NCBI GenBank assembly: GCA_902793405.1
Contig: CADBDH010000003.1
Span: 92,525-156,524 of the forward strand
Length of the DNA: 64,000 nucleotides
Source: an uncultured Bacteroidales bacterium
Lineage (GTDB): Bacteria > Bacteroidota > Bacteroidia > Bacteroidales > Muribaculaceae
Direction: 5' to 3'
How positions within the stretch are numbered: position 1 is the first letter of the stretch; each line of letters begins with the position of its first letter. Position numbers and translations under genes: made by a program. The notes below the pieces were generated by a model. That model ran no database searches, was not told the DNA's origin, and was given only the letters and a program-made list of their open reading frames with translations. Below are positions 1-64,000 of the stretch, piece after piece.

Positions 1-3000
1 GCTGTTTTGGCCATTTTATCTGCCAGCCATGCCAGCGCGTTCAATACGTCGGTTTACTCTACTAGTTCCAAACTTGCCACAGGCAAGTGGGTGAAGGTGA
101 CTGTTCCTGAGAATGGCGTCTATGAAATCACCTATGATGAACTCCGTGCAATGGGTTTCTCTAATCCCTCGAAGGTTCACGTTTATGGTACGGGAGGTCA
201 TGCCATTAATGAGTTGCTTAACGGCAGCGCCGTTGATGACTTGAAACAGGTACCTATCCTGCGCACTAGCAACAAAATCTGTTTTTACGGCAACGGTCCA
301 GTAGCGTTCTCCCTCGTAGACTATAGTACAAATCCTCATTTCACGCGAATAATCAACCCCTACTGCCAAGAGGGCTGTTATCTCCTGACTGAAGAATCCT
401 CGGCTGACCTGGTCCCTGAGGATAGGATTGTAGGTCCGTTTAGTGAGTATGAAGATTGTATCACGTCGCTGGGTTATTTCTATCATGAACGTGAACTCAT
501 GAGCTTGTCTAACACAGGTAAAGATCTGTTGGGTGAGGATTTCTCCAGGCATCCGTTGCGGGTAGACTACTTCTTGCCGCATTTGGCCGACAGCAATGTT
601 GTTGTCCAGTCTAGCATTGCTACTTACGCCAACGAGAATACCTATGCCAATGCTGCACTGCACAGTGGCGGCGTGTCGGATACTATGTCGTATAGTAACA
701 ATTCGTCACGCATCTATAAGCCGACACAATACGCTTACTATAATTTCGCGTCGCCCCATGCAACGTTGCATCTGACACGTCCTTTCCAGCAAGGCCAGTA
801 CGAGCCCTTGATTAAATTCACCACCGATACCGGCTCGGCTGTTGTTAAACGTCTTGACTATTTTATTATTTCTTATAAACACAATAACATCCTTAACGGA
901 GCTGCCGATAATCAGCTCCTCATGGGTTTTGGAATGAACCGAACCAATGCCCGTTATCTCTTGCCTAGCGCATCGTCGCGGACAGTAGTATGGTTCATCA
1001 ATAATACCAATAGCCCCCAACGGGTACCTACAGAGTCATATACCAACCCTAACAATAGTGGTTTGGCCTTTTACTCAGGCCCGATTGCACGCTCGATTTA
1101 TGTGGCCTTTGACCCGTCCAAGACGCTGAAGAAGATTACTTCGCATGAACCGGTGGCTAATCAGAATCTGCATGCTATGGCCGTTCCTGACCTGCTGGTT
1201 ATCACTACCGACGCGTTCCTGGAACAGGCCAACCGCTTGGCCGATCTGCACCGCGCCGTTGACGGCATCGATGTTGCCGTTGTAACCCAAGACCAGGTCT
1301 TCAACGAGTTCTCGAGCGGTACGCGCGACTGCATGGCATTCCGCTTGCTCTGCAAGATGCTGTATGATCGCAACAGCACCAAGTTCAAGAACCTGCTGCT
1401 GTTCGGTACGGGTTCGTTCGACAACCGTGAGCTGATGGGCAAACATCCCAATGACCTGTTGACCTACCAGAGCGACAATAGCAACTTTGAGGATTTATCT
1501 TACACGTGTGATGACTTTTTCGGTTTCCTGGACGATAATTCTGGATCCAACATGGCCAACGAGAAGTTGCGCATCGGTGTGGGCCGCATTACTTGTATCG
1601 ATGAAGAAGAGGCCCGCAACGACGTTGACAAGCTGGTTGAGTACTATGCCAACCCCGACTATGGTGTGTGGCGCAACAATACAATCGTGGCCAGCGACTC
1701 GCCAGATAAAGGCGAATTCATGTTCCAGGGTCAGGGATACAAGGAGCAGATCGACAACAACCTGCACACGGGCATGCATGTGAACACTGTTCACAATTCC
1801 ATGTATCCTCGCTCGACGCTTGAGCCCACTTTTGACGTGGAGCGCAAGACGGCTACCGAGGCCAAACGTAAACTGAGCTACTTGCTTAAGGATGGCGCTT
1901 ATTTCGTCACCTATGTGGGTCATGCAGGCCCTGCCTCGTTCACCAAGAAGAATAAGATGTGGACCACAGGCGATGTGGCTAGTACATCCTATCACCAGTT
2001 CCCCATCATGACTACCGTTTGCTGTAATGTGGCACACTATGACAATGACTCCCGTGGAATCGCTGAGCTGATGTTCCACAAGCGTGATGGTGGTGCAATT
2101 GCATTGCTGACATCGGCGCGCATGGTGTTTGCATCGGGCAACGACAAGTTGAATAAGTACTTCCTCGACGCGATGTTTAGCTATGATCGTACGGGCGTGA
2201 TGCCCACGTTGGGCGAAGCTTATAAAGCGTCGAAACTGGGCTTTACCACTTCTAACGTCAACAAGATGTCATTCTTGCTGCTGGGTGATCCCGCCATCCG
2301 TGTGAATTATCCTATCTCGAGATTTAACATCACAAAGGTGAACGGAACCACTGTGACCGATACGCTGAAGGCCAAAATCAGCCCGTTGTGCAAGTTTGAG
2401 GTTAAGGCCCAGGTGGTTGATGCCAATGGGCACCTCGACACCAGCTTCAATGGTGATGCCACAGTAACACTCTACGATCGCGAGGACTTGTTCACTACAT
2501 TGACCTTTACAATCAGTGGTGAAAGGGTGGACCGTGACATTTGTTTCGATCGCGCCAAGTTGGCCGAAGTTACGGGACGTGTTGTCAATGGCCTGTTCAC
2601 GGGCGAGATGATCGTACCCCAATCGCCCTTGGCCAGCAATCAGGACGTGATGATTCGTGTTTATGCCCACAAGGATAACAGCAATTATATGGTCAACGGT
2701 TTCACCAAGCAGGTGACCATGTTGCCATTTAATGAGGCTGTTGCCATCACCGATGACCAAGCGCCGGTCATCACTGACATGTTCTTGAACGACGTTTCCT
2801 CGTTTACCGATGGAGCCCTTGTGCCCGCCAACTCGAGATTATACATATCTGTTACCGACAATGAAGGCATCAATTTGCAGGCCAATTCGTTGAGCAACAC
2901 CATGAAGCTGCAGCTCGATGCCGGTAAGCAGTCGTTTGCCGAGGTGACTTGCTATGCTACAGTGGCCGATGGCGGCAAGACGGTGAATATCGAGTTCCCG

Positions 3001-3414
3001 ATGCCTGACCTGACCGAGGGCCTTCACACGATGACCTATACGGTCTATGACATGCTGGGCAACATTGCCACCCGCACGATTTCGTTTGTCGTGGGACAGA
3101 CGTCGATTGCCTCGCTCGTTGCCGACAAGATGCCGGCATTCCTTGATGGCAGTGTCAGCTTTGACGTCGAGACCGATCTGACCCAGGCACCTGACATGGT
3201 GGTGCGCGTCACCGACGCCATCGGCAGGCTCGTGTGGATGACCAATGCCAGCAGTTTCCCTGTCGTTTGGGACATGAAGGACATGAACGGCAACAAGGTC
3301 CCCGCAGGCCTGTACCGCTACTTCGGTACCTACAATGATGACGGTTATTATGGTGGCACTTCCATCAACAATCTTATAGTGCTTGACCCCGTCAAGACGG
3401 CTAAAAACAATTAG
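1..3414 (+). CDS. porU: Type IX secretion system sortase PorU (5' end outside window)
   Basis: The reading frame is open from base 1, so the true start lies upstream; the first visible residues look like the end of a signal peptide (AILSASHASA). About 1137 residues are visible, close to the usual PorU length of roughly 1150. The middle is a gingipain-type (peptidase C25) domain: the catalytic His is in VGHAGPASF (codon at 1921) and the probable catalytic Cys is the second Cys of TTVCCNVAHYD (codon at 2023). Beta-sandwich regions follow, and an FlgD-like module near the end carries NKVPAGLYRY. In the family, PorU sits on the cell surface, cleaves the C-terminal sorting signal of type IX cargo and attaches the cargo to anionic lipopolysaccharide. 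Family assignment is strong; activity is inferred from the residues. Confidence 0.9.
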   Translation, partial: AVLAILSASHASAFNTSVYSTSSKLATGKWVKVTVPENGVYEITYDELRAMGFSNPSKVHVYGTGGHAINELLNGSAVDDLKQVPILRTSNKICFYGNGPVAFSLVDYSTNPHFTRIINPYCQEGCYLLTEESSADLVPEDRIVGPFSEYEDCITSLGYFYHERELMSLSNTGKDLLGEDFSRHPLRVDYFLPHLADSNVVVQSSIATYANENTYANAALHSGGVSDTMSYSNNSSRIYKPTQYAYYNFASPHATLHLTRPFQQGQYEPLIKFTTDTGSAVVKRLDYFIISYKHNNILNGAADNQLLMGFGMNRTNARYLLPSASSRTVVWFINNTNSPQRVPTESYTNPNNSGLAFYSGPIARSIYVAFDPSKTLKKITSHEPVANQNLHAMAVPDLLVITTDAFLEQANRLADLHRAVDGIDVAVVTQDQVFNEFSSGTRDCMAFRLLCKMLYDRNSTKFKNLLLFGTGSFDNRELMGKHPNDLLTYQSDNSNFEDLSYTCDDFFGFLDDNSGSNMANEKLRIGVGRITCIDEEEARNDVDKLVEYYANPDYGVWRNNTIVASDSPDKGEFMFQGQGYKEQIDNNLHTGMHVNTVHNSMYPRSTLEPTFDVERKTATEAKRKLSYLLKDGAYFVTYVGHAGPASFTKKNKMWTTGDVASTSYHQFPIMTTVCCNVAHYDNDSRGIAELMFHKRDGGAIALLTSARMVFASGNDKLNKYFLDAMFSYDRTGVMPTLGEAYKASKLGFTTSNVNKMSFLLLGDPAIRVNYPISRFNITKVNGTTVTDTLKAKISPLCKFEVKAQVVDANGHLDTSFNGDATVTLYDREDLFTTLTFTISGERVDRDICFDRAKLAEVTGRVVNGLFTGEMIVPQSPLASNQDVMIRVYAHKDNSNYMVNGFTKQVTMLPFNEAVAITDDQAPVITDMFLNDVSSFTDGALVPANSRLYISVTDNEGINLQANSLSNTMKLQLDAGKQSFAEVTCYATVADGGKTVNIEFPMPDLTEGLHTMTYTVYDMLGNIATRTISFVVGQTSIASLVADKMPAFLDGSVSFDVETDLTQAPDMVVRVTDAIGRLVWMTNASSFPVVWDMKDMNGNKVPAGLYRYFGTYNDDGYYGGTSINNLIVLDPVKTAKNN

Positions 3415-3454
3415 ATGCTAACTACTAAAAAACTATAAACAACGAATTAAACAG

Positions 3455-5242
3455 ATGATGTCGATTGATCATATTTTGGCTCAGGCTACCGCAGCTGCGG
3501 TCAAGGAGTTGTATGGCGTGGATTTCCCCGCCGAGAAGATTGTTCCCCAAACGACCAAGAAGGAATTTGAGGGCAACGAGACGATTGTGGTATTCCCCTT
3601 CCTGAAGGCGTCGCACAAGGCGCCCGACGTGACGGCTCAGGAGATTGGCGAGCACATGCTGGCCCATTGCGACGCTGTCGAGAAGTTCAACGTTATCAAG
3701 GGCTTCCTGAACATCACCATCAAACCCTCGTTCTGGACCGGCGTGCTCCAGCATGTCGCCCAGACGCCCGACTATGGCTTCACCGCTGCGACCGACGACA
3801 GCCAGCTGGTGATGATTGAGTATTCGTCGCCCAACACCAACAAGCCCCTGCACCTGGGACACGTGCGCAACAACCTGCTGGGTTTCAGCTTGTCCAAGAT
3901 CATGGAGGCCAACGGCTACAAGGTTGTGAAGACCAATATCGTCAACGACCGTGGCATCCACATCTGCAAGTCGATGCTCGCATGGCTCAAGTGGGGCAAC
4001 GGCGACACGCCCGAGTCCACGGGCAAGAAGGGTGACCACCTGATTGGTGACTTCTACGTTGCCTTCGACAAACACTATAAGGCCGAGATCAAGGAACTCG
4101 TCGAGAAGGGCATGAGCCCCGAAGAGGCCGAGAAACAGGCTCCGCTCATCCAGGAGGCACACGACATGCTGCGCCGCTGGGAGGCTGGCGACCCCGAGGT
4201 GCGCGCCTTGTGGGAGAAGATGAACAATTGGGTCTATGCTGGCTTTGACGAGACCTACCGCCGCATGGGCGTTTCGTTCGACAAGATTTATTACGAGAGC
4301 GACACCTATTTGGTGGGCCGCGATACCGTGCTCGAGGGCCTCGAGAAGGGCTTGTTCTACCGCAAGGAGGACAACAGCGTGTGGGCCGACCTCACTCCCG
4401 ACGGCTTGGACCACAAGCTGCTGCTGCGCAGCGACGGTACTTCGGTCTATATGACCCAGGACATCGGCACCGCCCAGTTGCGTTACAAGGACTATCCCAT
4501 CGACCGCATGATTTATGTTGTGGGCAATGAGCAGAACTACCACTTCCAGGTGCTCTCGTTGTTGCTCGACAAGCTGGGCTTCAAGTGGGGTAAGGACCTG
4601 GTGCACTTCTCCTATGGCATGGTAGAGCTGCCCAATGGCAAGATGAAGTCCCGCGAGGGAACCGTCGTCGATGCCGACGAGCTCATGGACGAGATGATCG
4701 CCACCGCCACCGAGATGGCCGGTGAGCCTGGACGTCTGCAGGGCGTGTCCGAGGAGGAGCGCGAGGACGTGCTGCGCATGATTGGCCTGGGTGCCTTGAA
4801 GTACTTCATCCTCAAGGTTGACCCCCGAAAGACCATGCTGTTCGACCCCAGCGAGTCCATCGACTTCAACGGCAACACGGGCCCCTTCATCCAGTACACA
4901 CATGCCCGCATCAAGTCGGTACTGCGCAAGAGTGGCGAGGACTATAACGCCGTGGACATCAGCACCGTTGCTCCTAACGAGAAGGAGACCTCGCTTATCC
5001 AGAAGCTGGCCGACTTCACCGACGCCGTAGCCGATGCCGGCCGCAACTACAGCCCCGCCTTGATTGCCAACTACGTCTATGACCTGGCCAAGGAATATAA
5101 CCAGTTCTATCATGACTACAGCATCCTCAAGGAGCAGGACAAGAAGGTGCGCGCCTTCCGCCTGCTGCTCAGTGCCACAGTTGCCGATGTCATTTGCCGC
5201 GGCATGTCGCTGCTCGGCATCGAGGTGCCCGAGCGCATGTAA
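3455..5242 (+). CDS. argS: Arginyl-tRNA synthetase
   Basis: Class I aminoacyl-tRNA synthetase of 595 residues, normal for bacterial ArgS. It charges tRNA-Arg with arginine using ATP in the cytoplasm. The HIGH-type signature is HLGH at residues 133-136, preceded by SSPNTNKPLHLGH, which is typical of ArgS. The KMSKS-type loop is KMKSREG from residue 396. The C-terminal DALR anticodon-binding region has the expected NYSPALIANYVYDLAKEYNQ stretch. Two ATG codons are adjacent at 3455 and 3458; the first is annotated. The 40-base gap after porU holds an A-rich leader and no terminator, so readthrough from porU is possible. Confidence 0.97.
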   Translation: MMSIDHILAQATAAAVKELYGVDFPAEKIVPQTTKKEFEGNETIVVFPFLKASHKAPDVTAQEIGEHMLAHCDAVEKFNVIKGFLNITIKPSFWTGVLQHVAQTPDYGFTAATDDSQLVMIEYSSPNTNKPLHLGHVRNNLLGFSLSKIMEANGYKVVKTNIVNDRGIHICKSMLAWLKWGNGDTPESTGKKGDHLIGDFYVAFDKHYKAEIKELVEKGMSPEEAEKQAPLIQEAHDMLRRWEAGDPEVRALWEKMNNWVYAGFDETYRRMGVSFDKIYYESDTYLVGRDTVLEGLEKGLFYRKEDNSVWADLTPDGLDHKLLLRSDGTSVYMTQDIGTAQLRYKDYPIDRMIYVVGNEQNYHFQVLSLLLDKLGFKWGKDLVHFSYGMVELPNGKMKSREGTVVDADELMDEMIATATEMAGEPGRLQGVSEEEREDVLRMIGLGALKYFILKVDPRKTMLFDPSESIDFNGNTGPFIQYTHARIKSVLRKSGEDYNAVDISTVAPNEKETSLIQKLADFTDAVADAGRNYSPALIANYVYDLAKEYNQFYHDYSILKEQDKKVRAFRLLLSATVADVICRGMSLLGIEVPERM

Positions 5243-5264
5243 AATAACCAGTAGAGTTGGCATG

Positions 5265-5311
5265 GTTTTTGCTACTGATAACTAAGAACTAAAAACTAAC
5301 AACTACAAGAT
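5265..5311 (+). repeat. A-rich CTAAAAACTAACAACT leader repeat before the Bax1-I gene
   Basis: The bases before the start codon are reiterated words of the type AACTAAGAACTAAAAACTA. Similar word clusters precede argS, sufC, cysS, the UvrA-like gene, der, era and waaA, always in the same orientation relative to the downstream start codon. Confidence 0.6.
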
Positions 5312-6040
5312 ATGAACAACTGGAATAATAACATCGAGAACGGCTATCAGACCGCCGTTCAGGCCGAGAATGAATTGACGTTGCAGCGCTATGTCGCTGG
5401 CGTGATGCGCAAGGTGTATGGCAAGATGGCTTTGGGCCTGTTGGCCACCGCCATCACGTCCTACCTGATGTTGTCTAGCCATGCTCTGATGAACATGCTG
5501 TTCAGCACCACGGCGACAATCTGGATTCTGTTTGCAGCCGAGTTGGGTCTGGTCATCTACCTGAGTGCCCGCATCGACAAGCTGAGTGCAGGCACGGCCA
5601 CCGCCCTGTTCTACGCCTACAGTATTTTGAACGGCATCACGTTGACGCCTATCTTCCTGACATATACCGGCGTGTCGATTGCCACAACCTTTGCGATTAC
5701 GGCTGGCACCTTTGGCGCCATGACCATCTTCGGCTATGTGACGCGTCAGGACTTGTCAAAGATGGGCTCCTTCCTGTTCATGGCACTGATTGGACTCATC
5801 GTGTGCGCTATAGTGAATATGTTCATGAAGAACTCAATGTTTGACCTGCTCATCAGTTGTGCCGGTGTGCTCATCTTCGTGGGACTCACCGCATGGGATA
5901 CCCAGGCTATCAAGCGCATGTGCGGCGAGGCCGATCCCTCGACGCTGGGCAAGGTCGCCACGATGGGCGCTCTGACCCTCTATCTCGACTTCATCAACCT
6001 GTTCCTGTATCTGCTGCGCTTCTTCGGCAGCCGCGATTGA
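5312..6040 (+). CDS. Bax inhibitor-1/YccA family membrane protein
   Basis: A 242-residue protein with a short polar N terminus and about seven hydrophobic segments, matching the Bax1-I (BI-1/YccA/YetJ) family in length and layout. Family hallmarks visible in the C-terminal half are an acidic residue in TAWDTQAIK and another in LYLDFINLFLYLLRFFG. Bacterial members such as YetJ behave as pH-sensitive calcium leak channels, and YccA modulates FtsH; neither role is shown here. The start ATG at 5312 follows the A-rich leader. A terminator lies just downstream at 6115-6142. Confidence 0.9.
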   Translation: MNNWNNNIENGYQTAVQAENELTLQRYVAGVMRKVYGKMALGLLATAITSYLMLSSHALMNMLFSTTATIWILFAAELGLVIYLSARIDKLSAGTATALFYAYSILNGITLTPIFLTYTGVSIATTFAITAGTFGAMTIFGYVTRQDLSKMGSFLFMALIGLIVCAIVNMFMKNSMFDLLISCAGVLIFVGLTAWDTQAIKRMCGEADPSTLGKVATMGALTLYLDFINLFLYLLRFFGSRD

Positions 6041-6114
6041 TAAAAACTACAAATTACGCGAATTCAACGAATAGCATCCGCATCCAGATAAAAGGAAGAC
6101 AACAAATACAATTG

Positions 6115-6142
6115 ACCCCGACAACACTCATGTTGCCGGGGT
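6115..6142 (+). terminator. Stem-loop terminator after the Bax1-I gene
   Basis: ACCCCGACAACA (6115-6126), loop CTCA, then TGTTGCCGGGGT (6131-6142): a 12-pair stem with one A-C mismatch, followed by TGATTTT. The 3' arm is also the first part of each of the three tandem repeats that follow. Confidence 0.65.
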
Positions 6143-6606
6143 TGATTTTGAATATAAATGGTCATAAATGTCCACGAATGGTCATGAATATATTTTTTTA
6201 ATGGTCACTCATGGTAGTTTATGGTCATTCGTGTAAAAAAACTCAGTTAAGTAGTTGTTTGAGTTGTGCAAGTTGTCTTTAATTTGTGTTCTAACGTTGC
6301 CGGGGTTAAATTTTGAACATAAATGGCCATCAATGTCCACGAATGGTCATGAATATATTTTTAATGGTCATTCATGGTAGTTTATGGTCATTCGTGTAAA
6401 AAACTCAGTTAAGTTGGTTGAGTTGTGCAAGTTGTCTTTAATTTGTGTTCTAACGTTGCCGGGGTTGATTTTTAAACATAAATGGCCATCAATGCCCACG
6501 AATGGTCATGAATTTTTTTTTTAATGGTCATTCATGGTAGTTTATGGTCATTCGTGTAAAAAAAACTCAATTAAGTTGTTTTGGTTGTTTTAGTTGTCTT
6601 TATGAT
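6131..6606 (+). repeat. Three tandem ~160-bp direct repeats
   Basis: Unit 1 runs about 6131-6294, unit 2 6295-6453 and unit 3 6454-6606. Each begins with GTTGCCGGGGTT and continues through a conserved string of TGGTCAT-containing words, then AAAAACTCA and AGTTGTCTTTA. The units are visibly more than 85-90% alike. Each contains nested inverted repeats: CACGAATG pairs with CATTCGTG (6173-6180 with 6226-6233 in unit 1), and in units 2 and 3 CATGAAT pairs with ATTCATG. No open reading frame of note is present. This fills most of the 679-base gap between the Bax1-I and amylase genes. Confidence 0.9.
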
Positions 6607-6656
6607 AGCTAGGAACCGGATGGTGTTGAATTATTGTTGTCTTTTAGGCGTTGTCG

Positions 6657-6688
6657 TTGGTGGGGCAGTGGAAAATGTATTACCTTTG
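6657..6688 (+). promoter_or_regulatory. Bacteroidota promoter for the amylase gene
   Basis: A -33 TTG at 6657-6659, 21 bases, then the -7 box TACCTTTG at 6681-6688. Transcription would start around 6691, upstream of the ATG at 6720, which excludes the longer reading frame that begins at 6651. Confidence 0.7.
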
Positions 6689-6719
6689 TGGTGATGATTT
6701 ACAACAAAATTCAAGGACG

Positions 6720-8798
6720 ATGAAACGTATATTTCTGATATCGATGTTAGCCTTGCTGCCCGTGCTGGCAGTGGCTCAGGGTTGGCCTGCCAATTATGGA
6801 GGCGTGATGTTGCAGGGGTTCTATTGGGACTCCTATAACGATAGCAAGTGGACCAATCTTCAATCTCAGGCCGTAGAGTTGGCCGAGTTCTTCCAACTCG
6901 TGTGGATTCCACAGAGCGCCAGCTGTGGCGGCTATAGCTCCATGGGCTATGACCCCGAGTATTGGTTTTCCAACTACACAAGTTCCTTCGGCAACAAATC
7001 GGAATTGCAGTCGATGATCAATACCTTCAGGTCAAAGGGCATCGGCACTATTGCCGATGTGGTCATCAACCACCGCAAGAGCATCACCGACTGGGTCACA
7101 TTCCCCGCCGAGGTCTACAAGGGCACGACTTACCGCCTGCAGTCTACCGACATCTGCCGCAACGACGATGGCGGGGCCACGCTTAACTGGGCCAACAGTA
7201 ACGGCCGCTCGCTGAGCGCCAACAACGACAGCGGTGAGGACTGGAGCGGACTGCGCGACCTGGACCACTCCAGCAGTAACGTGCAGACCACCGTCAAGGC
7301 CTACCTGCGCATGCTGCTCGATGACCTGGGCTATGCGGGTTTCCGCTACGACATGACCAGGGGTTATGCCGCCAGCTACACCGGATTGTATAATGCCTAT
7401 GCCACGCCGACCTATTCGGTGGGCGAGTATTGGGACGGCAACCTGAGTGCCGTGAAATCTTGGATTGACGGCACCAAGGTGAGTGGAGTGGTGCAGAGTG
7501 CGGCTTTTGACTTCCCCTTCCGCTACACCATTCGCGATGCGGTGAACAACAACAATTGGACAGGCCTCTCGGGCAACGGTCTGAACATGGATGCAAATTA
7601 TCGCCGCTACTCGGTGACCTTTGTCGAGAACCACGACACGCAGTACCGTGACTCTTACAACCCCCAGGACCCCATCAACCAGTATGTCGAGGCCGCCAAT
7701 GCCTATATGCTTGCCATGCCCGGCACGCCTTGCATCTTCCTCAAACACTGGCAGACCTACAAGGAGAGCATCAAGCAGATGATTTATGCCCGTCAGTTGG
7801 CAGGCATCACCAATACAAGCACGACCACAAGGCACGCCTACAGTGCCAACAACAATTACCACGTGCAGCGCACCACGGGCAACCGTGGCTCCCTGCTCGC
7901 CGTGATGGGTGGCAGCGGTTTCTCGATACCTTCAACCTATGTGTTGGTGGCCAGTGGCACCAACTATCGCTTGGCACTGAGCAAGACGACCGAGACAGCG
8001 TGGGCCAGCGTTCCCAGCGGCAAGCATCAGGACCCGTTCAACGTCACGCTCACAGCCATTACCCAATCCTCGGGCGCCCAAATCGTCTATACCCTCGATG
8101 GCAGCGAACCCACTGCTACCAATGGCACCGTGATAGCCAGCGGCTCGAGCGTCGCCATCAATCGTTGCCTGACCATGAAAGCAGGCTTGCTGATTAACGG
8201 TGTGGTGACCGGTGTCATCACCCGCAACTACACGGTGGTGAACGAGGAGTATGATGCCTACGAAATCACTGTTTATCTCAAAGACCCGACCGTGGCTCCC
8301 AACAACTGGCCGCAGGTGGCCTACTACTGCTGGGATGTCAACAATGTGCAGCAGTGCGGCAACTGGCCCGGCACGGTGGTGACCGAGACCCGCATGGTGG
8401 GTGGCGTTAAGTTCTATTGCAAGACCTTTAGCATCACGGGCAGCCAGTATTATCTTAACTTCGTCTTCAGCCAGGGCGGCAGCACTGCAGGCAGCCACCA
8501 GACCGTGGATGTGACGGGCGTGCGCCAGACCGCCTTCTTTGAGGTGACGACCCAGACCAACAAGTATCAAGTCAGGGACGTGACCGGCACCTATCTGCCG
8601 TATCTCGATGACCAGACCGAACCGGGCGACGTGAATGGCGATGGTGCTGTGAATATTGCCGATGTGACGGCCTTGATCGACTATCTGCTGAGTGGAGATG
8701 CCGAGTTGATTGACGAGGCTGCGGCCGACGTGAATGGCGACACGCTCATCAACATCGCCGATGCGGCAGCCCTGATTGACCTGTTGCTGGGCAGTTGA
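6720..8798 (+). CDS. Secreted GH13 alpha-amylase with starch-binding and dockerin-like modules
   Basis: A 692-residue protein starting MKRIFLISMLALLPVLAVAQ, a signal peptide. The GH13 barrel carries all four classic regions: DVVINH (from residue 113), GFRYD with nucleophile Asp211, VGEYWDG with acid Glu236, and ENHD with Asp306. After the barrel come a chitobiase-C-like beta module (about 450-507, TLDGSEPTATNGT), a CBM26-like starch-binding module (about 510-610), and two dockerin-like calcium loops (636-692, GDVNGDGAVNIADV and a second copy). It should cleave internal alpha-1,4 bonds of starch outside the cell. There is no typical type IX C-terminal domain; the dockerin pair occupies that position. 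Confidence 0.93.
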   Translation: MKRIFLISMLALLPVLAVAQGWPANYGGVMLQGFYWDSYNDSKWTNLQSQAVELAEFFQLVWIPQSASCGGYSSMGYDPEYWFSNYTSSFGNKSELQSMINTFRSKGIGTIADVVINHRKSITDWVTFPAEVYKGTTYRLQSTDICRNDDGGATLNWANSNGRSLSANNDSGEDWSGLRDLDHSSSNVQTTVKAYLRMLLDDLGYAGFRYDMTRGYAASYTGLYNAYATPTYSVGEYWDGNLSAVKSWIDGTKVSGVVQSAAFDFPFRYTIRDAVNNNNWTGLSGNGLNMDANYRRYSVTFVENHDTQYRDSYNPQDPINQYVEAANAYMLAMPGTPCIFLKHWQTYKESIKQMIYARQLAGITNTSTTTRHAYSANNNYHVQRTTGNRGSLLAVMGGSGFSIPSTYVLVASGTNYRLALSKTTETAWASVPSGKHQDPFNVTLTAITQSSGAQIVYTLDGSEPTATNGTVIASGSSVAINRCLTMKAGLLINGVVTGVITRNYTVVNEEYDAYEITVYLKDPTVAPNNWPQVAYYCWDVNNVQQCGNWPGTVVTETRMVGGVKFYCKTFSITGSQYYLNFVFSQGGSTAGSHQTVDVTGVRQTAFFEVTTQTNKYQVRDVTGTYLPYLDDQTEPGDVNGDGAVNIADVTALIDYLLSGDAELIDEAAADVNGDTLINIADAAALIDLLLGS

Positions 8799-8905
8799 TT
8801 GTGCCGATGCGCCATTTGAGTGATTATTCACGTGTGAAACACAATAAATGAGGGTTTTCTAAGTTTATAAGGTAAAAAGACAATAGAAATATCTGCTGAT
8901 TAGAA

Positions 8906-10078
8906 ATGAAACTGACGAAATCCATAGTTGCCATCGCACTGATGGCTACCGCATTAACTGCCTGGTCACAGGACGACATCAAGAATACCGAATTTAACCC
9001 TGTCACCACGGGTGTCACCTCGTTGAGTATCACCCCTGATGCACGTGGCGCGTCGATGGGTGACCTGGGTGCCGCTACCGAGGCCGATGTCAATTCCCAA
9101 TTCTGGAACCCGTCAAAGTATGCCTTCGCCTATAGCCAGGCTGGCGTTTCGCTGTCCTACACGCCGTGGTTGCGCAAGATTGTCAATGACATCTATCTGG
9201 CCAACCTGTCAGCCTTTTACAAGATTGGTAGCGGTGACAATCAGGCGGTGAGTGCCTCGTTGCGCTACTTCTCGTTGGGCGAAGTGATGGCTACCGATGG
9301 CGATGGTGCCGTGCTCTCGACCATTAACCCGTTTGAGATGTCGGTGGACTTGGGTTATAGCCGCAAGTTGAGCGAGAAATTCTCGATGGGTGTTGTCCTG
9401 CGTTACATCTACAGTGACCTGGGCTACAGCGACATGAATACGGGCGATCAGACGTCGAGCGCCTCAGCCTTCTCGGCCGACCTGTCGGGCTACTATACGA
9501 CATATCCGGTGATTGGCCGCAACGAGTGCCAGTGGTCGCTGGGTTTCAATGTGTCTAATGTCGGTTCTAAGGTGTCCTACAACAAGGGTAACGACCCTGC
9601 TTACTTGCCTGCGAACCTGAGAATTGGTACTGCATTCACATTCCCCCTTGCCGAGTACAATAACCTGACGCTGGCTTTTGATGCCAACAGGTTGCTCGTT
9701 CCTGCCAAGCCCCGTCTGGCCGACTATCCTGACGCGTTGGCCTATGACGACGCACTGGAGGAGTGGAAGAACAAATCGAGCATCACGGGTATCTTCGACA
9801 GTTTCAAGGACAACTTCGCTAAGCGCATCACCTACTCGATAGGTGCCGAGTATGCCTACAACCAGCGCTTCTTCCTGCGTGGCGGCTACTATTATGAGAG
9901 CAAATATGCCGGTAACCGTCAGTACTTCGGCCTGGGTGCAGGTTTTGGGCTTAACGTCATCAAGATTGATGCCAGCTACATGATTGCTACGGCACAAAAC
10001 AGCCCGCTGGACCAGACGCTGCGCTTCACCCTGTCGTTTGACATGGATGGCATCAAGGACCTCTTTGGCCGCAACTAA
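8906..10078 (+). CDS. porV: Type IX secretion outer-membrane protein PorV (LptO)
   Basis: 390 residues with a signal peptide (MKLTKSIVAIALMATALTAWSQ). The family-typical N terminus includes PDARGASMGDLGAATE and QFWNPSKYAFA, then repeated amphipathic strands of a 14-stranded FadL-like barrel. Length matches PorV of Porphyromonas. PorV shuttles type IX cargo from the SprA translocon to PorU and is part of the attachment complex. In many Bacteroidota porV directly follows porU; here argS, the Bax1-I gene and the amylase gene lie between them. No clear promoter was found; TAAGTTTA at 8860 is a weak -7 candidate. Confidence 0.93.
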   Translation: MKLTKSIVAIALMATALTAWSQDDIKNTEFNPVTTGVTSLSITPDARGASMGDLGAATEADVNSQFWNPSKYAFAYSQAGVSLSYTPWLRKIVNDIYLANLSAFYKIGSGDNQAVSASLRYFSLGEVMATDGDGAVLSTINPFEMSVDLGYSRKLSEKFSMGVVLRYIYSDLGYSDMNTGDQTSSASAFSADLSGYYTTYPVIGRNECQWSLGFNVSNVGSKVSYNKGNDPAYLPANLRIGTAFTFPLAEYNNLTLAFDANRLLVPAKPRLADYPDALAYDDALEEWKNKSSITGIFDSFKDNFAKRITYSIGAEYAYNQRFFLRGGYYYESKYAGNRQYFGLGAGFGLNVIKIDASYMIATAQNSPLDQTLRFTLSFDMDGIKDLFGRN

Positions 10079-10142
10079 TCAGTTAAGATACAGATTAACC
10101 GTGCCGTGGCTCTGCCGCGGCACACTAACATAAGTAAGAGAC

Positions 10143-10631
10143 ATGACGCGCGTTGGCTTTGGATTTGATGTGCACCGGCTGGTCGAGGGCAGGGCCCTGT
10201 GGCTAGGCGGTGTCAACATTCCCTGGGAGAAGGGGTTGCTGGGACACAGCGACGCCGACGTGGCCATCCATGCCCTGTGCGACGCCCTGCTGGGCGCCGC
10301 TGCTTTGCGCGACATCGGTTACCATTTCCCTGACACCGACCCTCAATACAAGGGCATCGACAGCCGTTTGCTGTTGCGCCATGTGATACGTTTGCTCGAC
10401 GAGAACGGCTACCGGTTGGGTAACTGCGACATCACCATCTGTGCCGAGCAACCCAAGCTCAATCCCCACATCCCCGCCATGCAGCAGGAACTGGCCGCGT
10501 GCATGGCTTGTGACCCCTGTCAGGTGTCCATCAAGGCCACCACGACCGAGCGGCTGGGCTACACCGGCCGCGGTGAGGGCATTGCCGCCCATGCAGTAGC
10601 GTTAATCGAAACCAAACCGCAACAACCATGA
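10143..10631 (+). CDS. ispF: 2-C-methyl-D-erythritol 2,4-cyclodiphosphate synthase
   Basis: 162 residues, full length for IspF. It converts CDP-methylerythritol 2-phosphate to the cyclic diphosphate in the MEP isoprenoid pathway. The start GFGFDVHRL holds the zinc ligands Asp and His; [20 protein letters not shown] and the C-terminal [19 protein letters not shown] are family signatures. The stop TGA overlaps the start of the next gene as ATGA (10628-10631), so the two are translationally coupled. Confidence 0.97.
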
Positions 10632-11698
10632 TGGCTGGGGCAAAAAAGCGGCAGCGTGTGCCCTATCTGGACATCCTGCGCGTTGTGGCCTGCCTGCTGG
10701 TCATCCTCATCCACACGCCCATACGTCAATACGACACCTATTATAACACGCCGTCGATTGCCGGTGCGGTCTATACCGTGCTGGTGGCGGTGAATTGCAA
10801 TCTGTTCTTCATGATTACGGGTGCCCTGTTGTTGCCCGTGACGATGACTGGCCGCCGCTTTGTCAAGCGCCGCCTGGCCGTTGTTCTGCCACCACTTGTG
10901 GTGTGGACAGTCGTCTATCTGCTTGAGCATACTTTCCTGCTGCACAACTTCACGCCGCGGTTGCTCACGTCCATCCTCTTCCATCCGGTCGAGGGGCTGT
11001 TGTGGTATGTGTATGTGCTGCTGGTCATCTATGTGACCTTGCCGCTGGTGAGCCGTTGCATCGACGCAATCGGCAAGCGGGGCGTCGAGGTCATGCTCGT
11101 GCTGTGGGTGCTCTCATCGCTCATCCCTTATCAGCACGGCATCTTCATGGAGGCCTCGCAATACAGCCACAACATGTTCGGCGCCTTTGCCAACTACTAC
11201 GGCTATGTACTGCTGGGCTATTACCTGCACCATTACGGATTGCCCGTCTTTACCCGTCAACACGGCTGGAAATGGGCGTTGCTGTTCGTCTTCGGCATTG
11301 TGGCGATGCCTTTGTTCGAGTTCCTGGTGCAGGGCCACTTTGGAATCACCTGGCAGCAGCACATCGACACCATCACCAACGACATCAGCATCAACAACAT
11401 CGCCATGGCGACCCTGCTTTTCGTGCTGGTACAACGTTTCGCTCCCGAACGTTATGACCGCAAGAGCCGTCCCATGACCGCCACCTGGTGGCCCGTGTTG
11501 AGCCGGTGCACCTTTGGCATCTACCTGTCCCAGATGATCATCCTGCGCCAGGTCGTATGGCCCCTCACGCCCTGGCTCTCCCGCACCCACTGGCTCGTCG
11601 ATAGCCTGGTGAGCGCCATCTTTACCTTCATCATCTGCTTCATCCTCGTCTTCATCCTGCGCCGCCTCCCCATCCGCCGCTATCTCGTCGGCAAATAA
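10628..11698 (+). CDS. Acyltransferase family 3 membrane protein
   Basis: A 356-residue protein with about ten hydrophobic segments. The N terminus, [21 protein letters not shown], has the basic/aromatic start and membrane His of the acyltransferase-3 (OafA/WecH-like) family, which O-acylates sugars of surface polysaccharides or lipids. [11 protein letters not shown] and a late [10 protein letters not shown] are also family-like. The acceptor cannot be told from sequence. It overlaps ispF by four bases (ATGA). Confidence 0.85.
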
Positions 11699-11702
11699 AA
11701 AT

Positions 11703-11717
11703 TGGCTGCAATAGCCA
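11703..11717 (+). terminator. Possible weak terminator hairpin
   Basis: TGGCT-GCAATC-type stem (TGGCT 11703-11707, AGCCA 11713-11717) followed by TTTTG, just after the acyltransferase stop. Short stem, so only a weak candidate. Confidence 0.35.
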
Positions 11718-11774
11718 TTTTGGGTGGGTGTATGTTTAAGAGTCCGTCACATGGTTGAAATGTGGCGGTTATTT

Positions 11775-11805
11775 TTTGCTGGTTCGAAATGAAACCTTAT
11801 CTTTG
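11775..11805 (+). promoter_or_regulatory. Consensus Bacteroidota promoter before the phosphodiester glycosidase gene
   Basis: TTTG at 11775-11778, 19 bases, TATCTTTG at 11798-11805. Predicted start of transcription near 11808, giving a leader of about 34 bases to the ATG at 11842. Confidence 0.8.
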
Positions 11806-11841
11806 CGTTATCAACTCGTCAAACCTTTAAAATGAAAAGTG

Positions 11842-14298
11842 ATGAAAAATAAACTACTGCTCTTGTTCTTGATACTGGCCTCTGTTGTGTTACCGGCACG
11901 GGCCGACTTTGTGCTGAACGGCAACACGTACTCTGCCGACACGATGCTTCGTCGTCAAGTGGGTCCTGGTATGATTAACACTATTGTGCGCATACCGGGC
12001 ATACCTTTGAATGTCTATGTGGTAGAGGTTGACCTCAACAATCCTTATAACCGTGTTGAGACTACCTATGCGAACAGTAAACTGGGCTCGACCGAGAAGC
12101 TCGCTGATGCTGTAGTGCGTCATCGCACCCCAACCAAGCGCCCGTTGGTTGCCTGTAATGCCAACTTCTGGGTTACCACTCAGTCGGGAACTCCTAGCGC
12201 TTTTGAATTAGGTTCGCCGCTGGGTGGTGTTGTGTGCAACGATACGACGGTAGTCAATGACAACAATACCTATGATACCTGGGCTGGCGGCCCCTGGTGC
12301 AATGGTACGGCAGCCATTACCCAAGACAAGACTATCATGATGGGACGCTTGAAATGGAGTGGTTTTATTAACTCTGAAAAATTTGCCCAACCACTCGAAT
12401 TCCAGAACGTCAACCGCCGAGCCGTGACAGGCGAGATTTGCCTGTATGGACCTCCCTTCGGCAGCACTCGCCGTTTCGAGAACAACTGGATCAATTATAA
12501 TACCCGAGGTGACAATCACAGTGACAATTATTTTCTGACCTTCGTGGAGGGTAGCCAATGGGGTGAAAAGTCGCCCATGAAATTCAGGGTGGACAGTATC
12601 CTCAAGTCCAAAGACAGACGTTGGCTGGGAGATTTTGATGCTTGCTTGACGGTCACCGGTGATGCCAACAAGGCGATTATGGCCGCACTCGAAGTGGGGG
12701 ACGTCATTGAGGTGACTTCTGGCTGGACTCCGCTTGACCCTGATGCAGCGGTTGTTTCTAGTAGCCCTATTGAAAACCTGGTTACCGGAAACTCAACCCT
12801 CATGCACAATGGTGTGCTTACCGACCGCAATACGCAAGACGGCTACAATACTCCTGCTTACTCTCGTACATGTTATGGAACGTCGGCCGATGGCAAGCAT
12901 CTCTATCTGCTTGTGATAGACAAGTCTGCCAGCAAACAATACGGCACCTCGTTAGGCTGCTCGACAACCGAGGCCTGCGAAATTCTGCGCCAAATGTGTC
13001 CCGATGTCAATGAGATCGTGAACATGGATGCCGGAGGATCGGCCGAGATGCTGGTGCATGGCAAGGTCATCAACACCACAACCGAGGGCACTCCTCGCGG
13101 TGTAGCTTGCGGCTGGATGGTCGAGGCGATTGGCGAGGAAGATGACCAAGTGGCCAGCATCGCCTTTGATCAGTTCCGCCTGGATATTCCCGAATTTGCC
13201 ACTGCAACGCCTCGCATCTTGGGCTACAATATGATAGGAGAACTTGTCAGCGAAGATGTAAAGGGCTTTACCCTGACCTGCAGTGAATCTGTCGGAACGG
13301 CCGAGGGAGACGTCTTCCGCGCTACCGATGTCGAGGCGTGGGGTACCATTACCGCGACCCTCGACGGGATGTCGGCAACAATCCCTGTACATGTGATGCC
13401 TGCCAGACCGTATATCTTGCTGAACCCTCTGGTAATCGATGATCGCGATTACACGATTGAGGTGGCCTCAAAGATGGTCAATAAGGTTTACTTCTACGAT
13501 ACGTCAGGTATTGAATGGACAGTAGATGACAGTTCGGTGGCTTCGGTAACCGATGGTGTATTGCGTGGCGAGAGCAATGGCAGCACAAAGATTTATTGCA
13601 CGATGGGCCCGTATGACCTTAAGGGTACCGTTAATGTTCAAATCAGCGATGAGCCTTACCGCTATGAGCCGTGGAGCGGCTGGACGGTAAAGGGCACTGG
13701 TGCCAAGAATCTGGTGATGGACGAGGAATCAGGCCACATGACCTTTGACTACGTCACCAATAGGGCCCCCAATATTAAGATGACTAAGGACTTGGTGCTC
13801 TTCGGCCTTCCCGATACAGTGGCTCTCGTCTTTAATTCGACAATGCCGATCAATTACATCCAGGTTGATACCCGCAATTATTTCTATACTAAGACCAACT
13901 ACATCAGGTTTGACCCGGAGGATGGCAGCGACACGTTTGAAACGGGCGTTGACCATCTGCTCCTGCTCAATCTCAAGGAACTGGGCGGTGTTGACTATGT
14001 GGGCACCTATCCGATAAACATCAAGTCCATCAAGTTTACGCTCGACAAGAACGCTGAGGAAAAGGAATATGAATTGAATCTCAAGGCCTTGTATTGCCAC
14101 TATCCCGGTTCTTGGGAAGAACCACCGGTTATCCCGGGTGATGTAAATGGGGATGGTGAGGTCAATATTGCTGATGTGAATGTGATTATCGAAGCCATTC
14201 TGACAGGTAATTCCAATCCTGATGCCGACGTCAACGGTGACACCGAAATCAACATCGCCGACGTCAACTCCGTCATCAACATCATCCTCACGACATAG
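11842..14298 (+). CDS. Secreted phosphodiester glycosidase (NAGPA-like) with dockerin-like tail
   Basis: An 818-residue protein with signal peptide MKNKLLLLFLILASVVLPARA. A GTG three bases upstream (11839) would also be in frame; the ATG at 11842 is preferred. The middle region carries the phosphodiester-glycosidase signature VNMDAGGSAEM (Asn394-Ser400) and a late CGWMVEAIG, as in proteins related to the human uncovering enzyme NAGPA and bacterial exopolysaccharide YngK/DUF2233 types. Downstream is an Ig-like region (about 430-620) and a beta-rich region. The last 55 residues are two dockerin-like repeats (GDVNGDGEVNIADVN and ADVNGDTEINIADVN). The substrate is probably a phosphodiester-linked sugar at the surface; this is inference. 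Confidence 0.85.
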   Translation: MKNKLLLLFLILASVVLPARADFVLNGNTYSADTMLRRQVGPGMINTIVRIPGIPLNVYVVEVDLNNPYNRVETTYANSKLGSTEKLADAVVRHRTPTKRPLVACNANFWVTTQSGTPSAFELGSPLGGVVCNDTTVVNDNNTYDTWAGGPWCNGTAAITQDKTIMMGRLKWSGFINSEKFAQPLEFQNVNRRAVTGEICLYGPPFGSTRRFENNWINYNTRGDNHSDNYFLTFVEGSQWGEKSPMKFRVDSILKSKDRRWLGDFDACLTVTGDANKAIMAALEVGDVIEVTSGWTPLDPDAAVVSSSPIENLVTGNSTLMHNGVLTDRNTQDGYNTPAYSRTCYGTSADGKHLYLLVIDKSASKQYGTSLGCSTTEACEILRQMCPDVNEIVNMDAGGSAEMLVHGKVINTTTEGTPRGVACGWMVEAIGEEDDQVASIAFDQFRLDIPEFATATPRILGYNMIGELVSEDVKGFTLTCSESVGTAEGDVFRATDVEAWGTITATLDGMSATIPVHVMPARPYILLNPLVIDDRDYTIEVASKMVNKVYFYDTSGIEWTVDDSSVASVTDGVLRGESNGSTKIYCTMGPYDLKGTVNVQISDEPYRYEPWSGWTVKGTGAKNLVMDEESGHMTFDYVTNRAPNIKMTKDLVLFGLPDTVALVFNSTMPINYIQVDTRNYFYTKTNYIRFDPEDGSDTFETGVDHLLLLNLKELGGVDYVGTYPINIKSIKFTLDKNAEEKEYELNLKALYCHYPGSWEEPPVIPGDVNGDGEVNIADVNVIIEAILTGNSNPDADVNGDTEINIADVNSVINIILTT

Positions 14299-14315
14299 AA
14301 ATGACATGGGTAAAG

Positions 14316-14346
14316 TTGCCCATTATGGCAAATATTAGTACCTTTG
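14316..14346 (+). promoter_or_regulatory. Promoter of the suf operon
   Basis: TTG at 14316-14318, 20 bases, TACCTTTG at 14339-14346. Predicted +1 near 14349, 31 bases before the sufB ATG. Confidence 0.75.
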
Positions 14347-14379
14347 TGCCGCTTTTAGCAAAATAGGTATTATTGACTG

Positions 14380-15840
14380 ATGAAAGAGAGTGAAAAACCT
14401 GAAAAAGGTAATCAGATAATTGAGGAAGCGGCACAGGCTGAATACAAGTACGGCTTTGTGACCGACATCGAGACCGAGGTCATCCCCAAGGGACTGGACG
14501 AGGATGTGGTGCGCCGCATCTCGGCCCTGAAGGGTGAGCCCGAGTGGCTGCTGGAGTTCCGCCTGAAGGCTTATCGCCACTGGCTGACGCTCAAGGCGCC
14601 CACATGGGGACATGTGCATGTGCCCGAAATCGACTACCAGGCCATTAGCTATTATGCCGCGCCGCGTCAAAAGGCTGCCAACGACAAAAAGGAGATTGAC
14701 CCTGAGTTGAAGAAGACCTTCGACAAACTGGGCATTCCCCTGGAGGAGCAGTTGCGTCTGAGCGGCATGGCTGTTGACGCCGTGATGGACAGTGTGAGCG
14801 TGAAGACGACCTACCGTGAGCGTCTGGCCGAACTGGGTGTGATCTTCTGCTCCATCAGCGAGGCCGTGAAGGACTATCCCGACCTGGTGCGCAAGTACTT
14901 GGGCAAGGTGGTCCCCTATACCGACAACTTCTATGCCGCGTTGAACTCGGCCGTATTCAGCGACGGCTCGTTTGTGTACATCCCCAAGGGCGTGCGTTGC
15001 CCGATGGAGCTGTCCACCTACTTCCGCATCAATGCTGCCCAGACGGGCCAGTTTGAGCGCACCCTTATCGTGGCCGATGATGACGCCTACGTATCCTATC
15101 TGGAGGGCTGCACCGCCCCCATGCGCGACGAGAACCAGCTGCATGCCGCTATCGTGGAGATTGTGGTTGAGGACCGTGCCGAGGTCAAGTACAGCACCGT
15201 CCAGAACTGGTATCCCGGCGACAAGGACGGCAAGGGCGGCATCTACAACCTGGTGACCAAGCGCGGACTGTGCCGCGGCGACCACAGCAAACTGTCGTGG
15301 ACACAGGTCGAGACCGGCAGCGCCATCACGTGGAAATATCCCAGCTGCGTGCTCAAGGGTGACCACTCGGTGGGCGAGTTCTACAGTGTGGCCTTGACCA
15401 ACAACTGGCAGGAAGCCGACACGGGTACCAAGATGATACACCTGGGCAAGCACAGCACCAGCACCATCGTGAGCAAGGGCATCAGCGCCGGCCACAGCCA
15501 GAACAGCTACCGCGGTATGGTCAAGATTGCTCCCAAGGCGACCGGTTGCCGCAACTTTACCCAGTGTGACAGCCTGCTGCTGAGCGACACCAGCGGAGCA
15601 CACACCTTCCCCGTCATCGAGGTGGGCAACGACACGTCGGTGGTCGAGCATGAGGCTACCACGAGCAAAATCAACGAGGACCAGATCTTCTACTGCAACC
15701 AGCGCGGCATCTCGACCGAGGACGCTGTGGGCCTCATCGTCAACGGCTATGCCAAGGAGGTGATGGCCAAGTTGCCGATGGAGTTTGCCGTCGAAGCTCA
15801 AAAACTGCTCAGCGTCTCGCTCGAGGGCGCCGTGGGCTAA
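14380..15840 (+). CDS. sufB: Fe-S cluster assembly scaffold SufB
   Basis: 486 residues, the usual SufB length. SufB forms the scaffold SufBC2D on which iron-sulfur clusters are built from sulfide delivered by a SufS-type desulfurase. Sequence marks include [11 protein letters not shown] and [19 protein letters not shown]; Cys396 in that motif corresponds by position to the functional Cys of other SufB proteins (inference from motif context). First gene of sufB-sufC-sufD-sufS; a 41-base A-rich leader separates it from sufC. Confidence 0.97.
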
Positions 15841-15881
15841 AAACAACTAACAACTAAGGACTAAAACCTAACAACTATCAT
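15841..15881 (+). repeat. A-rich leader repeat before sufC
   Basis: Words AACAACTAACAACTAAGGACTAAAACC immediately before the sufC ATG, in the same orientation as the other leader repeats. Confidence 0.5.
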
Positions 15882-16640
15882 ATGCTAGTCATTAAAGATT
15901 TACAGGCCTCGATCGAGGATAAGCAGATATTAAAGGGCATCAACCTGACTGTCAAGCCGGGCGAGGTGCATGCCATTATGGGTCCCAACGGTTCGGGCAA
16001 GAGCACGTTGAGCGCTGTGCTCACGGGCAACCCCGCCTATACCGTGACCGGCGGCAGCGTCGAGTTCTACGGCAAGGACCTGCTGGCCCTTTCTCCTGAG
16101 GACCGTGCCCACGAGGGCGTTTTCTTGAGCTTCCAGTATCCTGTTGAGATTCCCGGTGTGTCGATGGTCAACTTTATGCGCACCGCCATGAACGAGAAGC
16201 GCAAGTACTTCGGCCAGGAGCCGTTGAGCGCTGCCGACTTCCTGAAAATCATGCGTGAAAAGCGCTCCATCGTGCAACTCGACAACAAGCTGGCCTCACG
16301 TGCCGTGAACGAGGGCTTCTCGGGTGGCGAGAAGAAGCGCAACGAGATTTTCCAGATGGCGATGCTCGAACCCAAGCTGAGCATCCTGGACGAGACCGAC
16401 AGCGGCCTTGACATCGATGCCCTGCGCATCGTCGCCAGCGGTGTGAACACCCTCAAGAGCAAGGACAACGCCACCATCGTCATCACCCACTACCAGCGTC
16501 TGCTGGACTACATCAAGCCCGACTTCGTGCACGTGCTCTACAAGGGCCGCATCGTCATGAGCGCCGGTCCCGAGCTGGCATTGGAGCTTGAGGAGAAGGG
16601 GTATGACTGGATCAAGGAACAAGTCGATTCACAGCAATAA
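15882..16640 (+). CDS. sufC: Fe-S assembly ATPase SufC
   Basis: 252-residue ABC-type ATPase without membrane segments. Walker A is GPNGSGKS (residues 34-41), the signature is FSGGEKKRNE, and Walker B is LSILDETDSGLD, a pattern specific to SufC. It drives conformational change in the SufBC2D scaffold during cluster assembly. The stop is eight bases before the sufD start. Confidence 0.97.
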   Translation: MLVIKDLQASIEDKQILKGINLTVKPGEVHAIMGPNGSGKSTLSAVLTGNPAYTVTGGSVEFYGKDLLALSPEDRAHEGVFLSFQYPVEIPGVSMVNFMRTAMNEKRKYFGQEPLSAADFLKIMREKRSIVQLDNKLASRAVNEGFSGGEKKRNEIFQMAMLEPKLSILDETDSGLDIDALRIVASGVNTLKSKDNATIVITHYQRLLDYIKPDFVHVLYKGRIVMSAGPELALELEEKGYDWIKEQVDSQQ

Positions 16641-16647
16641 GAGTGAC

Positions 16648-17997
16648 ATGAACGCACTACAGCAATATATCGACCTGTATGACGAGAGCCGCGAGGTCAT
16701 CGAGGACCAGTCGCCCGAACTGCTGAACGCGTTGCGACCCGCTGCGCGCGAGCAGCTTGCCACGGCGCGCCTGCCGCGCAAGGGCAGCGAGGACTATGAG
16801 GCTACCGACCTCGAGGCCGTCTTCGCCCACGACTATGGCGTGAACGTGAACCGCCTGCCCTTTGATGCCGACCCTGCCGAGACCTTCCACTGCGATGTGC
16901 CCAACATGAGCACCTGCCTGTACTACACCAGCAATGACGCTTTCCACAGCAGTGCCACGGCCGAGCGCAACATCGGCCAGGTGGTCGTGGAGCCGTTCAG
17001 CATGGCAGCGGTGGATTATCCCGAACTGATGTCGGCCTATTACGGCAAGTTGGCCAAGATGAGCGACCCCACCGTCGCATTGAACACCCTGCTCGTGCAG
17101 GACGGACTGTTCATCTATGTGCCCGACGGTGTCGTGGCCGAGCGCCCCATCCAGCTGGTCAACATTTTTAACGCTGCCCTCGACATGATGGTGCAGCGCC
17201 GCTTGCTCATCATCGTGGGCAAGAACGCCAGCATCAAGCTGCTGGCATGTGACCATTCACAGAGTGCCGATTACCACTACCTGAGCAATCAGGTGATTGA
17301 GATTGTCGCCATGCAGGGCAGTACGCTCGACTATTATGACATGGAGGAGAGTACCCCCAAGACCAGCCGCGTGTCGTCCATCTATGTGAACCAGCACGAG
17401 GACAGTAACGTGCTCATCGACGGCATCACGCTCACCAACGGATTCACCCGCAACAACTATCACGTCGAGGTCAACGGCGAACATGCCGAGACCCATCTGC
17501 TGGGCATGACCATCGCCAGCGGTGAGCAGCATGTGGACAGCCACACCTTCATCAGCCACAACGCACCCCGTTGCCACAGCAACGAGATGTTCAAGTATGT
17601 GCTCAACGACAACGCTGTCGGCGCATTTGCCGGCAAGATCTTGGTCAAGCCCAATTGTCCGCGTGTCGAGGCCTATCAGGGCAACCGCAACCTGTGCGGC
17701 GCTCCCACGGCCAAGATGTACACCAAGCCGCAACTGGAGATTTACACCGACGATGTGATGTGCTCTCATGGCTCGGCCGTGGGCCAGCTCGACGAGGAGG
17801 CGTTGTTCTACATGCGCACGCGCGGCATCGGCATCGACGAGGCACGCCGACTGTTGATGCAGGCCTTTGTCGCCGACGTCATCGACGGAGTGCGCCTTGA
17901 CGCCCTCAAGGACCGCTTGCACTACCTGGTGGAGAAACGCTTTGCCGGCACGTTGAGCAACTGCGCCGGCTGCATGGCCTCCTGCAAAAACAGTTAG
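16648..17997 (+). CDS. sufD: Fe-S cluster assembly protein SufD
   Basis: 449 residues starting MNALQQYIDLYDE at ATG 16648, seven bases after the sufC stop; an in-frame ATG at 16588 would overlap sufC by 53 bases and is rejected. The second half shares the SufB/SufD beta-helix (VEVNGEHAETHLLGM, HVDSHTFISHNAP, HGSAVGQLDEEALFYMRTRG). SufD pairs with SufB in the scaffold and helps iron entry. Odd feature: the C terminus ends NCAGCMASCKNS, a Cys-rich CxxCxxxC tail. Confidence 0.95.
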   Translation: MNALQQYIDLYDESREVIEDQSPELLNALRPAAREQLATARLPRKGSEDYEATDLEAVFAHDYGVNVNRLPFDADPAETFHCDVPNMSTCLYYTSNDAFHSSATAERNIGQVVVEPFSMAAVDYPELMSAYYGKLAKMSDPTVALNTLLVQDGLFIYVPDGVVAERPIQLVNIFNAALDMMVQRRLLIIVGKNASIKLLACDHSQSADYHYLSNQVIEIVAMQGSTLDYYDMEESTPKTSRVSSIYVNQHEDSNVLIDGITLTNGFTRNNYHVEVNGEHAETHLLGMTIASGEQHVDSHTFISHNAPRCHSNEMFKYVLNDNAVGAFAGKILVKPNCPRVEAYQGNRNLCGAPTAKMYTKPQLEIYTDDVMCSHGSAVGQLDEEALFYMRTRGIGIDEARRLLMQAFVADVIDGVRLDALKDRLHYLVEKRFAGTLSNCAGCMASCKNS

Positions 17998-18059
17998 CAG
18001 TTTTTAGGCGATAGTAATCATACTAACAACTTAAAACTCACAACTCACAACTAGAAACA

Positions 18060-19271
18060 ATGGACATCAACAAGATACGTGAGGATTATCCCATCTTGAA
18101 GCGCGAGGTGGCTGGCCGCCCGCTCGTCTATCTCGACAATGCCGCCACGTCGCAAACGCCGCGTCCCGTGGTGGAGGCCATCGACCAGATGTACTACCAC
18201 TACAAGGCCAACGTGCACCGCGGTGTGCACACCCTGTCGCAGGAGGCTACCGACCTGGTGGAACTCACGCGCGAGAAGGTGCGTGCCTTCATCAATGCCG
18301 GCAGCACCCAGGAGGTTATCTTCACCCGTGGCACGACCGAGGGCATCAACCTCGTGGCATCGTCCTTTGGCCAGATGCTTGAAAACGGTGACGAGATCAT
18401 CCTCACCGTGATGGAGCATCACAGCAATATCGTGCCCTGGCAGCTCATCGGGCAGCGCAAGCGTGTCACGCTGCGTGTCGTGCCCATCGACAACAGCGGT
18501 CAGGTGGATATGGTGGCCTATGAGGACCTCTTCAGCGACAACACCCGCTTTGTCGCCCTGGCTCACGTGTCAAACGTGCTGGGCACGGTCAACCCCGTCA
18601 AGGAGATGATTGCCATCGCCCACCGTCATGGCGTGCCCGTACTCATCGACGGAGCCCAGGCCGCACCCCATGTTCATGTCGATGTCCAGGACCTGGATTG
18701 CGACTTCTATGCCTTCTCGAGCCACAAGATGTACGGTCCTGCCGGTGTGGGCATCCTCTACGGCAAGCGCTTCTGGCTGGACAAGATGCCGCCTTATCAG
18801 GGTGGGGGAGAGATGATCGGCCAGGTGACGTTTGAGCGCACCACCTTTGCCGAACTGCCATTCAAGTTTGAGGCCGGCACGCCCGACTTTGTCGATATCG
18901 CCGCTTTTGGTGCCGCCATCGACTATATCCAATCGTTGGGCATTGAGAATATCGCAGCCCATGAGCACGAACTGCTCACCGCCGCCATCGAGGGCTTGCA
19001 GACGATAGACGGCATGCGCCTGTTTGGCACAGCGCCCGGCAAGAGCGGCGTGGTTTCGTTCCTGGTGGACAATATCAGCAGCTATGACATGGGTCTGCTG
19101 CTTGACAAGCTGGGCATTGCCGTTCGCACCGGCCACCATTGTGCCCAGCCGCTGATGGCCCGCTATGGTGTGACGGGTATGGTGCGCGCCTCGTTTGCCG
19201 TCTATAACACGCTCGCCGAGGTCGCCTCGTTTGTCGCTGCTACCCGCCGCGTCGCCGATATGCTGCGATAA
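18060..19271 (+). CDS. sufS: Cysteine desulfurase SufS
   Basis: 403-residue class II (SufS/CsdA) PLP-dependent desulfurase. The PLP lysine is Lys223 in SSHKMYGPAG and the persulfide-carrying cysteine is Cys361 in RTGHHCAQPLM. It takes sulfur from cysteine and feeds SufBCD. No sufE or sufU partner gene lies in the operon, so a partner elsewhere or direct transfer is implied. It lies 62 bases after sufD, with an A-rich leader between. Confidence 0.97.
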   Translation: MDINKIREDYPILKREVAGRPLVYLDNAATSQTPRPVVEAIDQMYYHYKANVHRGVHTLSQEATDLVELTREKVRAFINAGSTQEVIFTRGTTEGINLVASSFGQMLENGDEIILTVMEHHSNIVPWQLIGQRKRVTLRVVPIDNSGQVDMVAYEDLFSDNTRFVALAHVSNVLGTVNPVKEMIAIAHRHGVPVLIDGAQAAPHVHVDVQDLDCDFYAFSSHKMYGPAGVGILYGKRFWLDKMPPYQGGGEMIGQVTFERTTFAELPFKFEAGTPDFVDIAAFGAAIDYIQSLGIENIAAHEHELLTAAIEGLQTIDGMRLFGTAPGKSGVVSFLVDNISSYDMGLLLDKLGIAVRTGHHCAQPLMARYGVTGMVRASFAVYNTLAEVASFVAATRRVADMLR

Positions 19272-19284
19272 CCCTTTCCGTTAC

Positions 19285-20247
19285 ATGTTGACCCGCACAG
19301 ACACTGCCAGGAACCATGGCCTTGATTTCATCAAAGGAATCGCGGCGTGTCTGATTGTTTTTGCCCACGTCCCCTTTCCCAGGCCATTCGGCGTGTATGT
19401 GGCCTATCTGTCCACCGTTTCGGTATCGGTGTTCTTCATGGTTTCGGGCTATTTCTCGTCAGGTGCCTCCCGGCAAAAGCTGTGGAGGGGAGTCAAGCGC
19501 ACATTCACCTATCTGCTTGTGGCCGACGTCCTCTATCTGATCAAGATGTTGATTGATAGGGACTTTGACTACCAGGATGTTCTCAACTTCCTGTTGAATG
19601 AGGTGTTTACACTGGAACACCTGCTTAAGACCGTAGTCATCTCACAGTCTAAGATTTGTTTCGTCGCCTGGTTCCTGATTGCTTTGCTCGTGTGCTATGT
19701 GATGAGGCTGTTGCTTGGTAAACGGTTGCGCATATTGGGCGTTATCGGTTTCGTCGTCGGAGTGGTGGTATCGTTGCCGCCTATCGACAATCACATGGAC
19801 TTTCCCGTGAGCAACCCGTGGCTTTGGGGCATTCCGTTCTTCACCTTGGGCGAGTGGGTCCGTGAGCATGAAACCCAAATAATCGATACCTTGGGGCGGA
19901 GGGCCCTGGTCGGCATCTGCTTGTTGGGTCTGGCTGTGATTGTGGTGTCTCGTTATTGCGGAACCCAATGGTGGTTTGTGGGGAATTGGCTTCTGGCTCC
20001 GGCCTTGTTCCTGCTCTTTATCAGGAGTGGCATGCCCGCTAACCGGTTTTGCCTGCTGGGCAGCACCTATGTCTTTTTCATCTACATCATGCATCCGCTC
20101 GTGTCGGCGTGTTATCATGCCGTGAGGGGCGATATAGGCATGGTCGAGTCATGGTTGCGCCCCCTCGTTGTGCTGGTGGCGACTGTGCTGCTGGCGGCAG
20201 TCTATTATGCGGCCAAATCGCTGATAGTCGCACGAGTGAGGCATTAA
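19285..20247 (+). CDS. Acyltransferase family 3 membrane protein
   Basis: 320 residues from ATG 19285; an upstream in-frame ATG at 19195 lies deep inside sufS and is rejected. The N terminus NHGLDFIKGIAACLIVFAHV followed by VSVFFMVSGYF fits the acyltransferase-3 family, with about nine to ten membrane segments and a late STYVFFIYIMHPLV. Likely acylates a surface glycan or lipid. It starts 13 bases after sufS and may ride on the suf transcript, although a functional link is not evident. Confidence 0.82.
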   Translation: MLTRTDTARNHGLDFIKGIAACLIVFAHVPFPRPFGVYVAYLSTVSVSVFFMVSGYFSSGASRQKLWRGVKRTFTYLLVADVLYLIKMLIDRDFDYQDVLNFLLNEVFTLEHLLKTVVISQSKICFVAWFLIALLVCYVMRLLLGKRLRILGVIGFVVGVVVSLPPIDNHMDFPVSNPWLWGIPFFTLGEWVREHETQIIDTLGRRALVGICLLGLAVIVVSRYCGTQWWFVGNWLLAPALFLLFIRSGMPANRFCLLGSTYVFFIYIMHPLVSACYHAVRGDIGMVESWLRPLVVLVATVLLAAVYYAAKSLIVARVRH

Positions 20248-20271
20248 GCCTTTTCATGGTAAGAATAACGA

Positions 20272-20299
20272 AAAAGACAGGATTCCCACCCTGTCTTTT
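20272..20299 (+). terminator. Rho-independent terminator after the suf-acyltransferase unit
   Basis: AAAAGACAGG (20272-20281), loop ATTCCCAC, CCTGTCTTTT (20290-20299): perfect 10-bp stem ending in a T run, 24 bases after the stop codon. Confidence 0.8.
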
Positions 20300-20519
20300 C
20301 TTACTTTCTTAGTAGTGTTCTGAAGCCTAAAAACTTTATTAACTAAACCCAAATGATCATGGCCTATAGATTAAAGGCAAGTCTTCCATTATGATGCTTG
20401 GATGTTTTCTATCACAAAATAAATGGATTCCTTTCACCTGTACAAATCTTTTCGGCCAATGGGCTGTTTTTTTCGGCGAAACCCGAAATACGCCGCCCAT
20501 GTCGGTGAAAAAATGTGGG

Positions 20520-21497
20520 TTAAGGCGCTGGTTGATAGTTGCGTCCAACGATGTCGCACAGGAAACGGCGCCCCATATAGGAGGCCATGATACCGAGTTT
20601 GTTCTTGGCCCTGACGTTGGGGTCTAGCAGACACTTGTTGCGCAGGCGCTTGATGCCGTTCCAGCATCTGTCCTCGAGTTGCTTGTGGTCACCGCTCTTG
20701 TCCTGGTGGCCGAGCAGCAGGATGTTGAAATAGGCGCTCAACAGGCGGCTGCGCACCGCCTCTACATACTGCGGGTCCTCGCGCTGCATCTGCCGCTCCA
20801 GGTTCTCGCACACCTCGAGCACGGCGGCTCGCTTGGGCGAGAACACCCTCATGCTGTTGCTCACGTGCTGGCGATAGCCGTACAGCACATCGTCGATGGC
20901 AACAACACGGTGGCATTTCCTGAGCAACGGATAGATTATCGCCAGGTCCTCGTAGATGATGCCTAGCGGGAAACGAATGCCGTCGAACAGCGTGGCCTTG
21001 AACAGGCGCCCCCACGGCGAGTGGGTGAGGCCGTGCTGATAGAACACGGCCAGCATGGCCTGCTGCTGGTCATAGAGTCTCGGGCTGCCGTCACGGCGTC
21101 GGCCAAAGTCGGGCTCAGAACCGAAAAAGGCGGTGTAGCCTGTCACGGCAATGTCGGCATCGTGCTCCTGCATGAGGCCGAGCAGGGTGGCGGTGAACTC
21201 GGGGTGAATCACGTCGTCGCTATCGACCATCATCACCAGTTCGCCCGTCATGGCATCCAGTGCCGTGTTGCGTGCCGCCGAATGGCCACCGTTGGGCTGA
21301 TGGATGACACGGATGCGGTCATCACGTTCAGCCCAACGGTCGCTGATGGCTCCGCTGTTATCGGTGCTCCCATCGTCCACCACGATGATCTCGAGGTGGC
21401 GATAGGTCTGGGCGACAATGCTCTCGAGGCATTGTTCCAGGAACGCCTCGGCATTATAGGCCGGGACGAGGACCGATATGAGCGGTTCCTGGCTCAT
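20520..21497 (-). CDS. Family 2 glycosyltransferase
   Basis: 325 residues beginning [17 protein letters not shown]. The cysS stop and this start share bases as TAATG (21499-21495 on the minus strand), so the ATG at 21497 is chosen over one 15 bases upstream inside cysS. GT-A fold marks: VVDDGSTDNSG and the DxD-type VDSDDVIHPEF. It probably adds a sugar in surface polysaccharide or LPS synthesis; donor and acceptor are unknown. No hydrophobic membrane segment is evident. Confidence 0.88.
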   Translation of the reverse strand: MSQEPLISVLVPAYNAEAFLEQCLESIVAQTYRHLEIIVVDDGSTDNSGAISDRWAERDDRIRVIHQPNGGHSAARNTALDAMTGELVMMVDSDDVIHPEFTATLLGLMQEHDADIAVTGYTAFFGSEPDFGRRRDGSPRLYDQQQAMLAVFYQHGLTHSPWGRLFKATLFDGIRFPLGIIYEDLAIIYPLLRKCHRVVAIDDVLYGYRQHVSNSMRVFSPKRAAVLEVCENLERQMQREDPQYVEAVRSRLLSAYFNILLLGHQDKSGDHKQLEDRCWNGIKRLRNKCLLDPNVRAKNKLGIMASYMGRRFLCDIVGRNYQPAP

Positions 21498-22972
21498 TAT
21501 TTCACTTTCCACTCAAAGCCGTCCTTCGTGTCCTTGACCTCGAAGCCGAACTCGCTGAGCTTGTCGCGGATCAGGTCGCTGGTGGCCCAGTCCTTGTTGG
21601 CCTTGGCATTGCGGCGCATCTCCAGCAGCAGGTCAACGGCCTGGCGGTAAGGCTCCAGGTTCACGCTGTCGCCGCCGGCGGCATCGTCGCGGATGCCCAG
21701 CACGTCGAACAGGTAGGTCTGGAAGACGCTCTTCAGCTCGTCGATGTCGGCCTGGCTGAGTGTGGCATTGCCGTCATTGGCCTGGTTGATGACCTTGCAG
21801 GCATCAAACAGGGTGGCAATGACAGTGGGCGTGTTCAGGTCATCGTTCATCGCGTCGGCGCAGCGCTGGCGGTAGTTGTCGAGCGTTACCGACGACTGCG
21901 GTGCGGCGGCGAGGGCATTCAGGCGGTGCCAGCCGTCGAGCATGCGCTCCAGGGCTTTCTCGGCAGCCTGCAGGGCCTCGTTGCTGAAGTCCACGGTGCC
22001 GCGGTAGTGTGCCTGAAGGATGAAGAAACGGATGGTCATGGGTGTGTAGGCCTGGGTCAGGGCAGGGTGGTCGCCCGTGAAGAACTGCTCCAGGGTGATG
22101 AAGTTGCCCAGCGACTTGCCCATCTTTTGCCCATTGATGGTGATCATGTTGTTATGCATCCAGTAGTGCACCATCTCGTCGCCCTGGCTGGCTACGGCCT
22201 GTGCAATCTCACACTCGTGGTGCGGGAACACGAGGTCCATGCCGCCGCCGTGGATGTCGAAGTGCTTGCCCAGATACTTGCGTCCCATGGCGGTGCACTC
22301 GCAGTGCCAGCCGGGGAAACCGTCGCTCCAGGGCGACGGCCAGCGCATGATGTGCTCGGGCTGTGCCTTCTTCCACAAGGCGAAGTCGGCCTGGTTGTGC
22401 TTCTCGCCCACACCCTCCAGCTCGCGGCTGGCGTTGAGGATGTCGTCGAGGCTGCGACCCGAGAGCGCACCGTAGCGGTGGTCGCGGTTGTAGGCCTCGA
22501 TGTCAAAATAGACGCTGCCGTTGCTCTCGTAGGCATAGCCGTTGGCCATGATCTGCTTGACCAGTTCCTCTTGCTCGATGATGTGCCCGGTGGCATGCGG
22601 CTCGATGCTGGGAGGCAGCACGTTGAGCGACTGCATGGCGGCATGGTAGCGGTTGGTGTAGTACTGTGCCACTTCCATGGGCTCGAGTTGCTCGAGGCGT
22701 GCCTTCTTGGCAATCTTGTCTTCGCCCTCGTCGGCATCATGCTCGAGATGGCCCACGTCGGTGATGTTGCGCACATAGCGCACCTTGTAGCCCAACTGTT
22801 GCAAGTAACGGAACAGCACGTCGAAGGTGATGGCAGGACGGGTGTGGCCCAGGTGCGGGTCTCCATAGACCGTCGGGCCGCACACATACATGCCCACCAT
22901 GGGCTCGTTCAGGGGCACGAAGTGCTCCTTGCGCCGCGTGAGGGTATTGTAGATGAACAGTGGATGTTCCAT
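21497..22972 (-). CDS. cysS: Cysteinyl-tRNA synthetase
   Basis: 491 residues, full length. Class I synthetase that charges tRNA-Cys. N-terminal [15 protein letters not shown] holds a zinc-ligand Cys and the HIGH motif; GWHCECTAM supplies another zinc Cys; [10 protein letters not shown] is the KMSKS loop. The stop overlaps the glycosyltransferase start. A leader of reiterated TTAGTTGTTAG words (minus-strand sense CTAACAACTAA) sits immediately upstream. Confidence 0.97.
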
Positions 22973-23047
22973 ATTGTCGGTGGTTTTTAGTTGTTAGTCT
23001 TAAGTTTTTAGCAATAACGCTAAACCCTAAACTCTAGACTCTAGACC
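22973..23047 (-). repeat. Leader microrepeats before cysS
   Basis: On the minus strand the bases before the cysS start read as reiterated CTAGAGTTTAGGG and CTAACAACTAAAAACC words. Same family as the repeats before der, era and waaA. Confidence 0.55.
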
Positions 23048-23048
23048 T

Positions 23049-23072
23049 CCAATGACCGCATGCGGCCATTGG
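23049..23072 (-). terminator. Near-perfect palindrome after the DUF3467 gene
   Basis: A 24-base palindrome with one mismatched pair, CCAATGACCGCA then TGCGGCCATTGG, two bases past the DUF3467 stop codon. It can form a strong stem but lacks a following T run on the minus strand, so its role as a terminator is tentative. Confidence 0.45.
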
Positions 23073-23074
23073 AA

Positions 23075-23398
23075 TCAAGCCTGGCCCTTGGGTAGGGGGA
23101 AGTCCATGATGCCACTCTGGCCACCGGCGGGACGGTTGATCTTGATCTCGCCGAAGTTCTGCTCGTAGCGGCGGATGTTGTCCTGCAGGGCGAGCATCAG
23201 TTCCTTAGCATGCTGGGGAGCCATGATGATGCGGCTCTGTACGCGTGCCTGGGGCATGTTGGGGCCGCGCAGGATCATATCGATGAAAAAGTCGTTGGGA
23301 CCATGGGCAATCATTGCCATGTTAGCGTAGCGTCCTTGCAATTCCTCTTTGGGGATTTCGATTTTGATTTGGTTCTGGTTTTGATTTTCGTTTGCCAT
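23075..23398 (-). CDS. DUF3467 family protein
   Basis: A 107-residue small soluble protein. It contains the DUF3467 pattern: a beta strand near YANMAMIAHGPNDFFIDM, then QARVQSRIIMAPQHAKEL and an amphipathic helix LALQDNIRRYEQNFG. Members occur widely in bacteria and their role is unknown. The N terminus is an Asn/Gln-rich low-complexity stretch. Confidence 0.85.
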   Translation of the reverse strand: MANENQNQNQIKIEIPKEELQGRYANMAMIAHGPNDFFIDMILRGPNMPQARVQSRIIMAPQHAKELMLALQDNIRRYEQNFGEIKINRPAGGQSGIMDFPLPKGQA

Positions 23399-23432
23399 AA
23401 TGTTGTTTTTATGATAAATGTTTTAAAAATGA

Positions 23433-24101
23433 TTATTTAGTGAAATCGTAAAATTCAGTGTTGGGAAACGTCACATCGTTGAGGTGGATTCTCATGCACT
23501 TGACGTAGGGCCGTTTCCACAGCGCGCCCACATTGAACGAGGCATAGCAGTCGCGCCAAAAAGTGCCGCGCTCGCCCCTCAAGTCGTGGAGCAGATAGCA
23601 GTGCACCGTGTCGTTCTCGAGCGTCTGGCTGTCGGCAACGAGCATGAGGGTGCGCGCCTTGTCGGTGTACTCTACCTGGCAGTGCAGGTTCAGGAATTCC
23701 CCCGTGCGCCACAGGCTGCGTAGCTTCACCTGGTGGCGGGGCAGGCTGTCGGGCGATGTGGGCGAGAGCCTGAGCGAGTCGCTGAAGATGGCGCTGCAGC
23801 CAAACACGTCGATGTCGCGGCTTGCAGCCGGCACGGCGTCCACAAAGTCGTAGCGCAGCAGCACGCGCTGGCGGGTCTTGACATCCTTGCTCACGTCCAC
23901 CCGGGACTGCAGTTTGACGGCCGTCGAGTCGTCACGACCCAGGTATTCAAACACCGCTCCGCGGTCGTTCTGTCCCAGATAGGTGACAATGTCGTAGCGG
24001 AAGTCGGTATAGGCACGGTCGATGTCCTCCTGCTTGTCGCAAGAGGCCAGTGCCAGCAGGACTGCCAGCAACAACAGGGTCATGTGGTTCAATCGTGTCA
24101 T
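23433..24101 (-). CDS. Predicted lipoprotein of unknown function
   Basis: 222 residues with a lipoprotein signal ([17 protein letters not shown]; lipobox LASC), so probably anchored in a membrane. The rest is beta-rich without a recognised motif. Its ATG overlaps the lolD stop as ATGA (24101-24098), so it is co-translated with a lipoprotein-release ATPase. A NigD-like fold is one possibility but is not supported by a motif. Confidence 0.75.
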
Positions 24102-24778
24102 GTGGTCGGTGTGCGTTTGGTTTCATCGACGATGAGGCCGTCGCGCATGTGCAAGGTGCGGTCAGCTTGGGCGGCAAGGCCCTCGTCGTGGGTGACAATG
24201 ATAAAGGTCTGCCCCAACTCATCGCGCAGTTCAAAGAACAGGCGGTGCAGCTCCTGCTTGTTTTGAGTGTCGAGGCTGCCCGAGGGCTCATCGGCAAGGA
24301 TGACCTTGGGGCTGTTGATCAAGGCACGGGCCACAGCCACGCGCTGGCACTCGCCACCCGACAGTTGTGAGGGCTTGTGCCCCAGGCGGTCGCCCAGGTG
24401 CATGCGCTCCAGCAGCTGGCGCGCCCGCTCCATGGCCTGGCTGCGGTTGTCACCACCCAGCAATGCGGGGATGGCGACGTTCTCGAGCATGGTGAACTCG
24501 GGGAGCAGCTGGTGGAACTGGAACACGAAGCCGATGTTGCGGTTGCGGAAGTGGGCCAACTCGCGGTCTCGCATGGCCAGCACGTCCTTGCCATCGTATC
24601 GCACCTCGCCCTCTTGAGGCGTGTCCAGTGTGCCGATGATCTGCAACAGCGTGGTCTTGCCGGCACCGCTGGGCCCGACAATCGAGACAATTTCCCCCTG
24701 GGAGATGTCGAGGTCAACACCCCTCAACACATCCAACTCGCCATAGCGCTTGACAATATTTCGTGCCTCTATCATCAT
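24098..24778 (-). CDS. lolD: Lipoprotein-releasing ABC transporter ATPase LolD-like
   Basis: 226 residues from the ATG at 24778; a longer frame to 24877 is excluded because the promoter lies inside it. Walker [11 protein letters not shown]-loop [13 protein letters not shown], signature [15 protein letters not shown] and Walker [13 protein letters not shown] match the LolD/MacB ATPase family. In the family it powers detachment of outer-membrane lipoproteins from the inner membrane with LolC/E, which are not in this window. The start codon is only about 5-8 bases past the predicted +1. Confidence 0.88.
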
Positions 24779-24788
24779 AATTGAGATG

Positions 24789-24820
24789 CAAAGGTAATGC
24801 AAGCCGAGCGGAATGCCAAA
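24789..24820 (-). promoter_or_regulatory. Consensus promoter of lolD
   Basis: On the minus strand, TTTG (24820-24817), 20 bases, TACCTTTG (24796-24789). The ATG at 24778 follows 10 bases after the -7 box. Confidence 0.8.
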
Positions 24821-25224
24821 AAAAGAGGACGCATTTTTGGCATTTTTAGAGCGCGAGTCGCTTATTAAAGCCGGCAATCCTGCCTTTGTGGTGGGCAGGT
24901 TTGGACCCTTTTCCCGAAAACGTTAGGATATGGCCTTGGGTACGAACTTCAGGTAGGAAAATGATGGCAATTTGTTATGAAATTGGGGCAAAAGAGGTTA
25001 TAAACTTGAATAATACAAGAAAGAATCAGCGTTTTCACATTTTTTAAGCATTAGAATTGTGATTGTCAGCGAAAAAATGCATTATTTTGCCATCGTAACG
25101 AAGGAGTATTGGCTTTATGCCATTCTTTCTCATAATGAGAAATGCTTTTATGGGGTAAATATAGTTTTCAAGTATTAGTAATTATGAGGGTCTCAGCAGT
25201 GATGCTTGGGCCTTTATTTTTTTC
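24821..25224. other. Intergenic region between lolD and the WbqC gene
   Basis: About 400 bases between divergent/serial minus-strand genes. Apart from the lolD promoter at its left edge, only a short hairpin is seen (TTTCTCAT 25126-25133 and ATGAGAAA 25135-25142). No open frame with family resemblance and no structured RNA was recognised. Confidence 0.6.
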
Positions 25225-25875
25225 TTATACCCCTGCGGTCATGTCCATCAACGTAAAGATTCCCTCACGGCCCATGTTCATCATCAGGTCCAGGATGCTC
25301 AGGTCCTGCCTGAAGCCTTGCTGACCCGTCCACATCTGGTAATAAGGAATGGAACGGATGGGAAGCGTGTCGGGCTTTTTGGTCCCAATGCGGCCACGCA
25401 GGTCCTCAACTGTTTCCTCAATTTCCTCACCGGCATCCAGGTAGCGGGTTGTCAACGGCAGGTCCATGAATTCGACAATCACCTCATGCAACTGCCGGTT
25501 GAACTCGTGCAGGTAGCGTTGTGAGCCGTTGATGACACGTGACAGGTCATCGGCGACATAGTCGAAGTAGGGCGAGCGGCCATAGGCCGAGAACAGGGCG
25601 CCCCAGTGCAGTCGCCGCCAGTCGCCGTGCTCCGAGATGAGCACGTCGCGCATCGGCGTCATCATGTTGTTGGTGCTTCCCACAAGGGGCACGGTGAGCG
25701 TCTGCACGCCGTTGGGGCCGTCGATGCGGTAGCGGTGGTGGCTATGGCGCAAGGGCAGGCGCTTCTCGCCCAGGTCAACGAGCAGTGTGCCGCCCTTGAG
25801 GGCAGCCGCATAGCACCGCACACTGGCGGCGCACATGCTGCCCATCACAACTGCTGTTGGCGATGAATCAGGCAT
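25225..25875 (-). CDS. WbqC-like family protein
   Basis: 216 residues matching WbqC-type proteins: an N-terminal segment with LVDLGEKRLPLRHSHHRYRIDGPNG, then TLTVPLVGS and DWRRLHWGALFSAYGRSPYFDYVADDL. The family is found in surface polysaccharide clusters and elsewhere; reaction unproven. It starts 26 bases after the lepB stop and is probably cotranscribed with it. Confidence 0.85.
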   Translation of the reverse strand: MPDSSPTAVVMGSMCAASVRCYAAALKGGTLLVDLGEKRLPLRHSHHRYRIDGPNGVQTLTVPLVGSTNNMMTPMRDVLISEHGDWRRLHWGALFSAYGRSPYFDYVADDLSRVINGSQRYLHEFNRQLHEVIVEFMDLPLTTRYLDAGEEIEETVEDLRGRIGTKKPDTLPIRSIPYYQMWTGQQGFRQDLSILDLMMNMGREGIFTLMDMTAGV

Positions 25876-25901
25876 TTGCAGTTATTTCTGACAGCTGAAA
25901 A

Positions 25902-27341
25902 CTACTTCTTGTCGGGGTTAGGCATCTTGAAGATGCGGTTCCAGCGGATGCCGCCGTCAAAGAGCTTGTGGTCCTTGTCAAACGAGATGAGGATGATGGC
26001 TGGCGTGCCCACGATGTGGTCCTCGGGAACAAAGCCCCAGTAGCGGGAGTCGAGCGAGTTGTCGCGGTTATCGCCCTGCATCCAGTAGTAGTCCATCTTG
26101 AACGTGTAGCTGGTGGCGGGTTTGCCGTTGATGAGGATTTGGCCACCCTTCACCTCCAGGTCATTGCCCTCGTAGTTCTTGATGCAACGCTCATACAGCG
26201 GCAGGTTCTGGAGGGTCAGGTCGATCTTGGCGCCCTTCTTGGGAATCCAGATGGGGCCATAGTCGGCTCGGGTCCAGCCGTAGTCCTTGCCCACAGGGTA
26301 AGTATAGAGGTACTCCGATGAGTTGGCGGGAGCGCGCTGGATGCTGGCGACCCAAGGCTGCTTCTGCAGGGTCTTGAGCATGTCCTGGGTGAGCGGCAGG
26401 CTGTAGAGATATGGAATGATGTTGTTGTACATGTCCAAGGCATGCCTGCGGTCATCAACGCTGATGCCCAACTCTTCGAACAGGTCATCGCTGATCTGTG
26501 TGCCGTCGGTCTCGACAAAATAGTTGTATTGCACGTTCTTGGGTTGGGGCAAGGCCTTGCCGTTGATGTAGACGATGCCGTCCTTGATTTGCAGCGTCTC
26601 GCCGGGCAGACCCAGACAGCGCTTTACGTAGTTGTCGCGGCGGTCAACGGGGCGATAGATAACGTCGCCGAAGATCTGCTTGTTGTTGCGCACCACGTCG
26701 CGGCCGTTATCAAGGCACAAGGTGTAGTAGTCGGGGTTGGGTCTGTTCAGCGCTACGGTATCGCCGGCAGGGAAGTTAAACACCACAATGTCCATGCGCT
26801 CCACGTTGCGCAGACCTTTCAAGCGGTGGTACTCCAGCTGCGGCTTGTCGATATAGGACTTGCAGTTGAAGAAGGGCAGGGTGTTCTGCGCCAGCGGGAA
26901 GTGCAGCGGTGTCTGCGGCACGCGGGGGCCGTAGATCACTTTGTTCACCCACAGGAAGTCGCCGGTGAGCAGCGATTTCTCGAGCGAGGACGAGGGAATC
27001 TGGTAATTCTGCCCGATGAACAGGAACAGGAAATAGACAAGTACCAGAGCATAGGCAATGGCGTCGATCCAGCTCATGATGGTTTTCAACGTCTTGTTCT
27101 TCATGCCTTTCCAGGCGCCCCAAGGCAGGAACTGCGTCAGATAGATGTCGCCCAGCAGCAGCAAGCCCAGCAGCAGCCAGGGATTGCCCATCCAGATGGT
27201 CCACAGCACATAAATCAGCGCCACGATGCCGAAACGCCACCAGCGGGTGGTCTTGACACGTCCCAGTCGCTCCTTGAGTGAGCCGGTTTGCCTTACATAC
27301 TCCTCTTCTTTTTCTTTATTCTTGTTGTTGTCGGTTGCCAT
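25902..27341 (-). CDS. lepB: Signal peptidase I
   Basis: 479 residues, long for the family because of a large insertion between the catalytic halves. It cleaves signal peptides on the outer face of the inner membrane. Two or three N-terminal hydrophobic segments precede the catalytic serine in PSSSLEKSLLTGDFL (a Leu follows the Ser, where SSM is usual). The Lys is in DNYVKRCLGLPGETLQI and the C-terminal box is MQGDNRDNSLDSRYWG. All catalytic elements are present. Confidence 0.93.
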   Translation of the reverse strand: MATDNNKNKEKEEEYVRQTGSLKERLGRVKTTRWWRFGIVALIYVLWTIWMGNPWLLLGLLLLGDIYLTQFLPWGAWKGMKNKTLKTIMSWIDAIAYALVLVYFLFLFIGQNYQIPSSSLEKSLLTGDFLWVNKVIYGPRVPQTPLHFPLAQNTLPFFNCKSYIDKPQLEYHRLKGLRNVERMDIVVFNFPAGDTVALNRPNPDYYTLCLDNGRDVVRNNKQIFGDVIYRPVDRRDNYVKRCLGLPGETLQIKDGIVYINGKALPQPKNVQYNYFVETDGTQISDDLFEELGISVDDRRHALDMYNNIIPYLYSLPLTQDMLKTLQKQPWVASIQRAPANSSEYLYTYPVGKDYGWTRADYGPIWIPKKGAKIDLTLQNLPLYERCIKNYEGNDLEVKGGQILINGKPATSYTFKMDYYWMQGDNRDNSLDSRYWGFVPEDHIVGTPAIILISFDKDHKLFDGGIRWNRIFKMPNPDKK

Positions 27342-27461
27342 AAAGTATTTGCTTGGTTTGAAAAAATCGGTGCGAAATTACTAAATAATGCCGAAATAAG
27401 CATTAACTTTGCCCAATAAGAATCTTTTTTTTAATATATTTGGCAACACCTCGGCAAAAAT

Positions 27462-27473
27462 CAAATATATTTG
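27462..27473. promoter_or_regulatory. Palindromic divergent -7 element
   Basis: CAAATATATTTG is a perfect palindrome that reads TATATTTG on both strands, between lepB (-) and the PH-domain gene (+). TTTG at 27439-27442 (+) and CAAA at 27492-27495 (TTTG on -) are possible -33 boxes at 22-23 bases, slightly long. Candidate shared divergent promoter. Confidence 0.45.
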
Positions 27474-27509
27474 CATTTGTTACGGTTTGCACAAATTTTA
27501 GGATACGTT

Positions 27510-27875
27510 ATGAGAATCAGTAAGATTATCGCATCGGGAGAGACCATCATCTATCAGCCCAAACTCAGCAAGTGGGCCTATCTGCATCTGGGCCGCCTGA
27601 TACGCAACCTGACCACAACCATCTTTGTGAGCGACAAGCGATTTTTCCACAGCCATGGCTGGATTCACCGCCATGCCCATGAGATTGTCCTTGGCAAGGT
27701 CGAGAGCATCCTTGTCGAGCAGAACCTGTGGGGCCGCATCTGCAACTACGGTACCATCAAGGTATCGGGCACCGGTGCCGGCACCATCGTGCTGAGCTAC
27801 ATCAAGCGCCCCCTCGAGTTCCAGCGTCAGGTGCGCGCCATCCAGGGCACCTATGGCACCCCCAATCCTGAATAA
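27510..27875 (+). CDS. Small PH-domain-like protein
   Basis: 121 residues from ATG 27510. The stretch VLGKVESILVEQNLWGRICNYGTIKVSGTGAG matches the second half of bacterial PH (YdbS/bPH_2) domains, where a strand-turn-strand precedes a GTG motif. No membrane segment is predicted strongly, although the middle (LGRLIRNLTTTIFV) is partly hydrophobic. Function unknown. It stands alone, between lepB and higBA. Confidence 0.7.
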   Translation: MRISKIIASGETIIYQPKLSKWAYLHLGRLIRNLTTTIFVSDKRFFHSHGWIHRHAHEIVLGKVESILVEQNLWGRICNYGTIKVSGTGAGTIVLSYIKRPLEFQRQVRAIQGTYGTPNPE

Positions 27876-27909
27876 TATTTTGCAATACAGAAAAATTTTT
27901 GCAAAAAGT

Positions 27910-27939
27910 TTTGTGTTTCAAAATAATTGAGTAATTTTG
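27910..27939 (+). promoter_or_regulatory. higBA promoter with overlapping candidate operator
   Basis: TTTG at 27910-27913, 18 bases, TAATTTTG at 27932-27939. An inverted repeat CAAAAT (27919-27924) / ATTTTG (27934-27939) overlaps the -7 box, a natural site for autorepression by HigA. The ATG lies 10 bases beyond the -7 box. Confidence 0.65.
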
Positions 27940-27949
27940 TGGGCGAATC

Positions 27950-28249
27950 ATGAGGATTGTATCTCATAGGAGGCTGGTTGAGTTTTACCAATCCGAGGGC
28001 CATGGGGATGCCCAAGCCGCCCTTGAGCGCTGGTATGATATTGCTTCTCGCGCTCAATGGCGCAATCTGGCTGAAATCAAGTTGGATTTCCCGGCAACGG
28101 ATTATGTGGGTAATCAGCACTATGTTTTTAATATCCGTGGTAACAAGTATCGTCTTGTGGTGGTCGTTAAATTCACGATCGGGCATCTGTTCATCCGATT
28201 TGTTGGCACTCATAGCGAATACGACAAGATTGATGCATCGACAATATAA
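27950..28249 (+). CDS. higB: HigB-type mRNA interferase toxin
   Basis: 99 residues of the HigB (RelE superfamily) toxin type: MRIVSHRRLVEFY at the start, RWYDIASRAQWRNLAEIK, a central NQHYVFNIRGNKYRLVVVV and a C-terminal FIRFVGTHSEYDKID. These fit the ribosome-dependent mRNA-cleaving HigB subgroup. It is the first gene of a toxin-before-antitoxin pair and is followed 11 bases later by higA. Confidence 0.9.
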   Translation: MRIVSHRRLVEFYQSEGHGDAQAALERWYDIASRAQWRNLAEIKLDFPATDYVGNQHYVFNIRGNKYRLVVVVKFTIGHLFIRFVGTHSEYDKIDASTI

Positions 28250-28260
28250 AAAGGTTAATT

Positions 28261-28620
28261 ATGGGAGTGACGAAGGAACAATATGAGTTTGCGTTACAGC
28301 GCATCGAGGAATTATTACCGTTGGTGGATGACACAACACCCGCAAGCGATAGGAATGCTGTGGAACTGACCATCATGTCTGATGCTGTGATTGCCTATGA
28401 AAATGAAAACTATCCCATGGGGAAGCCAACTGTTGCTCAACTGATTGAATTGTCTCTCGAGGAGATGCAGATGACCCAGAAGCAGCTGGCGCAGCAAGTG
28501 GGCGTGAGCCCGTCCCGCATCAGTGATTATGTCTCGGGACGTGCCGAGCCTACACTTAAAGTTGCCCGTCGTTTGTGTCAGACCCTCAACATATCACCAT
28601 CCATGATGATGGGAATATAA
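28261..28620 (+). CDS. higA: HigA-type antitoxin with XRE-type HTH
   Basis: 119 residues. The N-terminal half is a helical region seen in Bacteroidota HigA; the C-terminal half is a Cro/CI helix-turn-helix (MTQKQLAQQVGVSPSRISDY, then LKVARRLCQTLNI). It should neutralise HigB and repress the operon through the inverted repeat in the promoter. The methyltransferase gene starts 17 bases after its stop. Confidence 0.9.
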   Translation: MGVTKEQYEFALQRIEELLPLVDDTTPASDRNAVELTIMSDAVIAYENENYPMGKPTVAQLIELSLEEMQMTQKQLAQQVGVSPSRISDYVSGRAEPTLKVARRLCQTLNISPSMMMGI

Positions 28621-28637
28621 ACCTACTTGATGCCATT

Positions 28638-29441
28638 ATGCCGATAATTGAGATAACATCGCTGGAACATCCTGGGGTAGAGGTTTTTGGGACGCTCACC
28701 GAGGCTCAGTTGCGCAACCGCCTGGAGCCTGACAAGGGCATATTCATTGCCGAGAGTCCCAAGGTCATCCATGTCGCCCTCGACGCGGGCTACGAGCCGT
28801 TGTCGCTGCTGTGCGAGCGGCGTCACATCACGGGTGACGCTGCAGGCATCATCGAGCGCTGCGGCGACATCCCTGTCTATACGGGCGAGCGCGAATTGCT
28901 GGCTGCTCTCACGGGCTACACCCTGACGCGTGGCGTGCTGTGCGCCATGCGGCGCCCGGTGGCCCGTCCGGTGGCCGACGTGTGCCGCGATGCCAGCCGT
29001 GTGGTGGTCATCGACGGCGTGACCGACACGACCAATATCGGGGCCATCTTCCGCTCGGCAGCCGCCCTGGGTATCGATGCCGTGCTGTTGACGCCCACGG
29101 CCTGTGACCCGTTGAACCGCCGTGCTGTGCGTGTGTCGATGGGGTCGGTGTTTCTCGTCCCCTGGACATGGATTGACGAGCCCGTCACACCTCACCTCAA
29201 CGAACTGGGGTTCAGCACTGCCGCGATGGCACTGAGCGATGACTCCATCCCGCTCGATGACCCCATCCTGAAACGCGAAGCCCGCCTGGCCCTGATCATG
29301 GGCACCGAGGGCGACGGCCTCTCGCACGAGGCCATCACTGCCGCCAACCATGTGGTGCGCATCCCCATGCAGCATGGCGTTGATTCCCTGAATGTTGCCG
29401 CGGCCGCTGCCGTCGCCTTCTGGGAGTTGCGCAAGCGCTAA
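28638..29441 (+). CDS. TrmH/SpoU family RNA 2'-O-methyltransferase
   Basis: 267 residues from ATG 28638; a longer frame starting inside higA is rejected. SPOUT-fold motifs are present: DGVTDTTNIGAIFRSAAALG (motif 1), LALIMGTEGDGLS (motif 2) and RIPMQHGVDSLNVAAAAAV (motif 3), the AdoMet-binding trefoil knot. It methylates rRNA or tRNA ribose; which position cannot be told. A stem-loop with A/T-rich flanks follows at about 29475-29510. Confidence 0.9.
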   Translation: MPIIEITSLEHPGVEVFGTLTEAQLRNRLEPDKGIFIAESPKVIHVALDAGYEPLSLLCERRHITGDAAGIIERCGDIPVYTGERELLAALTGYTLTRGVLCAMRRPVARPVADVCRDASRVVVIDGVTDTTNIGAIFRSAAALGIDAVLLTPTACDPLNRRAVRVSMGSVFLVPWTWIDEPVTPHLNELGFSTAAMALSDDSIPLDDPILKREARLALIMGTEGDGLSHEAITAANHVVRIPMQHGVDSLNVAAAAAVAFWELRKR

Positions 29442-29510
29442 TACCGCTCATTTCCTTTCAAAAAAAGATAAAAAACCTCAAAACCGGGAAAAATCCTGGT
29501 TTTTGGGGCG

Positions 29511-29538
29511 TTGGTATTCGTTTTTTTGTGTACTTTTG
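29511..29538 (+). promoter_or_regulatory. Promoter of metK
   Basis: TTG at 29511-29513 and TACTTTTG at 29531-29538, spacing 17 (slightly short). Predicted +1 near 29541, which places the whole riboswitch in the transcript. Confidence 0.6.
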
Positions 29539-29565
29539 CAGCCGATTTTAGAGTCAACGTATATT

Positions 29566-29616
29566 AACAGTGGAATTTGGGCTGCTTGCAACCACTTGAA
29601 AAAATGCTAAAATGCG
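29566..29616 (+). ncRNA. SAM-II riboswitch aptamer upstream of metK
   Basis: P1 is AGTGG (29569-29573) with CCACT (29592-29596). The 18-base loop reads AATTTGGGCTGCTTGCAA, with the AUUU and UUGCA blocks of SAM-II in the expected order, and the 3' strand carries the conserved GCTAAA (29606-29611) after an A-rich linker. SAM-II (RF00521) controls methionine and SAM genes in Alphaproteobacteria and Bacteroidota; the gene downstream is SAM synthetase, as expected. Confidence 0.85.
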
Positions 29617-29682
29617 ATTATCAACAACTGTGTTATTGATTTTCCTTTAGCATTCATTTTCCACAAAAATGAATGTTTTTTT
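29603..29682 (+). promoter_or_regulatory. Riboswitch expression platform: antiterminator and terminator
   Basis: Terminator: CATTCATTTT (29651-29660), loop CCACA, AAAATGAATG (29666-29675), then seven T (29676-29682). Competing pairing: AATGCTAAA (29603-29611), which includes the aptamer core GCTAAA, with TTTAGCATT (29646-29654), which overlaps the terminator 5' arm. SAM binding would hold GCTAAA in the aptamer and allow termination; without SAM the antiterminator forms. The metK ATG is eight bases past the T run. Confidence 0.85.
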
Positions 29683-29690
29683 GTAATACA

Positions 29691-30959
29691 ATGAAAAGTA
29701 AGAACAATTATTTATTCACGTCGGAGAGCGTGTCCGAGGGACATCCCGACAAAGTCGCCGACCAGATCAGTGACGCCATTCTGGACAAGTTCCTGGCCTT
29801 TGACCCCCATGCCCACGTGGCATGCGAGACCATGGTAACCACCGGCCAGGTGATTATTGCCGGCGAGGTGACCACCGATGTTTACATCGACCTGCAGCGC
29901 ACTGCACGCGAGATGATTCAGAAAATCGGCTATACCAAGAGCGAGTACCAGTTCGACGCCAACTCCTGCGGCATCCTCAACAGCGTGCATGAGCAGAGCG
30001 GCGACATCGCCCAGGGCGTGAACCGCGACGAGCAACACCAAGCCGACCAGGGTGCTGGCGACCAGGGCATGATGTTCGGTTTCGCCTGCAACGAGACGCC
30101 CAACTACATGCCGCTGACGCTGGACCTGGCTCACGCATTGATGCGAGAGCTGGCCGACATCCGTCACAACCACTTGGAATTGATGCCCTATCTGCGTCCT
30201 GACGCCAAGGCCCAGGTAACTGTGGAATATGACGGCGAGACGCGCCGCCCCGTGCATGTCGATACCATTGTGCTGAGCACCCAGCACGATGATGACGTGG
30301 ATCAGGATCGCATCGAGCAGGATGTGCGCAACATTCTCGTGCCCAGAACGCTGGAACACTTCGGTGCCGATATCCGTGCCATGGTCGATGCCGATACCGA
30401 TTACAAGGTCAACCCCACGGGCAAGTTCGTGATTGGCGGACCTCATGGCGACACCGGCCTCACGGGTCGCAAAATCATCGTGGACACCTATGGCGGACGC
30501 GGTGCCCATGGCGGCGGTGCCTTCAGCGGCAAGGATCCCAGCAAGGTGGACCGCAGCGCGGCCTATGCCTGCCGTCACATTGCCAAGAACGTCGTGGCTG
30601 CCGGTATTGCCGACGAGGTGCTCGTGCAGGTGGCCTATGCCATCGGCGTTGCCGAACCCGTGAGCTTCTACATCAACACCTATGGCACTAGCCATGTGAA
30701 CAAGAGCGATGTGGAGATTGCTGCTATCCTCAAGGACCTGTTTGACATGCGTCCCGCAGCCATCATCCGTGACCTGAAACTGCTCAACCCCATCTATACC
30801 GAGGCCGCTGCCTATGGTCACATGGGCCGCAAGTATGAACTCAAGGTCAAGAAGTTTGAGTCGCTCTACAACGAGACCAAGGAGGTGGAGGTAGAACTCT
30901 TCACCTGGGAGAAACTGAACCGCACCGAGGCCCTGCGCGCCGCCTTCGGTCTCTCGTAA
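29691..30959 (+). CDS. metK: S-adenosylmethionine synthetase
   Basis: 422 residues from ATG 29691; an upstream in-frame ATG at 29673 lies inside the terminator stem and is rejected. It makes SAM from methionine and ATP. Signatures: [36 protein letters not shown] and [28 protein letters not shown], which hold the ATP and metal sites. It has a typical extra segment of Bacteroidota MetK proteins. Regulation is by the SAM-II riboswitch directly upstream. Confidence 0.98.
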
Positions 30960-31004
30960 AACGACTGGATGCTCTAGGTATGGGAGATTATCCGGAGTAA
31001 CTAA

Positions 31005-31044
31005 AACAAAGCGGGCTGTCCTGAACAGGGCAGCCCGCTTTGTT
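31005..31044. terminator. Bidirectional terminator between metK and recA
   Basis: AACAAAGCGGGCTG (31005-31018) and CAGCCCGCTTTGTT (31031-31044) form a perfect 14-bp stem, with a CCTG-AA-CAGG extension in the loop. It has A on one side and T on the other, so it serves the convergent genes on both strands. Confidence 0.9.
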
Positions 31045-31065
31045 GTTGGGAGAATTGGACAAGGC

Positions 31066-32109
31066 TTACTTGGCTTTCATGGCCTCCTTGATCTTGGCTT
31101 CGAGTTCCTCGGCCAGCTCGGGGTTGTCGGCTACCATCTGCTTGGCAGCGTCGCGGCCCTGTCCCAGCTTGGTGCCCTCGTAGGAGAACCATGCACCGCT
31201 CTTCTTGACGATGCCGAACTCGACACCCAGGTCGATGATTTCGCCCACCTTGCTGATGCCCTCGCCAAAGCGGATTTCAAACTCGGTCTTGCGGAAGGGG
31301 GGAGCCACCTTGTTCTTCACGACTTTTACCCTGGTAAGGCTGCCGGTCACCTGGTCGCCGTCCTTGATTTGGCCCACGCGACGGATGTCGAGGCGCACGC
31401 TGCTGTAGAACTTCAGGGCGTTGCCGCCGGTAGTGGTCTCGGGGTTGCCGAACATCACGCCCAGCTTCTCGCGCAGTTGGTTAATGAAGATGCAGCAGGT
31501 GTTGGTGCGGCTGATGGTGGCGGTGAGTTTCCTCAGGGCCTGGCTCATCAGGCGGGCCTGCAGACCCATCTTGCTCTCGCCCATCTCGCCCTCGATCTCA
31601 GCCTTGGGAGTCAAGGCGGCAACACTGTCGATGACGATGATGTCGATGGCGCTGCTGCGGATGAGCTGGTCGGCAATCTCCAGTGCCTGTTCGCCATTGT
31701 CGGGCTGGCTGATCCACAGGTTGTTCACGTCCACACCCAGCGACTCGGCATAGAAGCGGTCAAAGGCGTGCTCGGCATCGATGATGGCGGCGATGCCTCC
31801 CATCTTCTGTGCCTCGGCGATGGCGTGGATGGCCAGCGTGGTCTTACCCGACGACTCGGGGCCGAAAATCTCGATGATGCGGCCGCGGGGATAACCGCCC
31901 ACGCCCAGGGCATTGTCCAGACCGATGGAGCCGGTGGGGATGACCTCGATGTCCTCGATGTTGTCGTCGCCCAGCTTCATGATGCTGCCCGAGCCAAAGG
32001 TCTTGCCTATTTTGTCCATTGCCACCTGCAGGGCTTTGAGTTTCTCGGGAGAAACCTCCTTGCGCTGCGGCTGGTTAGTTCCTTCTTGGTTGATGATTTC
32101 TTCTGCCAT
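31066..32109 (-). CDS. recA: Recombinase RecA
   Basis: 347 residues, full length. ATP-dependent strand exchange and LexA/SOS coprotease function in the family. Walker A is GPESSGKTT; other marks are [19 protein letters not shown], the L1/L2 region around [22 protein letters not shown], and [21 protein letters not shown]. The C-terminal tail is acidic then basic. The -7 box TAACTTTG (minus strand 32163-32156) is upstream. No SOS box can be judged for this phylum. Confidence 0.98.
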
Positions 32110-32155
32110 AATGTAGATATTGATATGTGATTTTTTTAGTTGTCAATCCAACTTG

Positions 32156-32163
32156 CAAAGTTA
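32156..32163 (-). promoter_or_regulatory. -7 box upstream of recA
   Basis: Minus strand TAACTTTG, 46 bases before the recA start. No TTTG at the expected -33 distance was found. Confidence 0.45.
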
Positions 32164-32252
32164 CTAAAAATATTTGTGCCGTGGCCCTTCATCGGGGATT
32201 TTTTTGACCGTCAAACCCATAGTTGTTTTTTCTTGAAAAAATATCCTCTTGG

Positions 32253-32287
32253 TTTGCACCATGAATGGGAAAAAAGAGTTACCTTTG
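32253..32287 (+). promoter_or_regulatory. Promoter of the first dockerin-repeat paralog
   Basis: TACCTTTG at 32280-32287 with TTTG at 32253-32256, spacing 23 (long). The predicted +1 lies inside the longer frame beginning at 32265, which supports the ATG at 32343. Confidence 0.55.
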
Positions 32288-32342
32288 TCAAATTCTAGAC
32301 GTAGAACCTATCATTATTAACCAATTAATAACTTTCATTGCA

Positions 32343-34298
32343 ATGAGGAAAATCTTTACTTTATTAACCATGTGTATGCTGGCCAGTGCAGCCTGGGCAC
32401 TAGACATCGTCTTTGATGCCACCGTTGACGTGGGTACCGGCAGCTCAACCGCTGGTGAGTTCACGATTGTGAAAGATGGTATCACCGTTCACGTGGAGCA
32501 GGGTGTGGCCAATGGAACCCACTACCGCTTCTACAAGGGCAAGAAAGTGACCATTACGTCCGAGATTGGCCCAATGACGAGAATCGTCTTCGATTGCGTT
32601 GGTGCAGACAATGAACAGTATGGTTCTGGTGGTTTTACTTCTGAACCCGGTGACTATGCTCCTGATGGCAAGTTGGGTATCTGGGCCAATTCTGGTGCAG
32701 CCCAGGTTGTGTTTACAGCCACCAATTTCCAGGTGCGTGCCACCAAGATTACCGTTAGCGTGGGTGGCGATGTTGGCCTGATGGCTCCCCGCATCACTCC
32801 TGCCGCTGGCGAGTACCACAACGACGTTGAGGTGAGCATGGCATGCTCGACCCCTGGTGCAAAGATTTACTACACCACCAATGGCAACACTCCCACTACC
32901 GGTTCGACCCTCTACACTGCTCCCTTCTCGATTCCTTTCGAATTGGGCACGTCGGTTGTCGTAAAGGCTATCTCGGAGAAGGATGGCGAGGTGAGCAGCG
33001 TGGTTAACGCAACTTATGAGTTTACCGAGGCTCCCAGCTTTGGTTGGGGTGATATGTTCAATACCAATGACAATACCAGCGTAACGTTCACCTATCCCAG
33101 CACCGTGCTGTGGCAGTCCGGCTCGACCATGTATTGCAAGGATGAGACTGGTTTTGGTCTCGTTTATCAGAGCACGGGCCACACCTACCAGATTGGTGAT
33201 ATCATTCCTGCTGGCTTCGGCGGCTCCAAGACCACCTATAACGGCAAGCCTGAGTTGCAGGGTCCCAAGGGATTCCAAGCTGCTGCTGGCAATGTCCATG
33301 TAGATGCTGAGGTCATCACCCCCAGTCAGGTTGACGAGGCACATTGGGCACACTATGTGCTGCTCAAGGGCGTGGTTGCTGCACCTAGTGGTAACGGTGG
33401 CACGTTCACTGCTTCCGATGGCAGCAGCTGCACTTACTTCACCAACACCTTTGGCGTTACCGCTCCCACCGATGGAGATCCCCACGACGTATATGGCATC
33501 GTAGCCGCTTACCGTGATGTTTATCAGATCCTGCCCATCGAGTTCGACAAAGAGCCTGGTCCTGAGCCTCCCACGCCCGTTGTCAGCATCGATGAGCTGT
33601 ATGAACTCAACCAGGGCAAGTTGGGTATCTTCACCACTCCGCTGACCGCAATCTATCAGAATGGTCCTTACCTGTATGTGAAGGATGTTGAAGGCACCTA
33701 CAGCTTGTCTTACGGTACTGTTGCATACCAGGAATTTGCCAATGGCGACTACATTGATAATGCAGTTGCAAGTTGGACCGTCTATCGCAAGAACAAACAG
33801 ATTTCGCCTGCTGGTGACACCTTTGTCAAGGCTGGTCATGGCACCCCCGTCGATATTGAGATCATGCCCATCGAGGAGCTTGCTGCCGATATGATCTACT
33901 GGTATGTTGGCTTTGAGAATGTACAGATCGAGGCCGGTGATGCCGAATACATCTATACGATCACCGACGAGACCGGCAGCCTGAAAGCCTATGACAAGAA
34001 CTTCAAGGCCATGCCCGAGAACCTGACTGATGGTCTCTACTATGTTGAAGGTTTCTTAAGCATCGACAACGATGAGCTGGAGCTCTTCCCCATCCTGGTT
34101 AAAGCTGCCCGCGAGTATCCTAAGGGTGACGTGAATGGTGACTATGAGGTGAATATCGCTGACGTGAACTGCCTGATCGATGTCATCCTCGGTTCAAAGA
34201 CCGCCGAGATGTTTGAAGGCCGTGCCTATGTCAACGATGATGATGAGGTGAACATCGCCGACGTCAATGCAGTAATCGCAATCATCTTGGGTTTATAA
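32343..34298 (+). CDS. Secreted multidomain protein with dockerin-like tail (paralog 1)
   Basis: 651 residues with signal peptide MRKIFTLLTMCMLASAAWA. Order: a beta-rich N-terminal module (about 20-140, containing MTRIVFDCVG and ATNFQVRATKI), a chitobiase-C-like module (about 148-228, KIYYTTNGNTPTTGSTLYT), two OB-like modules (about 230-405 and 415-590; YQNGPYLYVKDVEG), and two dockerin-like loops (about 594-651, KGDVNGDYEVNIADVN and a second DDDEVNIADVN). No catalytic motif was recognised. Export by signal peptide is clear; a role in surface carbohydrate or protein binding is inference. The tandem paralog follows at 34464. Confidence 0.82.
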   Translation: MRKIFTLLTMCMLASAAWALDIVFDATVDVGTGSSTAGEFTIVKDGITVHVEQGVANGTHYRFYKGKKVTITSEIGPMTRIVFDCVGADNEQYGSGGFTSEPGDYAPDGKLGIWANSGAAQVVFTATNFQVRATKITVSVGGDVGLMAPRITPAAGEYHNDVEVSMACSTPGAKIYYTTNGNTPTTGSTLYTAPFSIPFELGTSVVVKAISEKDGEVSSVVNATYEFTEAPSFGWGDMFNTNDNTSVTFTYPSTVLWQSGSTMYCKDETGFGLVYQSTGHTYQIGDIIPAGFGGSKTTYNGKPELQGPKGFQAAAGNVHVDAEVITPSQVDEAHWAHYVLLKGVVAAPSGNGGTFTASDGSSCTYFTNTFGVTAPTDGDPHDVYGIVAAYRDVYQILPIEFDKEPGPEPPTPVVSIDELYELNQGKLGIFTTPLTAIYQNGPYLYVKDVEGTYSLSYGTVAYQEFANGDYIDNAVASWTVYRKNKQISPAGDTFVKAGHGTPVDIEIMPIEELAADMIYWYVGFENVQIEAGDAEYIYTITDETGSLKAYDKNFKAMPENLTDGLYYVEGFLSIDNDELELFPILVKAAREYPKGDVNGDYEVNIADVNCLIDVILGSKTAEMFEGRAYVNDDDEVNIADVNAVIAIILGL

Positions 34299-34330
34299 TC
34301 CAGCTGGATTTCAGTAAATAATCGATTCAT

Positions 34331-34366
34331 GGTGAGAGGGCTGTTTCAACAGTGAGTCCTCTCACC
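34331..34366 (+). terminator. Terminator between the two paralogs
   Basis: GGTGAGAGG (34331-34339) and CCTCTCACC (34358-34366), perfect 9-bp stem, followed by TTTTTAT. The paralogs therefore are likely separate transcription units. Confidence 0.85.
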
Positions 34367-34463
34367 TTTTTATATCCTGCCGCTTGTGGGCTGGGAAAAA
34401 AGTTTGAATTTGAGCCATTATTTCTAGAGTTGTTTTATTCACTTTATATCGTTCTTCTTATTT

Positions 34464-36407
34464 ATGAAAAAAGTATTATTCTCTTTGTTGATGCTCATGG
34501 CGGCCAGTGCCGCGTGGGCTGTTGATATTGTGTTTGATGCCACCGTCGATGTGGGAAACGGCAGCTCCACTGCCGGCGAGTTCTGTATCGAGAAGGATGG
34601 CGTCAGCATCTGTGCCGAGCAGGGCATGGCCAATGGTGTGCAATACCGCTTCTACAAGAACAAGAAAGTGGTCATCACGTCAACGATCGGTCCGATGACG
34701 AGAATTGTGTTCGAATGCGTCGGCTCCGGCAATGAACAATATGGCCCGGGCGGCTTCACTGCCGAGCCCGGCGATTATGCACCTATCGAGAGGCAAGGCA
34801 TTTGGATGGGTAATGCCGACATGGTTGAGTTCACAGCCACCAATTTCCAGGTGCGTGCCACCAAGATTATCGTGACCGTGGGCGCAGATGTCGGCCTGTT
34901 GCCGCCCAGCATCTATCCGGCCAGTGGCACTTACGATGCCCCCTTCGATGTAAGGATGAGTTGTTCCACTGTTGATGCCGCGATTTATTACACCACCGAC
35001 GGCTCAACTCCCACAACCGCCTCGACGCAGTATACCGCACCGTTCACCGTCACCCCTCCCTTGACCGTCAAGGCCATATCGGCCAAGGATGGAGAGGTCA
35101 GCGAGGTGGTAACTGCCCAATATGAGGTGGCTCCCAGTGTGTGCCTGGGCGATCTGGAAGTGCTTTCTGATAATGAGACGGTATTTCTTGATCACGAGGC
35201 TACCGTGCTCTACCAGTCGGGCAACACTATGTACCTCAGGGACGAGTGCGATGGCGTTTATGGTTACGGCATGGTTTATGGCAACACCAATCAGACGTAT
35301 CTCACTGGCGATATCATTCCGCCGGGATGGGGTGGTATCAAGATGACTTATGATGGCCGTCCCGAACTGACAAACCTCTCGGGCTTCAAGCCGGCCAGCC
35401 GCCACGAGGTGATTGAGCCTGAAGAGATTACTATTCCTATGGTGGGAGAGGAAACTTGGGCGCACTATGTGGTCCTTCGCGGTGTGCGCATTGACCAGGA
35501 GCGCCAAGTGGTCATTGACCAGCAGGGCCGTACCTGTCCCTATTTCCCGCAACTGAGCCAACAGGTTGATCCGGCAAGATTGTTCGATGTGGTTGCTATC
35601 GTAACGTCTTATCGCTCTAAATACCAGTTATTCATTATCGAAGAACAAACCATACCTCCCATGCCTCCTCCTGTGGTTTGCTGCCTGGAGGACTTATATA
35701 TGTTCAATCAAGGCCAGGTTGCGAAGTTTGAATGCCCCTTGACGGCAATCTATCAGAATGGAAGATATTTGTATGTGAAGGACTCTTGTGATGAGTATGG
35801 CTTGATTTATGGTGACAATGTAGGCGGTCCCTTTGAGAACGGCGACCAGATTGAGGGCTTAGCCAGCTGGACCTTATACAACGACTGCAAGCAGCTCACA
35901 AACTATGGCGAGTGGGAGAAAATAGGAGATACCGACCCCGTTGAGCCCGAGGTGATGCCCATTGAAGAGCTGTGTATCGAAATGGTTCACTGGTTTGTCA
36001 AGCTGGAGCATGTTAACCTTGCAGGAGATGATATCGAGCCCCTCATCGAAGATGAAACCGGCTCGGTGAAGATGTTCAACAGGTTCCAAATCGAGGCCAC
36101 CCAAGATGTCGATGGCGGAGGAAGATTTTACCCTGACGTTAACTGTGATTATGAGATCAACATCGCCGATGTCAATTGTATCATCGAATTGATCCTGAAA
36201 GGCGAGACCACCCACGAGTGGGTCGGTGGTGACGGTACCTGCGATGTCATTGGCTTTGTGGCCGTGTATCGGGGGCAGATAGAAATCATTCCCATCCAGA
36301 TTGTTGAACATGGCGGCAGGTACGTCCTGATAGGTGACGTGAATGACGACGGCGAGGTCAACATCGGCGATGTGAACTATATCATCAACCTCATTCTCTC
36401 GGACTGA
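34464..36407 (+). CDS. Secreted multidomain protein with split dockerin-like repeats (paralog 2)
   Basis: 647 residues with signal peptide MKKVLFSLLMLMAASAAWA. Same module order as paralog 1: N-terminal module (MTRIVFECVG, ATNFQVRATKI), chitobiase-C-like module (IYYTTDGSTPTTASTQYT), then OB-like modules (YQNGRYLYVKDSCDEYG). The two dockerin loops are not adjacent: the first (DVNCDYEINIADVN) sits about 45 residues before the second (GDVNDDGEVNIGDVN), and between them lies CDVIGFVAVYRGQIEIIPIQ, which looks like the last strands of the OB-like module. The product resembles a module interrupted by an inserted dockerin loop. Function unknown. Confidence 0.8.
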   Translation: MKKVLFSLLMLMAASAAWAVDIVFDATVDVGNGSSTAGEFCIEKDGVSICAEQGMANGVQYRFYKNKKVVITSTIGPMTRIVFECVGSGNEQYGPGGFTAEPGDYAPIERQGIWMGNADMVEFTATNFQVRATKIIVTVGADVGLLPPSIYPASGTYDAPFDVRMSCSTVDAAIYYTTDGSTPTTASTQYTAPFTVTPPLTVKAISAKDGEVSEVVTAQYEVAPSVCLGDLEVLSDNETVFLDHEATVLYQSGNTMYLRDECDGVYGYGMVYGNTNQTYLTGDIIPPGWGGIKMTYDGRPELTNLSGFKPASRHEVIEPEEITIPMVGEETWAHYVVLRGVRIDQERQVVIDQQGRTCPYFPQLSQQVDPARLFDVVAIVTSYRSKYQLFIIEEQTIPPMPPPVVCCLEDLYMFNQGQVAKFECPLTAIYQNGRYLYVKDSCDEYGLIYGDNVGGPFENGDQIEGLASWTLYNDCKQLTNYGEWEKIGDTDPVEPEVMPIEELCIEMVHWFVKLEHVNLAGDDIEPLIEDETGSVKMFNRFQIEATQDVDGGGRFYPDVNCDYEINIADVNCIIELILKGETTHEWVGGDGTCDVIGFVAVYRGQIEIIPIQIVEHGGRYVLIGDVNDDGEVNIGDVNYIINLILSD

Positions 36408-36442
36408 TGCCACGGGCCTAGATGCCCAACTACAGATAAAAC

Positions 36443-36617
36443 AAGAAGAGGGTGTGTAATAACAAACGCCTATGATTTTAAATCAAGCTGCGCTTGAGAA
36501 ATTAATCAAAATTATAATAAAAATCGACTTTGATAGATTTTAAACAAATTTTGTTTAATTTCTCGGCCGTTAGGCCGATTAAAATCAACCGCAAGAATTA
36601 TTACACACCCTCTTCTT
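36443..36617. mobile_element. 175-bp MITE-like element with 20-bp perfect terminal inverted repeats
   Basis: AAGAAGAGGGTGTGTAATAA (36443-36462) and its exact complement (36598-36617). Inner inverted pairs GATTTTAA/TTAAAATC and GAGAAATTA/TAATTTCTC continue the fold. No transposase frame is inside. No clear target-site duplication was seen. It lies between two convergent genes and could also act as a terminator. Confidence 0.6.
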
Positions 36618-36632
36618 ATTATGTGATGGCAA

Positions 36633-38126
36633 TTACTTGAAAAAGCGGCCGATGACGGGGAGTTTGGCCAGCATCGGGCCGAGGTTTTCCTTGCGGTAGA
36701 TGAAGCCGACAAAGAGCAGCAGCAGGAAAGTGCGGTAGGCCAGTGCGAGCCACATGTTCTCGATGGGGAGCATCATGGCGGCGAACAGGATGGCCGAGAC
36801 GATGACATACAGGGTGATGTCGCGCATGGGATAGCTGATGGGGTAGTACTTTTGACCCACCAGGTAACTCAGCACCATCGCGGTGCCATAGCCGGCAACG
36901 CCTCCCCAGGCGCACGCCATGTAACCGAATTTGGGCACGAACAGGACGTTCACGAGGATAAGCACGGCACAGCCGATGCCCGAGAACCACGCGCCCCAGA
37001 TGGTCTTGTCGATCAACTTGTACCAGAACGACAAGTTGAAATAGACACCCATCATGATTTCGGCGGCCATGACGATAGGCACGACCTTGAGGCCCGACCA
37101 ATAGTCGGGGGCGATGATGTATTTAAAGATGTCGATCCACGCCATCACCGCCAGGAAGGCCAAGAGGGTGAAAATGATAAAGTAGCGCATCGCCTGGGCA
37201 TAGGTCTCGCGGTTGTCCTTGTCCTTGCTCATGCCGAAGACAAACGGCTCGTAGGCATAGCGGAAGGCTTGGGTAATGAGCGCCATGATCATGGCAATCT
37301 TGACGGCGGCGCCATAGATGCCCAGCTGTGACTGCATGTCGGCCTGGTCGTAGATTTTGGGGAACATCATCTTGTCGAAGGTCTGGTTGAGGATGCCCGC
37401 AATGCCCAGTACCAGGATAGGCCAAGCATACTTGAGCATGCGCTTCAACAGTGACCAATCGAACTTGTAACGTATGCCAATCAGCTCTTTCCAGAAGAAG
37501 AAAGTGATCAAGCCTGTGCAGAACAGGTTGATGAAGAAGGCATAGCCCACGCCAACAGTGGGGTCGTAGATCTTGCCGATGATTTCGGGATGGCTCTTGT
37601 ACAGAGCGGGCAAGGCAACAAAGTAGAGCAGATTCAAGCCGATGTTCAGGAAGATGAACAGCAACTTGAGAGCGGCAAACTTCCACGGGCGGCGCTGGTA
37701 ACGCAGATAAGCGAACGGGATGCACTGGAAGGCGTCGAGTGCCACCACGATAGCCATCGTCCAGATGTACTCGGGATGGGCGTTGTAACCCATCCAGCCC
37801 GAGATGCCAGGCAGGAAGGCCAACACAAGCAGGACAAACAGCAGCGAGGTGAATCCCACGCTGATGAGCGTTGTGCTATAGACCGTGTTGGGGTTCTCCT
37901 CGCTCTTGTTGGAAAAGCGGAAGAAGGTCGTCTCCATGCCGTAGGTGAGGATGACGAGCAGCAGTGCCGTGTAGGCATACACGTTGGTGATGACGCCATA
38001 ACCGCCCGAAGCGGCCGACAGCTTGGCAGTATATAGCGGCACGAGCAGGTAGTTGAGGAAACGCCCAATGATACTGCTCAGACCATAGATGGCGGTGTCT
38101 TTTGCAAGTGATTTAAGATTTGCCAT
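36633..38126 (-). CDS. Polysaccharide flippase (MATE/MVF, Wzx-like)
   Basis: 497 residues with about 12-14 hydrophobic segments and little else, the pattern of Wzx or MurJ-type lipid-linked oligosaccharide flippases. The N terminus LAKDTAIYGLSSIIGRFLNYLLVPLYT matches the first helix of the polysaccharide biosynthesis family. It likely moves a lipid-linked glycan across the inner membrane. The glycan is not known; no other cluster genes are adjacent. Confidence 0.85.
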   Translation of the reverse strand: MANLKSLAKDTAIYGLSSIIGRFLNYLLVPLYTAKLSAASGGYGVITNVYAYTALLLVILTYGMETTFFRFSNKSEENPNTVYSTTLISVGFTSLLFVLLVLAFLPGISGWMGYNAHPEYIWTMAIVVALDAFQCIPFAYLRYQRRPWKFAALKLLFIFLNIGLNLLYFVALPALYKSHPEIIGKIYDPTVGVGYAFFINLFCTGLITFFFWKELIGIRYKFDWSLLKRMLKYAWPILVLGIAGILNQTFDKMMFPKIYDQADMQSQLGIYGAAVKIAMIMALITQAFRYAYEPFVFGMSKDKDNRETYAQAMRYFIIFTLLAFLAVMAWIDIFKYIIAPDYWSGLKVVPIVMAAEIMMGVYFNLSFWYKLIDKTIWGAWFSGIGCAVLILVNVLFVPKFGYMACAWGGVAGYGTAMVLSYLVGQKYYPISYPMRDITLYVIVSAILFAAMMLPIENMWLALAYRTFLLLLFVGFIYRKENLGPMLAKLPVIGRFFK

Positions 38127-38245
38127 ATTCTTTTCTTGTTAAGTCAAACAACAGGAACAACACTGAACAACGGGTACAACAAATAATTATTATTGAATAA
38201 GGATGTTGTTCAAGTGGTTGTTTGTTGTTATGGTTGTTTGATGTA

Positions 38246-39268
38246 TTAAAAGATGCTTCCTACTTCGCCGGGGCGCTCGCGTTTCAGGTGGTTGTAGGCG
38301 AGCATGGTCGCCTCGCGGCCTCGCGGGGTGCGGTTGATGAAGCCTTCCTTGATGAGGTAGGGCTCATAGACCTCCTCGATGGTGCCGGCATCCTCGTTCA
38401 TGGCGGTGGCGATGGTGTTCAGACCTACGGGGCCGCCGTTGAACTTGTCGATAATGGTCAGCAGAATCTTGTTGTCGATCTCGTCGAGGCCGTATTTGTC
38501 GATGTTCAACGCCTCGAGGGCATAGCGGGCAATCTCCAGGTCGATGCGGCCGCTGCCCTTCACCTGGGCGAAGTCGCGCACGCGACGCAGCAGCGAGTTG
38601 GCGATACGGGGCGTGCCACGGCTGCGCAGGGCAATCTCGATGGCTGCCTTGTTGTCGATGGGCACGTTAAGCAAGCGGGCCGAGCGGCGGATGATGCCCT
38701 CGAGCACCTTGTGGTCGTAGTATTCCAGGTGGCAGTTGATGCCGAAACGGGCACGGAGCGGCGAGGTGAGCAGGCCACTGCGGGTGGTAGCACCGATGAG
38801 GGTGAACGGGGCAAGCGTGAGCTGCACCGAGCGGGCGCCGGGACCCTTGTCAATCATGATGTCGATGCGGTAATCCTCCATCGCGCTGTAGAGGTACTCC
38901 TCGACGATGGGGCTCAGGCGGTGGATCTCGTCGATGAACAGCACGTCGTTCTCGTCGAGCGAGGTGAGCAGGCCAGCCAGGTCACCCGGCTTGTCGAGCA
39001 CGGGACCCGACGTTACCTTGAAGCCCACGCCCAACTCGTTGGCGATGATGTTGCTCAATGTGGTCTTGCCCAGGCCTGGAGGACCGTGGAACAGCACATG
39101 GTCCAGCGACTCGCCGCGCAGCTTGGCCGCAGCGACAAACACGCGCAGGTTCTCGATAATCTTGTCCTGTCCGGCAAAATCCTCAAACCGCACGGGCCTC
39201 AACGCCCGCTCAAAATCCTGATCGGTCTTTAACGACTCCCGTCTGATATCAAATTCCTCGTCCATCAT
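38246..39268 (-). CDS. ruvB: Holliday junction branch-migration helicase RuvB
   Basis: 340 residues from ATG 39268 (a second ATG follows at 39265). Walker A is GPPGLGKTT, sensor and Walker B are [18 protein letters not shown], and the arginine-finger and winged-helix regions follow ([27 protein letters not shown]). It drives branch migration with RuvA. The promoter TTTG-N19-TACCTTTG places +1 on or within a base of the ATG, so the mRNA is probably leaderless; the longer frame to 39301 cannot be used. Confidence 0.96.
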
Positions 39269-39271
39269 CTG

Positions 39272-39302
39272 CAAAGGTAGTGCAACTCGAGCACACAACA
39301 AA
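39272..39302 (-). promoter_or_regulatory. Consensus promoter of ruvB abutting the start codon
   Basis: Minus strand TTTG (39302-39299), 19 bases, TACCTTTG (39279-39272), then CAG and ATG. Only three bases separate the -7 box from the start codon. Confidence 0.8.
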
Positions 39303-39469
39303 AAGAATCGAGGCCAAAAGTTGTTTTGGTTGTTTGAATGAGGTGTGTGGATGCTTTCAGAAGATTCAGAGTAATCAGTTGTTTTTTGATGGCAGCCAAA
39401 TTGTTTTGCTTGTCAAGGTTGTGTTGTTTTAGTTGTTTGAAGATATGGGCGGATGCCCTTCGATAAATT

Positions 39470-39487
39470 GGCGAAATTGGCTTCGCC
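39470..39487 (-). terminator. Weak stem-loop after the UvrA-like gene
   Basis: GGCGAA (39470-39475) and TTCGCC (39482-39487), 18 bases past the stop on the minus strand, followed by AATTTAT rather than a T run. Confidence 0.35.
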
Positions 39488-39505
39488 GTGCTAAAAGTTC
39501 GTAGT

Positions 39506-41770
39506 TTATTTCAGGTAGGGGGCGGTGATGCTGGTGGGGCAGGTGAGCATGCCGCGCGGGGTGCCCTGGTAGATGACGGTGCCGCCCAGGTCGCCGGCGC
39601 CGGGGCCGAGCTCAATGACGTGGTCGGCGGCCTTGATGACGTCGGTGTTGTGCTCGATGACATAGACCGTGTTGCCCATATCCACCATCTGCTCAAACAG
39701 GTCGATGAGGTGCCGCACGTCCTTGAGGTGGAGGCCGTCGGTGGGTTCGTCGATGACGAACACGCCGCGTGTGCCGCCCTGTTCCAGCGGCATGGTGTAT
39801 TGCTGGAGGTAGGAGGCGATCTTGAGGCGTTGCAGCTCGCCGCCCGAGAGGGTGCTCAGTGCCTGATTCAGATGAACGTAATGCAGGCCCACGTCCATCA
39901 TGGGCTTGAGTTTTTCCTCGATGCTGGTGCCCTTGAAGAACTCGCTGGCACGGCGCACCGACAGGTCCATCACCTGGGCGATGTTCATGCCGTTGAGCGT
40001 ATATTCCAGTGCCTCGGGGCTGTAGCGCAGGCCGTGGCAGGCCTCGCAAGTGGTCTCGATATTGTCCATGAAGGCCATCTCGGCGATGACAACGCCCTTG
40101 CCGCCACACACGGGGCAGGCGCCCTTGCCGTTGAAGGTAAAGTACTGCTCCTTGATTTTGTGGGCCTTGGCAAATCGTTTGCGGATGTCGGGGGCGACGT
40201 CCATATAGGTGGCCGGCGTGGAGCGCAGGCTCACCCCGATGTTCTTTTGGCTGACATACACCACATTGCCGTGCTCGCGGCGGAAACACTCCATCAGCGA
40301 ACTCTTGCCCGAACCCGCCACACCTGCCACGGCGGCAAACACGCCCATGGGCAGGTCGATGGAGATGTCCTTGAGGTTGTGCAGCGTGGCGTTGCGCAGG
40401 GCGAAGGTTTCTTTCACCTCGCGCGGTTGGGCCTTGAAGTCGCCGTGCTGGCTCAGCATCTGTCCCGTGCTGGTGCCGCTGTGCAGCAGTTGCTCGTAGT
40501 TGCCCTCGAAGATGATGCGTCCGCCCTGGCTGCCCGGACCGGGCCCCAGGTCCACGATGTGGTCGGCGATGCCGATCATCTCGCGGTGGTGCTCGACGAG
40601 CAGGACGGTATTGCCCGCATCGCGCAGGCGACGCACCGAGTGCTTCATCTTCTCGATGTCGTGGTCGTGCAGACCCGTGCTGGGTTCGTCCAGGATGTAG
40701 AGCACGTCGGCGAGCGACGAGTTGATGTACTTGGCGATTTTGCAGCGTTGCGCTTCACCGCCCGAGAGAGTGCCCACGCCTCGTTCCAGGCTCAGGTAAC
40801 CCAGCCCGATTTCCTCTAGCGCCGTCAGCCTGGCGCTGATGGCCTGCTTGATGTCGACGGCCAGCGGCGAGGTGAGCGACTTGACCCACTCGTTGAGGCG
40901 TGTGATGGACATGGCGCAGGCGTCGGCAATGTTGATGCCCTCGATTTTGCACGAGAGCACGCGCGGACTCAGGCGTGAGCCGCCGCAGTCGGGGCAGACG
41001 CCCATGTTGAGCATCGGGTTGAGCACGGCGGCATGCAGCAGTCCTTCCTCGCTGTTGATGATGCTGCGGTACATGCGCGGGATGATGCCCTCATATTTGG
41101 CCGACTTGGGCCAGTTGGCGGGCGGGTTCTTGAGGCGGATTTGCGGGCTGTTGAGGAACAGGTCGAGCTCCTCGGGGCTGTAGTCCTTGATTTTCTTGTC
41201 CAGGTCAAACAGGCCGCTGTGGGCGTAGCGTATCCAGCGCCAGCCGCCCTTGCCGAAGGCGATGTAGTGAATGGTGTCCTCGTCGTTGAGGCTCTTGTCA
41301 AAATCGACCAGCTTGTGGATGTCCAGTTCGCGGATTTCGCCCAATCCCGAGCAGCGCGGACAGCTTCCCTCGGGGTGGTTGAAGCTGAACGACTCGGCAT
41401 AGCCCACAAAGGGCTGTCCCACACGCGAAAACAGCAGGCGCAGCAGCGCAGCGATGTCGGTATAGGTCGCCACGGTCGAGCGGGAGTTCTGGGCAGGCTT
41501 CTTCTGGTCAATGACGATGGCGATGGGCAGGTTCTCGATGGCATCGACGTGGGGTCGGCCATATTTGGGCAGGTACTGTTGCACAAACGACGGGAAGGTG
41601 TCATTCAGCTCCCGTCGCGACTTGGCCGCGATAGTGTCAAGTACCAGCGAACTCTTGCCAGAGCCCGAAACGCCCGTGAAAACCGTGATCTGATGCTTGG
41701 GAATCTCGAGTGAGACCTCCTTGAGGTTGTTCTCCCTCGCCCCCTTGATGATGATAGTGTCGCCTTTCAT
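39506..41770 (-). CDS. Short UvrA-like tandem ABC ATPase (UvrA2/DrrC type)
   Basis: 754 residues from ATG 41770; standard UvrA is about 940. Two ABC cassettes are visible: Walker A GVSGSGKSS near the start and GVAGSGKSS in the second half, with signatures GTLSGGEAQRCKI and LSTLSGGELQRLKI. Zinc-type Cys pairs appear in CPRCSGLGE, CPDCGGSR and CPVCGGKG/CEACHG. The UvrB-binding insert typical of true UvrA seems to be missing. Such paralogs bind DNA or confer drug tolerance; whether it takes part in excision repair is open. The -7 box TACCTTTG ends six bases before the ATG. Confidence 0.88.
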   Translation of the reverse strand: MKGDTIIIKGARENNLKEVSLEIPKHQITVFTGVSGSGKSSLVLDTIAAKSRRELNDTFPSFVQQYLPKYGRPHVDAIENLPIAIVIDQKKPAQNSRSTVATYTDIAALLRLLFSRVGQPFVGYAESFSFNHPEGSCPRCSGLGEIRELDIHKLVDFDKSLNDEDTIHYIAFGKGGWRWIRYAHSGLFDLDKKIKDYSPEELDLFLNSPQIRLKNPPANWPKSAKYEGIIPRMYRSIINSEEGLLHAAVLNPMLNMGVCPDCGGSRLSPRVLSCKIEGINIADACAMSITRLNEWVKSLTSPLAVDIKQAISARLTALEEIGLGYLSLERGVGTLSGGEAQRCKIAKYINSSLADVLYILDEPSTGLHDHDIEKMKHSVRRLRDAGNTVLLVEHHREMIGIADHIVDLGPGPGSQGGRIIFEGNYEQLLHSGTSTGQMLSQHGDFKAQPREVKETFALRNATLHNLKDISIDLPMGVFAAVAGVAGSGKSSLMECFRREHGNVVYVSQKNIGVSLRSTPATYMDVAPDIRKRFAKAHKIKEQYFTFNGKGACPVCGGKGVVIAEMAFMDNIETTCEACHGLRYSPEALEYTLNGMNIAQVMDLSVRRASEFFKGTSIEEKLKPMMDVGLHYVHLNQALSTLSGGELQRLKIASYLQQYTMPLEQGGTRGVFVIDEPTDGLHLKDVRHLIDLFEQMVDMGNTVYVIEHNTDVIKAADHVIELGPGAGDLGGTVIYQGTPRGMLTCPTSITAPYLK

Positions 41771-41775
41771 GCCCA

Positions 41776-41783
41776 CAAAGGTA
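41776..41783 (-). promoter_or_regulatory. -7 box abutting the UvrA-like gene start
   Basis: Minus strand TACCTTTG, with the ATG five bases further on. No -33 TTTG was found at standard distance. Confidence 0.5.
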
Positions 41784-41789
41784 CGGTAA

Positions 41790-41830
41790 AGTTTTTAGTT
41801 GTTGGTTTTTAGTTGTTAGTTTTTAGTTGC
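41790..41830 (-). repeat. Leader microrepeats upstream of the UvrA-like gene
   Basis: GTTTTTAGTTGTT reiterated on the plus strand (CTAACAACTAAAAAC in gene sense), just outside the -7 box. Confidence 0.5.
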
Positions 41831-41858
41831 CATCAGCGCTCTTATAATGAATAAAGAA

Positions 41859-41880
41859 AGCGGACCCGGTGAGGCCCGCT
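41859..41880 (-). terminator. Terminator after the prolyl oligopeptidase gene
   Basis: On the minus strand AGCGGGCC pairs with GGTCCGCT (one G-T), followed by TTTCTTTATT. It lies beyond the ancestral stop (41904) but inside the frameshifted reading frame. Confidence 0.7.
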
Positions 41881-41903
41881 CTCTATTGTGAAGAGTAGAT
41901 CAG

Positions 41904-43983
41904 TTACTTTTTGTATTTGTACTTGACGCCCAGGTTGTACATGATGAAGGCCTGGATGTCGGTGTACTCGTCGATGATCTTGCTGATGGGCTTGCTGTGG
42001 CCGTGGCCAGCCTTGCTGTCGATGCTCGGCGGCATACTTGAAGCTGTGGGCAGGCACAACGCGGTCGTCATGGTCACCGGTGGTCACCATGATGGCGGGG
42101 TAACGGGTACCGTCGTTCTTGATGTTGTGCAGGGGAGAGTAGCCACGCAGGTACTGGAACATCTCGGGGCTGTCGTCGCTGCGGCCGTAGTCGGGGGCCC
42201 AGTTCCAACCGATGGTGAACTCGTGGTAACGCAGCATGTCCATCACGCCCACCTGGGGCACGGCAGCGGCAAACAGGTCGGGACGCTGGTTAACGACAGC
42301 GCCGACGAGCAGACCACCGTTGCTGGCGCCGTTGCAGGCGAGCTTCTTGGGGTTGGTGTAGTTGTTGTCGATGAGCCACTCGGCAGCGGCGATGAAGTCG
42401 TCAAACACGTTCTGCTTGTTCATCTTGGTGCCGGCCTGGTGCCACTCCTCACCGTACTCGCCACCACCACGCAGGTTGACATAGGCGCAGATGCCGCCGC
42501 AGTCGAGCATGGCAAACAGGGTGCGGGTGTAGGTGAAGGCGGGGTTGAGGCTCACGTTGAAGCCGCCGTAACCGTAGAGGAAGGTGGGACGCTGGCCGTC
42601 ACGCTTCAGGCCCTTCTTGTAAACCAGGAACATGGGGATGCGGGCACCGTCCTTGCTGTTGAAGAACACCTGCTCAGTTACATAGTCCTCGCTCTTGAGG
42701 TTCACCTTGGGCTGGAAGAAGAGTTCACTCTTGCCAGTCTCGAGGTCATACTTGTAGATGGCGCCGGGGAAGGTGTAGCTGGTGAAGCTGTAGAACACGT
42801 CCTTGGCGGTATTCTTGCAGGAGAAACCTACCGAACCGTAGGTGGGCAGCGCGATCTCGCGGATGAGCTTGCCGTTCTTGTCATACAGGTAGGGGTGGCT
42901 CGACGCATCCTTGTCGTAGGTGAGGATGAACTTGTGGTCGGCCATCGTTGCACCCGTCAATACCGATTCCTGCTCGGGAATGAACTCGGCACAGGTGGCA
43001 GGGGAAATATGCTCGGCATCATAGGTGACAATCTTGCCCTTGGGGGCATTCTCGTTGGTCATCACATAGAATTTGCCGTTGTCAATGCCGACGATGCCGC
43101 GCTCATACTTCATGCCGCCGATGAGCTGCACGTAGTGCGGGTTGCGGTCCTTCAGGTCCTTGACATAGATGTCGTTGCCCTCGGCATCGCTCTTCCACAG
43201 GATGACGTAGCGCTCGTCCTCGCTCACGCTCACCTGGTGGAAATGCAGGGGCTCACCCTTGTCCTGATACTCGATGTAATCCTCGCTTTGGGGAGTGCCC
43301 AGCTTGTGGTAATACACCTTCTGGAACTCGTTCTTGGACGACTTGGCATCCTCGGGGGCGTCATAGCCGCTGTAGAAGAAGCCGTCACCCAGCCACTGGG
43401 CGTCGGTGAACTTGGCCCAAACGATGTGGTCGTCAAGCACGCGGTCCTCCTTGAGGTCCTTGACGAAGATCTCGTTCCAGTCACTGCCGCTGCGGGTGAT
43501 GATGTAGGCCAGATAGCGGCCGTCGTTGGAGAAGTTCAGCTGCTGCAGGGCCACGGTGCCGTCCTCGCTCAGGGTGTTGGGGTCGAGCACCATCTTGTGG
43601 TTGCCGTCGGCGCTGTACTCATACAGCACGCTCTGGTTCTGCAGGCCGTTGTTCTTAAAGAAGTAGAATTTGTCCTTGATCTTGAAGGGAGCACCCATCT
43701 TCTCGTAGTTGGCGAGCTCGGTGATGCGCTTTTTCACGTCCTTGCGGAAGGGAATTTTAGCCAGGTAGTTCTGTGTCACCTTGTTCTGGGCGTTGACCCA
43801 TGCCTCGGTCTCGGCGCTGCGGTCGTCCTCGAGCCAGCGATAGGGGTCAGGCACCTGGGTGCCGAAGTAGGTGTCCACTGTGTCCACACGACGGGTGTCG
43901 GGATAGTTGATGCGAGCCTGCGTCGTCACAGCCGACGCTGCAATCAATGCACTGCTCATGAGTAAAATCCTTTCTTTTCTCAT
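41904..43983 (-). pseudogene. Prolyl oligopeptidase (S9A), frameshifted near the C terminus
   Basis: Signal peptide MRKERILLMSSALIAASAVTTQA, beta-propeller, then the alpha/beta hydrolase domain with nucleophile GASNGGLL and acid TGDHDDRVVPAHS. After HSFKYAAE (near base 42026) the frame shifts to EHRQQGWPRPQQ and runs to a stop at 41842. In the +1 frame the sequence continues IDSKAGHGHSKPISK and ends GVKYKYKK at the stop 41904-41906, restoring the catalytic His. The typical 13-15 residues between these parts are also absent, so about 40-50 bases seem deleted. Without the frame restored the enzyme lacks its His. A deletion in the genome or an assembly error are both possible. Confidence 0.85.
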
Positions 43984-44014
43984 TGGTTGTTATGTTTTAG
44001 AATTGATTGTTTTG

Positions 44015-44986
44015 TCATTGTTCGAGCTGGGCGATGACGTTGAGGAGCGTCTGGCCCACCTCGGCCAGCGTGGCCGGGCTGATGTTGCCGATGGTGTCGT
44101 CAACAGTGTGCCACTCGGGGCAGAAACCCGTCTCGCTGTCAGCACGCATGTCGATGATGTCGATGCAGGGGATGCCCGCACGGTTGATGAAGATGTGGTC
44201 GTCGGTCACAGCTCCGCCCTGTGCGTTGATGAAGTGGCTGCCGGCGGCACATTTCCACACCAGGTCCACAAACCCGTTGGCATACTGCATCGAGTAGTAC
44301 TCGCGGGTGAAGGTGGCATCCTCCGAGCCCACCATATCCAGCAGGATGCCGAACAGCGGCTTGTAGCCTGCCACGTGGGGATGCTGTGCCCAGTATTGTG
44401 CACCCAGAGCCCATGAGTCCTCGTTATCGTTCACACCCATGTCCTCGGCGTCGACAAGCACGATGTCGATGCCCAGGGTGGTGCCGCTCTCCTTGAGTTG
44501 GCGGGCCAGCTGCAGCAACACGGCCACACCGCTGGCGCCGTCGTTGGCGCCCATGACGGGCTTGTCATGGTTGGCGGCATTGGGATCGTTGTCGGCCCAG
44601 GGGCGCGTGTCCCAGTGGGCGAGCAGCAGCAGGCGTTGGCTGGCCTGGGGATTGATGGTGCCGATGATGTTCTTGATGCCCAGTTTGCCCTCGGTAGCCG
44701 TCTGGACGGTACCTGTCTGCACCATGACGGTGTCGCAGCAGGCCTCTAACGTCGAGGTGAGCCAGTCGGCACACTTCGCGTGAGCGGGAGTTGCGGGCAC
44801 ACGGGGACCGAATTCGCACTGCTGGCGGGCCAACTGATAGGCCGCATTGCCGTCAAACACGGGCTGGGCCGTCGATGTGGTAGTTGTGGCCGAGTCGGCA
44901 GTTGAGTCGCTTGCGGTGGAAGTGCCCGTGCTGCCACAGGCTGTCATCACTGCTGCCAACACTATATATAATAATGTCATTTTCAT
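44015..44986 (-). CDS. M28-family glutaminyl cyclase-like lipoprotein
   Basis: 323 residues with lipobox VMTACGS, so a lipoprotein. Metal-site motifs of bacterial glutaminyl-peptide cyclotransferases in the M28 fold are present: HWDTRPWADND, GANDGASG, VDAEDMG and PEWHTVDDT. In Bacteroidota such enzymes turn N-terminal Gln of exported proteins into pyroglutamate, which protects them after signal-peptide removal. The Ser/Thr-rich segment after the lipid anchor is a linker. It ends 31 bases before the oligopeptidase start. Confidence 0.88.
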   Translation of the reverse strand: MKMTLLYIVLAAVMTACGSTGTSTASDSTADSATTTTSTAQPVFDGNAAYQLARQQCEFGPRVPATPAHAKCADWLTSTLEACCDTVMVQTGTVQTATEGKLGIKNIIGTINPQASQRLLLLAHWDTRPWADNDPNAANHDKPVMGANDGASGVAVLLQLARQLKESGTTLGIDIVLVDAEDMGVNDNEDSWALGAQYWAQHPHVAGYKPLFGILLDMVGSEDATFTREYYSMQYANGFVDLVWKCAAGSHFINAQGGAVTDDHIFINRAGIPCIDIIDMRADSETGFCPEWHTVDDTIGNISPATLAEVGQTLLNVIAQLEQ

Positions 44987-45003
44987 TTTTTTTCAATAAA
45001 AAA

Positions 45004-45052
45004 GATGCGGTATGTCTTGACCCGCTGTGATGCGGATACGACATACCGCATC
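45004..45052 (-). terminator. Terminator after secG
   Basis: GATGCGGTATGTC (45004-45016) and GACATACCGCATC (45040-45052): perfect 13-bp stem, followed on the minus strand by TTTTTTATT. It ends the acyltransferase-to-secG operon, 38 bases after the secG stop. Confidence 0.9.
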
Positions 45053-45089
45053 CCCCTGAAAAAGTTGGTTTTAAGATGCGATAGTTGGG

Positions 45090-45494
45090 TTACTTACCGG
45101 CTTCCTTGGCGGGAGCAGCGGGAGCCTCTTTCTTGGCGGCGGGAACAGTTACTGACTTCTTCTCGGCAGGAGCAGCAGCTGCGGGAGCCTCCTCGGCCTG
45201 AGTGCCGAAGTTGGGAGCCTGAGTCTCGCTGGTGGGTAACTTCTTGATTTGGGGAGCGCCTTCAACGATGCTGGGAGCGGTAACGAATGCCGAAGCAATG
45301 CTCAGCGCGCAGATGAAGATAGCAAGACCCCAAGTAGCCTTCTCGACGAAGTCGGTGGTCTTACGCACACCCATGAATTGATTGTAGTTGTTCACATTGG
45401 CAGCAAGGCCGCCACCTTTAGATTTTTGAATAAGGATGACACCGACCAGCAGGATCGATGCGATCACGATCAGGATTGCAAAAATAATGTACAT
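45090..45494 (-). CDS. secG: Preprotein translocase subunit SecG
   Basis: 134 residues. Two membrane segments (about 2-20 and 52-75) with the family motif VILIQKSKGGGLAANV between them, then an Ala/Pro/Lys-rich tail (about 95-134) that is common in Bacteroidota SecG. It assists the SecYE channel. It is the last gene of its operon, starting six bases after the TPR gene stop. Confidence 0.92.
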   Translation of the reverse strand: MYIIFAILIVIASILLVGVILIQKSKGGGLAANVNNYNQFMGVRKTTDFVEKATWGLAIFICALSIASAFVTAPSIVEGAPQIKKLPTSETQAPNFGTQAEEAPAAAAPAEKKSVTVPAAKKEAPAAPAKEAGK

Positions 45495-45500
45495 TTTTTC

Positions 45501-46265
45501 TTATTTTTTATCGTTTAGTGTCTCATTTAAGACCAATTTGGTCAAAAACCGAATTTGGTCTGCAAAGTAAATGCTTTTTTCTGGATATTTCAAATTTAAT
45601 CGCTCAATAATTTCAAGAGCCTGTGAATATTTGTGTTGGGCGATATACATTTTGGCCAAACTCTCGCTGAGCATCGAGTCGTCGGTTTGGGTAGGCTTGT
45701 CGATAGTTTGATCGGCAATTTCGGCTTTTTCCTCTTCTCCGACGGGGGCGGTGATGGGCACTTGTGCCGCCTGTTCGCCCAGGTGCATCTGCTCGGCAAT
45801 GAACTGGTTGATGAGGTCGTCCTGCTCGTCGCCGCCGTTGAGTTGCACGCCGCCTTCCTTCATCTCCTGGGCCGCAAGCACGTCGGCATAATCGGGCTGC
45901 GGGTTGAAGATAGCACGGTCGATGGCCTCGACTTCGCCGGGGCTAGTCTTGCCGTAGTTGTCCAGGAAGCGGTCGATGGTGGTGACGGTGTCGGGCGTCT
46001 CGGGCAGGGCATCGGGCGGGTAGAAACCTGACATCAGGCCGGAGTCCTCGCCCAGCATGAGCGCCAGCGCGCGGCGGTCGGGGAATGCGATGGACAGGCG
46101 GGCCAGCACATCCTCATTGCCCTTCACACCGTTGTGCTTGAGGAACACCAATAGCGGCAACACGCTGTAGGGCGTTGCCTGTTCGGCATCCTGCAGCCAT
46201 TGCCTTGTCACCTCGCCGCCCTCGTTGGCCGCGAGTCGTTTGATGTCCTCAATCCAAGTTGTCAT
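45501..46265 (-). CDS. Tetratricopeptide-like protein of the secG operon
   Basis: 254 residues. The N-terminal half is a helical region (TTWIEDIKRLAANEGG); the C terminus contains a TPR-like pair (LAKMYIAQHKYSQALEIIERLNLKYPEKSIYFADQIRFL). The middle has an acidic low-complexity stretch. No enzyme motif is present. Conserved position between lptE and secG suggests an envelope-related role, which is inference. Confidence 0.75.
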   Translation of the reverse strand: MTTWIEDIKRLAANEGGEVTRQWLQDAEQATPYSVLPLLVFLKHNGVKGNEDVLARLSIAFPDRRALALMLGEDSGLMSGFYPPDALPETPDTVTTIDRFLDNYGKTSPGEVEAIDRAIFNPQPDYADVLAAQEMKEGGVQLNGGDEQDDLINQFIAEQMHLGEQAAQVPITAPVGEEEKAEIADQTIDKPTQTDDSMLSESLAKMYIAQHKYSQALEIIERLNLKYPEKSIYFADQIRFLTKLVLNETLNDKK

Positions 46266-46291
46266 GTAATCTAATGGTCCTTACTTGATGG

Positions 46292-46313
46292 GAGACGCAA
46301 AATTTTGCGTCTC
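46292..46313. repeat. 22-bp perfect palindrome
   Basis: GAGACGCAAAA then TTTTGCGTCTC, in the 79-base gap between lptE and the TPR gene inside the operon. It could form a strong RNA hairpin or be a protein-binding site. Confidence 0.6.
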
Positions 46314-46344
46314 TACATGATTCCACTTCAAATACTGTGCCAAT

Positions 46345-46860
46345 TTACCAGTCGCCCAGCGTCGCGTTGAAGATGAGGTCGCTCAGGTCCTTGCAGATCT
46401 GGTTGCACAACTCGTCCTGCACATCCACCAGCAGTTCGCTGCTGGAGAAGTCGCGGTAGGCGCTGAAGGAGAGGTCCTTGCTCAGGCTCTGGTTCTTGTT
46501 GTTGATATATTTGACCTTGACGGTGATGGTCAGGCGTGTCTGGCTGGCGTAAGCGTCCTCGCCCACGGCCTGCGGCGAAAGCTGGTAGTTGGTGATCTCG
46601 CCCTCCATGCGCAGGTCGGCATTGTTGCCGTCGATGACGCGCAATCGCGTCTGTTGGGCAATCATGTCGGTCATGCGGTTCTCGAACATCGATTGCAGGG
46701 GCGGATATACCAGCGCGGCGCGGATGGGGAAGTCGCCAAACGAGATGGTCTTGTACACGTTATAGTCGATCGACGCGCCGTTGAGCGTGTATCGTGGGAT
46801 GCACGCCTGCCAGGCTGTCGCGGCAATAGCCAGTGTCAGTATGATAAGGATGCGTTTCAC
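46345..46860 (-). CDS. lptE: LPS-assembly lipoprotein LptE-like
   Basis: 171 residues. N-terminal signal with Cys in TAWQACIPRYTLNGASID, weak as a lipobox; then alternating strands and helices (VYPPLQSMFENRMTDMIAQQT) of the LptE fold. It would plug and support the LptD barrel that inserts LPS in the outer membrane. Its start overlaps the stop of the sigma-54 regulator gene as ATGA. Confidence 0.87.
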   Translation of the reverse strand: MKRILIILTLAIAATAWQACIPRYTLNGASIDYNVYKTISFGDFPIRAALVYPPLQSMFENRMTDMIAQQTRLRVIDGNNADLRMEGEITNYQLSPQAVGEDAYASQTRLTITVKVKYINNKNQSLSKDLSFSAYRDFSSSELLVDVQDELCNQICKDLSDLIFNATLGDW

Positions 46861-48119
46861 TGCCGTTCCAGGTTGTATTGCTTGATTTTGCGGTACAGTG
46901 TGCGCTCCGAGATGTTCAACTCCTGGGCGGTGAGTTTGCGGCGGCCGTTGTTGCGGCGCAGGGCCGTCTCGATGGTCTCGCGCTCGGTCTCGTCGAGGGT
47001 TTTTACGGTCTCGCCCTCAACGTCCATGGCGGCGACTTCGTCCACGCGGCCCAAGTCTTGAGGCTCGTGCTGCATGTTGCGGTAGGGCGACGCCATGTTC
47101 ATGTCATTACCCGTGTTGCCCAGGTCAAGCAACGGGTTGGACTCGCGCTTGAGCTCATGGACTGACGACGACACATGAGAGGTGGGCCCGACACCGTCCA
47201 TGCGCTTCTTCAAGGCCTCAATCTCGGCGCGCATCGACAGGATGAGGGTGAACAGCTGCTCACGCTCGGCGTTGTAGTCAAAGTTGGGCTGGGACTGCAC
47301 CGTGAGTGCCGTGTCGCGGTTGGCGGGCATGTACTGGCTCAGGGTGGCAGCATCGACGGTGTTGCCGCTCTCGAACAGGGCCACCTGCTCGATGACACTC
47401 TTCAGCTGGCGCACGTTGCCGGGCCAGTGATAGGACTTGAGCAGACGCTGGGCATCGTCGGTGAGGGTGACCTCGCTGGTCCGGTTGTCGCTGATGAAGT
47501 TGCGCAGGAACAGCCTGGACAGCAGCACGATGTCGTCGCCGCGCTCGCGCAGGGGCGGCACGTTGATCTGCACCGTCGAGAGGCGGTAGTACAGGTCCTC
47601 GCGGAACTTGCCGTCCTTGACGGCCTGCATCATGTCCTTGTTGGTGGCGGCCACGACGCGGATGTTAGTCTTGCGCACGGTGCTGTCGCCCACGCGCAGG
47701 TACTCACCGTTCTCGAGTACACGCAGCAGGCGTGCCTGGGTGCTCAAGGGCATCTCGGCCACCTCGTCGAGGAAGATGACGCCGCCGTCGGCCTCCTCAA
47801 AGTAGCCCTTGTGGTCGGCGATGGCACCGGTGAACGAGCCCTTGACGTGTCCGAACAGTTCGCTGTCGATGGTGCCCTCGGGGATGGCGCCGCAGTTCAC
47901 GGCGATGTATTTCTTGTGCTTGCGCGGGCTGCTCTCGTGGATAATCTTGGGGAAAGACTCCTTACCCGAGCCGCTCTCGCCGATGATGAGCACGCTCAGG
48001 TCGATGGGGGCCACGAGCATGGCGCGGCGAATGGCGGCAATCAGCGCGGGCGATTCGCCCACGATGCCGAAGCGCAGCTTCAATGCGCGGATGTCGTTAT
48101 CGGTTATTTTTGTTGCCAT
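46857..48119 (-). CDS. Sigma-54-dependent transcriptional regulator
   Basis: 420 residues. AAA+ domain with Walker A GESGSGKES, the sigma-54 contact loop GSFTGA, Walker B VIFLDEVAEM, and a C-terminal Fis-type helix-turn-helix (ETALRRNNGRRKLTAQELNI, SERTLYRKIKQY). No receiver, PAS or other sensor domain is present at the N terminus (the AAA+ domain begins near residue 18), so input is unknown. It overlaps the upstream acyltransferase by 16 bases and lptE by four. Confidence 0.93.
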   Translation of the reverse strand: MATKITDNDIRALKLRFGIVGESPALIAAIRRAMLVAPIDLSVLIIGESGSGKESFPKIIHESSPRKHKKYIAVNCGAIPEGTIDSELFGHVKGSFTGAIADHKGYFEEADGGVIFLDEVAEMPLSTQARLLRVLENGEYLRVGDSTVRKTNIRVVAATNKDMMQAVKDGKFREDLYYRLSTVQINVPPLRERGDDIVLLSRLFLRNFISDNRTSEVTLTDDAQRLLKSYHWPGNVRQLKSVIEQVALFESGNTVDAATLSQYMPANRDTALTVQSQPNFDYNAEREQLFTLILSMRAEIEALKKRMDGVGPTSHVSSSVHELKRESNPLLDLGNTGNDMNMASPYRNMQHEPQDLGRVDEVAAMDVEGETVKTLDETERETIETALRRNNGRRKLTAQELNISERTLYRKIKQYNLERQ

Positions 48120-49012
48120 TTCTTCATTTTGTAAGTTTCGTTCTTCAGAAACACGCCCAGTTCCTCGGGCGTCTGGTATTGTGCGTACTCCTCGGGCATG
48201 ATGGGATCATGCACGCTCACGCGGAAGTTGTAGCTCTTGCGGCGGAACATCTCGGAGGGCAGCCTCAGCGTCCTCAGTTTCCAGCTGATGGCGCCCAGCA
48301 AGAGCGAAATCCAACTGTTGTGGCCGTGGATGTAGATGGGGATGACGGGCACCTTGAGCTTCTGGATCAGGCGCATGATCACGGGTTGCCACTCGCGGTC
48401 CTCGACACGCAGTTTCCAGTTCAACTTGCTCACGGCGCCGGCGGGGAAGAAGCCCATCGGGTGGCCTGCCTTGACGTGTTTCATCGTTTCGCTGATGCCC
48501 TGCATCGACACGGCGCGCTTGGCGGGGTCGTTGCTGGCAAGGGCATCGACGGTGATGAAGTTGGGCATCATGCCGCCGATTTTGCTAAGTATCATGTTGA
48601 CCATGAACTTGTAGTCGGGCCTGTGGGTGCCGATGATGTGAATCATCATCACGCCATCGACGGCGCCAAAGGGGTGGTTGGTCACCGTGATAAAGGGACC
48701 CTCGGGCAGATTGTCGAGCACCTCGCCGTTGTCGTAGGTGATGGTGGCGTTCAGGTCCTTGAGAACACCGGTGCAGAAGGGCACGCCTGGCGTGTGGCAG
48801 TTGTGGCCGTGGATCCAGTTGGCGTCATCCATATCGAGCAGGTGGAACAACCACTTGACCAGCTTGGGCTTGCCGTCAAAGAACGGTGCCATCTTCCTGA
48901 TGTCATCATAATCCAGAATATCGGGCTTGATGGGCGTCGGCTGCTGGGTTTGTTCCTGTTGCTCTTGCGGTTTGTTTTGTTCTATCTTGTTTTCTTCCAT
49001 TATTTCTCTCAT
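48104..49012 (-). CDS. Lysophospholipid acyltransferase-like protein
   Basis: 302 residues from ATG 49012; an in-frame ATG at 49000 is an equally likely start. The catalytic HX4D motif is NHPFGAVDG and the acceptor-type motif is FFPAGAVSKL. These fit the PlsC/LPLAT superfamily (phospholipid or ornithine-lipid acylation). The Gln-rich N terminus is low complexity. It heads the operon of regulator, lptE, TPR gene and secG. Confidence 0.85.
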   Translation of the reverse strand: MREIMEENKIEQNKPQEQQEQTQQPTPIKPDILDYDDIRKMAPFFDGKPKLVKWLFHLLDMDDANWIHGHNCHTPGVPFCTGVLKDLNATITYDNGEVLDNLPEGPFITVTNHPFGAVDGVMMIHIIGTHRPDYKFMVNMILSKIGGMMPNFITVDALASNDPAKRAVSMQGISETMKHVKAGHPMGFFPAGAVSKLNWKLRVEDREWQPVIMRLIQKLKVPVIPIYIHGHNSWISLLLGAISWKLRTLRLPSEMFRRKSYNFRVSVHDPIMPEEYAQYQTPEELGVFLKNETYKMKKWQQK

Positions 49013-49023
49013 TATTCGGGGTG

Positions 49024-49059
49024 CAAAGGTACAATGATTTTTCGTGAACTGACATCAAA
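49024..49059 (-). promoter_or_regulatory. Promoter of the acyltransferase-secG operon
   Basis: Minus strand TACCTTTG (49031-49024) 11 bases before ATG 49012; a TTTG (49059-49056) lies 24 bases further up, longer than usual. Confidence 0.5.
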
Positions 49060-49111
49060 AAACGTTAAAATATGACATTTTGGCAGAAAAAGCACTCACC
49101 CCGCCCACTAA

Positions 49112-49393
49112 ACCGTGTTTAGTCCCTAGTCCCTAGTGGGCATCCGCGTTCAAGCCCTCACGCTAAGCCGCTAAGCCGCTAAGTTTTTTAAGGTCTACGA
49201 ATTATACGAATTAATCTAATTGGCATCCGCGTTCATGCCCTCGCACTAAGCATTAATGAAACATCCGCTTTCCAGACGACGGAATGCGGATGCTCCCTAA
49301 ACTCTAAACTCTAAACTGCTCGCGCAGCGAGCCTAAAAGCGGATGCTCTCTAAACTCTAAACCCTAAACTCTAAACTGCTCGCGCAGCGAGCC
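49112..49393. repeat. Dispersed intergenic repeat, copy A plus partial copies
   Basis: The full copy spans 49192-49333: GGTCTACGAATTATACG, ATTAATGAAACATCCGC, GGAATGCGGATGCTC, ACTCTAAACTGCTCGCGC. Its reverse complement matches 53498-53647. A partial 5' copy lies at about 49139-49180 and a second 3' tail at 49334-49393. Contains the stems CATCCGC/GCGGATG and GCTCGC-GCA-GCGAGC. This fills most of the 381-base gene-free gap. Confidence 0.85.
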
Positions 49394-49924
49394 TCACTTG
49401 TATGGATTCTGTTTGGCGAGGACGGTGTCGGGCTCGATTTTGGTGACGACGTGCTTGGTGCTGCCGCGCCACACGACGGTGCCCTTGTACTCGTTGTAGG
49501 TGAGGACGACGCGTTTGCCGTCACCGGCCCACTTCATGGCATAGCGGGCGAGGCTGTCGCTGGGAATGGAGAACTTGAAGTCGCTGTGCATGGCGGCGAT
49601 GGTGTCCTCGATGTAGCCCTCGCTGATCATTTCGCCCTCGATGGTCTTGAAGATGGTACCCTCGTTGCTCACCTTCATGATCCAGCCTTTCTCCTGGCTC
49701 ACGCGATAGGGATGGAAATAGTATTGCCATACCCACCATCCCAGGAACAGTGCCATGGCGACGATGATGAGCGTGAGCAACACCTTGATGGAGTAGCCGC
49801 GCCGCTCGATGGTCGCTTCTTTGATTTCGCGCTCCTCGCGTTCTTGGGCGGTCTCCTGGTGCACCTGCGGCTGCTCCTCGGGGACGTTCTCGTCGGTGAA
49901 ATAGTCGTTGAAGTTGTCGTCCAT
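49394..49924 (-). CDS. Single-pass membrane protein of unknown function
   Basis: 176 residues. Acidic N terminus with DNFNDYFTDENVPEEQP, one membrane segment (about 48-68, VLLTLIIVAMALFLGWWVW), then a beta-rich soluble part (SNEGTIFKTIEGEMISEGY, TVVWRGSTKHVV). No known domain recognised; the layout suggests a C-terminal domain outside the cytoplasm. Confidence 0.7.
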   Translation of the reverse strand: MDDNFNDYFTDENVPEEQPQVHQETAQEREEREIKEATIERRGYSIKVLLTLIIVAMALFLGWWVWQYYFHPYRVSQEKGWIMKVSNEGTIFKTIEGEMISEGYIEDTIAAMHSDFKFSIPSDSLARYAMKWAGDGKRVVLTYNEYKGTVVWRGSTKHVVTKIEPDTVLAKQNPYK

Positions 49925-49981
49925 AGTTGTTGGTTTTTAGTTTCTAGTCCCTAGTCCTTAGTCCCTAGTTTTTAGTTGTTG
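49925..49981 (-). repeat. Leader microrepeats
   Basis: Reiterated TTTTTAGTTTCTAGTCCCTAG words upstream of the membrane protein start; gene-sense orientation as at other sites. Confidence 0.55.
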
Positions 49982-51034
49982 TTAGAGTTTGATTTCGTCG
50001 TTGGTGGTATCGACCTTGGTCTTGCCGCTCTCGATGCGGTTGCGGTCGATGGCCATGCTGGCAAAGGCGTAGATGCCCAGCACGATGAGCAACACCGTCT
50101 GGAAGCCCCACACGAACATGGCGAAGGCCGATGCGCGCGGGTCGAAGTTGGAGGGCGAGAACACGCCCACGCCATAGAGCGACAGGGCAAAGATGATGGC
50201 GACGTGCCATGAGCCCAGGCCGCCGTTGGTGGGCACACCCATGCCGATGCTGCTCAACACGAACATCACGAGCACGGCGAGCACGCTCAGCGGGCTGGTG
50301 AAGTTAAAGGCCTGGCAGGCAAGGTAGAGCTGCAGGAAGTAGCATCCCCAGATGAGGATGGTCAGCAGCAGGAACCACCACTTGCCGTCCATGCGGGTGA
50401 TGGCGGCGAAGCCTTCCCACAGGTTGCGAGCCATGAGTTGGATTTTCTTGATGATTTTGTTCTCGGTCTTCATCACCAGCAGCCAGCCGATGGCGATGAT
50501 GGCAACGGCGGTGCCGAACCAGATGCGGGCATCGCTGGCCACGTTGATGAAGTTCTCCTTCATTTGCGGATAGGTGTCAAAGAACTTGCCGAAGGCGCCC
50601 TGTGCCAGCAGGAAGGTGACGAACGTCAGCGCCAGCACGGTGACCGTGTCGGTCAGGCGGTCGGCGACCATCGAGCCCATGACCTGGGTGACCGAGGCCT
50701 TCTGGCGGTTGGCGATATAGCCGCAGCGCCACACCTCGCCCAGGCGGGGAAATATCAGGTTGACGAAATAGGTGCCGAAGATGCTGTTCAGCACGGCGCT
50801 GAACGACGGCTTCACGTCGATGGCCTTGAGCTGCAGGCGCCAGCGCAGCGCCCTGAAGACATGGCTCAGGATACTCACCACGGCCACTGGCACGAACCAC
50901 CAGTAGTTAACGTCGCTCTTGAGCGTGTCCATCATGCTGCCCATGTCCACGTTCTTGTACAGGAAGTACATCAGCCCCACACCGATGGCGAGGGGGATGC
51001 CATATTTCACGAAATAGGAAACGGCTTTTTTCAC
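49982..51034 (-). CDS. Flippase-like (LPG synthase TM region, UPF0104) protein
   Basis: 350 residues with about eight hydrophobic segments. The central FVNLIFPRLGEVWRCGYI, with Gly and Arg, and the downstream GSMVADRLTDTVTVLAL are typical of the lysylphosphatidylglycerol synthase transmembrane/UPF0104 family. The soluble transferase domain of MprF is missing, so a role as a flippase or glycosyltransferase-like carrier is inference. Confidence 0.82.
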   Translation of the reverse strand: MKKAVSYFVKYGIPLAIGVGLMYFLYKNVDMGSMMDTLKSDVNYWWFVPVAVVSILSHVFRALRWRLQLKAIDVKPSFSAVLNSIFGTYFVNLIFPRLGEVWRCGYIANRQKASVTQVMGSMVADRLTDTVTVLALTFVTFLLAQGAFGKFFDTYPQMKENFINVASDARIWFGTAVAIIAIGWLLVMKTENKIIKKIQLMARNLWEGFAAITRMDGKWWFLLLTILIWGCYFLQLYLACQAFNFTSPLSVLAVLVMFVLSSIGMGVPTNGGLGSWHVAIIFALSLYGVGVFSPSNFDPRASAFAMFVWGFQTVLLIVLGIYAFASMAIDRNRIESGKTKVDTTNDEIKL

Positions 51035-51096
51035 GTTTTTTCTTGTCTAGTTGCGTTAAAAATTCTCCTCTGTGCAGCAAGTTGGCGAAAAATGGT

Positions 51097-51104
51097 TACC
51101 TTTG
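51097..51104 (+). promoter_or_regulatory. -7 box upstream of rsmA
   Basis: TACCTTTG, 42 bases before the rsmA ATG at 51147. No standard -33 was seen. Confidence 0.5.
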
Positions 51105-51146
51105 CAGATTAAAGGAGCGTGCAAAGATAACAAGAAAAGACCAAAC

Positions 51147-51938
51147 ATGCGGAAAGTTAGAGCAAAAAAGTCACTGGGGCAGCATTTCTTGACCGATTTG
51201 TCGATTGCCGAGCGCATCGCCCACACGCTGGACGACTTCAAGCATCTGCCGGTGCTCGAGGTGGGGCCGGGCATGGGTGTGCTCACCCAGTTCCTGCTCG
51301 ACATGGGCCTTGACCTCACCGTGGTCGAACTCGACAGCGAGAGCGTCGATTACCTCGAGGTGGCCTATCCGCAGCTGCATGGCCACATCATTGGCGAGGA
51401 CTTCCTCAAGATGGACCTGCACAAGCTCTACGGTGACGCCCCGTTCTGCGTCATCGGCAACTATCCCTACAACATCTCGACACAGATATTCTTCAAGGTC
51501 CTGGACTATCGCGACCAGGTGGCCTGCTGCAGCGGCATGTTGCAGCGCGAGGTGGCCCAACGCATCGCCGAGCCGCCGGGCAGCAAGGCCTATGGCATCC
51601 TGTCGGTGTTGCTGCAGGCCTGGTATGACATCGAGTACCTGTTCACTGTCGACGAGCACGTGTTCAATCCGCCCCCCAAGGTCAAGAGCGGCGTCCTGCG
51701 CCTCACGCGCAACAGCGTGACCGACCTGGGCGTCGACGAGCGCATGTTCAAGCGTCTGGTCAAGCTGTCCTTCGGGCAGCGGCGCAAGATGCTGCGCAGT
51801 TCTCTCAAGTCGGTGTTTATGGCCAATCCCACGGTCCTCGAGCAAGATGTGTTCCGACTACGCCCCGAGCAGCTGGGCGTTGAAGATTTCATTGCCCTGA
51901 CGCGGCTTGCCCTGGAGCAGCCGTCATCGGTTCCCTGA
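51147..51938 (+). CDS. rsmA: 16S rRNA dimethyladenosine methyltransferase RsmA (KsgA)
   Basis: 263 residues from ATG 51147; a longer frame to 51072 would include the promoter. SAM-binding and catalytic motifs: KSLGQHFLTD, VLEVGPGMGVLTQFLL and the NxPY-type NYPYNIST. It dimethylates two adjacent adenines in helix 45 of 16S rRNA. The C-terminal domain (VDERMFKRLVKLSFGQRRKM) completes the family architecture. Confidence 0.96.
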   Translation: MRKVRAKKSLGQHFLTDLSIAERIAHTLDDFKHLPVLEVGPGMGVLTQFLLDMGLDLTVVELDSESVDYLEVAYPQLHGHIIGEDFLKMDLHKLYGDAPFCVIGNYPYNISTQIFFKVLDYRDQVACCSGMLQREVAQRIAEPPGSKAYGILSVLLQAWYDIEYLFTVDEHVFNPPPKVKSGVLRLTRNSVTDLGVDERMFKRLVKLSFGQRRKMLRSSLKSVFMANPTVLEQDVFRLRPEQLGVEDFIALTRLALEQPSSVP

Positions 51939-52052
51939 CGGCGTTTCCCGTCCCGCGAGTGTCGGGCGGTTTGTTCGTTCATCCGTTCGTCCCTCAGTCC
52001 GTACCGATTCAGTCACATTATTAATTACCCCCCCAAGACCCGTAGAACCGCA

Positions 52053-53447
52053 ATGAAAGAGTTTACCGAAGAATATATCCACCACCTTAATGACCTCATC
52101 GACCAGAAGGACGAGGAGCAGGTGCGCGAGCAAATCAAGGATCTGCACCCTGCCGACATCGCCGAACTGGTGGGTGACCTGAATGACCAGGAGGCCCTGT
52201 TCGTGATGCTGATGCTCGACGACGAGACCGCTGCCGACGTGCTGGTTGAACTCGACGAGGACCAGCGCCATGACCTGATGGTACTGATGCCCAACGAGGA
52301 AATCGCCAAGCAGGTCGAGCAGATGGATGCCGACGACGCTGTGGACGTGATCCAGGAACTCGACGAGGAAGACCGCGAGGACGTCATCAGCCATATCGAC
52401 GACGTGGAGCAGGCGGGCGACATTGTCGACCTGTTGCAATATGACGAGGACACTGCCGGTGGTTACATGTCTACCGAGATGATTGTCGTCAACGAGAACA
52501 TGTCGATGCCCGACTGTATCAAGGCCATGCGCCAGCAGGCCGAGGACGTCGACGAGATTTATGTCATATACGTCGTTGACGATGATAACCGCCTCAAGGG
52601 CATCTTCCCCCTGAAGACCACGATTACCAACCCCTCGGCCTCCAAGATCAAGCACGTCATGGAGCCTGACCCCATCAGCGTGCGCACCGATACCCATATC
52701 GAGGACGTCGCCCTCGACTTCGAGAAATATGACCTCGTGGCCATGCCTGTTGTCGATAGCATCGGCCGCCTGGTGGGTCGCATCACCGTCGACGACATCA
52801 TCGACCGCGTGCGTGAGCAGGGCGAGGACAACTACCAGATGGCCTCTGGTATCTGGGGCGACATCGAGACCGACGATAACGTCTTCCGTCAGGTGCGCGC
52901 CCGACTGCCGTGGCTGCTCATCGGCCTGGTGGGCGGTATCATCAACGCCCTGATTCTGGGCGGTGGCGAGGGCGATGCCGACCTGTTGCGCATCCTGCCC
53001 GGCCTGGCATTGTTCATCCCCCTCATTGGCGGCACCGGCGGTAACGTGGGCACCCAGTCGAGCGCTATCGTCGTGCAGGGCCTTGCCAACGGCAGCCTGG
53101 ACATCAAGCACGTGGGCAAGCACCTGTTCAAGGAGTTCTCCACAGCCCTCATCAACGCGCTGGTGATGGGACTGCTCATCTTCCTTTACGCCCACTTCTT
53201 CCCCGTTGATTCCAATCCCACCAAGTCGCACATCGCGGCTGCCGCAGTGACCACGTCACTCTTCCTGGTAGTCATGTTCGCCTCGTTGTTCGGCACCGTC
53301 GTGCCGCTGGTGCTCGAGCGCCTCAAGATAGACCCCGCCATTGCCACCGGCCCCTTCGTCACCGTGACCAACGATATTGTCGGCATCACCATCTACATGG
53401 CCATCAGCGGCTGGCTCGTCAACGTCTTCACCACCCTTATGGGGTAA
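52053..53447 (+). CDS. mgtE: Magnesium transporter MgtE
   Basis: 464 residues. Cytoplasmic N domain with acidic helical repeats (HPADIAELVGDLNDQEA), two CBS domains (about 135-255), then five membrane segments (about 285-460). The pore region ends IGGTGGNVGTQSSAIVVQGLA and includes late ATGPFVTVTNDIVGI. In the family the acidic N and CBS domains close the channel at high magnesium. It lies 114 bases past rsmA. Confidence 0.96.
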   Translation: MKEFTEEYIHHLNDLIDQKDEEQVREQIKDLHPADIAELVGDLNDQEALFVMLMLDDETAADVLVELDEDQRHDLMVLMPNEEIAKQVEQMDADDAVDVIQELDEEDREDVISHIDDVEQAGDIVDLLQYDEDTAGGYMSTEMIVVNENMSMPDCIKAMRQQAEDVDEIYVIYVVDDDNRLKGIFPLKTTITNPSASKIKHVMEPDPISVRTDTHIEDVALDFEKYDLVAMPVVDSIGRLVGRITVDDIIDRVREQGEDNYQMASGIWGDIETDDNVFRQVRARLPWLLIGLVGGIINALILGGGEGDADLLRILPGLALFIPLIGGTGGNVGTQSSAIVVQGLANGSLDIKHVGKHLFKEFSTALINALVMGLLIFLYAHFFPVDSNPTKSHIAAAAVTTSLFLVVMFASLFGTVVPLVLERLKIDPAIATGPFVTVTNDIVGITIYMAISGWLVNVFTTLMG

Positions 53448-53497
53448 ATGCTCGCTTTGCTCGCAGTTTAAAGTTTAAAGTTTAGAGTTTAGGGGAA

Positions 53498-53725
53498 GGC
53501 TCGCTGCGCGAGAGGTCTAGGGTCTAGAGTTTAGAGTTTAGGGGAGCATCCGCATTCTATCGTCCGGGATGCGGATGTTTCATTAATGCTTAGCGTGAGG
53601 CCATGAGCGCGGATGCCAATTAGATTAATTCGTTTAATTCGTAGACCCAAAAAAGCTCGCTTTGCTCGCAGTTTAGAGCTTAGTGCTTAGAGCTTAGGGA
53701 ATGCTCGCGTTGCTCGCAGTTTAGA
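53498..53725. repeat. Dispersed intergenic repeat, copy B plus GCTCGC-box tandem motifs
   Basis: The full copy spans 53498-53647 and is the reverse complement of 49192-49333: GGCTCGCTGCGCGAG, GCATCCGCATTCTATCG, GATGCGGATGTTTC, TTAATTCGTAGACC. Around it, GCTCGCTTTGCTCGC-type boxes with TTTAGAG tails occur about four times (53450-53725). No gene lies in this 543-base gap before the tRNA promoter. Confidence 0.85.
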
Positions 53726-53918
53726 GCTTAGGGGGTGCGTTCTTTGGCTTTGTGCTAGGATGTTTAGTTTTTGATGTGAAGGAAAAGATGGGTAAGGGTA
53801 TTGATTATCAATAAAATATAATTGAATTGTCCTTCTTGTCTTTTTTGTCTTCTCATAAAACGAATAGGCATCGAGGTGTGAAGTTTTCGGGGCGAGTGAG
53901 AAAATCGCAGCAAAATGA

Positions 53919-53948
53919 TTGCGGGTTTCTGTTTTTTTAGTAACTTTG
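53919..53948 (+). promoter_or_regulatory. Promoter of the tRNA
   Basis: TTG at 53919-53921, 19 bases, TAACTTTG at 53941-53948; about 40 bases to the mature tRNA 5' end. Confidence 0.7.
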
Positions 53949-53990
53949 CAGTCGCTTTTGGCGCAAAAACACTGTCGCCAGTACAAAGCA

Positions 53991-54067
53991 GGTCCTATAG
54001 CTCAGTTGGTTAGAGCACCTGACTCATAATCAGGGAGTCCTTGGTTCAAGCCCAAGTGGGACCACCA
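53991..54067 (+). tRNA. tRNA with CAU anticodon, probably Ile2 (lysidine-modified)
   Basis: 77 bases including encoded CCA; acceptor GGTCCTA pairs with TGGGACC with one G-T. Anticodon loop CTCATAA with CAT at 54025-54027. Acceptor pairs C4-G69 and C5-G68 are the known TilS recognition pairs of tRNA-Ile2; elongator tRNA-Met usually lacks them. So Ile2 is more likely than Met, though both have CAU anticodons. Confidence 0.9.
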
Positions 54068-54073
54068 AATAAG

Positions 54074-54105
54074 AGAAATCGCCGGCGGTTGCGTCGGCGA
54101 TTTCT
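54074..54105. terminator. Terminator after the tRNA
   Basis: AGAAATCGCCG (54074-54084) and CGGCGATTTCT (54095-54105), perfect 11-bp stem, then TTGT. It may also serve the minus-strand coiled-coil gene, whose stop is 24 bases away. Confidence 0.8.
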
Positions 54106-54128
54106 TTGTATGGTGGGGTGGGAATTGA

Positions 54129-54830
54129 TCAGTTGGCGTAGAGCATGTTGAGGATTTCGTTGAACTGCTGCTCGCTCTTGAGGCCGTCGTTCTTGAAGAG
54201 CATGATCTTGTCCATCACGCGGTCCAGGTAGTCGATGCTCTCGTTTTTCTCCTTCTTGTTGTAGATTTTCCAGTACTTGGTGCCCTTGAGGCCTTTCTCG
54301 AATTTCTTGTACAGGTCGGTGGACGAGGAGAGGTATTTCCACTTGTTGGAAGCGAGCTGCTTCTTCATCTTCTCCATGAAGTCCTTGAGGTCCTTAGTGT
54401 ACTCGCCGTATTTCTGGACAATCTCTTTCTTCTTGATCACGTCCTTGGTCTCCATGCCCTCGAAACTGTCGAGTGCCTCCTCGACGTCGCCCTTGTTGTA
54501 GGGATTGTAGAGGACGTCGGCGATTTCCTGGTCATAGACCAGTTCGTCGCGGGTGGTGAATTTGTCCTTGCGTGTCTTGATTTCGGCCTTGAGTTCTTTC
54601 TCGAGGGCCTTCTTTTGGGACTCCAGTTCCTTGAGTTCGGACTTGAGGTTGTCGATGCGATCCTCGAGGTCCTTGATGGAGGCTTCTTTCTCCTTGATGT
54701 TCTTCTCGTGCTGCTCGATGTCACGCTCGAGTTGCTGCACGTTCTGGGTCGCCTGGGCCGAGGCATTGGGTGCCATAGCGGCCATCATCGTTATGGTCAT
54801 TGCGAAGACCAGCATTTTGATTCTTTTCAT
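54129..54830 (-). CDS. Secreted coiled-coil protein of unknown function
   Basis: 233 residues, signal peptide MKRIKMLVFAMTITMMAAMAPNASA. Residues about 28-90 form a strongly charged heptad coiled coil (IKEKEASIKDLEDRID, LKELESQKKALEKELK), followed by a Lys-rich helical region with Tyr-Lys patterns. No known domain. Codon use resembles neighbours. The -7 box TATCTTTG (54872-54865, minus) is upstream. Confidence 0.78.
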   Translation of the reverse strand: MKRIKMLVFAMTITMMAAMAPNASAQATQNVQQLERDIEQHEKNIKEKEASIKDLEDRIDNLKSELKELESQKKALEKELKAEIKTRKDKFTTRDELVYDQEIADVLYNPYNKGDVEEALDSFEGMETKDVIKKKEIVQKYGEYTKDLKDFMEKMKKQLASNKWKYLSSSTDLYKKFEKGLKGTKYWKIYNKKEKNESIDYLDRVMDKIMLFKNDGLKSEQQFNEILNMLYAN

Positions 54831-54864
54831 TGTCAGTTGGATTTAAATGGTTGAATTCTGTTGG

Positions 54865-54872
54865 CAAAGATA
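54865..54872 (-). promoter_or_regulatory. -7 box of the coiled-coil gene
   Basis: Minus strand TATCTTTG, 34 bases before the ATG; no -33 found. Confidence 0.45.
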
Positions 54873-54949
54873 GTAAATAGTTTTCAGTTTCCTGTTTTCA
54901 TTGTGCAGTTTTTTGCCGACAGGTGGGGTATAGAAAGCGAAAGTGCGCT

Positions 54950-55100
54950 TTTTCACAAAAGCACACCATCTTCATAACCAAAATTCAAGTATATATGTTC
55001 TTGTCGTTTGTTGTTTTCAACTGTCACTCCTTGGCGGAGTGGAAGAACTCCTTTTTTGTTTAACGTGGCAAAGATAATGCCATTATTTTTAATAAGCAAG
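54950..55100 (-). other. Gene-poor region with a candidate minus-strand promoter
   Basis: TTG (55099-55097), 20 bases, TATCTTTG (55076-55069) on the minus strand drive into a region without a protein gene. Within it CACTCC (55025-55030) pairs with GGAGTG (55036-55041). A tiny ATG frame of about 25 codons exists near 54972. Small RNA or leader of the coiled-coil gene are both possible. Confidence 0.35.
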
Positions 55101-55126
55101 AAATCTCGACACTTTTTTGAATAAAA

Positions 55127-55148
55127 ATGCCAGATATCTATCTGGCAT
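55127..55148 (-). terminator. Terminator after der
   Basis: ATGCCAGATA (55127-55136) and TATCTGGCAT (55139-55148), perfect 10-bp stem, followed on the minus strand by TTTTATTC. Confidence 0.75.
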
Positions 55149-55220
55149 ATATTGATAAACCGCTGATAGACAACGGACTTGCTCAAAAATAATATTATCC
55201 CTGTAACAAAGATGTTACAT

Positions 55221-56534
55221 TTACTTCTCGCGGAAGAAGAGGTTGATGATGGTACCGTGCAGGTTCCAGTTCTCACGAATCTTGTTCTCGAGATAGCGCT
55301 TGTAGGGGTCCTTGACCCACTGCGGCAGGTTGCAGAAGAAGATGAACGTGGGCACATGGGCACCCTTGAGCATGGTGATGTATTTGATCTTGATGTACTT
55401 GCCCTTGACTGCGGGGGGCGGATAGGCCTGGATGGCCTCTTGCAGCACGTTGTTGAGCTGTGAGGTGGGGATGACGATGCGACGGTTGTTATACACCTCG
55501 ATGGCCGTTTGCAGCACCTTGTGGATGCGCTGCTTGGTCAGCGCCGAGCCAAAGATGATGGGGAAGTCGGTGAAGGGGGCGAAGCGCTCGCGGATGGTGG
55601 CAGCGAAATGGTCGATGGACTGCTGCGTCTTGTTCTGCGCCAGGTCCCACTTGTTGACGAGCACGACGAGTCCCTTGCGGTTCTTCTGGATAATGGAGAA
55701 GATGTTCACGTCCTGTGACTCGATACCGCGGGTGGCGTCGATGAGCAGGATGCACACGTCGCTGTTCTCGATGGCGCGGATGGAGCGCAGCACCGAGTAA
55801 TACTCGATGTCCTCGTTGACCTTGTTCTTCTTGCGGATGCCGGCGGTATCGACCAGGTAGAAGTCGAAGCCGAACTTGTTGTAACGCGAGTAGATGCTGT
55901 CGCGCGTGGTGCCGGCAATGTCGGTGACGATGTTGCGCTGCTCGTCCATGAGCGAGTTGACCAGCGACGACTTGCCCGCGTTGGGGCGGCCCACGATGGC
56001 AAAGCGTGGCAGTTCCTCGTCAAGGGCCTCGTCAGCCTTCTCGGGCATCTTCCTGACCACCTCGTCGAGCAGGTCGCCGGTACCGTTGCCGTTGACTGCC
56101 GAGATGGAGAAGGGCTGTCCGAGTCCCAGAGCGTAGAACTCGGCCTCGGCATACATGCTCTGGTTGTTGTCGTCCTTGTTGGCCACGACGATGACGGGCT
56201 TGGAGGTGCGTCGCAGGATGTCGGCCACCTGGTCGTCGAGGTCGGTGATGCCGTTCTTGATGTCGACGACAAAGAGGATGACGTCGGCTTCCTCGATGGC
56301 GAGCTGCACTTGCTTGTTGATCTCGTCCTCGAAGATGTCCTCGCTGTTAACTACCCATCCGCCGGTGTCCACGACCGACATTTCCATGCCATTCCACTCC
56401 ATCTTGCCGTACTGGCGGTCGCGCGTGGTGCCGCTGGTGTCGTTCACGATGGCGTCACGCGTCTGGGTCAGGCGGTTGAAGAGTGTTGACTTGCCCACAT
56501 TGGGCCTACCCACGATTGCTACTAGTCGTCCCAT
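55221..56534 (-). CDS. der: Ribosome biogenesis GTPase Der (EngA)
   Basis: 437 residues, tandem GTPase domains with two P-loops GRPNVGKST and [10 protein letters not shown]3 motifs DTGGW and DTAGIRKK, and G4 NKDD and NKWD. The C-terminal KH-like domain ([20 protein letters not shown]) completes the family. It acts in 50S assembly. It lies behind a leader of reiterated CTAGT words and downstream of era. Confidence 0.97.
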
Positions 56535-56539
56535 TATTT

Positions 56540-56695
56540 CGTCTTATGTTGTTAGTTTTTAGTTCTTAGTTTCTAGTTTCTAGTCCCTAGTTTTTAGTTT
56601 TTAGTTTCTAGTCCCTAGTTTCTAGTCCCTAGTTTCTAGTTGTCAGTTGTTAGTTGCTAAAACCTAAAGCCTAAAGCCTAAAGCCTATAATATTA
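56540..56695 (-). repeat. Long array of leader microrepeats between era and der
   Basis: Dense reiterations of TTTCTAGTCCCTAG and GTTTTTAGTT words over about 150 bases, ending in CTAAAGCCTAAAGCC words; the longest such array in the window. Confidence 0.75.
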
Positions 56696-56699
56696 GTTA

Positions 56700-57581
56700 T
56701 TACTCGATGTAGCCGAAGGCTTTGAGTTTCTTTTCCTGGTTGCGCCAGTCTTTCTCTACCTTGACATAGAGTTCGAGAAAGACCTTCTTGTCGAAGAATT
56801 TCTCAATGTCCTTGCGGGCCTCGGTGCCCACGCGCTTGAGCATCTTGCCCTGGTGGCCGATGATGATACCCTTCTGGCTGTCGCGCTCGACGTAGATGAC
56901 GGCCATGATGTGGATGGCGTTGTCGCTCTCGTCAAATTTCTCGACAATGACCTGGGTGGCATAGGGCACTTCCTTGTCATAGGTGAGCAGGATCTTCTCC
57001 CTCACGATTTCGGTGACAAAGAAACGGCTGCTGCGGTCGGTCAACGCGTCCTTGCCGAAGTAGGGCGGGCACTCGGGCAGGAGCTCGACAATGCGCTTCA
57101 TGATGTTGTCCACGTTGAAGTTCTCGAGGGCGCTGGTGGGGAAGACCTCGGCATTGGGCAGCAGTTGCTTCCACTGGTCGATGATACGCACGAGTTCGTC
57201 GTTGCCCTTCAGCAGGTCGATCTTATTGATGACCAGCAGGATGGGGATTTTCTCCTTGGCCACCTTGTCGAGGAAGTCCTGGTTCTTGGTCGGTGACTCG
57301 ATGACGTCGGTGACATAGAGCAGCACGTCGGCATCGACGAGCGCGCCGGTGGAGTACTCCAGCATGCTCTGCTGCAGCCTGAATTTGGGCTTGAGCACGC
57401 CGGGCGTGTCGCTGAAGACGATCTGATAGTCGTCGGTGTTGACGATGCCCATGATGCGGTGACGCGTGGTCTGGGCCTTGCTGGTGATGATGGACAGGCG
57501 TTCACCCACCAGGCGGTTGCTCAGTGTTGATTTTCCCACGTTGGGGTTTCCCACGATGTTGACAAATCCTGCGCGATGCAT
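56700..57581 (-). CDS. era: GTPase Era
   Basis: 293 residues. G1 GNPNVGKST, G3 DTPGVLKPKF, G4 NKIDLL, and a C-terminal KH domain with VERDSQKGIIIGHQGKMLKRVG, which binds the 3' end of 16S rRNA. It works in 30S maturation; rsmA and der in this window act in the same process. Confidence 0.97.
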   Translation of the reverse strand: MHRAGFVNIVGNPNVGKSTLSNRLVGERLSIITSKAQTTRHRIMGIVNTDDYQIVFSDTPGVLKPKFRLQQSMLEYSTGALVDADVLLYVTDVIESPTKNQDFLDKVAKEKIPILLVINKIDLLKGNDELVRIIDQWKQLLPNAEVFPTSALENFNVDNIMKRIVELLPECPPYFGKDALTDRSSRFFVTEIVREKILLTYDKEVPYATQVIVEKFDESDNAIHIMAVIYVERDSQKGIIIGHQGKMLKRVGTEARKDIEKFFDKKVFLELYVKVEKDWRNQEKKLKAFGYIE

Positions 57582-57650
57582 TGTTTAGTTGTTGGTTTTT
57601 AGTTTCTAGTTTCTAGTCCCTAGTTTCTAGTTTTTAGTCCTTAGTTGAGA
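57582..57650 (-). repeat. Leader microrepeats before era
   Basis: Reiterated TTTTTAGTTTCTAGT words directly 5' of the era start codon. Confidence 0.6.
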
Positions 57651-57671
57651 GGGGTGGGTGGATTATTCAAA

Positions 57672-57720
57672 AAGCATCGCTACTCGGGTTGATGTTGAAA
57701 TCTCGTGAGTAGTGATGCTT
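57672..57720 (-). terminator. Terminator after fabH
   Basis: AAGCATCGCTACTC (57672-57685) with GAGTAGTGATGCTT (57707-57720): 14 pairs with one G-T, then TTT on the minus strand. It closes the yceD-rpmF-fabH operon. Confidence 0.8.
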
Positions 57721-57741
57721 CGTTTGCCAACTGGTGTGATA

Positions 57742-58725
57742 TTACAGCGACCAGATGAGGTAGAGGGCACCCCAGGTGAATCCCGCGCCAAAGGCGGTGA
57801 GGACCATTTTGTCTCCCTTCTTGAGGAGGTGCTTGTTCTCGTCCAGACACAGCGGAATGCTGGCGGCGCTGGTGTTGCCGCGGTTCAGGATGTTGACGAG
57901 CACTTTATCCTCGGGGATTCCCAGTCGTGCACCGACGGCCTCGATGATACGCATGTTGGCCTGGTGGGGCACGAACCACTGGATGTTCTCGTTAGTGAGA
58001 TTGTTGCGCTCCATCACGTCCCTGCTCGAGGTGAGCATGTCGATGACGGCATGGCGATAGACGGCGCGACCTTCCTGGTAAACGCAGTGGAAGTTGGCGT
58101 CGACAGTCTCGTGGCTGGTGGGCAGGGCCGAGCCACCGGCCTTATAGACCAGATGCTCCAGTCCCGAACCGTCCACGTGGAAGATACCGTCCATCACGCC
58201 GAGGGGCTCCTCGGTGGGCTCGAGCAGCATGCATGCTGCAGCGTCGCCAAACAGGGGGCAAGTGGCACGGTCGTTATAGTCGACCATGCTCGACATCTTC
58301 TCGGCCGAGACGACGATAACCTTCTTGTAAATGCCTGCACGGATGTAGGCCGTGGCCTCGTACAGTCCCACAAGGAATCCGGCACATGCGGCCTGGATGT
58401 CATAGGCATAGCATTTCTTCTCGATGCCTACGCCGTGGGCGATAACCGATGCCGTCGAGGGGAATCGGTAATCGGGATTGGAGGTGGGGCAAATGAGCAG
58501 GTCGATATCGTCACGGTTGGTACCGGTCTCCTCAAGTAGCTTGTTCACGGCTTGGATGCCCATGTAGGACGAGCCGACGGGCTTCTTGAGGATTCGACGC
58601 TCTCTCACGCCAACGCGAGTCATGATCCACTCGTCGTTGGTGTCCACCATTTGTGATAGCATCTCGTTGTCCAACACATCATCGGGCAGGAACGACGCGA
58701 TGCCAGTGATTTTTGCGTTCAGCAT
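57742..58725 (-). CDS. fabH: 3-oxoacyl-ACP synthase III
   Basis: 327 residues, full-length KAS III. Catalytic residues Cys114 (QAACAGF), His254 (PHQANMR) and Asn284 (NRGNTSAAS). It starts fatty acid chains from acyl-CoA and malonyl-ACP. In many bacteria plsX sits between rpmF and fabH; it is absent here. Confidence 0.97.
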   Translation of the reverse strand: MLNAKITGIASFLPDDVLDNEMLSQMVDTNDEWIMTRVGVRERRILKKPVGSSYMGIQAVNKLLEETGTNRDDIDLLICPTSNPDYRFPSTASVIAHGVGIEKKCYAYDIQAACAGFLVGLYEATAYIRAGIYKKVIVVSAEKMSSMVDYNDRATCPLFGDAAACMLLEPTEEPLGVMDGIFHVDGSGLEHLVYKAGGSALPTSHETVDANFHCVYQEGRAVYRHAVIDMLTSSRDVMERNNLTNENIQWFVPHQANMRIIEAVGARLGIPEDKVLVNILNRGNTSAASIPLCLDENKHLLKKGDKMVLTAFGAGFTWGALYLIWSL

Positions 58726-58875
58726 ATTATATAATGAACTACAGAGTGTGTTGTTTTCAAAATCAATATCCTAAATGAGAATGAATAATCTAACGATTCA
58801 GCCCATTCAGGATATCTCGTTTGGCTTTAATCGCGGTTGCCGCAACCATTGTTCAGGACGCGGCCTTGGGGCGAT

Positions 58876-59058
58876 TTAGGCTTCCTCCTTGTTCATCACG
58901 TTCTTGCCACGGTAGTAACCGCACTCGGGGCATACGGTGTGATAAACATGCCATGCGCCACAGTTAGAGCACTGAGCGATGGTCGGGGCCACAGCCACAT
59001 CGTGGGTGCGGCGCTTCGCGGTACGAGTCTTAGACTGTCTTCTTTTAGGATGTGCCAT
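58876..59058 (-). CDS. rpmF: 50S ribosomal protein L32
   Basis: 60 residues, MAHPKRRQSKTRTAKRRTHD start; zinc-type CSNC and CPEC pairs are intact, so this is the zinc-binding form. It starts 21 bases after the yceD-like stop. Confidence 0.97.
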   Translation of the reverse strand: MAHPKRRQSKTRTAKRRTHDVAVAPTIAQCSNCGAWHVYHTVCPECGYYRGKNVMNKEEA

Positions 59059-59079
59059 TTTCTTGTAGTTATTTAAAAA

Positions 59080-59625
59080 TTATTGTTCTTTCAGTTTTTT
59101 AAGCGCCTCCCACCTGGGGTCGGTGCCTATTGTCTCACTCTGCGGTTGGTCATCGTCGTCGGGGACGGCCTCGACGCGATGGCTGTCGAGGGCTTCGAGC
59201 ATGTCGGCGTTGCAGTCTTCTTCGTTCTCATGAACGTGCGTCATCGGCATGGCGAGCAACACGGTGTCGCGCACCAGAGGTGCGGCATCCAGTTCCCGCC
59301 AGTCGGCCGGCACAATCAGGAGCTCGTCGTTGCTGTCGTCAAGCTCATTGCCCATTTGCTCCACATTCAGGCAGTAGGTCACGTCCACCGGCAAATCCAG
59401 ATCGTCGAGGCAGCGGTCGCAGGCTGTCGTCAGCGTGCCGTTGCAAGCGATCTCCAGGCGGTAGGTGTTCTCGCTCTTGCGGGTCACCTCAAGGTTGACA
59501 TGCACATCGGCGCGCCTCACCTCGTTTTGCTCATCGGTATTGAAAAACGACTCGTCCAGATGACACTCAACCGCATGAATGCCAAATGGTAACGTCTTGA
59601 TTTTCAACTTCAAAGCATCTACCAT
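59080..59625 (-). CDS. YceD/DUF177 family protein
   Basis: 181 residues with the family Cys pair CDRCLDDLDLPV in the middle and an acidic C-terminal half. DUF177 members (YceD, plant homologues) act in 23S rRNA and ribosome biogenesis and are coupled to rpmF, as here. Confidence 0.9.
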   Translation of the reverse strand: MVDALKLKIKTLPFGIHAVECHLDESFFNTDEQNEVRRADVHVNLEVTRKSENTYRLEIACNGTLTTACDRCLDDLDLPVDVTYCLNVEQMGNELDDSNDELLIVPADWRELDAAPLVRDTVLLAMPMTHVHENEEDCNADMLEALDSHRVEAVPDDDDQPQSETIGTDPRWEALKKLKEQ

Positions 59626-59651
59626 CTCCTGAAATTTCTGTTAAAGCGCCA

Positions 59652-59682
59652 CAAAGGTATAACATTTCCCGCTAATATTCAA
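59652..59682 (-). promoter_or_regulatory. Promoter of the yceD-rpmF-fabH operon
   Basis: Minus strand TTG (59682-59680), 20 bases, TACCTTTG (59659-59652), 26 bases before the ATG. Confidence 0.75.
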
Positions 59683-59709
59683 CGATTTTCTGTTTTTTTT
59701 TGATTTTCT

Positions 59710-61047
59710 CTAGTCGCTGAATTCGGTGACCAGGTCCAGCAGGCTGATGTCTTTGGCGGCCTGTTGCTGGCTGAGTCGTTGGGCGTTGATTTGGCTGAAT
59801 ATCTTGTCAAAGCGTTTGTCGGCCTTGTCGATGAAGCGGTTTTGTCCCTGGGCCGAGAGGGCGTCATTCACCATGTTGACGGTGATGTCGTCGGGGTCAC
59901 AGGCGGGTTGGTAAGCGCAGTCCTCGTCGCCTTCCTGCAAGACTGCCGTGAGTATTTTGGCGTGCTGCAGGCTGTTCAACAGCTTGTCGACCAGCATGGC
60001 GGGGATGTCATATTCGGTAATGAGCTCGTTGCGTGTCAATGCTGGCTCGCGCAGTTTGAAACGCTTGGTGGCCAGTGCCGCCACGGCAATCGCCAGCTGG
60101 TTGTTGTAGGCCTGGGAGATGTCCTCGACCTTGTCGTGTAGGGCATAGCTGTCGATGTTTTGCCAGGCATAGGTCAGCACCACGCCCGAGAGGGTGATGA
60201 GCCATGACAGCTGCATCCAGATGAGCATCAAGGGCAGGAAGGCAAAACTACCGTAGATGGCATTATACTTCGACACATAGACCTGACCGGTGACGAATAG
60301 CCATTGTACCATATGGAAAAACGTGCCGCATAAGATGCCGGCAAACAAGGCCGAAGTGAACTTGACCTTGGTGTTGGGCACCAGATAGAAACAGGCTGTG
60401 AATACTAACCACGAGATGATGATGGGCATGCACGCCAGCAGGCGGTGCATCACGGGAGACACCAGGTCGTCGGTAAATACGTGCTGCACGGCATCGCTCA
60501 TGAAGATGGAGATGCCTGCCGAGCACACCATCAGCACCGGCAAGAGCAGGAACAGCGCCGTGTAATCGGTGAGTTTGCGCTTGAAGGAGCGCTTGCTGGT
60601 CACGCCCCACACATGGTTGAACGAGTCCTCGACATTGCTCATCAGCGAGACGAGGGTCCACAGCAGGAAAACCAGGCCGATGCCGACAAAGATGCCCTGC
60701 GACGCCTGGGACAGATAGTTGTCCACATAGGTCAAGGCCGATTCCAAGGCTTTGCGCTGGGCGGGGAAATAGCGGAAGAGCTCGCTCTGCAACAGGTTCT
60801 GGAACCCGAAGCCTCGCGCGATGGCAAACAACATGGCCAGTGCCGGCACGATGGCCAGCACTGTGCGGTAGGTGAGGGCACAGGCCTGGGTTTGCAGGTC
60901 GCGGTCCATGAAGGCACGCACGCTCAGGTTGATGACTTTGAGCGTCTGCACCGACCACAGTTTGCGCGTGTCATTCCACACGCCACTGATGCAGTAGCGC
61001 ATGTTACGTTGGATGCGTTGCCACAGGCTCTCTTGCCTATCTCCCAT
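59710..61047 (-). CDS. YihY/BrkB family inner-membrane protein
   Basis: 445 residues, with about six membrane segments in the first 300 residues (LTYRTVLAIVPALAMLFAI and FLPLMLIWMQLSWLITLSG are family signatures) and a soluble C-terminal region of about 130 residues. Formerly mislabelled ribonuclease BN; role unclear. It starts nine bases after the adk stop. Confidence 0.88.
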   Translation of the reverse strand: MGDRQESLWQRIQRNMRYCISGVWNDTRKLWSVQTLKVINLSVRAFMDRDLQTQACALTYRTVLAIVPALAMLFAIARGFGFQNLLQSELFRYFPAQRKALESALTYVDNYLSQASQGIFVGIGLVFLLWTLVSLMSNVEDSFNHVWGVTSKRSFKRKLTDYTALFLLLPVLMVCSAGISIFMSDAVQHVFTDDLVSPVMHRLLACMPIIISWLVFTACFYLVPNTKVKFTSALFAGILCGTFFHMVQWLFVTGQVYVSKYNAIYGSFAFLPLMLIWMQLSWLITLSGVVLTYAWQNIDSYALHDKVEDISQAYNNQLAIAVAALATKRFKLREPALTRNELITEYDIPAMLVDKLLNSLQHAKILTAVLQEGDEDCAYQPACDPDDITVNMVNDALSAQGQNRFIDKADKRFDKIFSQINAQRLSQQQAAKDISLLDLVTEFSD

Positions 61048-61055
61048 AAAAGAGA

Positions 61056-61631
61056 TCAGATGTTGTCCAGCTCGTGTTGAATCAGCTCAAAGATGCCATC
61101 AATCGTTCCCATGCCGTTGATAGCAAGGTATTTGCCCTGCTCCTGATAATAGGCCTTCAACGGAGAGGTCTGTTCGTAGTACACCTCGATGCGCTTGCGG
61201 GCGGTATCCTCGTTGTCGTCGGCACGACCGCTCTGCTCGCCGCGCAACACGATGCGCTTGATAAGTTCCTCGTCGGGCACTTCAAGTCCCACTACGGCGT
61301 CCACCTGGGTGCCGCGCTCGGCCAGCATACCCTCCAGCGCTTCGGCCTGGGGGATGGTGCGGGGATAACCATCGAAGATGACGCCCTGGGTGGTGTTTTC
61401 CTTGTTCTCGTCGAGCACTTGGGCAAGCAGGTCGATGATCAGGTCATCGGGGACGAGCTGACCCTGGTCGATGTATTCCTTAGCGACCATTCCCAGTTCG
61501 GTGCCGCGGCGCATGTGGTCACGCAGCACGTCACCCGTCGAGATGTGGAACAGGTGGTAGTGCTCAATCAGTTTATCGCTTTGGGTGCCTTTGCCCGAAC
61601 CGGGCGCACCAAAAATAACAATGTTAATCAT
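61056..61631 (-). CDS. adk: Adenylate kinase
   Basis: 191 residues from ATG 61631; an in-frame TTG at 61637 is less likely. P-loop GAPGSGKGT, AMP-binding FHISTGDVLRDHM and DGYPRTIPQAEAL. The lid is short, lacking the zinc insertion. It balances ATP, ADP and AMP. In many Bacteroidota obgE follows; here a yihY-like gene does. Confidence 0.97.
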   Translation of the reverse strand: MINIVIFGAPGSGKGTQSDKLIEHYHLFHISTGDVLRDHMRRGTELGMVAKEYIDQGQLVPDDLIIDLLAQVLDENKENTTQGVIFDGYPRTIPQAEALEGMLAERGTQVDAVVGLEVPDEELIKRIVLRGEQSGRADDNEDTARKRIEVYYEQTSPLKAYYQEQGKYLAINGMGTIDGIFELIQHELDNI

Positions 61632-61678
61632 AGTCAAACTAATGAAAGTTGGTTATATCTGTAATTTGATAGTTGAAA

Positions 61679-62221
61679 TCATTTATCCTTCAGGACATAG
61701 ATGTCGGGCAAGTTGCGCGCCAGGCCGTCCAAATCCAGGCCGTAGCCCAAGATGAACTTGTTGGGGATAGCAAAGCCGTAGTATTCGGGAGCTTTGCCCA
61801 CGGTGAGCGCCTCGGGCTTGTATAGCAGTGAGACCATTTTTACCGATTTGGGTTTGCCCTTGTCCAGCTCTTTGCGCAGCTGGACAGCGGTCACGCCACT
61901 GTCGATGATATCCTCGACGATGAGCACGTTGCGGCCGGCGATGTCCTCCGACAGGCCCATGATCTGCTTGACCGCTCCGGTCGATTCCATGCCCTCGTAG
62001 GACTTGAAGCGGATAAAGGTGATCTCGGCATCCTGCAGGTCGCACGCCCTGAACAAGTCGGCGGCAAAGATGAAGGATCCGTTAAGGACACAAAGGAAAA
62101 GGACGTTCTCGTTGGCATAGTCGCGCTTGATTTCCTGGGCAAGGCGATGCACTTGCTTAGCAATTTCTTCACGTCTGATGTAAGGCTCAAACGTCAGGCC
62201 CTGATAGGTTACTTCTTCCAT
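61679..62221 (-). CDS. hpt: Hypoxanthine phosphoribosyltransferase
   Basis: 180 residues. PRPP-binding loop VLIVEDIIDSGVTA, and flexible loop region KSYEGMESTG. It salvages hypoxanthine or guanine to nucleotides. Its own promoter is visible 20 bases upstream. It sits 47 bases before adk, a common purine pairing. Confidence 0.95.
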   Translation of the reverse strand: MEEVTYQGLTFEPYIRREEIAKQVHRLAQEIKRDYANENVLFLCVLNGSFIFAADLFRACDLQDAEITFIRFKSYEGMESTGAVKQIMGLSEDIAGRNVLIVEDIIDSGVTAVQLRKELDKGKPKSVKMVSLLYKPEALTVGKAPEYYGFAIPNKFILGYGLDLDGLARNLPDIYVLKDK

Positions 62222-62240
62222 AACTTTAGAAAATAGGCCA

Positions 62241-62271
62241 CAAAAATAGCAAAGATTCTCGGGTTACGCAA
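62241..62271 (-). promoter_or_regulatory. Promoter of hpt
   Basis: Minus strand TTG (62271-62269), 20 bases, TATTTTTG (62248-62241), 19 bases before the ATG. Confidence 0.65.
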
Positions 62272-62319
62272 CTTTTGGGGCGTTTAATCGCACAAAAACA
62301 GATTGACCGAAACCGGTAG

Positions 62320-63573
62320 CTATTCGGTGGGAGGCTGCTCTCCGATGTGGAAAACGTGGTTATAGATGAGCTGGGTACCTCCCAGGTGGGACTGGATGTA
62401 GTCGCCGGCGGTCTTGCCGCATTGCAGGCGCAGGGGCTCATTTTCCAGCAGAGGGTCCATGGCTGCCGAGAACGAGTCGCTGTCGTGGATGCTCATCGCT
62501 CCGTCAAGCTCGATGAGGTCATGGGCCTCCTGGAACTTGTGGTGCTTGGGCCCGAAGATGACCGGTATGCCATAGACTGCGGCCTCGTTGATGTTGTGGA
62601 TGCCGGCACCGAATCCGCCGCCAATATAGGCGGCCTGGCCATACCGGTACAACGACGAGAGCAGACCGAAGCTGTCGATAATCAGGCAGTCGGCGTTAGC
62701 GACATTCTTTTGTGTCGCTTCGCTATAGAAACGTGCCGGGCGGGACAGTTTGGACATGAGCACATGCAGGCGGTGACGGTCAAACTCATGAGGCGCGATG
62801 ATGAGTTTCATCTCGCGGTGAGTGTTGAAGTAGGGAATGACGATGTCCTCGTCGGGAGGCCACGAACTGCCCATGACCAGGGTGAACCTGGCATTCTCGA
62901 CAAACTTCTCGACCAGGGGGAACTCGCGTGCAGCGGCACGCACGTCGGCCACGCGGTCAAATCGCGTGTCGCCTGCCACGACCACATTGTCAATGCCTAT
63001 TCCCGCCAGCAGTTCGCGCGACTGCTCGTTCTGCACGAACAGGGTGTCGAAGCACTTGAGCATCTTGCGGAACAGGCCACCCCAAGGCTTGAAGAAAATC
63101 TGCCTGGGACGGAAGATGGCCGAAATAATGTAAGTGGGGATGCCGCGACGCTTGAGGGCGCTCAGGTAGTTGCCCCAGAACTCGTACTTGACAAAGATGG
63201 CCATCGACGGCTTGACGATATCGAGGAATTTCTTCACGTTGGCGGGCATGTCAAAGGGCAGATAAACCACGGTATCGACCATGCTGAAGTTCTTGCGCAC
63301 CTCGTAGCCGGAGGGGGAGAAGAACGAGAGCAGGATGCGTGCGTCGGGTCGTTCACGCTTGATTTTCTCGATCAGGGGACGTCCCTGCTCAAACTCGCCC
63401 AACGATGAGGCGTGGATCCAGATGTAACCGCCGGCGGGGTCGAGTTTGCGCTGCAGGGTGCGGAAACAACGGCGCTGCCCGCGCAGCATCAGCTTGGCTT
63501 TGGGGTTGCGTATGGCCGCTATCTTCACCGCGTTGCGGTAGGTGGCGATACCCAGGTTATAGATGGGATCCAT
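62320..63573 (-). CDS. waaA: 3-deoxy-D-manno-octulosonic acid (Kdo) transferase
   Basis: 417 residues. N-terminal WIHASSLGEFEQGRPLIEKI is the family signature with catalytic Glu; FVKYEFWGNYL and GDTRFDRV and the C-terminal GGFGAGIHNINEAAVYG and PVIFGPKHHKFQEA (GT-B nucleotide site) follow. It adds Kdo to lipid A precursors. Confidence 0.96.
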   Translation of the reverse strand: MDPIYNLGIATYRNAVKIAAIRNPKAKLMLRGQRRCFRTLQRKLDPAGGYIWIHASSLGEFEQGRPLIEKIKRERPDARILLSFFSPSGYEVRKNFSMVDTVVYLPFDMPANVKKFLDIVKPSMAIFVKYEFWGNYLSALKRRGIPTYIISAIFRPRQIFFKPWGGLFRKMLKCFDTLFVQNEQSRELLAGIGIDNVVVAGDTRFDRVADVRAAAREFPLVEKFVENARFTLVMGSSWPPDEDIVIPYFNTHREMKLIIAPHEFDRHRLHVLMSKLSRPARFYSEATQKNVANADCLIIDSFGLLSSLYRYGQAAYIGGGFGAGIHNINEAAVYGIPVIFGPKHHKFQEAHDLIELDGAMSIHDSDSFSAAMDPLLENEPLRLQCGKTAGDYIQSHLGGTQLIYNHVFHIGEQPPTE

Positions 63574-63584
63574 GTTGTTTTAGT

Positions 63585-63690
63585 TTTAAAGTTCGTAGTT
63601 TCTAGTCCTTAGTTTCTAGTCCTTAGTTTCTAGTCCTTAGTTTCTAGTTTCTAGTCCCTAGTGTTAAGTTTTCAGTTTTAAGTTGTTGAG
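63585..63690 (-). repeat. Leader microrepeats before waaA
   Basis: Tandem TTTCTAGTCCTTAG units (at least four) directly 5' of the waaA start. Confidence 0.7.
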
Positions 63691-63707
63691 CCCTTGTCAG
63701 TTGTTTT

Positions 63708-64000
63708 CTAGTACAGCGAGGGCAGATGGCGGCTCTTGAGGTGGTCGCGGTCGTGCCGGCGTTTCCACAAGTTGTTGTCGATGTAGAAACGGCAGGCGAT
63801 CTGTTGCCAAAAACCAGTCGTCTTGTTGTTGGCATGGAATGTCAGCGAACCCGTGAGGTCCACAAAGCTGTTGTTGACGATGTGGAAAACCAGGTCGGTG
63901 CGGCTGTAGGTCTTGTAGTTGAAATAGGGGTCGCCCTGGTAGAGCAGGCTCCCGAACTTGGCGTGGAGGGGCATGATGCCCTGTCCCGTGTAGAAGGTCT
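63708..64000 (-). CDS. C-terminal part of a beta-rich protein, probably outer-membrane (partial)
   Basis: The frame is open to the right edge of the window; about 97 residues are visible. The segment has alternating strands (TDLVFHIVNNSFVDLTGSLTFH, GFWQQIACRFYIDN) and aromatic turns, as in small beta-barrels such as PagL-like lipid A deacylases. No catalytic residue can be confirmed, so the call is structural only. Confidence 0.5.
   Translation of the reverse strand, partial: TFYTGQGIMPLHAKFGSLLYQGDPYFNYKTYSRTDLVFHIVNNSFVDLTGSLTFHANNKTTGFWQQIACRFYIDNNLWKRRHDRDHLKSRHLPSLY

Follow-up and report, generated by a model that had tools for sequence, protein, structure and literature searches.

The window, that is, the whole stretch of 64,000 nucleotides that was analysed, carries on its forward strand the metK gene for S-adenosylmethionine synthetase (29691-30959, stop codon included). 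The three S-AdoMet synthetase domains found in its open reading frame (PF00438, PF02772 and PF02773) bear out the choice of metK as target gene made in a first-pass annotation of this DNA. The two nearest named relatives of this metK, at 84% identity, come from metagenome genomes, namely RUG13812 (Bacteroidales) and a Muribaculaceae genome from roe deer abomasum, which makes an uncultured member of the Muribaculaceae living in a ruminant gut the probable source. An in-frame ATG at 29673 was tried as the start of metK and rejected; it sits in the 3' arm of the terminator described below and, because its frame is not conserved in the related leader L137, the ATG at 29691 is taken as the start codon. 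The gene preceding metK encodes a SpoU methylase, and directly upstream of it a likely toxin-antitoxin pair (27950-28617) is made up of a HigB-type toxin gene (PF09907) and, next after it, a helix-turn-helix gene. On the other side, the protein encoded at 32265-34295 combines domains of the chitobiase C-terminal, Fn3-associated and dockerin types, and an ORF that follows at 34464 resembles it as judged by eye. Upstream of metK and its aptamer lies a putative promoter element, TACTTTTG (29531-29538, forward strand), of the type TAnnTTTG, which we take to be the Bacteroidetes promoter consensus. This type recurs within the 55 nt upstream of the first aptamer stem, P1, in 82/92 metK leaders of the genus, compared with 2/92 in a control stretch of 55 nt that lies farther upstream. 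No -33 element could be established upstream of 29531-29538, where TTG triplets stand at spacers of 17 and 25.

At 29564-29620 on the forward strand, upstream of this methionine/SAM gene, the leader matches the covariance model RF01726 (SAM-II long loop) in cmscan with 45.9 bits and an E of 1.4e-5, a score that barely exceeds the cut-off of 44. The family named in the first-pass annotation had been RF00521, which reaches 24.6 bits in this leader against a cut-off of 36 and, being below threshold, is ruled out as the aptamer family; the assignment to the SAM-II class nevertheless stands because the sister family RF01726 passes. Within the match, the P1 stem is made of five pairs between AGTGG (29569-29573) and CCACT (29592-29596), both strands being given by direct reading and by the RF01726 alignment, and the conserved core GCTAAA (29606-29611) is common to the aptamer and the antiterminator. 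The strand TTTGG (29576-29580) is complementary to CTAAA (29607-29611; UUUGG/CUAAA in the RNA) and is possibly the loop strand of the P2 pseudoknot, an assignment that we presume from the SAM-II class. Next to it, at 29581, stands an extra G that is absent from most relatives, and with this G and a shortened or altered loop strand the aptamer of the window is a low-scoring form. Of the 95 genus matches to RF01726, 74 lie at 51.1-67.7 bits, one lies at 30.4, and the other 20, to which the 45.9 of the window belongs, lie at 43.7-48.1. The place of the window in the lower group, together with the extra G and the altered loop strand, would be in keeping with a decaying or re-specialised aptamer, that is, a low-scoring subclade that binds SAM poorly and whose terminator is constitutive or answers to another ligand. 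This is judged very improbable, given that the TTTGGGC form of the loop strand (TTTGGGCTGC) is shared by 18/93 genus leaders, that metK lies downstream and that the core and its downstream complement, the anti-core, are matched. A short-leader variant with a different altered aptamer (GTGGGGATTTGTGCTGC) is seen in L133 and L139, which have 54 nt to the ATG and are devoid of the anti-core strand.

Downstream of the aptamer lies the switch strand TTTAGCATTCATTTTCCAC (29646-29664, forward strand), delimited by direct reading, comparison with relatives and folding. Its positions 29646-29654 pair with the core, 29659-29664 pair with the P1 5' strand at 29570-29575, and 29651-29660 form the 5' arm of the terminator. 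In the first of these pairings, antiterminator helix A, the strand AATGCTAAA (29603-29611, forward strand) forms nine Watson-Crick pairs with TTTAGCATT (29646-29654), as given by direct reading and folding, which confirms the 9-bp antiterminator proposed earlier. In the second, helix B, GTGGAA (29570-29575, forward strand), which overlaps P1, pairs with TTCCAC (29659-29664) according to folding and to a permutation test. Between the strands of helix A, a small hairpin (29620-29640, forward strand) is present in both minimum-energy folds at transcript end 29682. The candidate intrinsic terminator (29651-29682, forward strand), backed by reading, folding and shuffles, consists of a 10-pair stem, with no more than 2 G-C pairs, between CATTCATTTT (29651-29660) and AAAATGAATG (29666-29675), closed by a CCACA loop and followed by U7 (29676-29682). 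The energy of this stem is about -6.9 kcal/mol, and -9.6 for 29649-29677. The antiterminator shares 29606-29611 with the aptamer and 29651-29654 with the terminator. The first-pass annotation had held that the leader could be read base by base, with an antiterminator sharing bases with both neighbours and a U7 terminator ending eight bases before the ATG; direct reading agrees on P1, the core, the antiterminator and the terminator alike, the T7 ending at 29682 and the ATG starting at 29691. A generic terminator scan listed no site at 29651-29682, the 2 G-C pairs of the stem falling short of the minimum of 3 in its rule. Chance was assessed on 20,000 dinucleotide shuffles of 29612-29690, none of which had both elements overlapping (0/20,000); a 9-nt complement of the core region arose in 158 of them, and a hairpin of at least 8 pairs with a U tract in 23. 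Taken as a whole, the leader folds with an unremarkable energy (z -0.59, with 48/200 shuffles folding at least as well), a measure that was set aside as evidence.

The exchange between these helices was computed by comparing free and aptamer-imposed ensembles with energies at 37 °C, in a model that leaves the pseudoknot out and in which bound SAM is represented by forcing P1 and barring the remaining aptamer from pairing. For the transcript ending at 29682, the free ensemble gives a probability of 0.11 for the terminator, 0.79 for helix A, 0.87 for helix B and 0.09 for P1, and imposing the aptamer brings the terminator to 0.98. The OFF logic that had been put forward for this leader, in which a formed aptamer leads to the terminator, is thus predicted by ensemble folding. 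When the transcript end moves from 29662 to 29668, P1 falls from 0.90 to 0.03 while helix B climbs to 0.96; therefore, the computed antiterminator is bipartite for the window sequence, and the switch strand looks, in the folding model, as if it also takes the P1 5' strand. Accordingly, the antiterminator of the first-pass annotation holds in its core/anti-core half and was incomplete, its second half being the pairing with the P1 5' strand indicated by folding and permutations.

Attenuation by mutually exclusive helices is supported by the covariance search, the ensemble folding and the comparison with relatives, and repression of metK through transcription attenuation by a riboswitch of the SAM-II (long loop) type is considered the probable explanation of this leader. 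The aptamer match, the competing helices and their recurrence in relatives are computed results; from them we infer SAM binding and termination at the metK leader in the cell. In the absence of SAM, the switch strand (29646-29664) would invade two parts of the aptamer, pairing through its first half with the core strand AATGCTAAA and through its last six bases with GTGGAA. This invasion would remove P1 and the pseudoknot strand and would hold the 5' arm of the terminator, allowing the polymerase to read through. In the presence of SAM, both aptamer strands would be kept in P1 and the pseudoknot, the switch strand would pair with AAAATGAATG instead, and the polymerase would halt in U7, eight bases before the start of metK, switching the gene off.

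The same aptamer is widespread in related genomes. RF01726 has one match in the window's own genome and is present in 95/101 genus genomes (48/48 of those of good quality), 188/198 sampled family genomes and 165/247 sampled order genomes. The comparison set was built from all 95 genus matches, from family loci comprising the best-scoring ones and 16 picked by hand, and from the 30 best-scoring order loci, the family and order loci being therefore non-random samples. L126 was dropped for a miscalled start that left a leader of 0 nt, and L127 and L130 because the core motif was not found (2 of the 168 loci examined); in the 166/166 leaders with the core motif, the MetK N-terminal motif follows within 700 nt downstream. 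The first-pass annotation had suggested comparing the helices across related metK leaders, and in this comparison core and anti-core stay matched: at a weighted score of at least 18, with G-U allowed, the core/anti-core helix is found in 80/89 distinct genus leaders compared with 2.1% of shuffles, as well as in 7/35 family leaders and 0/28 order leaders. The consensus of the switch strand in the genus is TTTAGCRTT(CAT)TTTTCCAC or near it, and CCAC occurs at most 14 nt after the anti-core in 78/86 genus leaders, compared with 15% of all 14-nt windows. For helix B, the pairing of each leader with its own strand beats all 5000 permutations over 85 genus leaders and likewise over 51 distinct combinations, it being understood that shuffles and permutations leave shared ancestry in. 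In L136 and L138 the switch strand CTATCCA matches the P1 5' strand TGGATAG, both sides having changed together, which supports helix B. In the free state, averaged over the genus, the P1 5' strand pairs with downstream bases no more than shuffles do (e.g., 0.35 vs 0.44 in the 12 Tv leaders), and the idea that helix B generally marks the free ensemble was not borne out. At the order level, the leaders L059-L088 have no anti-core strand. A 5-mer complementary to the aptamer GATTG, mostly CAATC, occurs in 17/28 distinct order leaders, compared with 4.3 expected from shuffles, and is perhaps a different anti-aptamer strand.

In 39/92 genus leaders (class S), the switch strand uses its second half to pair with the region of the start codon. 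The terminator of the window would be built on a strand that in many congeners pairs around the start codon. Among leaders ending in GGA(n)TG, to which the count is confined, the run lengths of T(n)CCA and GGA(n)TG are equal in 37/37 genus leaders and in 45/47 genus and family leaders taken together; in 10,000 permutations, the number of equal pairs averaged 25.7 and never exceeded 36. L053 and L089 end in this way but are without T(n)CCA. Beyond the genus, start-sequestering leaders amount to 12/42 in the family and 0/30 in the order. When the aptamer is imposed, the mean start accessibility of class S drops from 0.40 to 0.19. Compared with shuffles, in an analysis that omitted L065, L066, L079, L126 and L152, the shift in start accessibility ranks in the top 2 of 31 in 29/38 leaders of class S, 3/13 of class O, 1/10 of class A, 0/15 of class G, 0/15 of class T and 5/27 order leaders.

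The other output is represented by class T, 15 leaders including that of the window, in which a T tract comes after a hairpin that draws on the switch strand. The probability of this hairpin goes from at most 0.5 in the free ensemble to at least 0.8 with the aptamer imposed in 11/15 leaders; L096, L131, L141 and L149 show no clean change, their computed switch being weak or missing. As judged by eye, 14/15 stems share one register (L141 being the exception) and both-sided pair changes affect 3/10 positions: A-U to G-C in L149, U-A to G-C in L096, L150 and L094, and A-U to U-A in L094. TTCCAC is kept in 15/15 class T leaders, wholly or partly within the loop. A looser scan found terminator-like hairpins in 20/92 genus, 12/42 family and 1/30 order leaders, the 20 in the genus being the 15 of class T, the unrelated hairpins of L038 and L120, and those of L125, L136 and L151, which lie upstream of the switch strand.

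The existence of class S bears on the possibility that control in the window is translational only, a hairpin before the start (either the terminator stem or ACAAAAA/TTTTTGT, 29663-29684 on the forward strand) blocking ribosomes and the T tract being a stem arm. This would be consistent with the sequestering of the start region by the same switch strand in 39/92 genus leaders, with a U tract that ends 8 nt from the ATG, and with the presence of ACAAAAA/TTTTTGT in the minimum-energy fold of the whole leader and of similar arms in relatives. It is nonetheless regarded as unlikely: imposing the aptamer shifts start accessibility beyond shuffles in 0/15 class T leaders; ACAAAAA/TTTTTGT has a probability of 0.11-0.12 in the free ensemble and 0.0 with the aptamer imposed, a change opposite to that expected of an OFF switch; and L131, L137, L143 and L147 keep the stem and the U tract with a start hairpin that is weak or missing. 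Somewhat better placed, albeit still tentative, is a combination that overlaps with the attenuation model, in which most transcripts would be terminated and initiation would be reduced on those that escape. A ribosome at the start codon covers enough of the messenger for the terminator to fall, by geometry, within its expected footprint. Dual SAM-II behaviour is moreover reported for Sinorhizobium metA and metZ in passages of PMC9373788; against a combined control, start accessibility in the terminator-type leaders is without computed change.

The history of the attenuator was approached with a quick metK tree (99 rows, 489 columns), which places all 15 class T leaders in a single 39-row branch (SH-aLRT 96) that is free of class S leaders and does not include L038 and L120. 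The branch mixes terminator, A/T-hairpin and other forms, and the notion that every one of its leaders terminates is contradicted by classes A and G. In class A (10 leaders), nine have a T6-T7 tract and a hairpin probability of at most 0.36, and one has no T5 tract; in class G (15 leaders), 10 have no T5 tract, L142 and L151 have a tract and no hairpin, and L101, L102 and L122 join a T5 tract to a hairpin at 0.84-0.85. In L025, L048, L057, L093, L125, L132, L136, L138 and L140, the T6-T7 tract ends 6 nt before the ATG. These nine leaders share the tree branch and the place of the tract with the terminators, have no strong hairpin (at most 0.36), and in them the tract perhaps serves as a stem arm or is what remains of a terminator. 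Because class S is also found in 12/42 family leaders and class T is confined to the 39-row branch, comparison of the leaders suggests that the terminator form is a derived output, a direction that cannot be given by the tree counts themselves; counter to it, 12/42 family leaders, as well as L038 and L120, carry other terminator-like hairpins. Within the branch, more than one gain or loss of the terminator, or an exchange of leaders, seems likely, the number of gains being unsettled because the tree is quick and 34/96 of its inner branches are open.

A further proposal, whose chances we consider evenly balanced, is that a single switch strand complementary to two separate parts of the aptamer acts as an exchangeable adaptor, so that the output of metK would have been swapped, possibly repeatedly in the 39-row branch, with sensor and adaptor being kept. 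In one and the same genus of Muribaculaceae type, the second half of the strand would pair either with GGA(n)TG, a look-alike of the P1 5' strand located at the start, turning translation off, or with the terminator arm, turning transcription off.

SAM-II riboswitches with terminators are already in print. A table entry in Weinberg et al. 2010 (PMC2864571) classes RF01726 as a cis-regulatory switch that occurs in Bacteroidetes and in marine sequences; the aptamer of the window belongs to this family, over its cut-off, as a low-scoring form with an extra G, and the main-text passages of that paper give no switch mechanism. For the SAM-II/metA element RF00521, which the window leader matches with 24.6 bits against 36, passages of Corbino et al. 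2005 (PMC1273637) describe many members in which a putative intrinsic terminator lies downstream of P2 and ahead of the gene, interpreted as an OFF switch, and list a member from Bacteroides thetaiotaomicron; the OFF logic is alike, but the description given there is without the bipartite switch strand of the window leader. In Sinorhizobium meliloti, according to passages of Scheuer et al. 2022 (PMC9373788), SAM is predicted to permit a Rho-independent terminator at metZ, where a small RNA of fitting size is commoner at high SAM, and the SAM-II element of metA exerts translational control. As in the metK leaders, two outputs are thus obtained from one aptamer class; the S. meliloti case concerns two genes of one alphaproteobacterium, whereas in the metK leaders congeners differ at one orthologous gene on one recurrent strand. 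In the survey by Barrick and Breaker 2007 (PMC2258182), SAM-II is described as the only aptamer that, in alpha- and betaproteobacteria, appears to occur mostly together with terminators, and as also found in Bacteroidetes; the main text, in which the word 'metK' is absent, does not treat the metK leaders of this Bacteroidales group. No description of the metK expression platform of this group was found among titles, abstract openings and passages of the open literature; loci of this kind may be contained in the supplements of TaRTLEt (PMC12121620), which drew on Bacteroides data.

The metK leader therefore joins a seemingly derived expression platform to a sensor of a known riboswitch class. 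A change of riboswitch output with the sensor kept is hard to see in distant comparisons, and here one genus holds both forms of the metK leader on a shared switch strand with length-matched arms. This provides short constructs in which it can be tested which changes convert a translational switch into a transcriptional one, and puts on record a probable feedback control of metK by SAM in a group of gut Bacteroidales.
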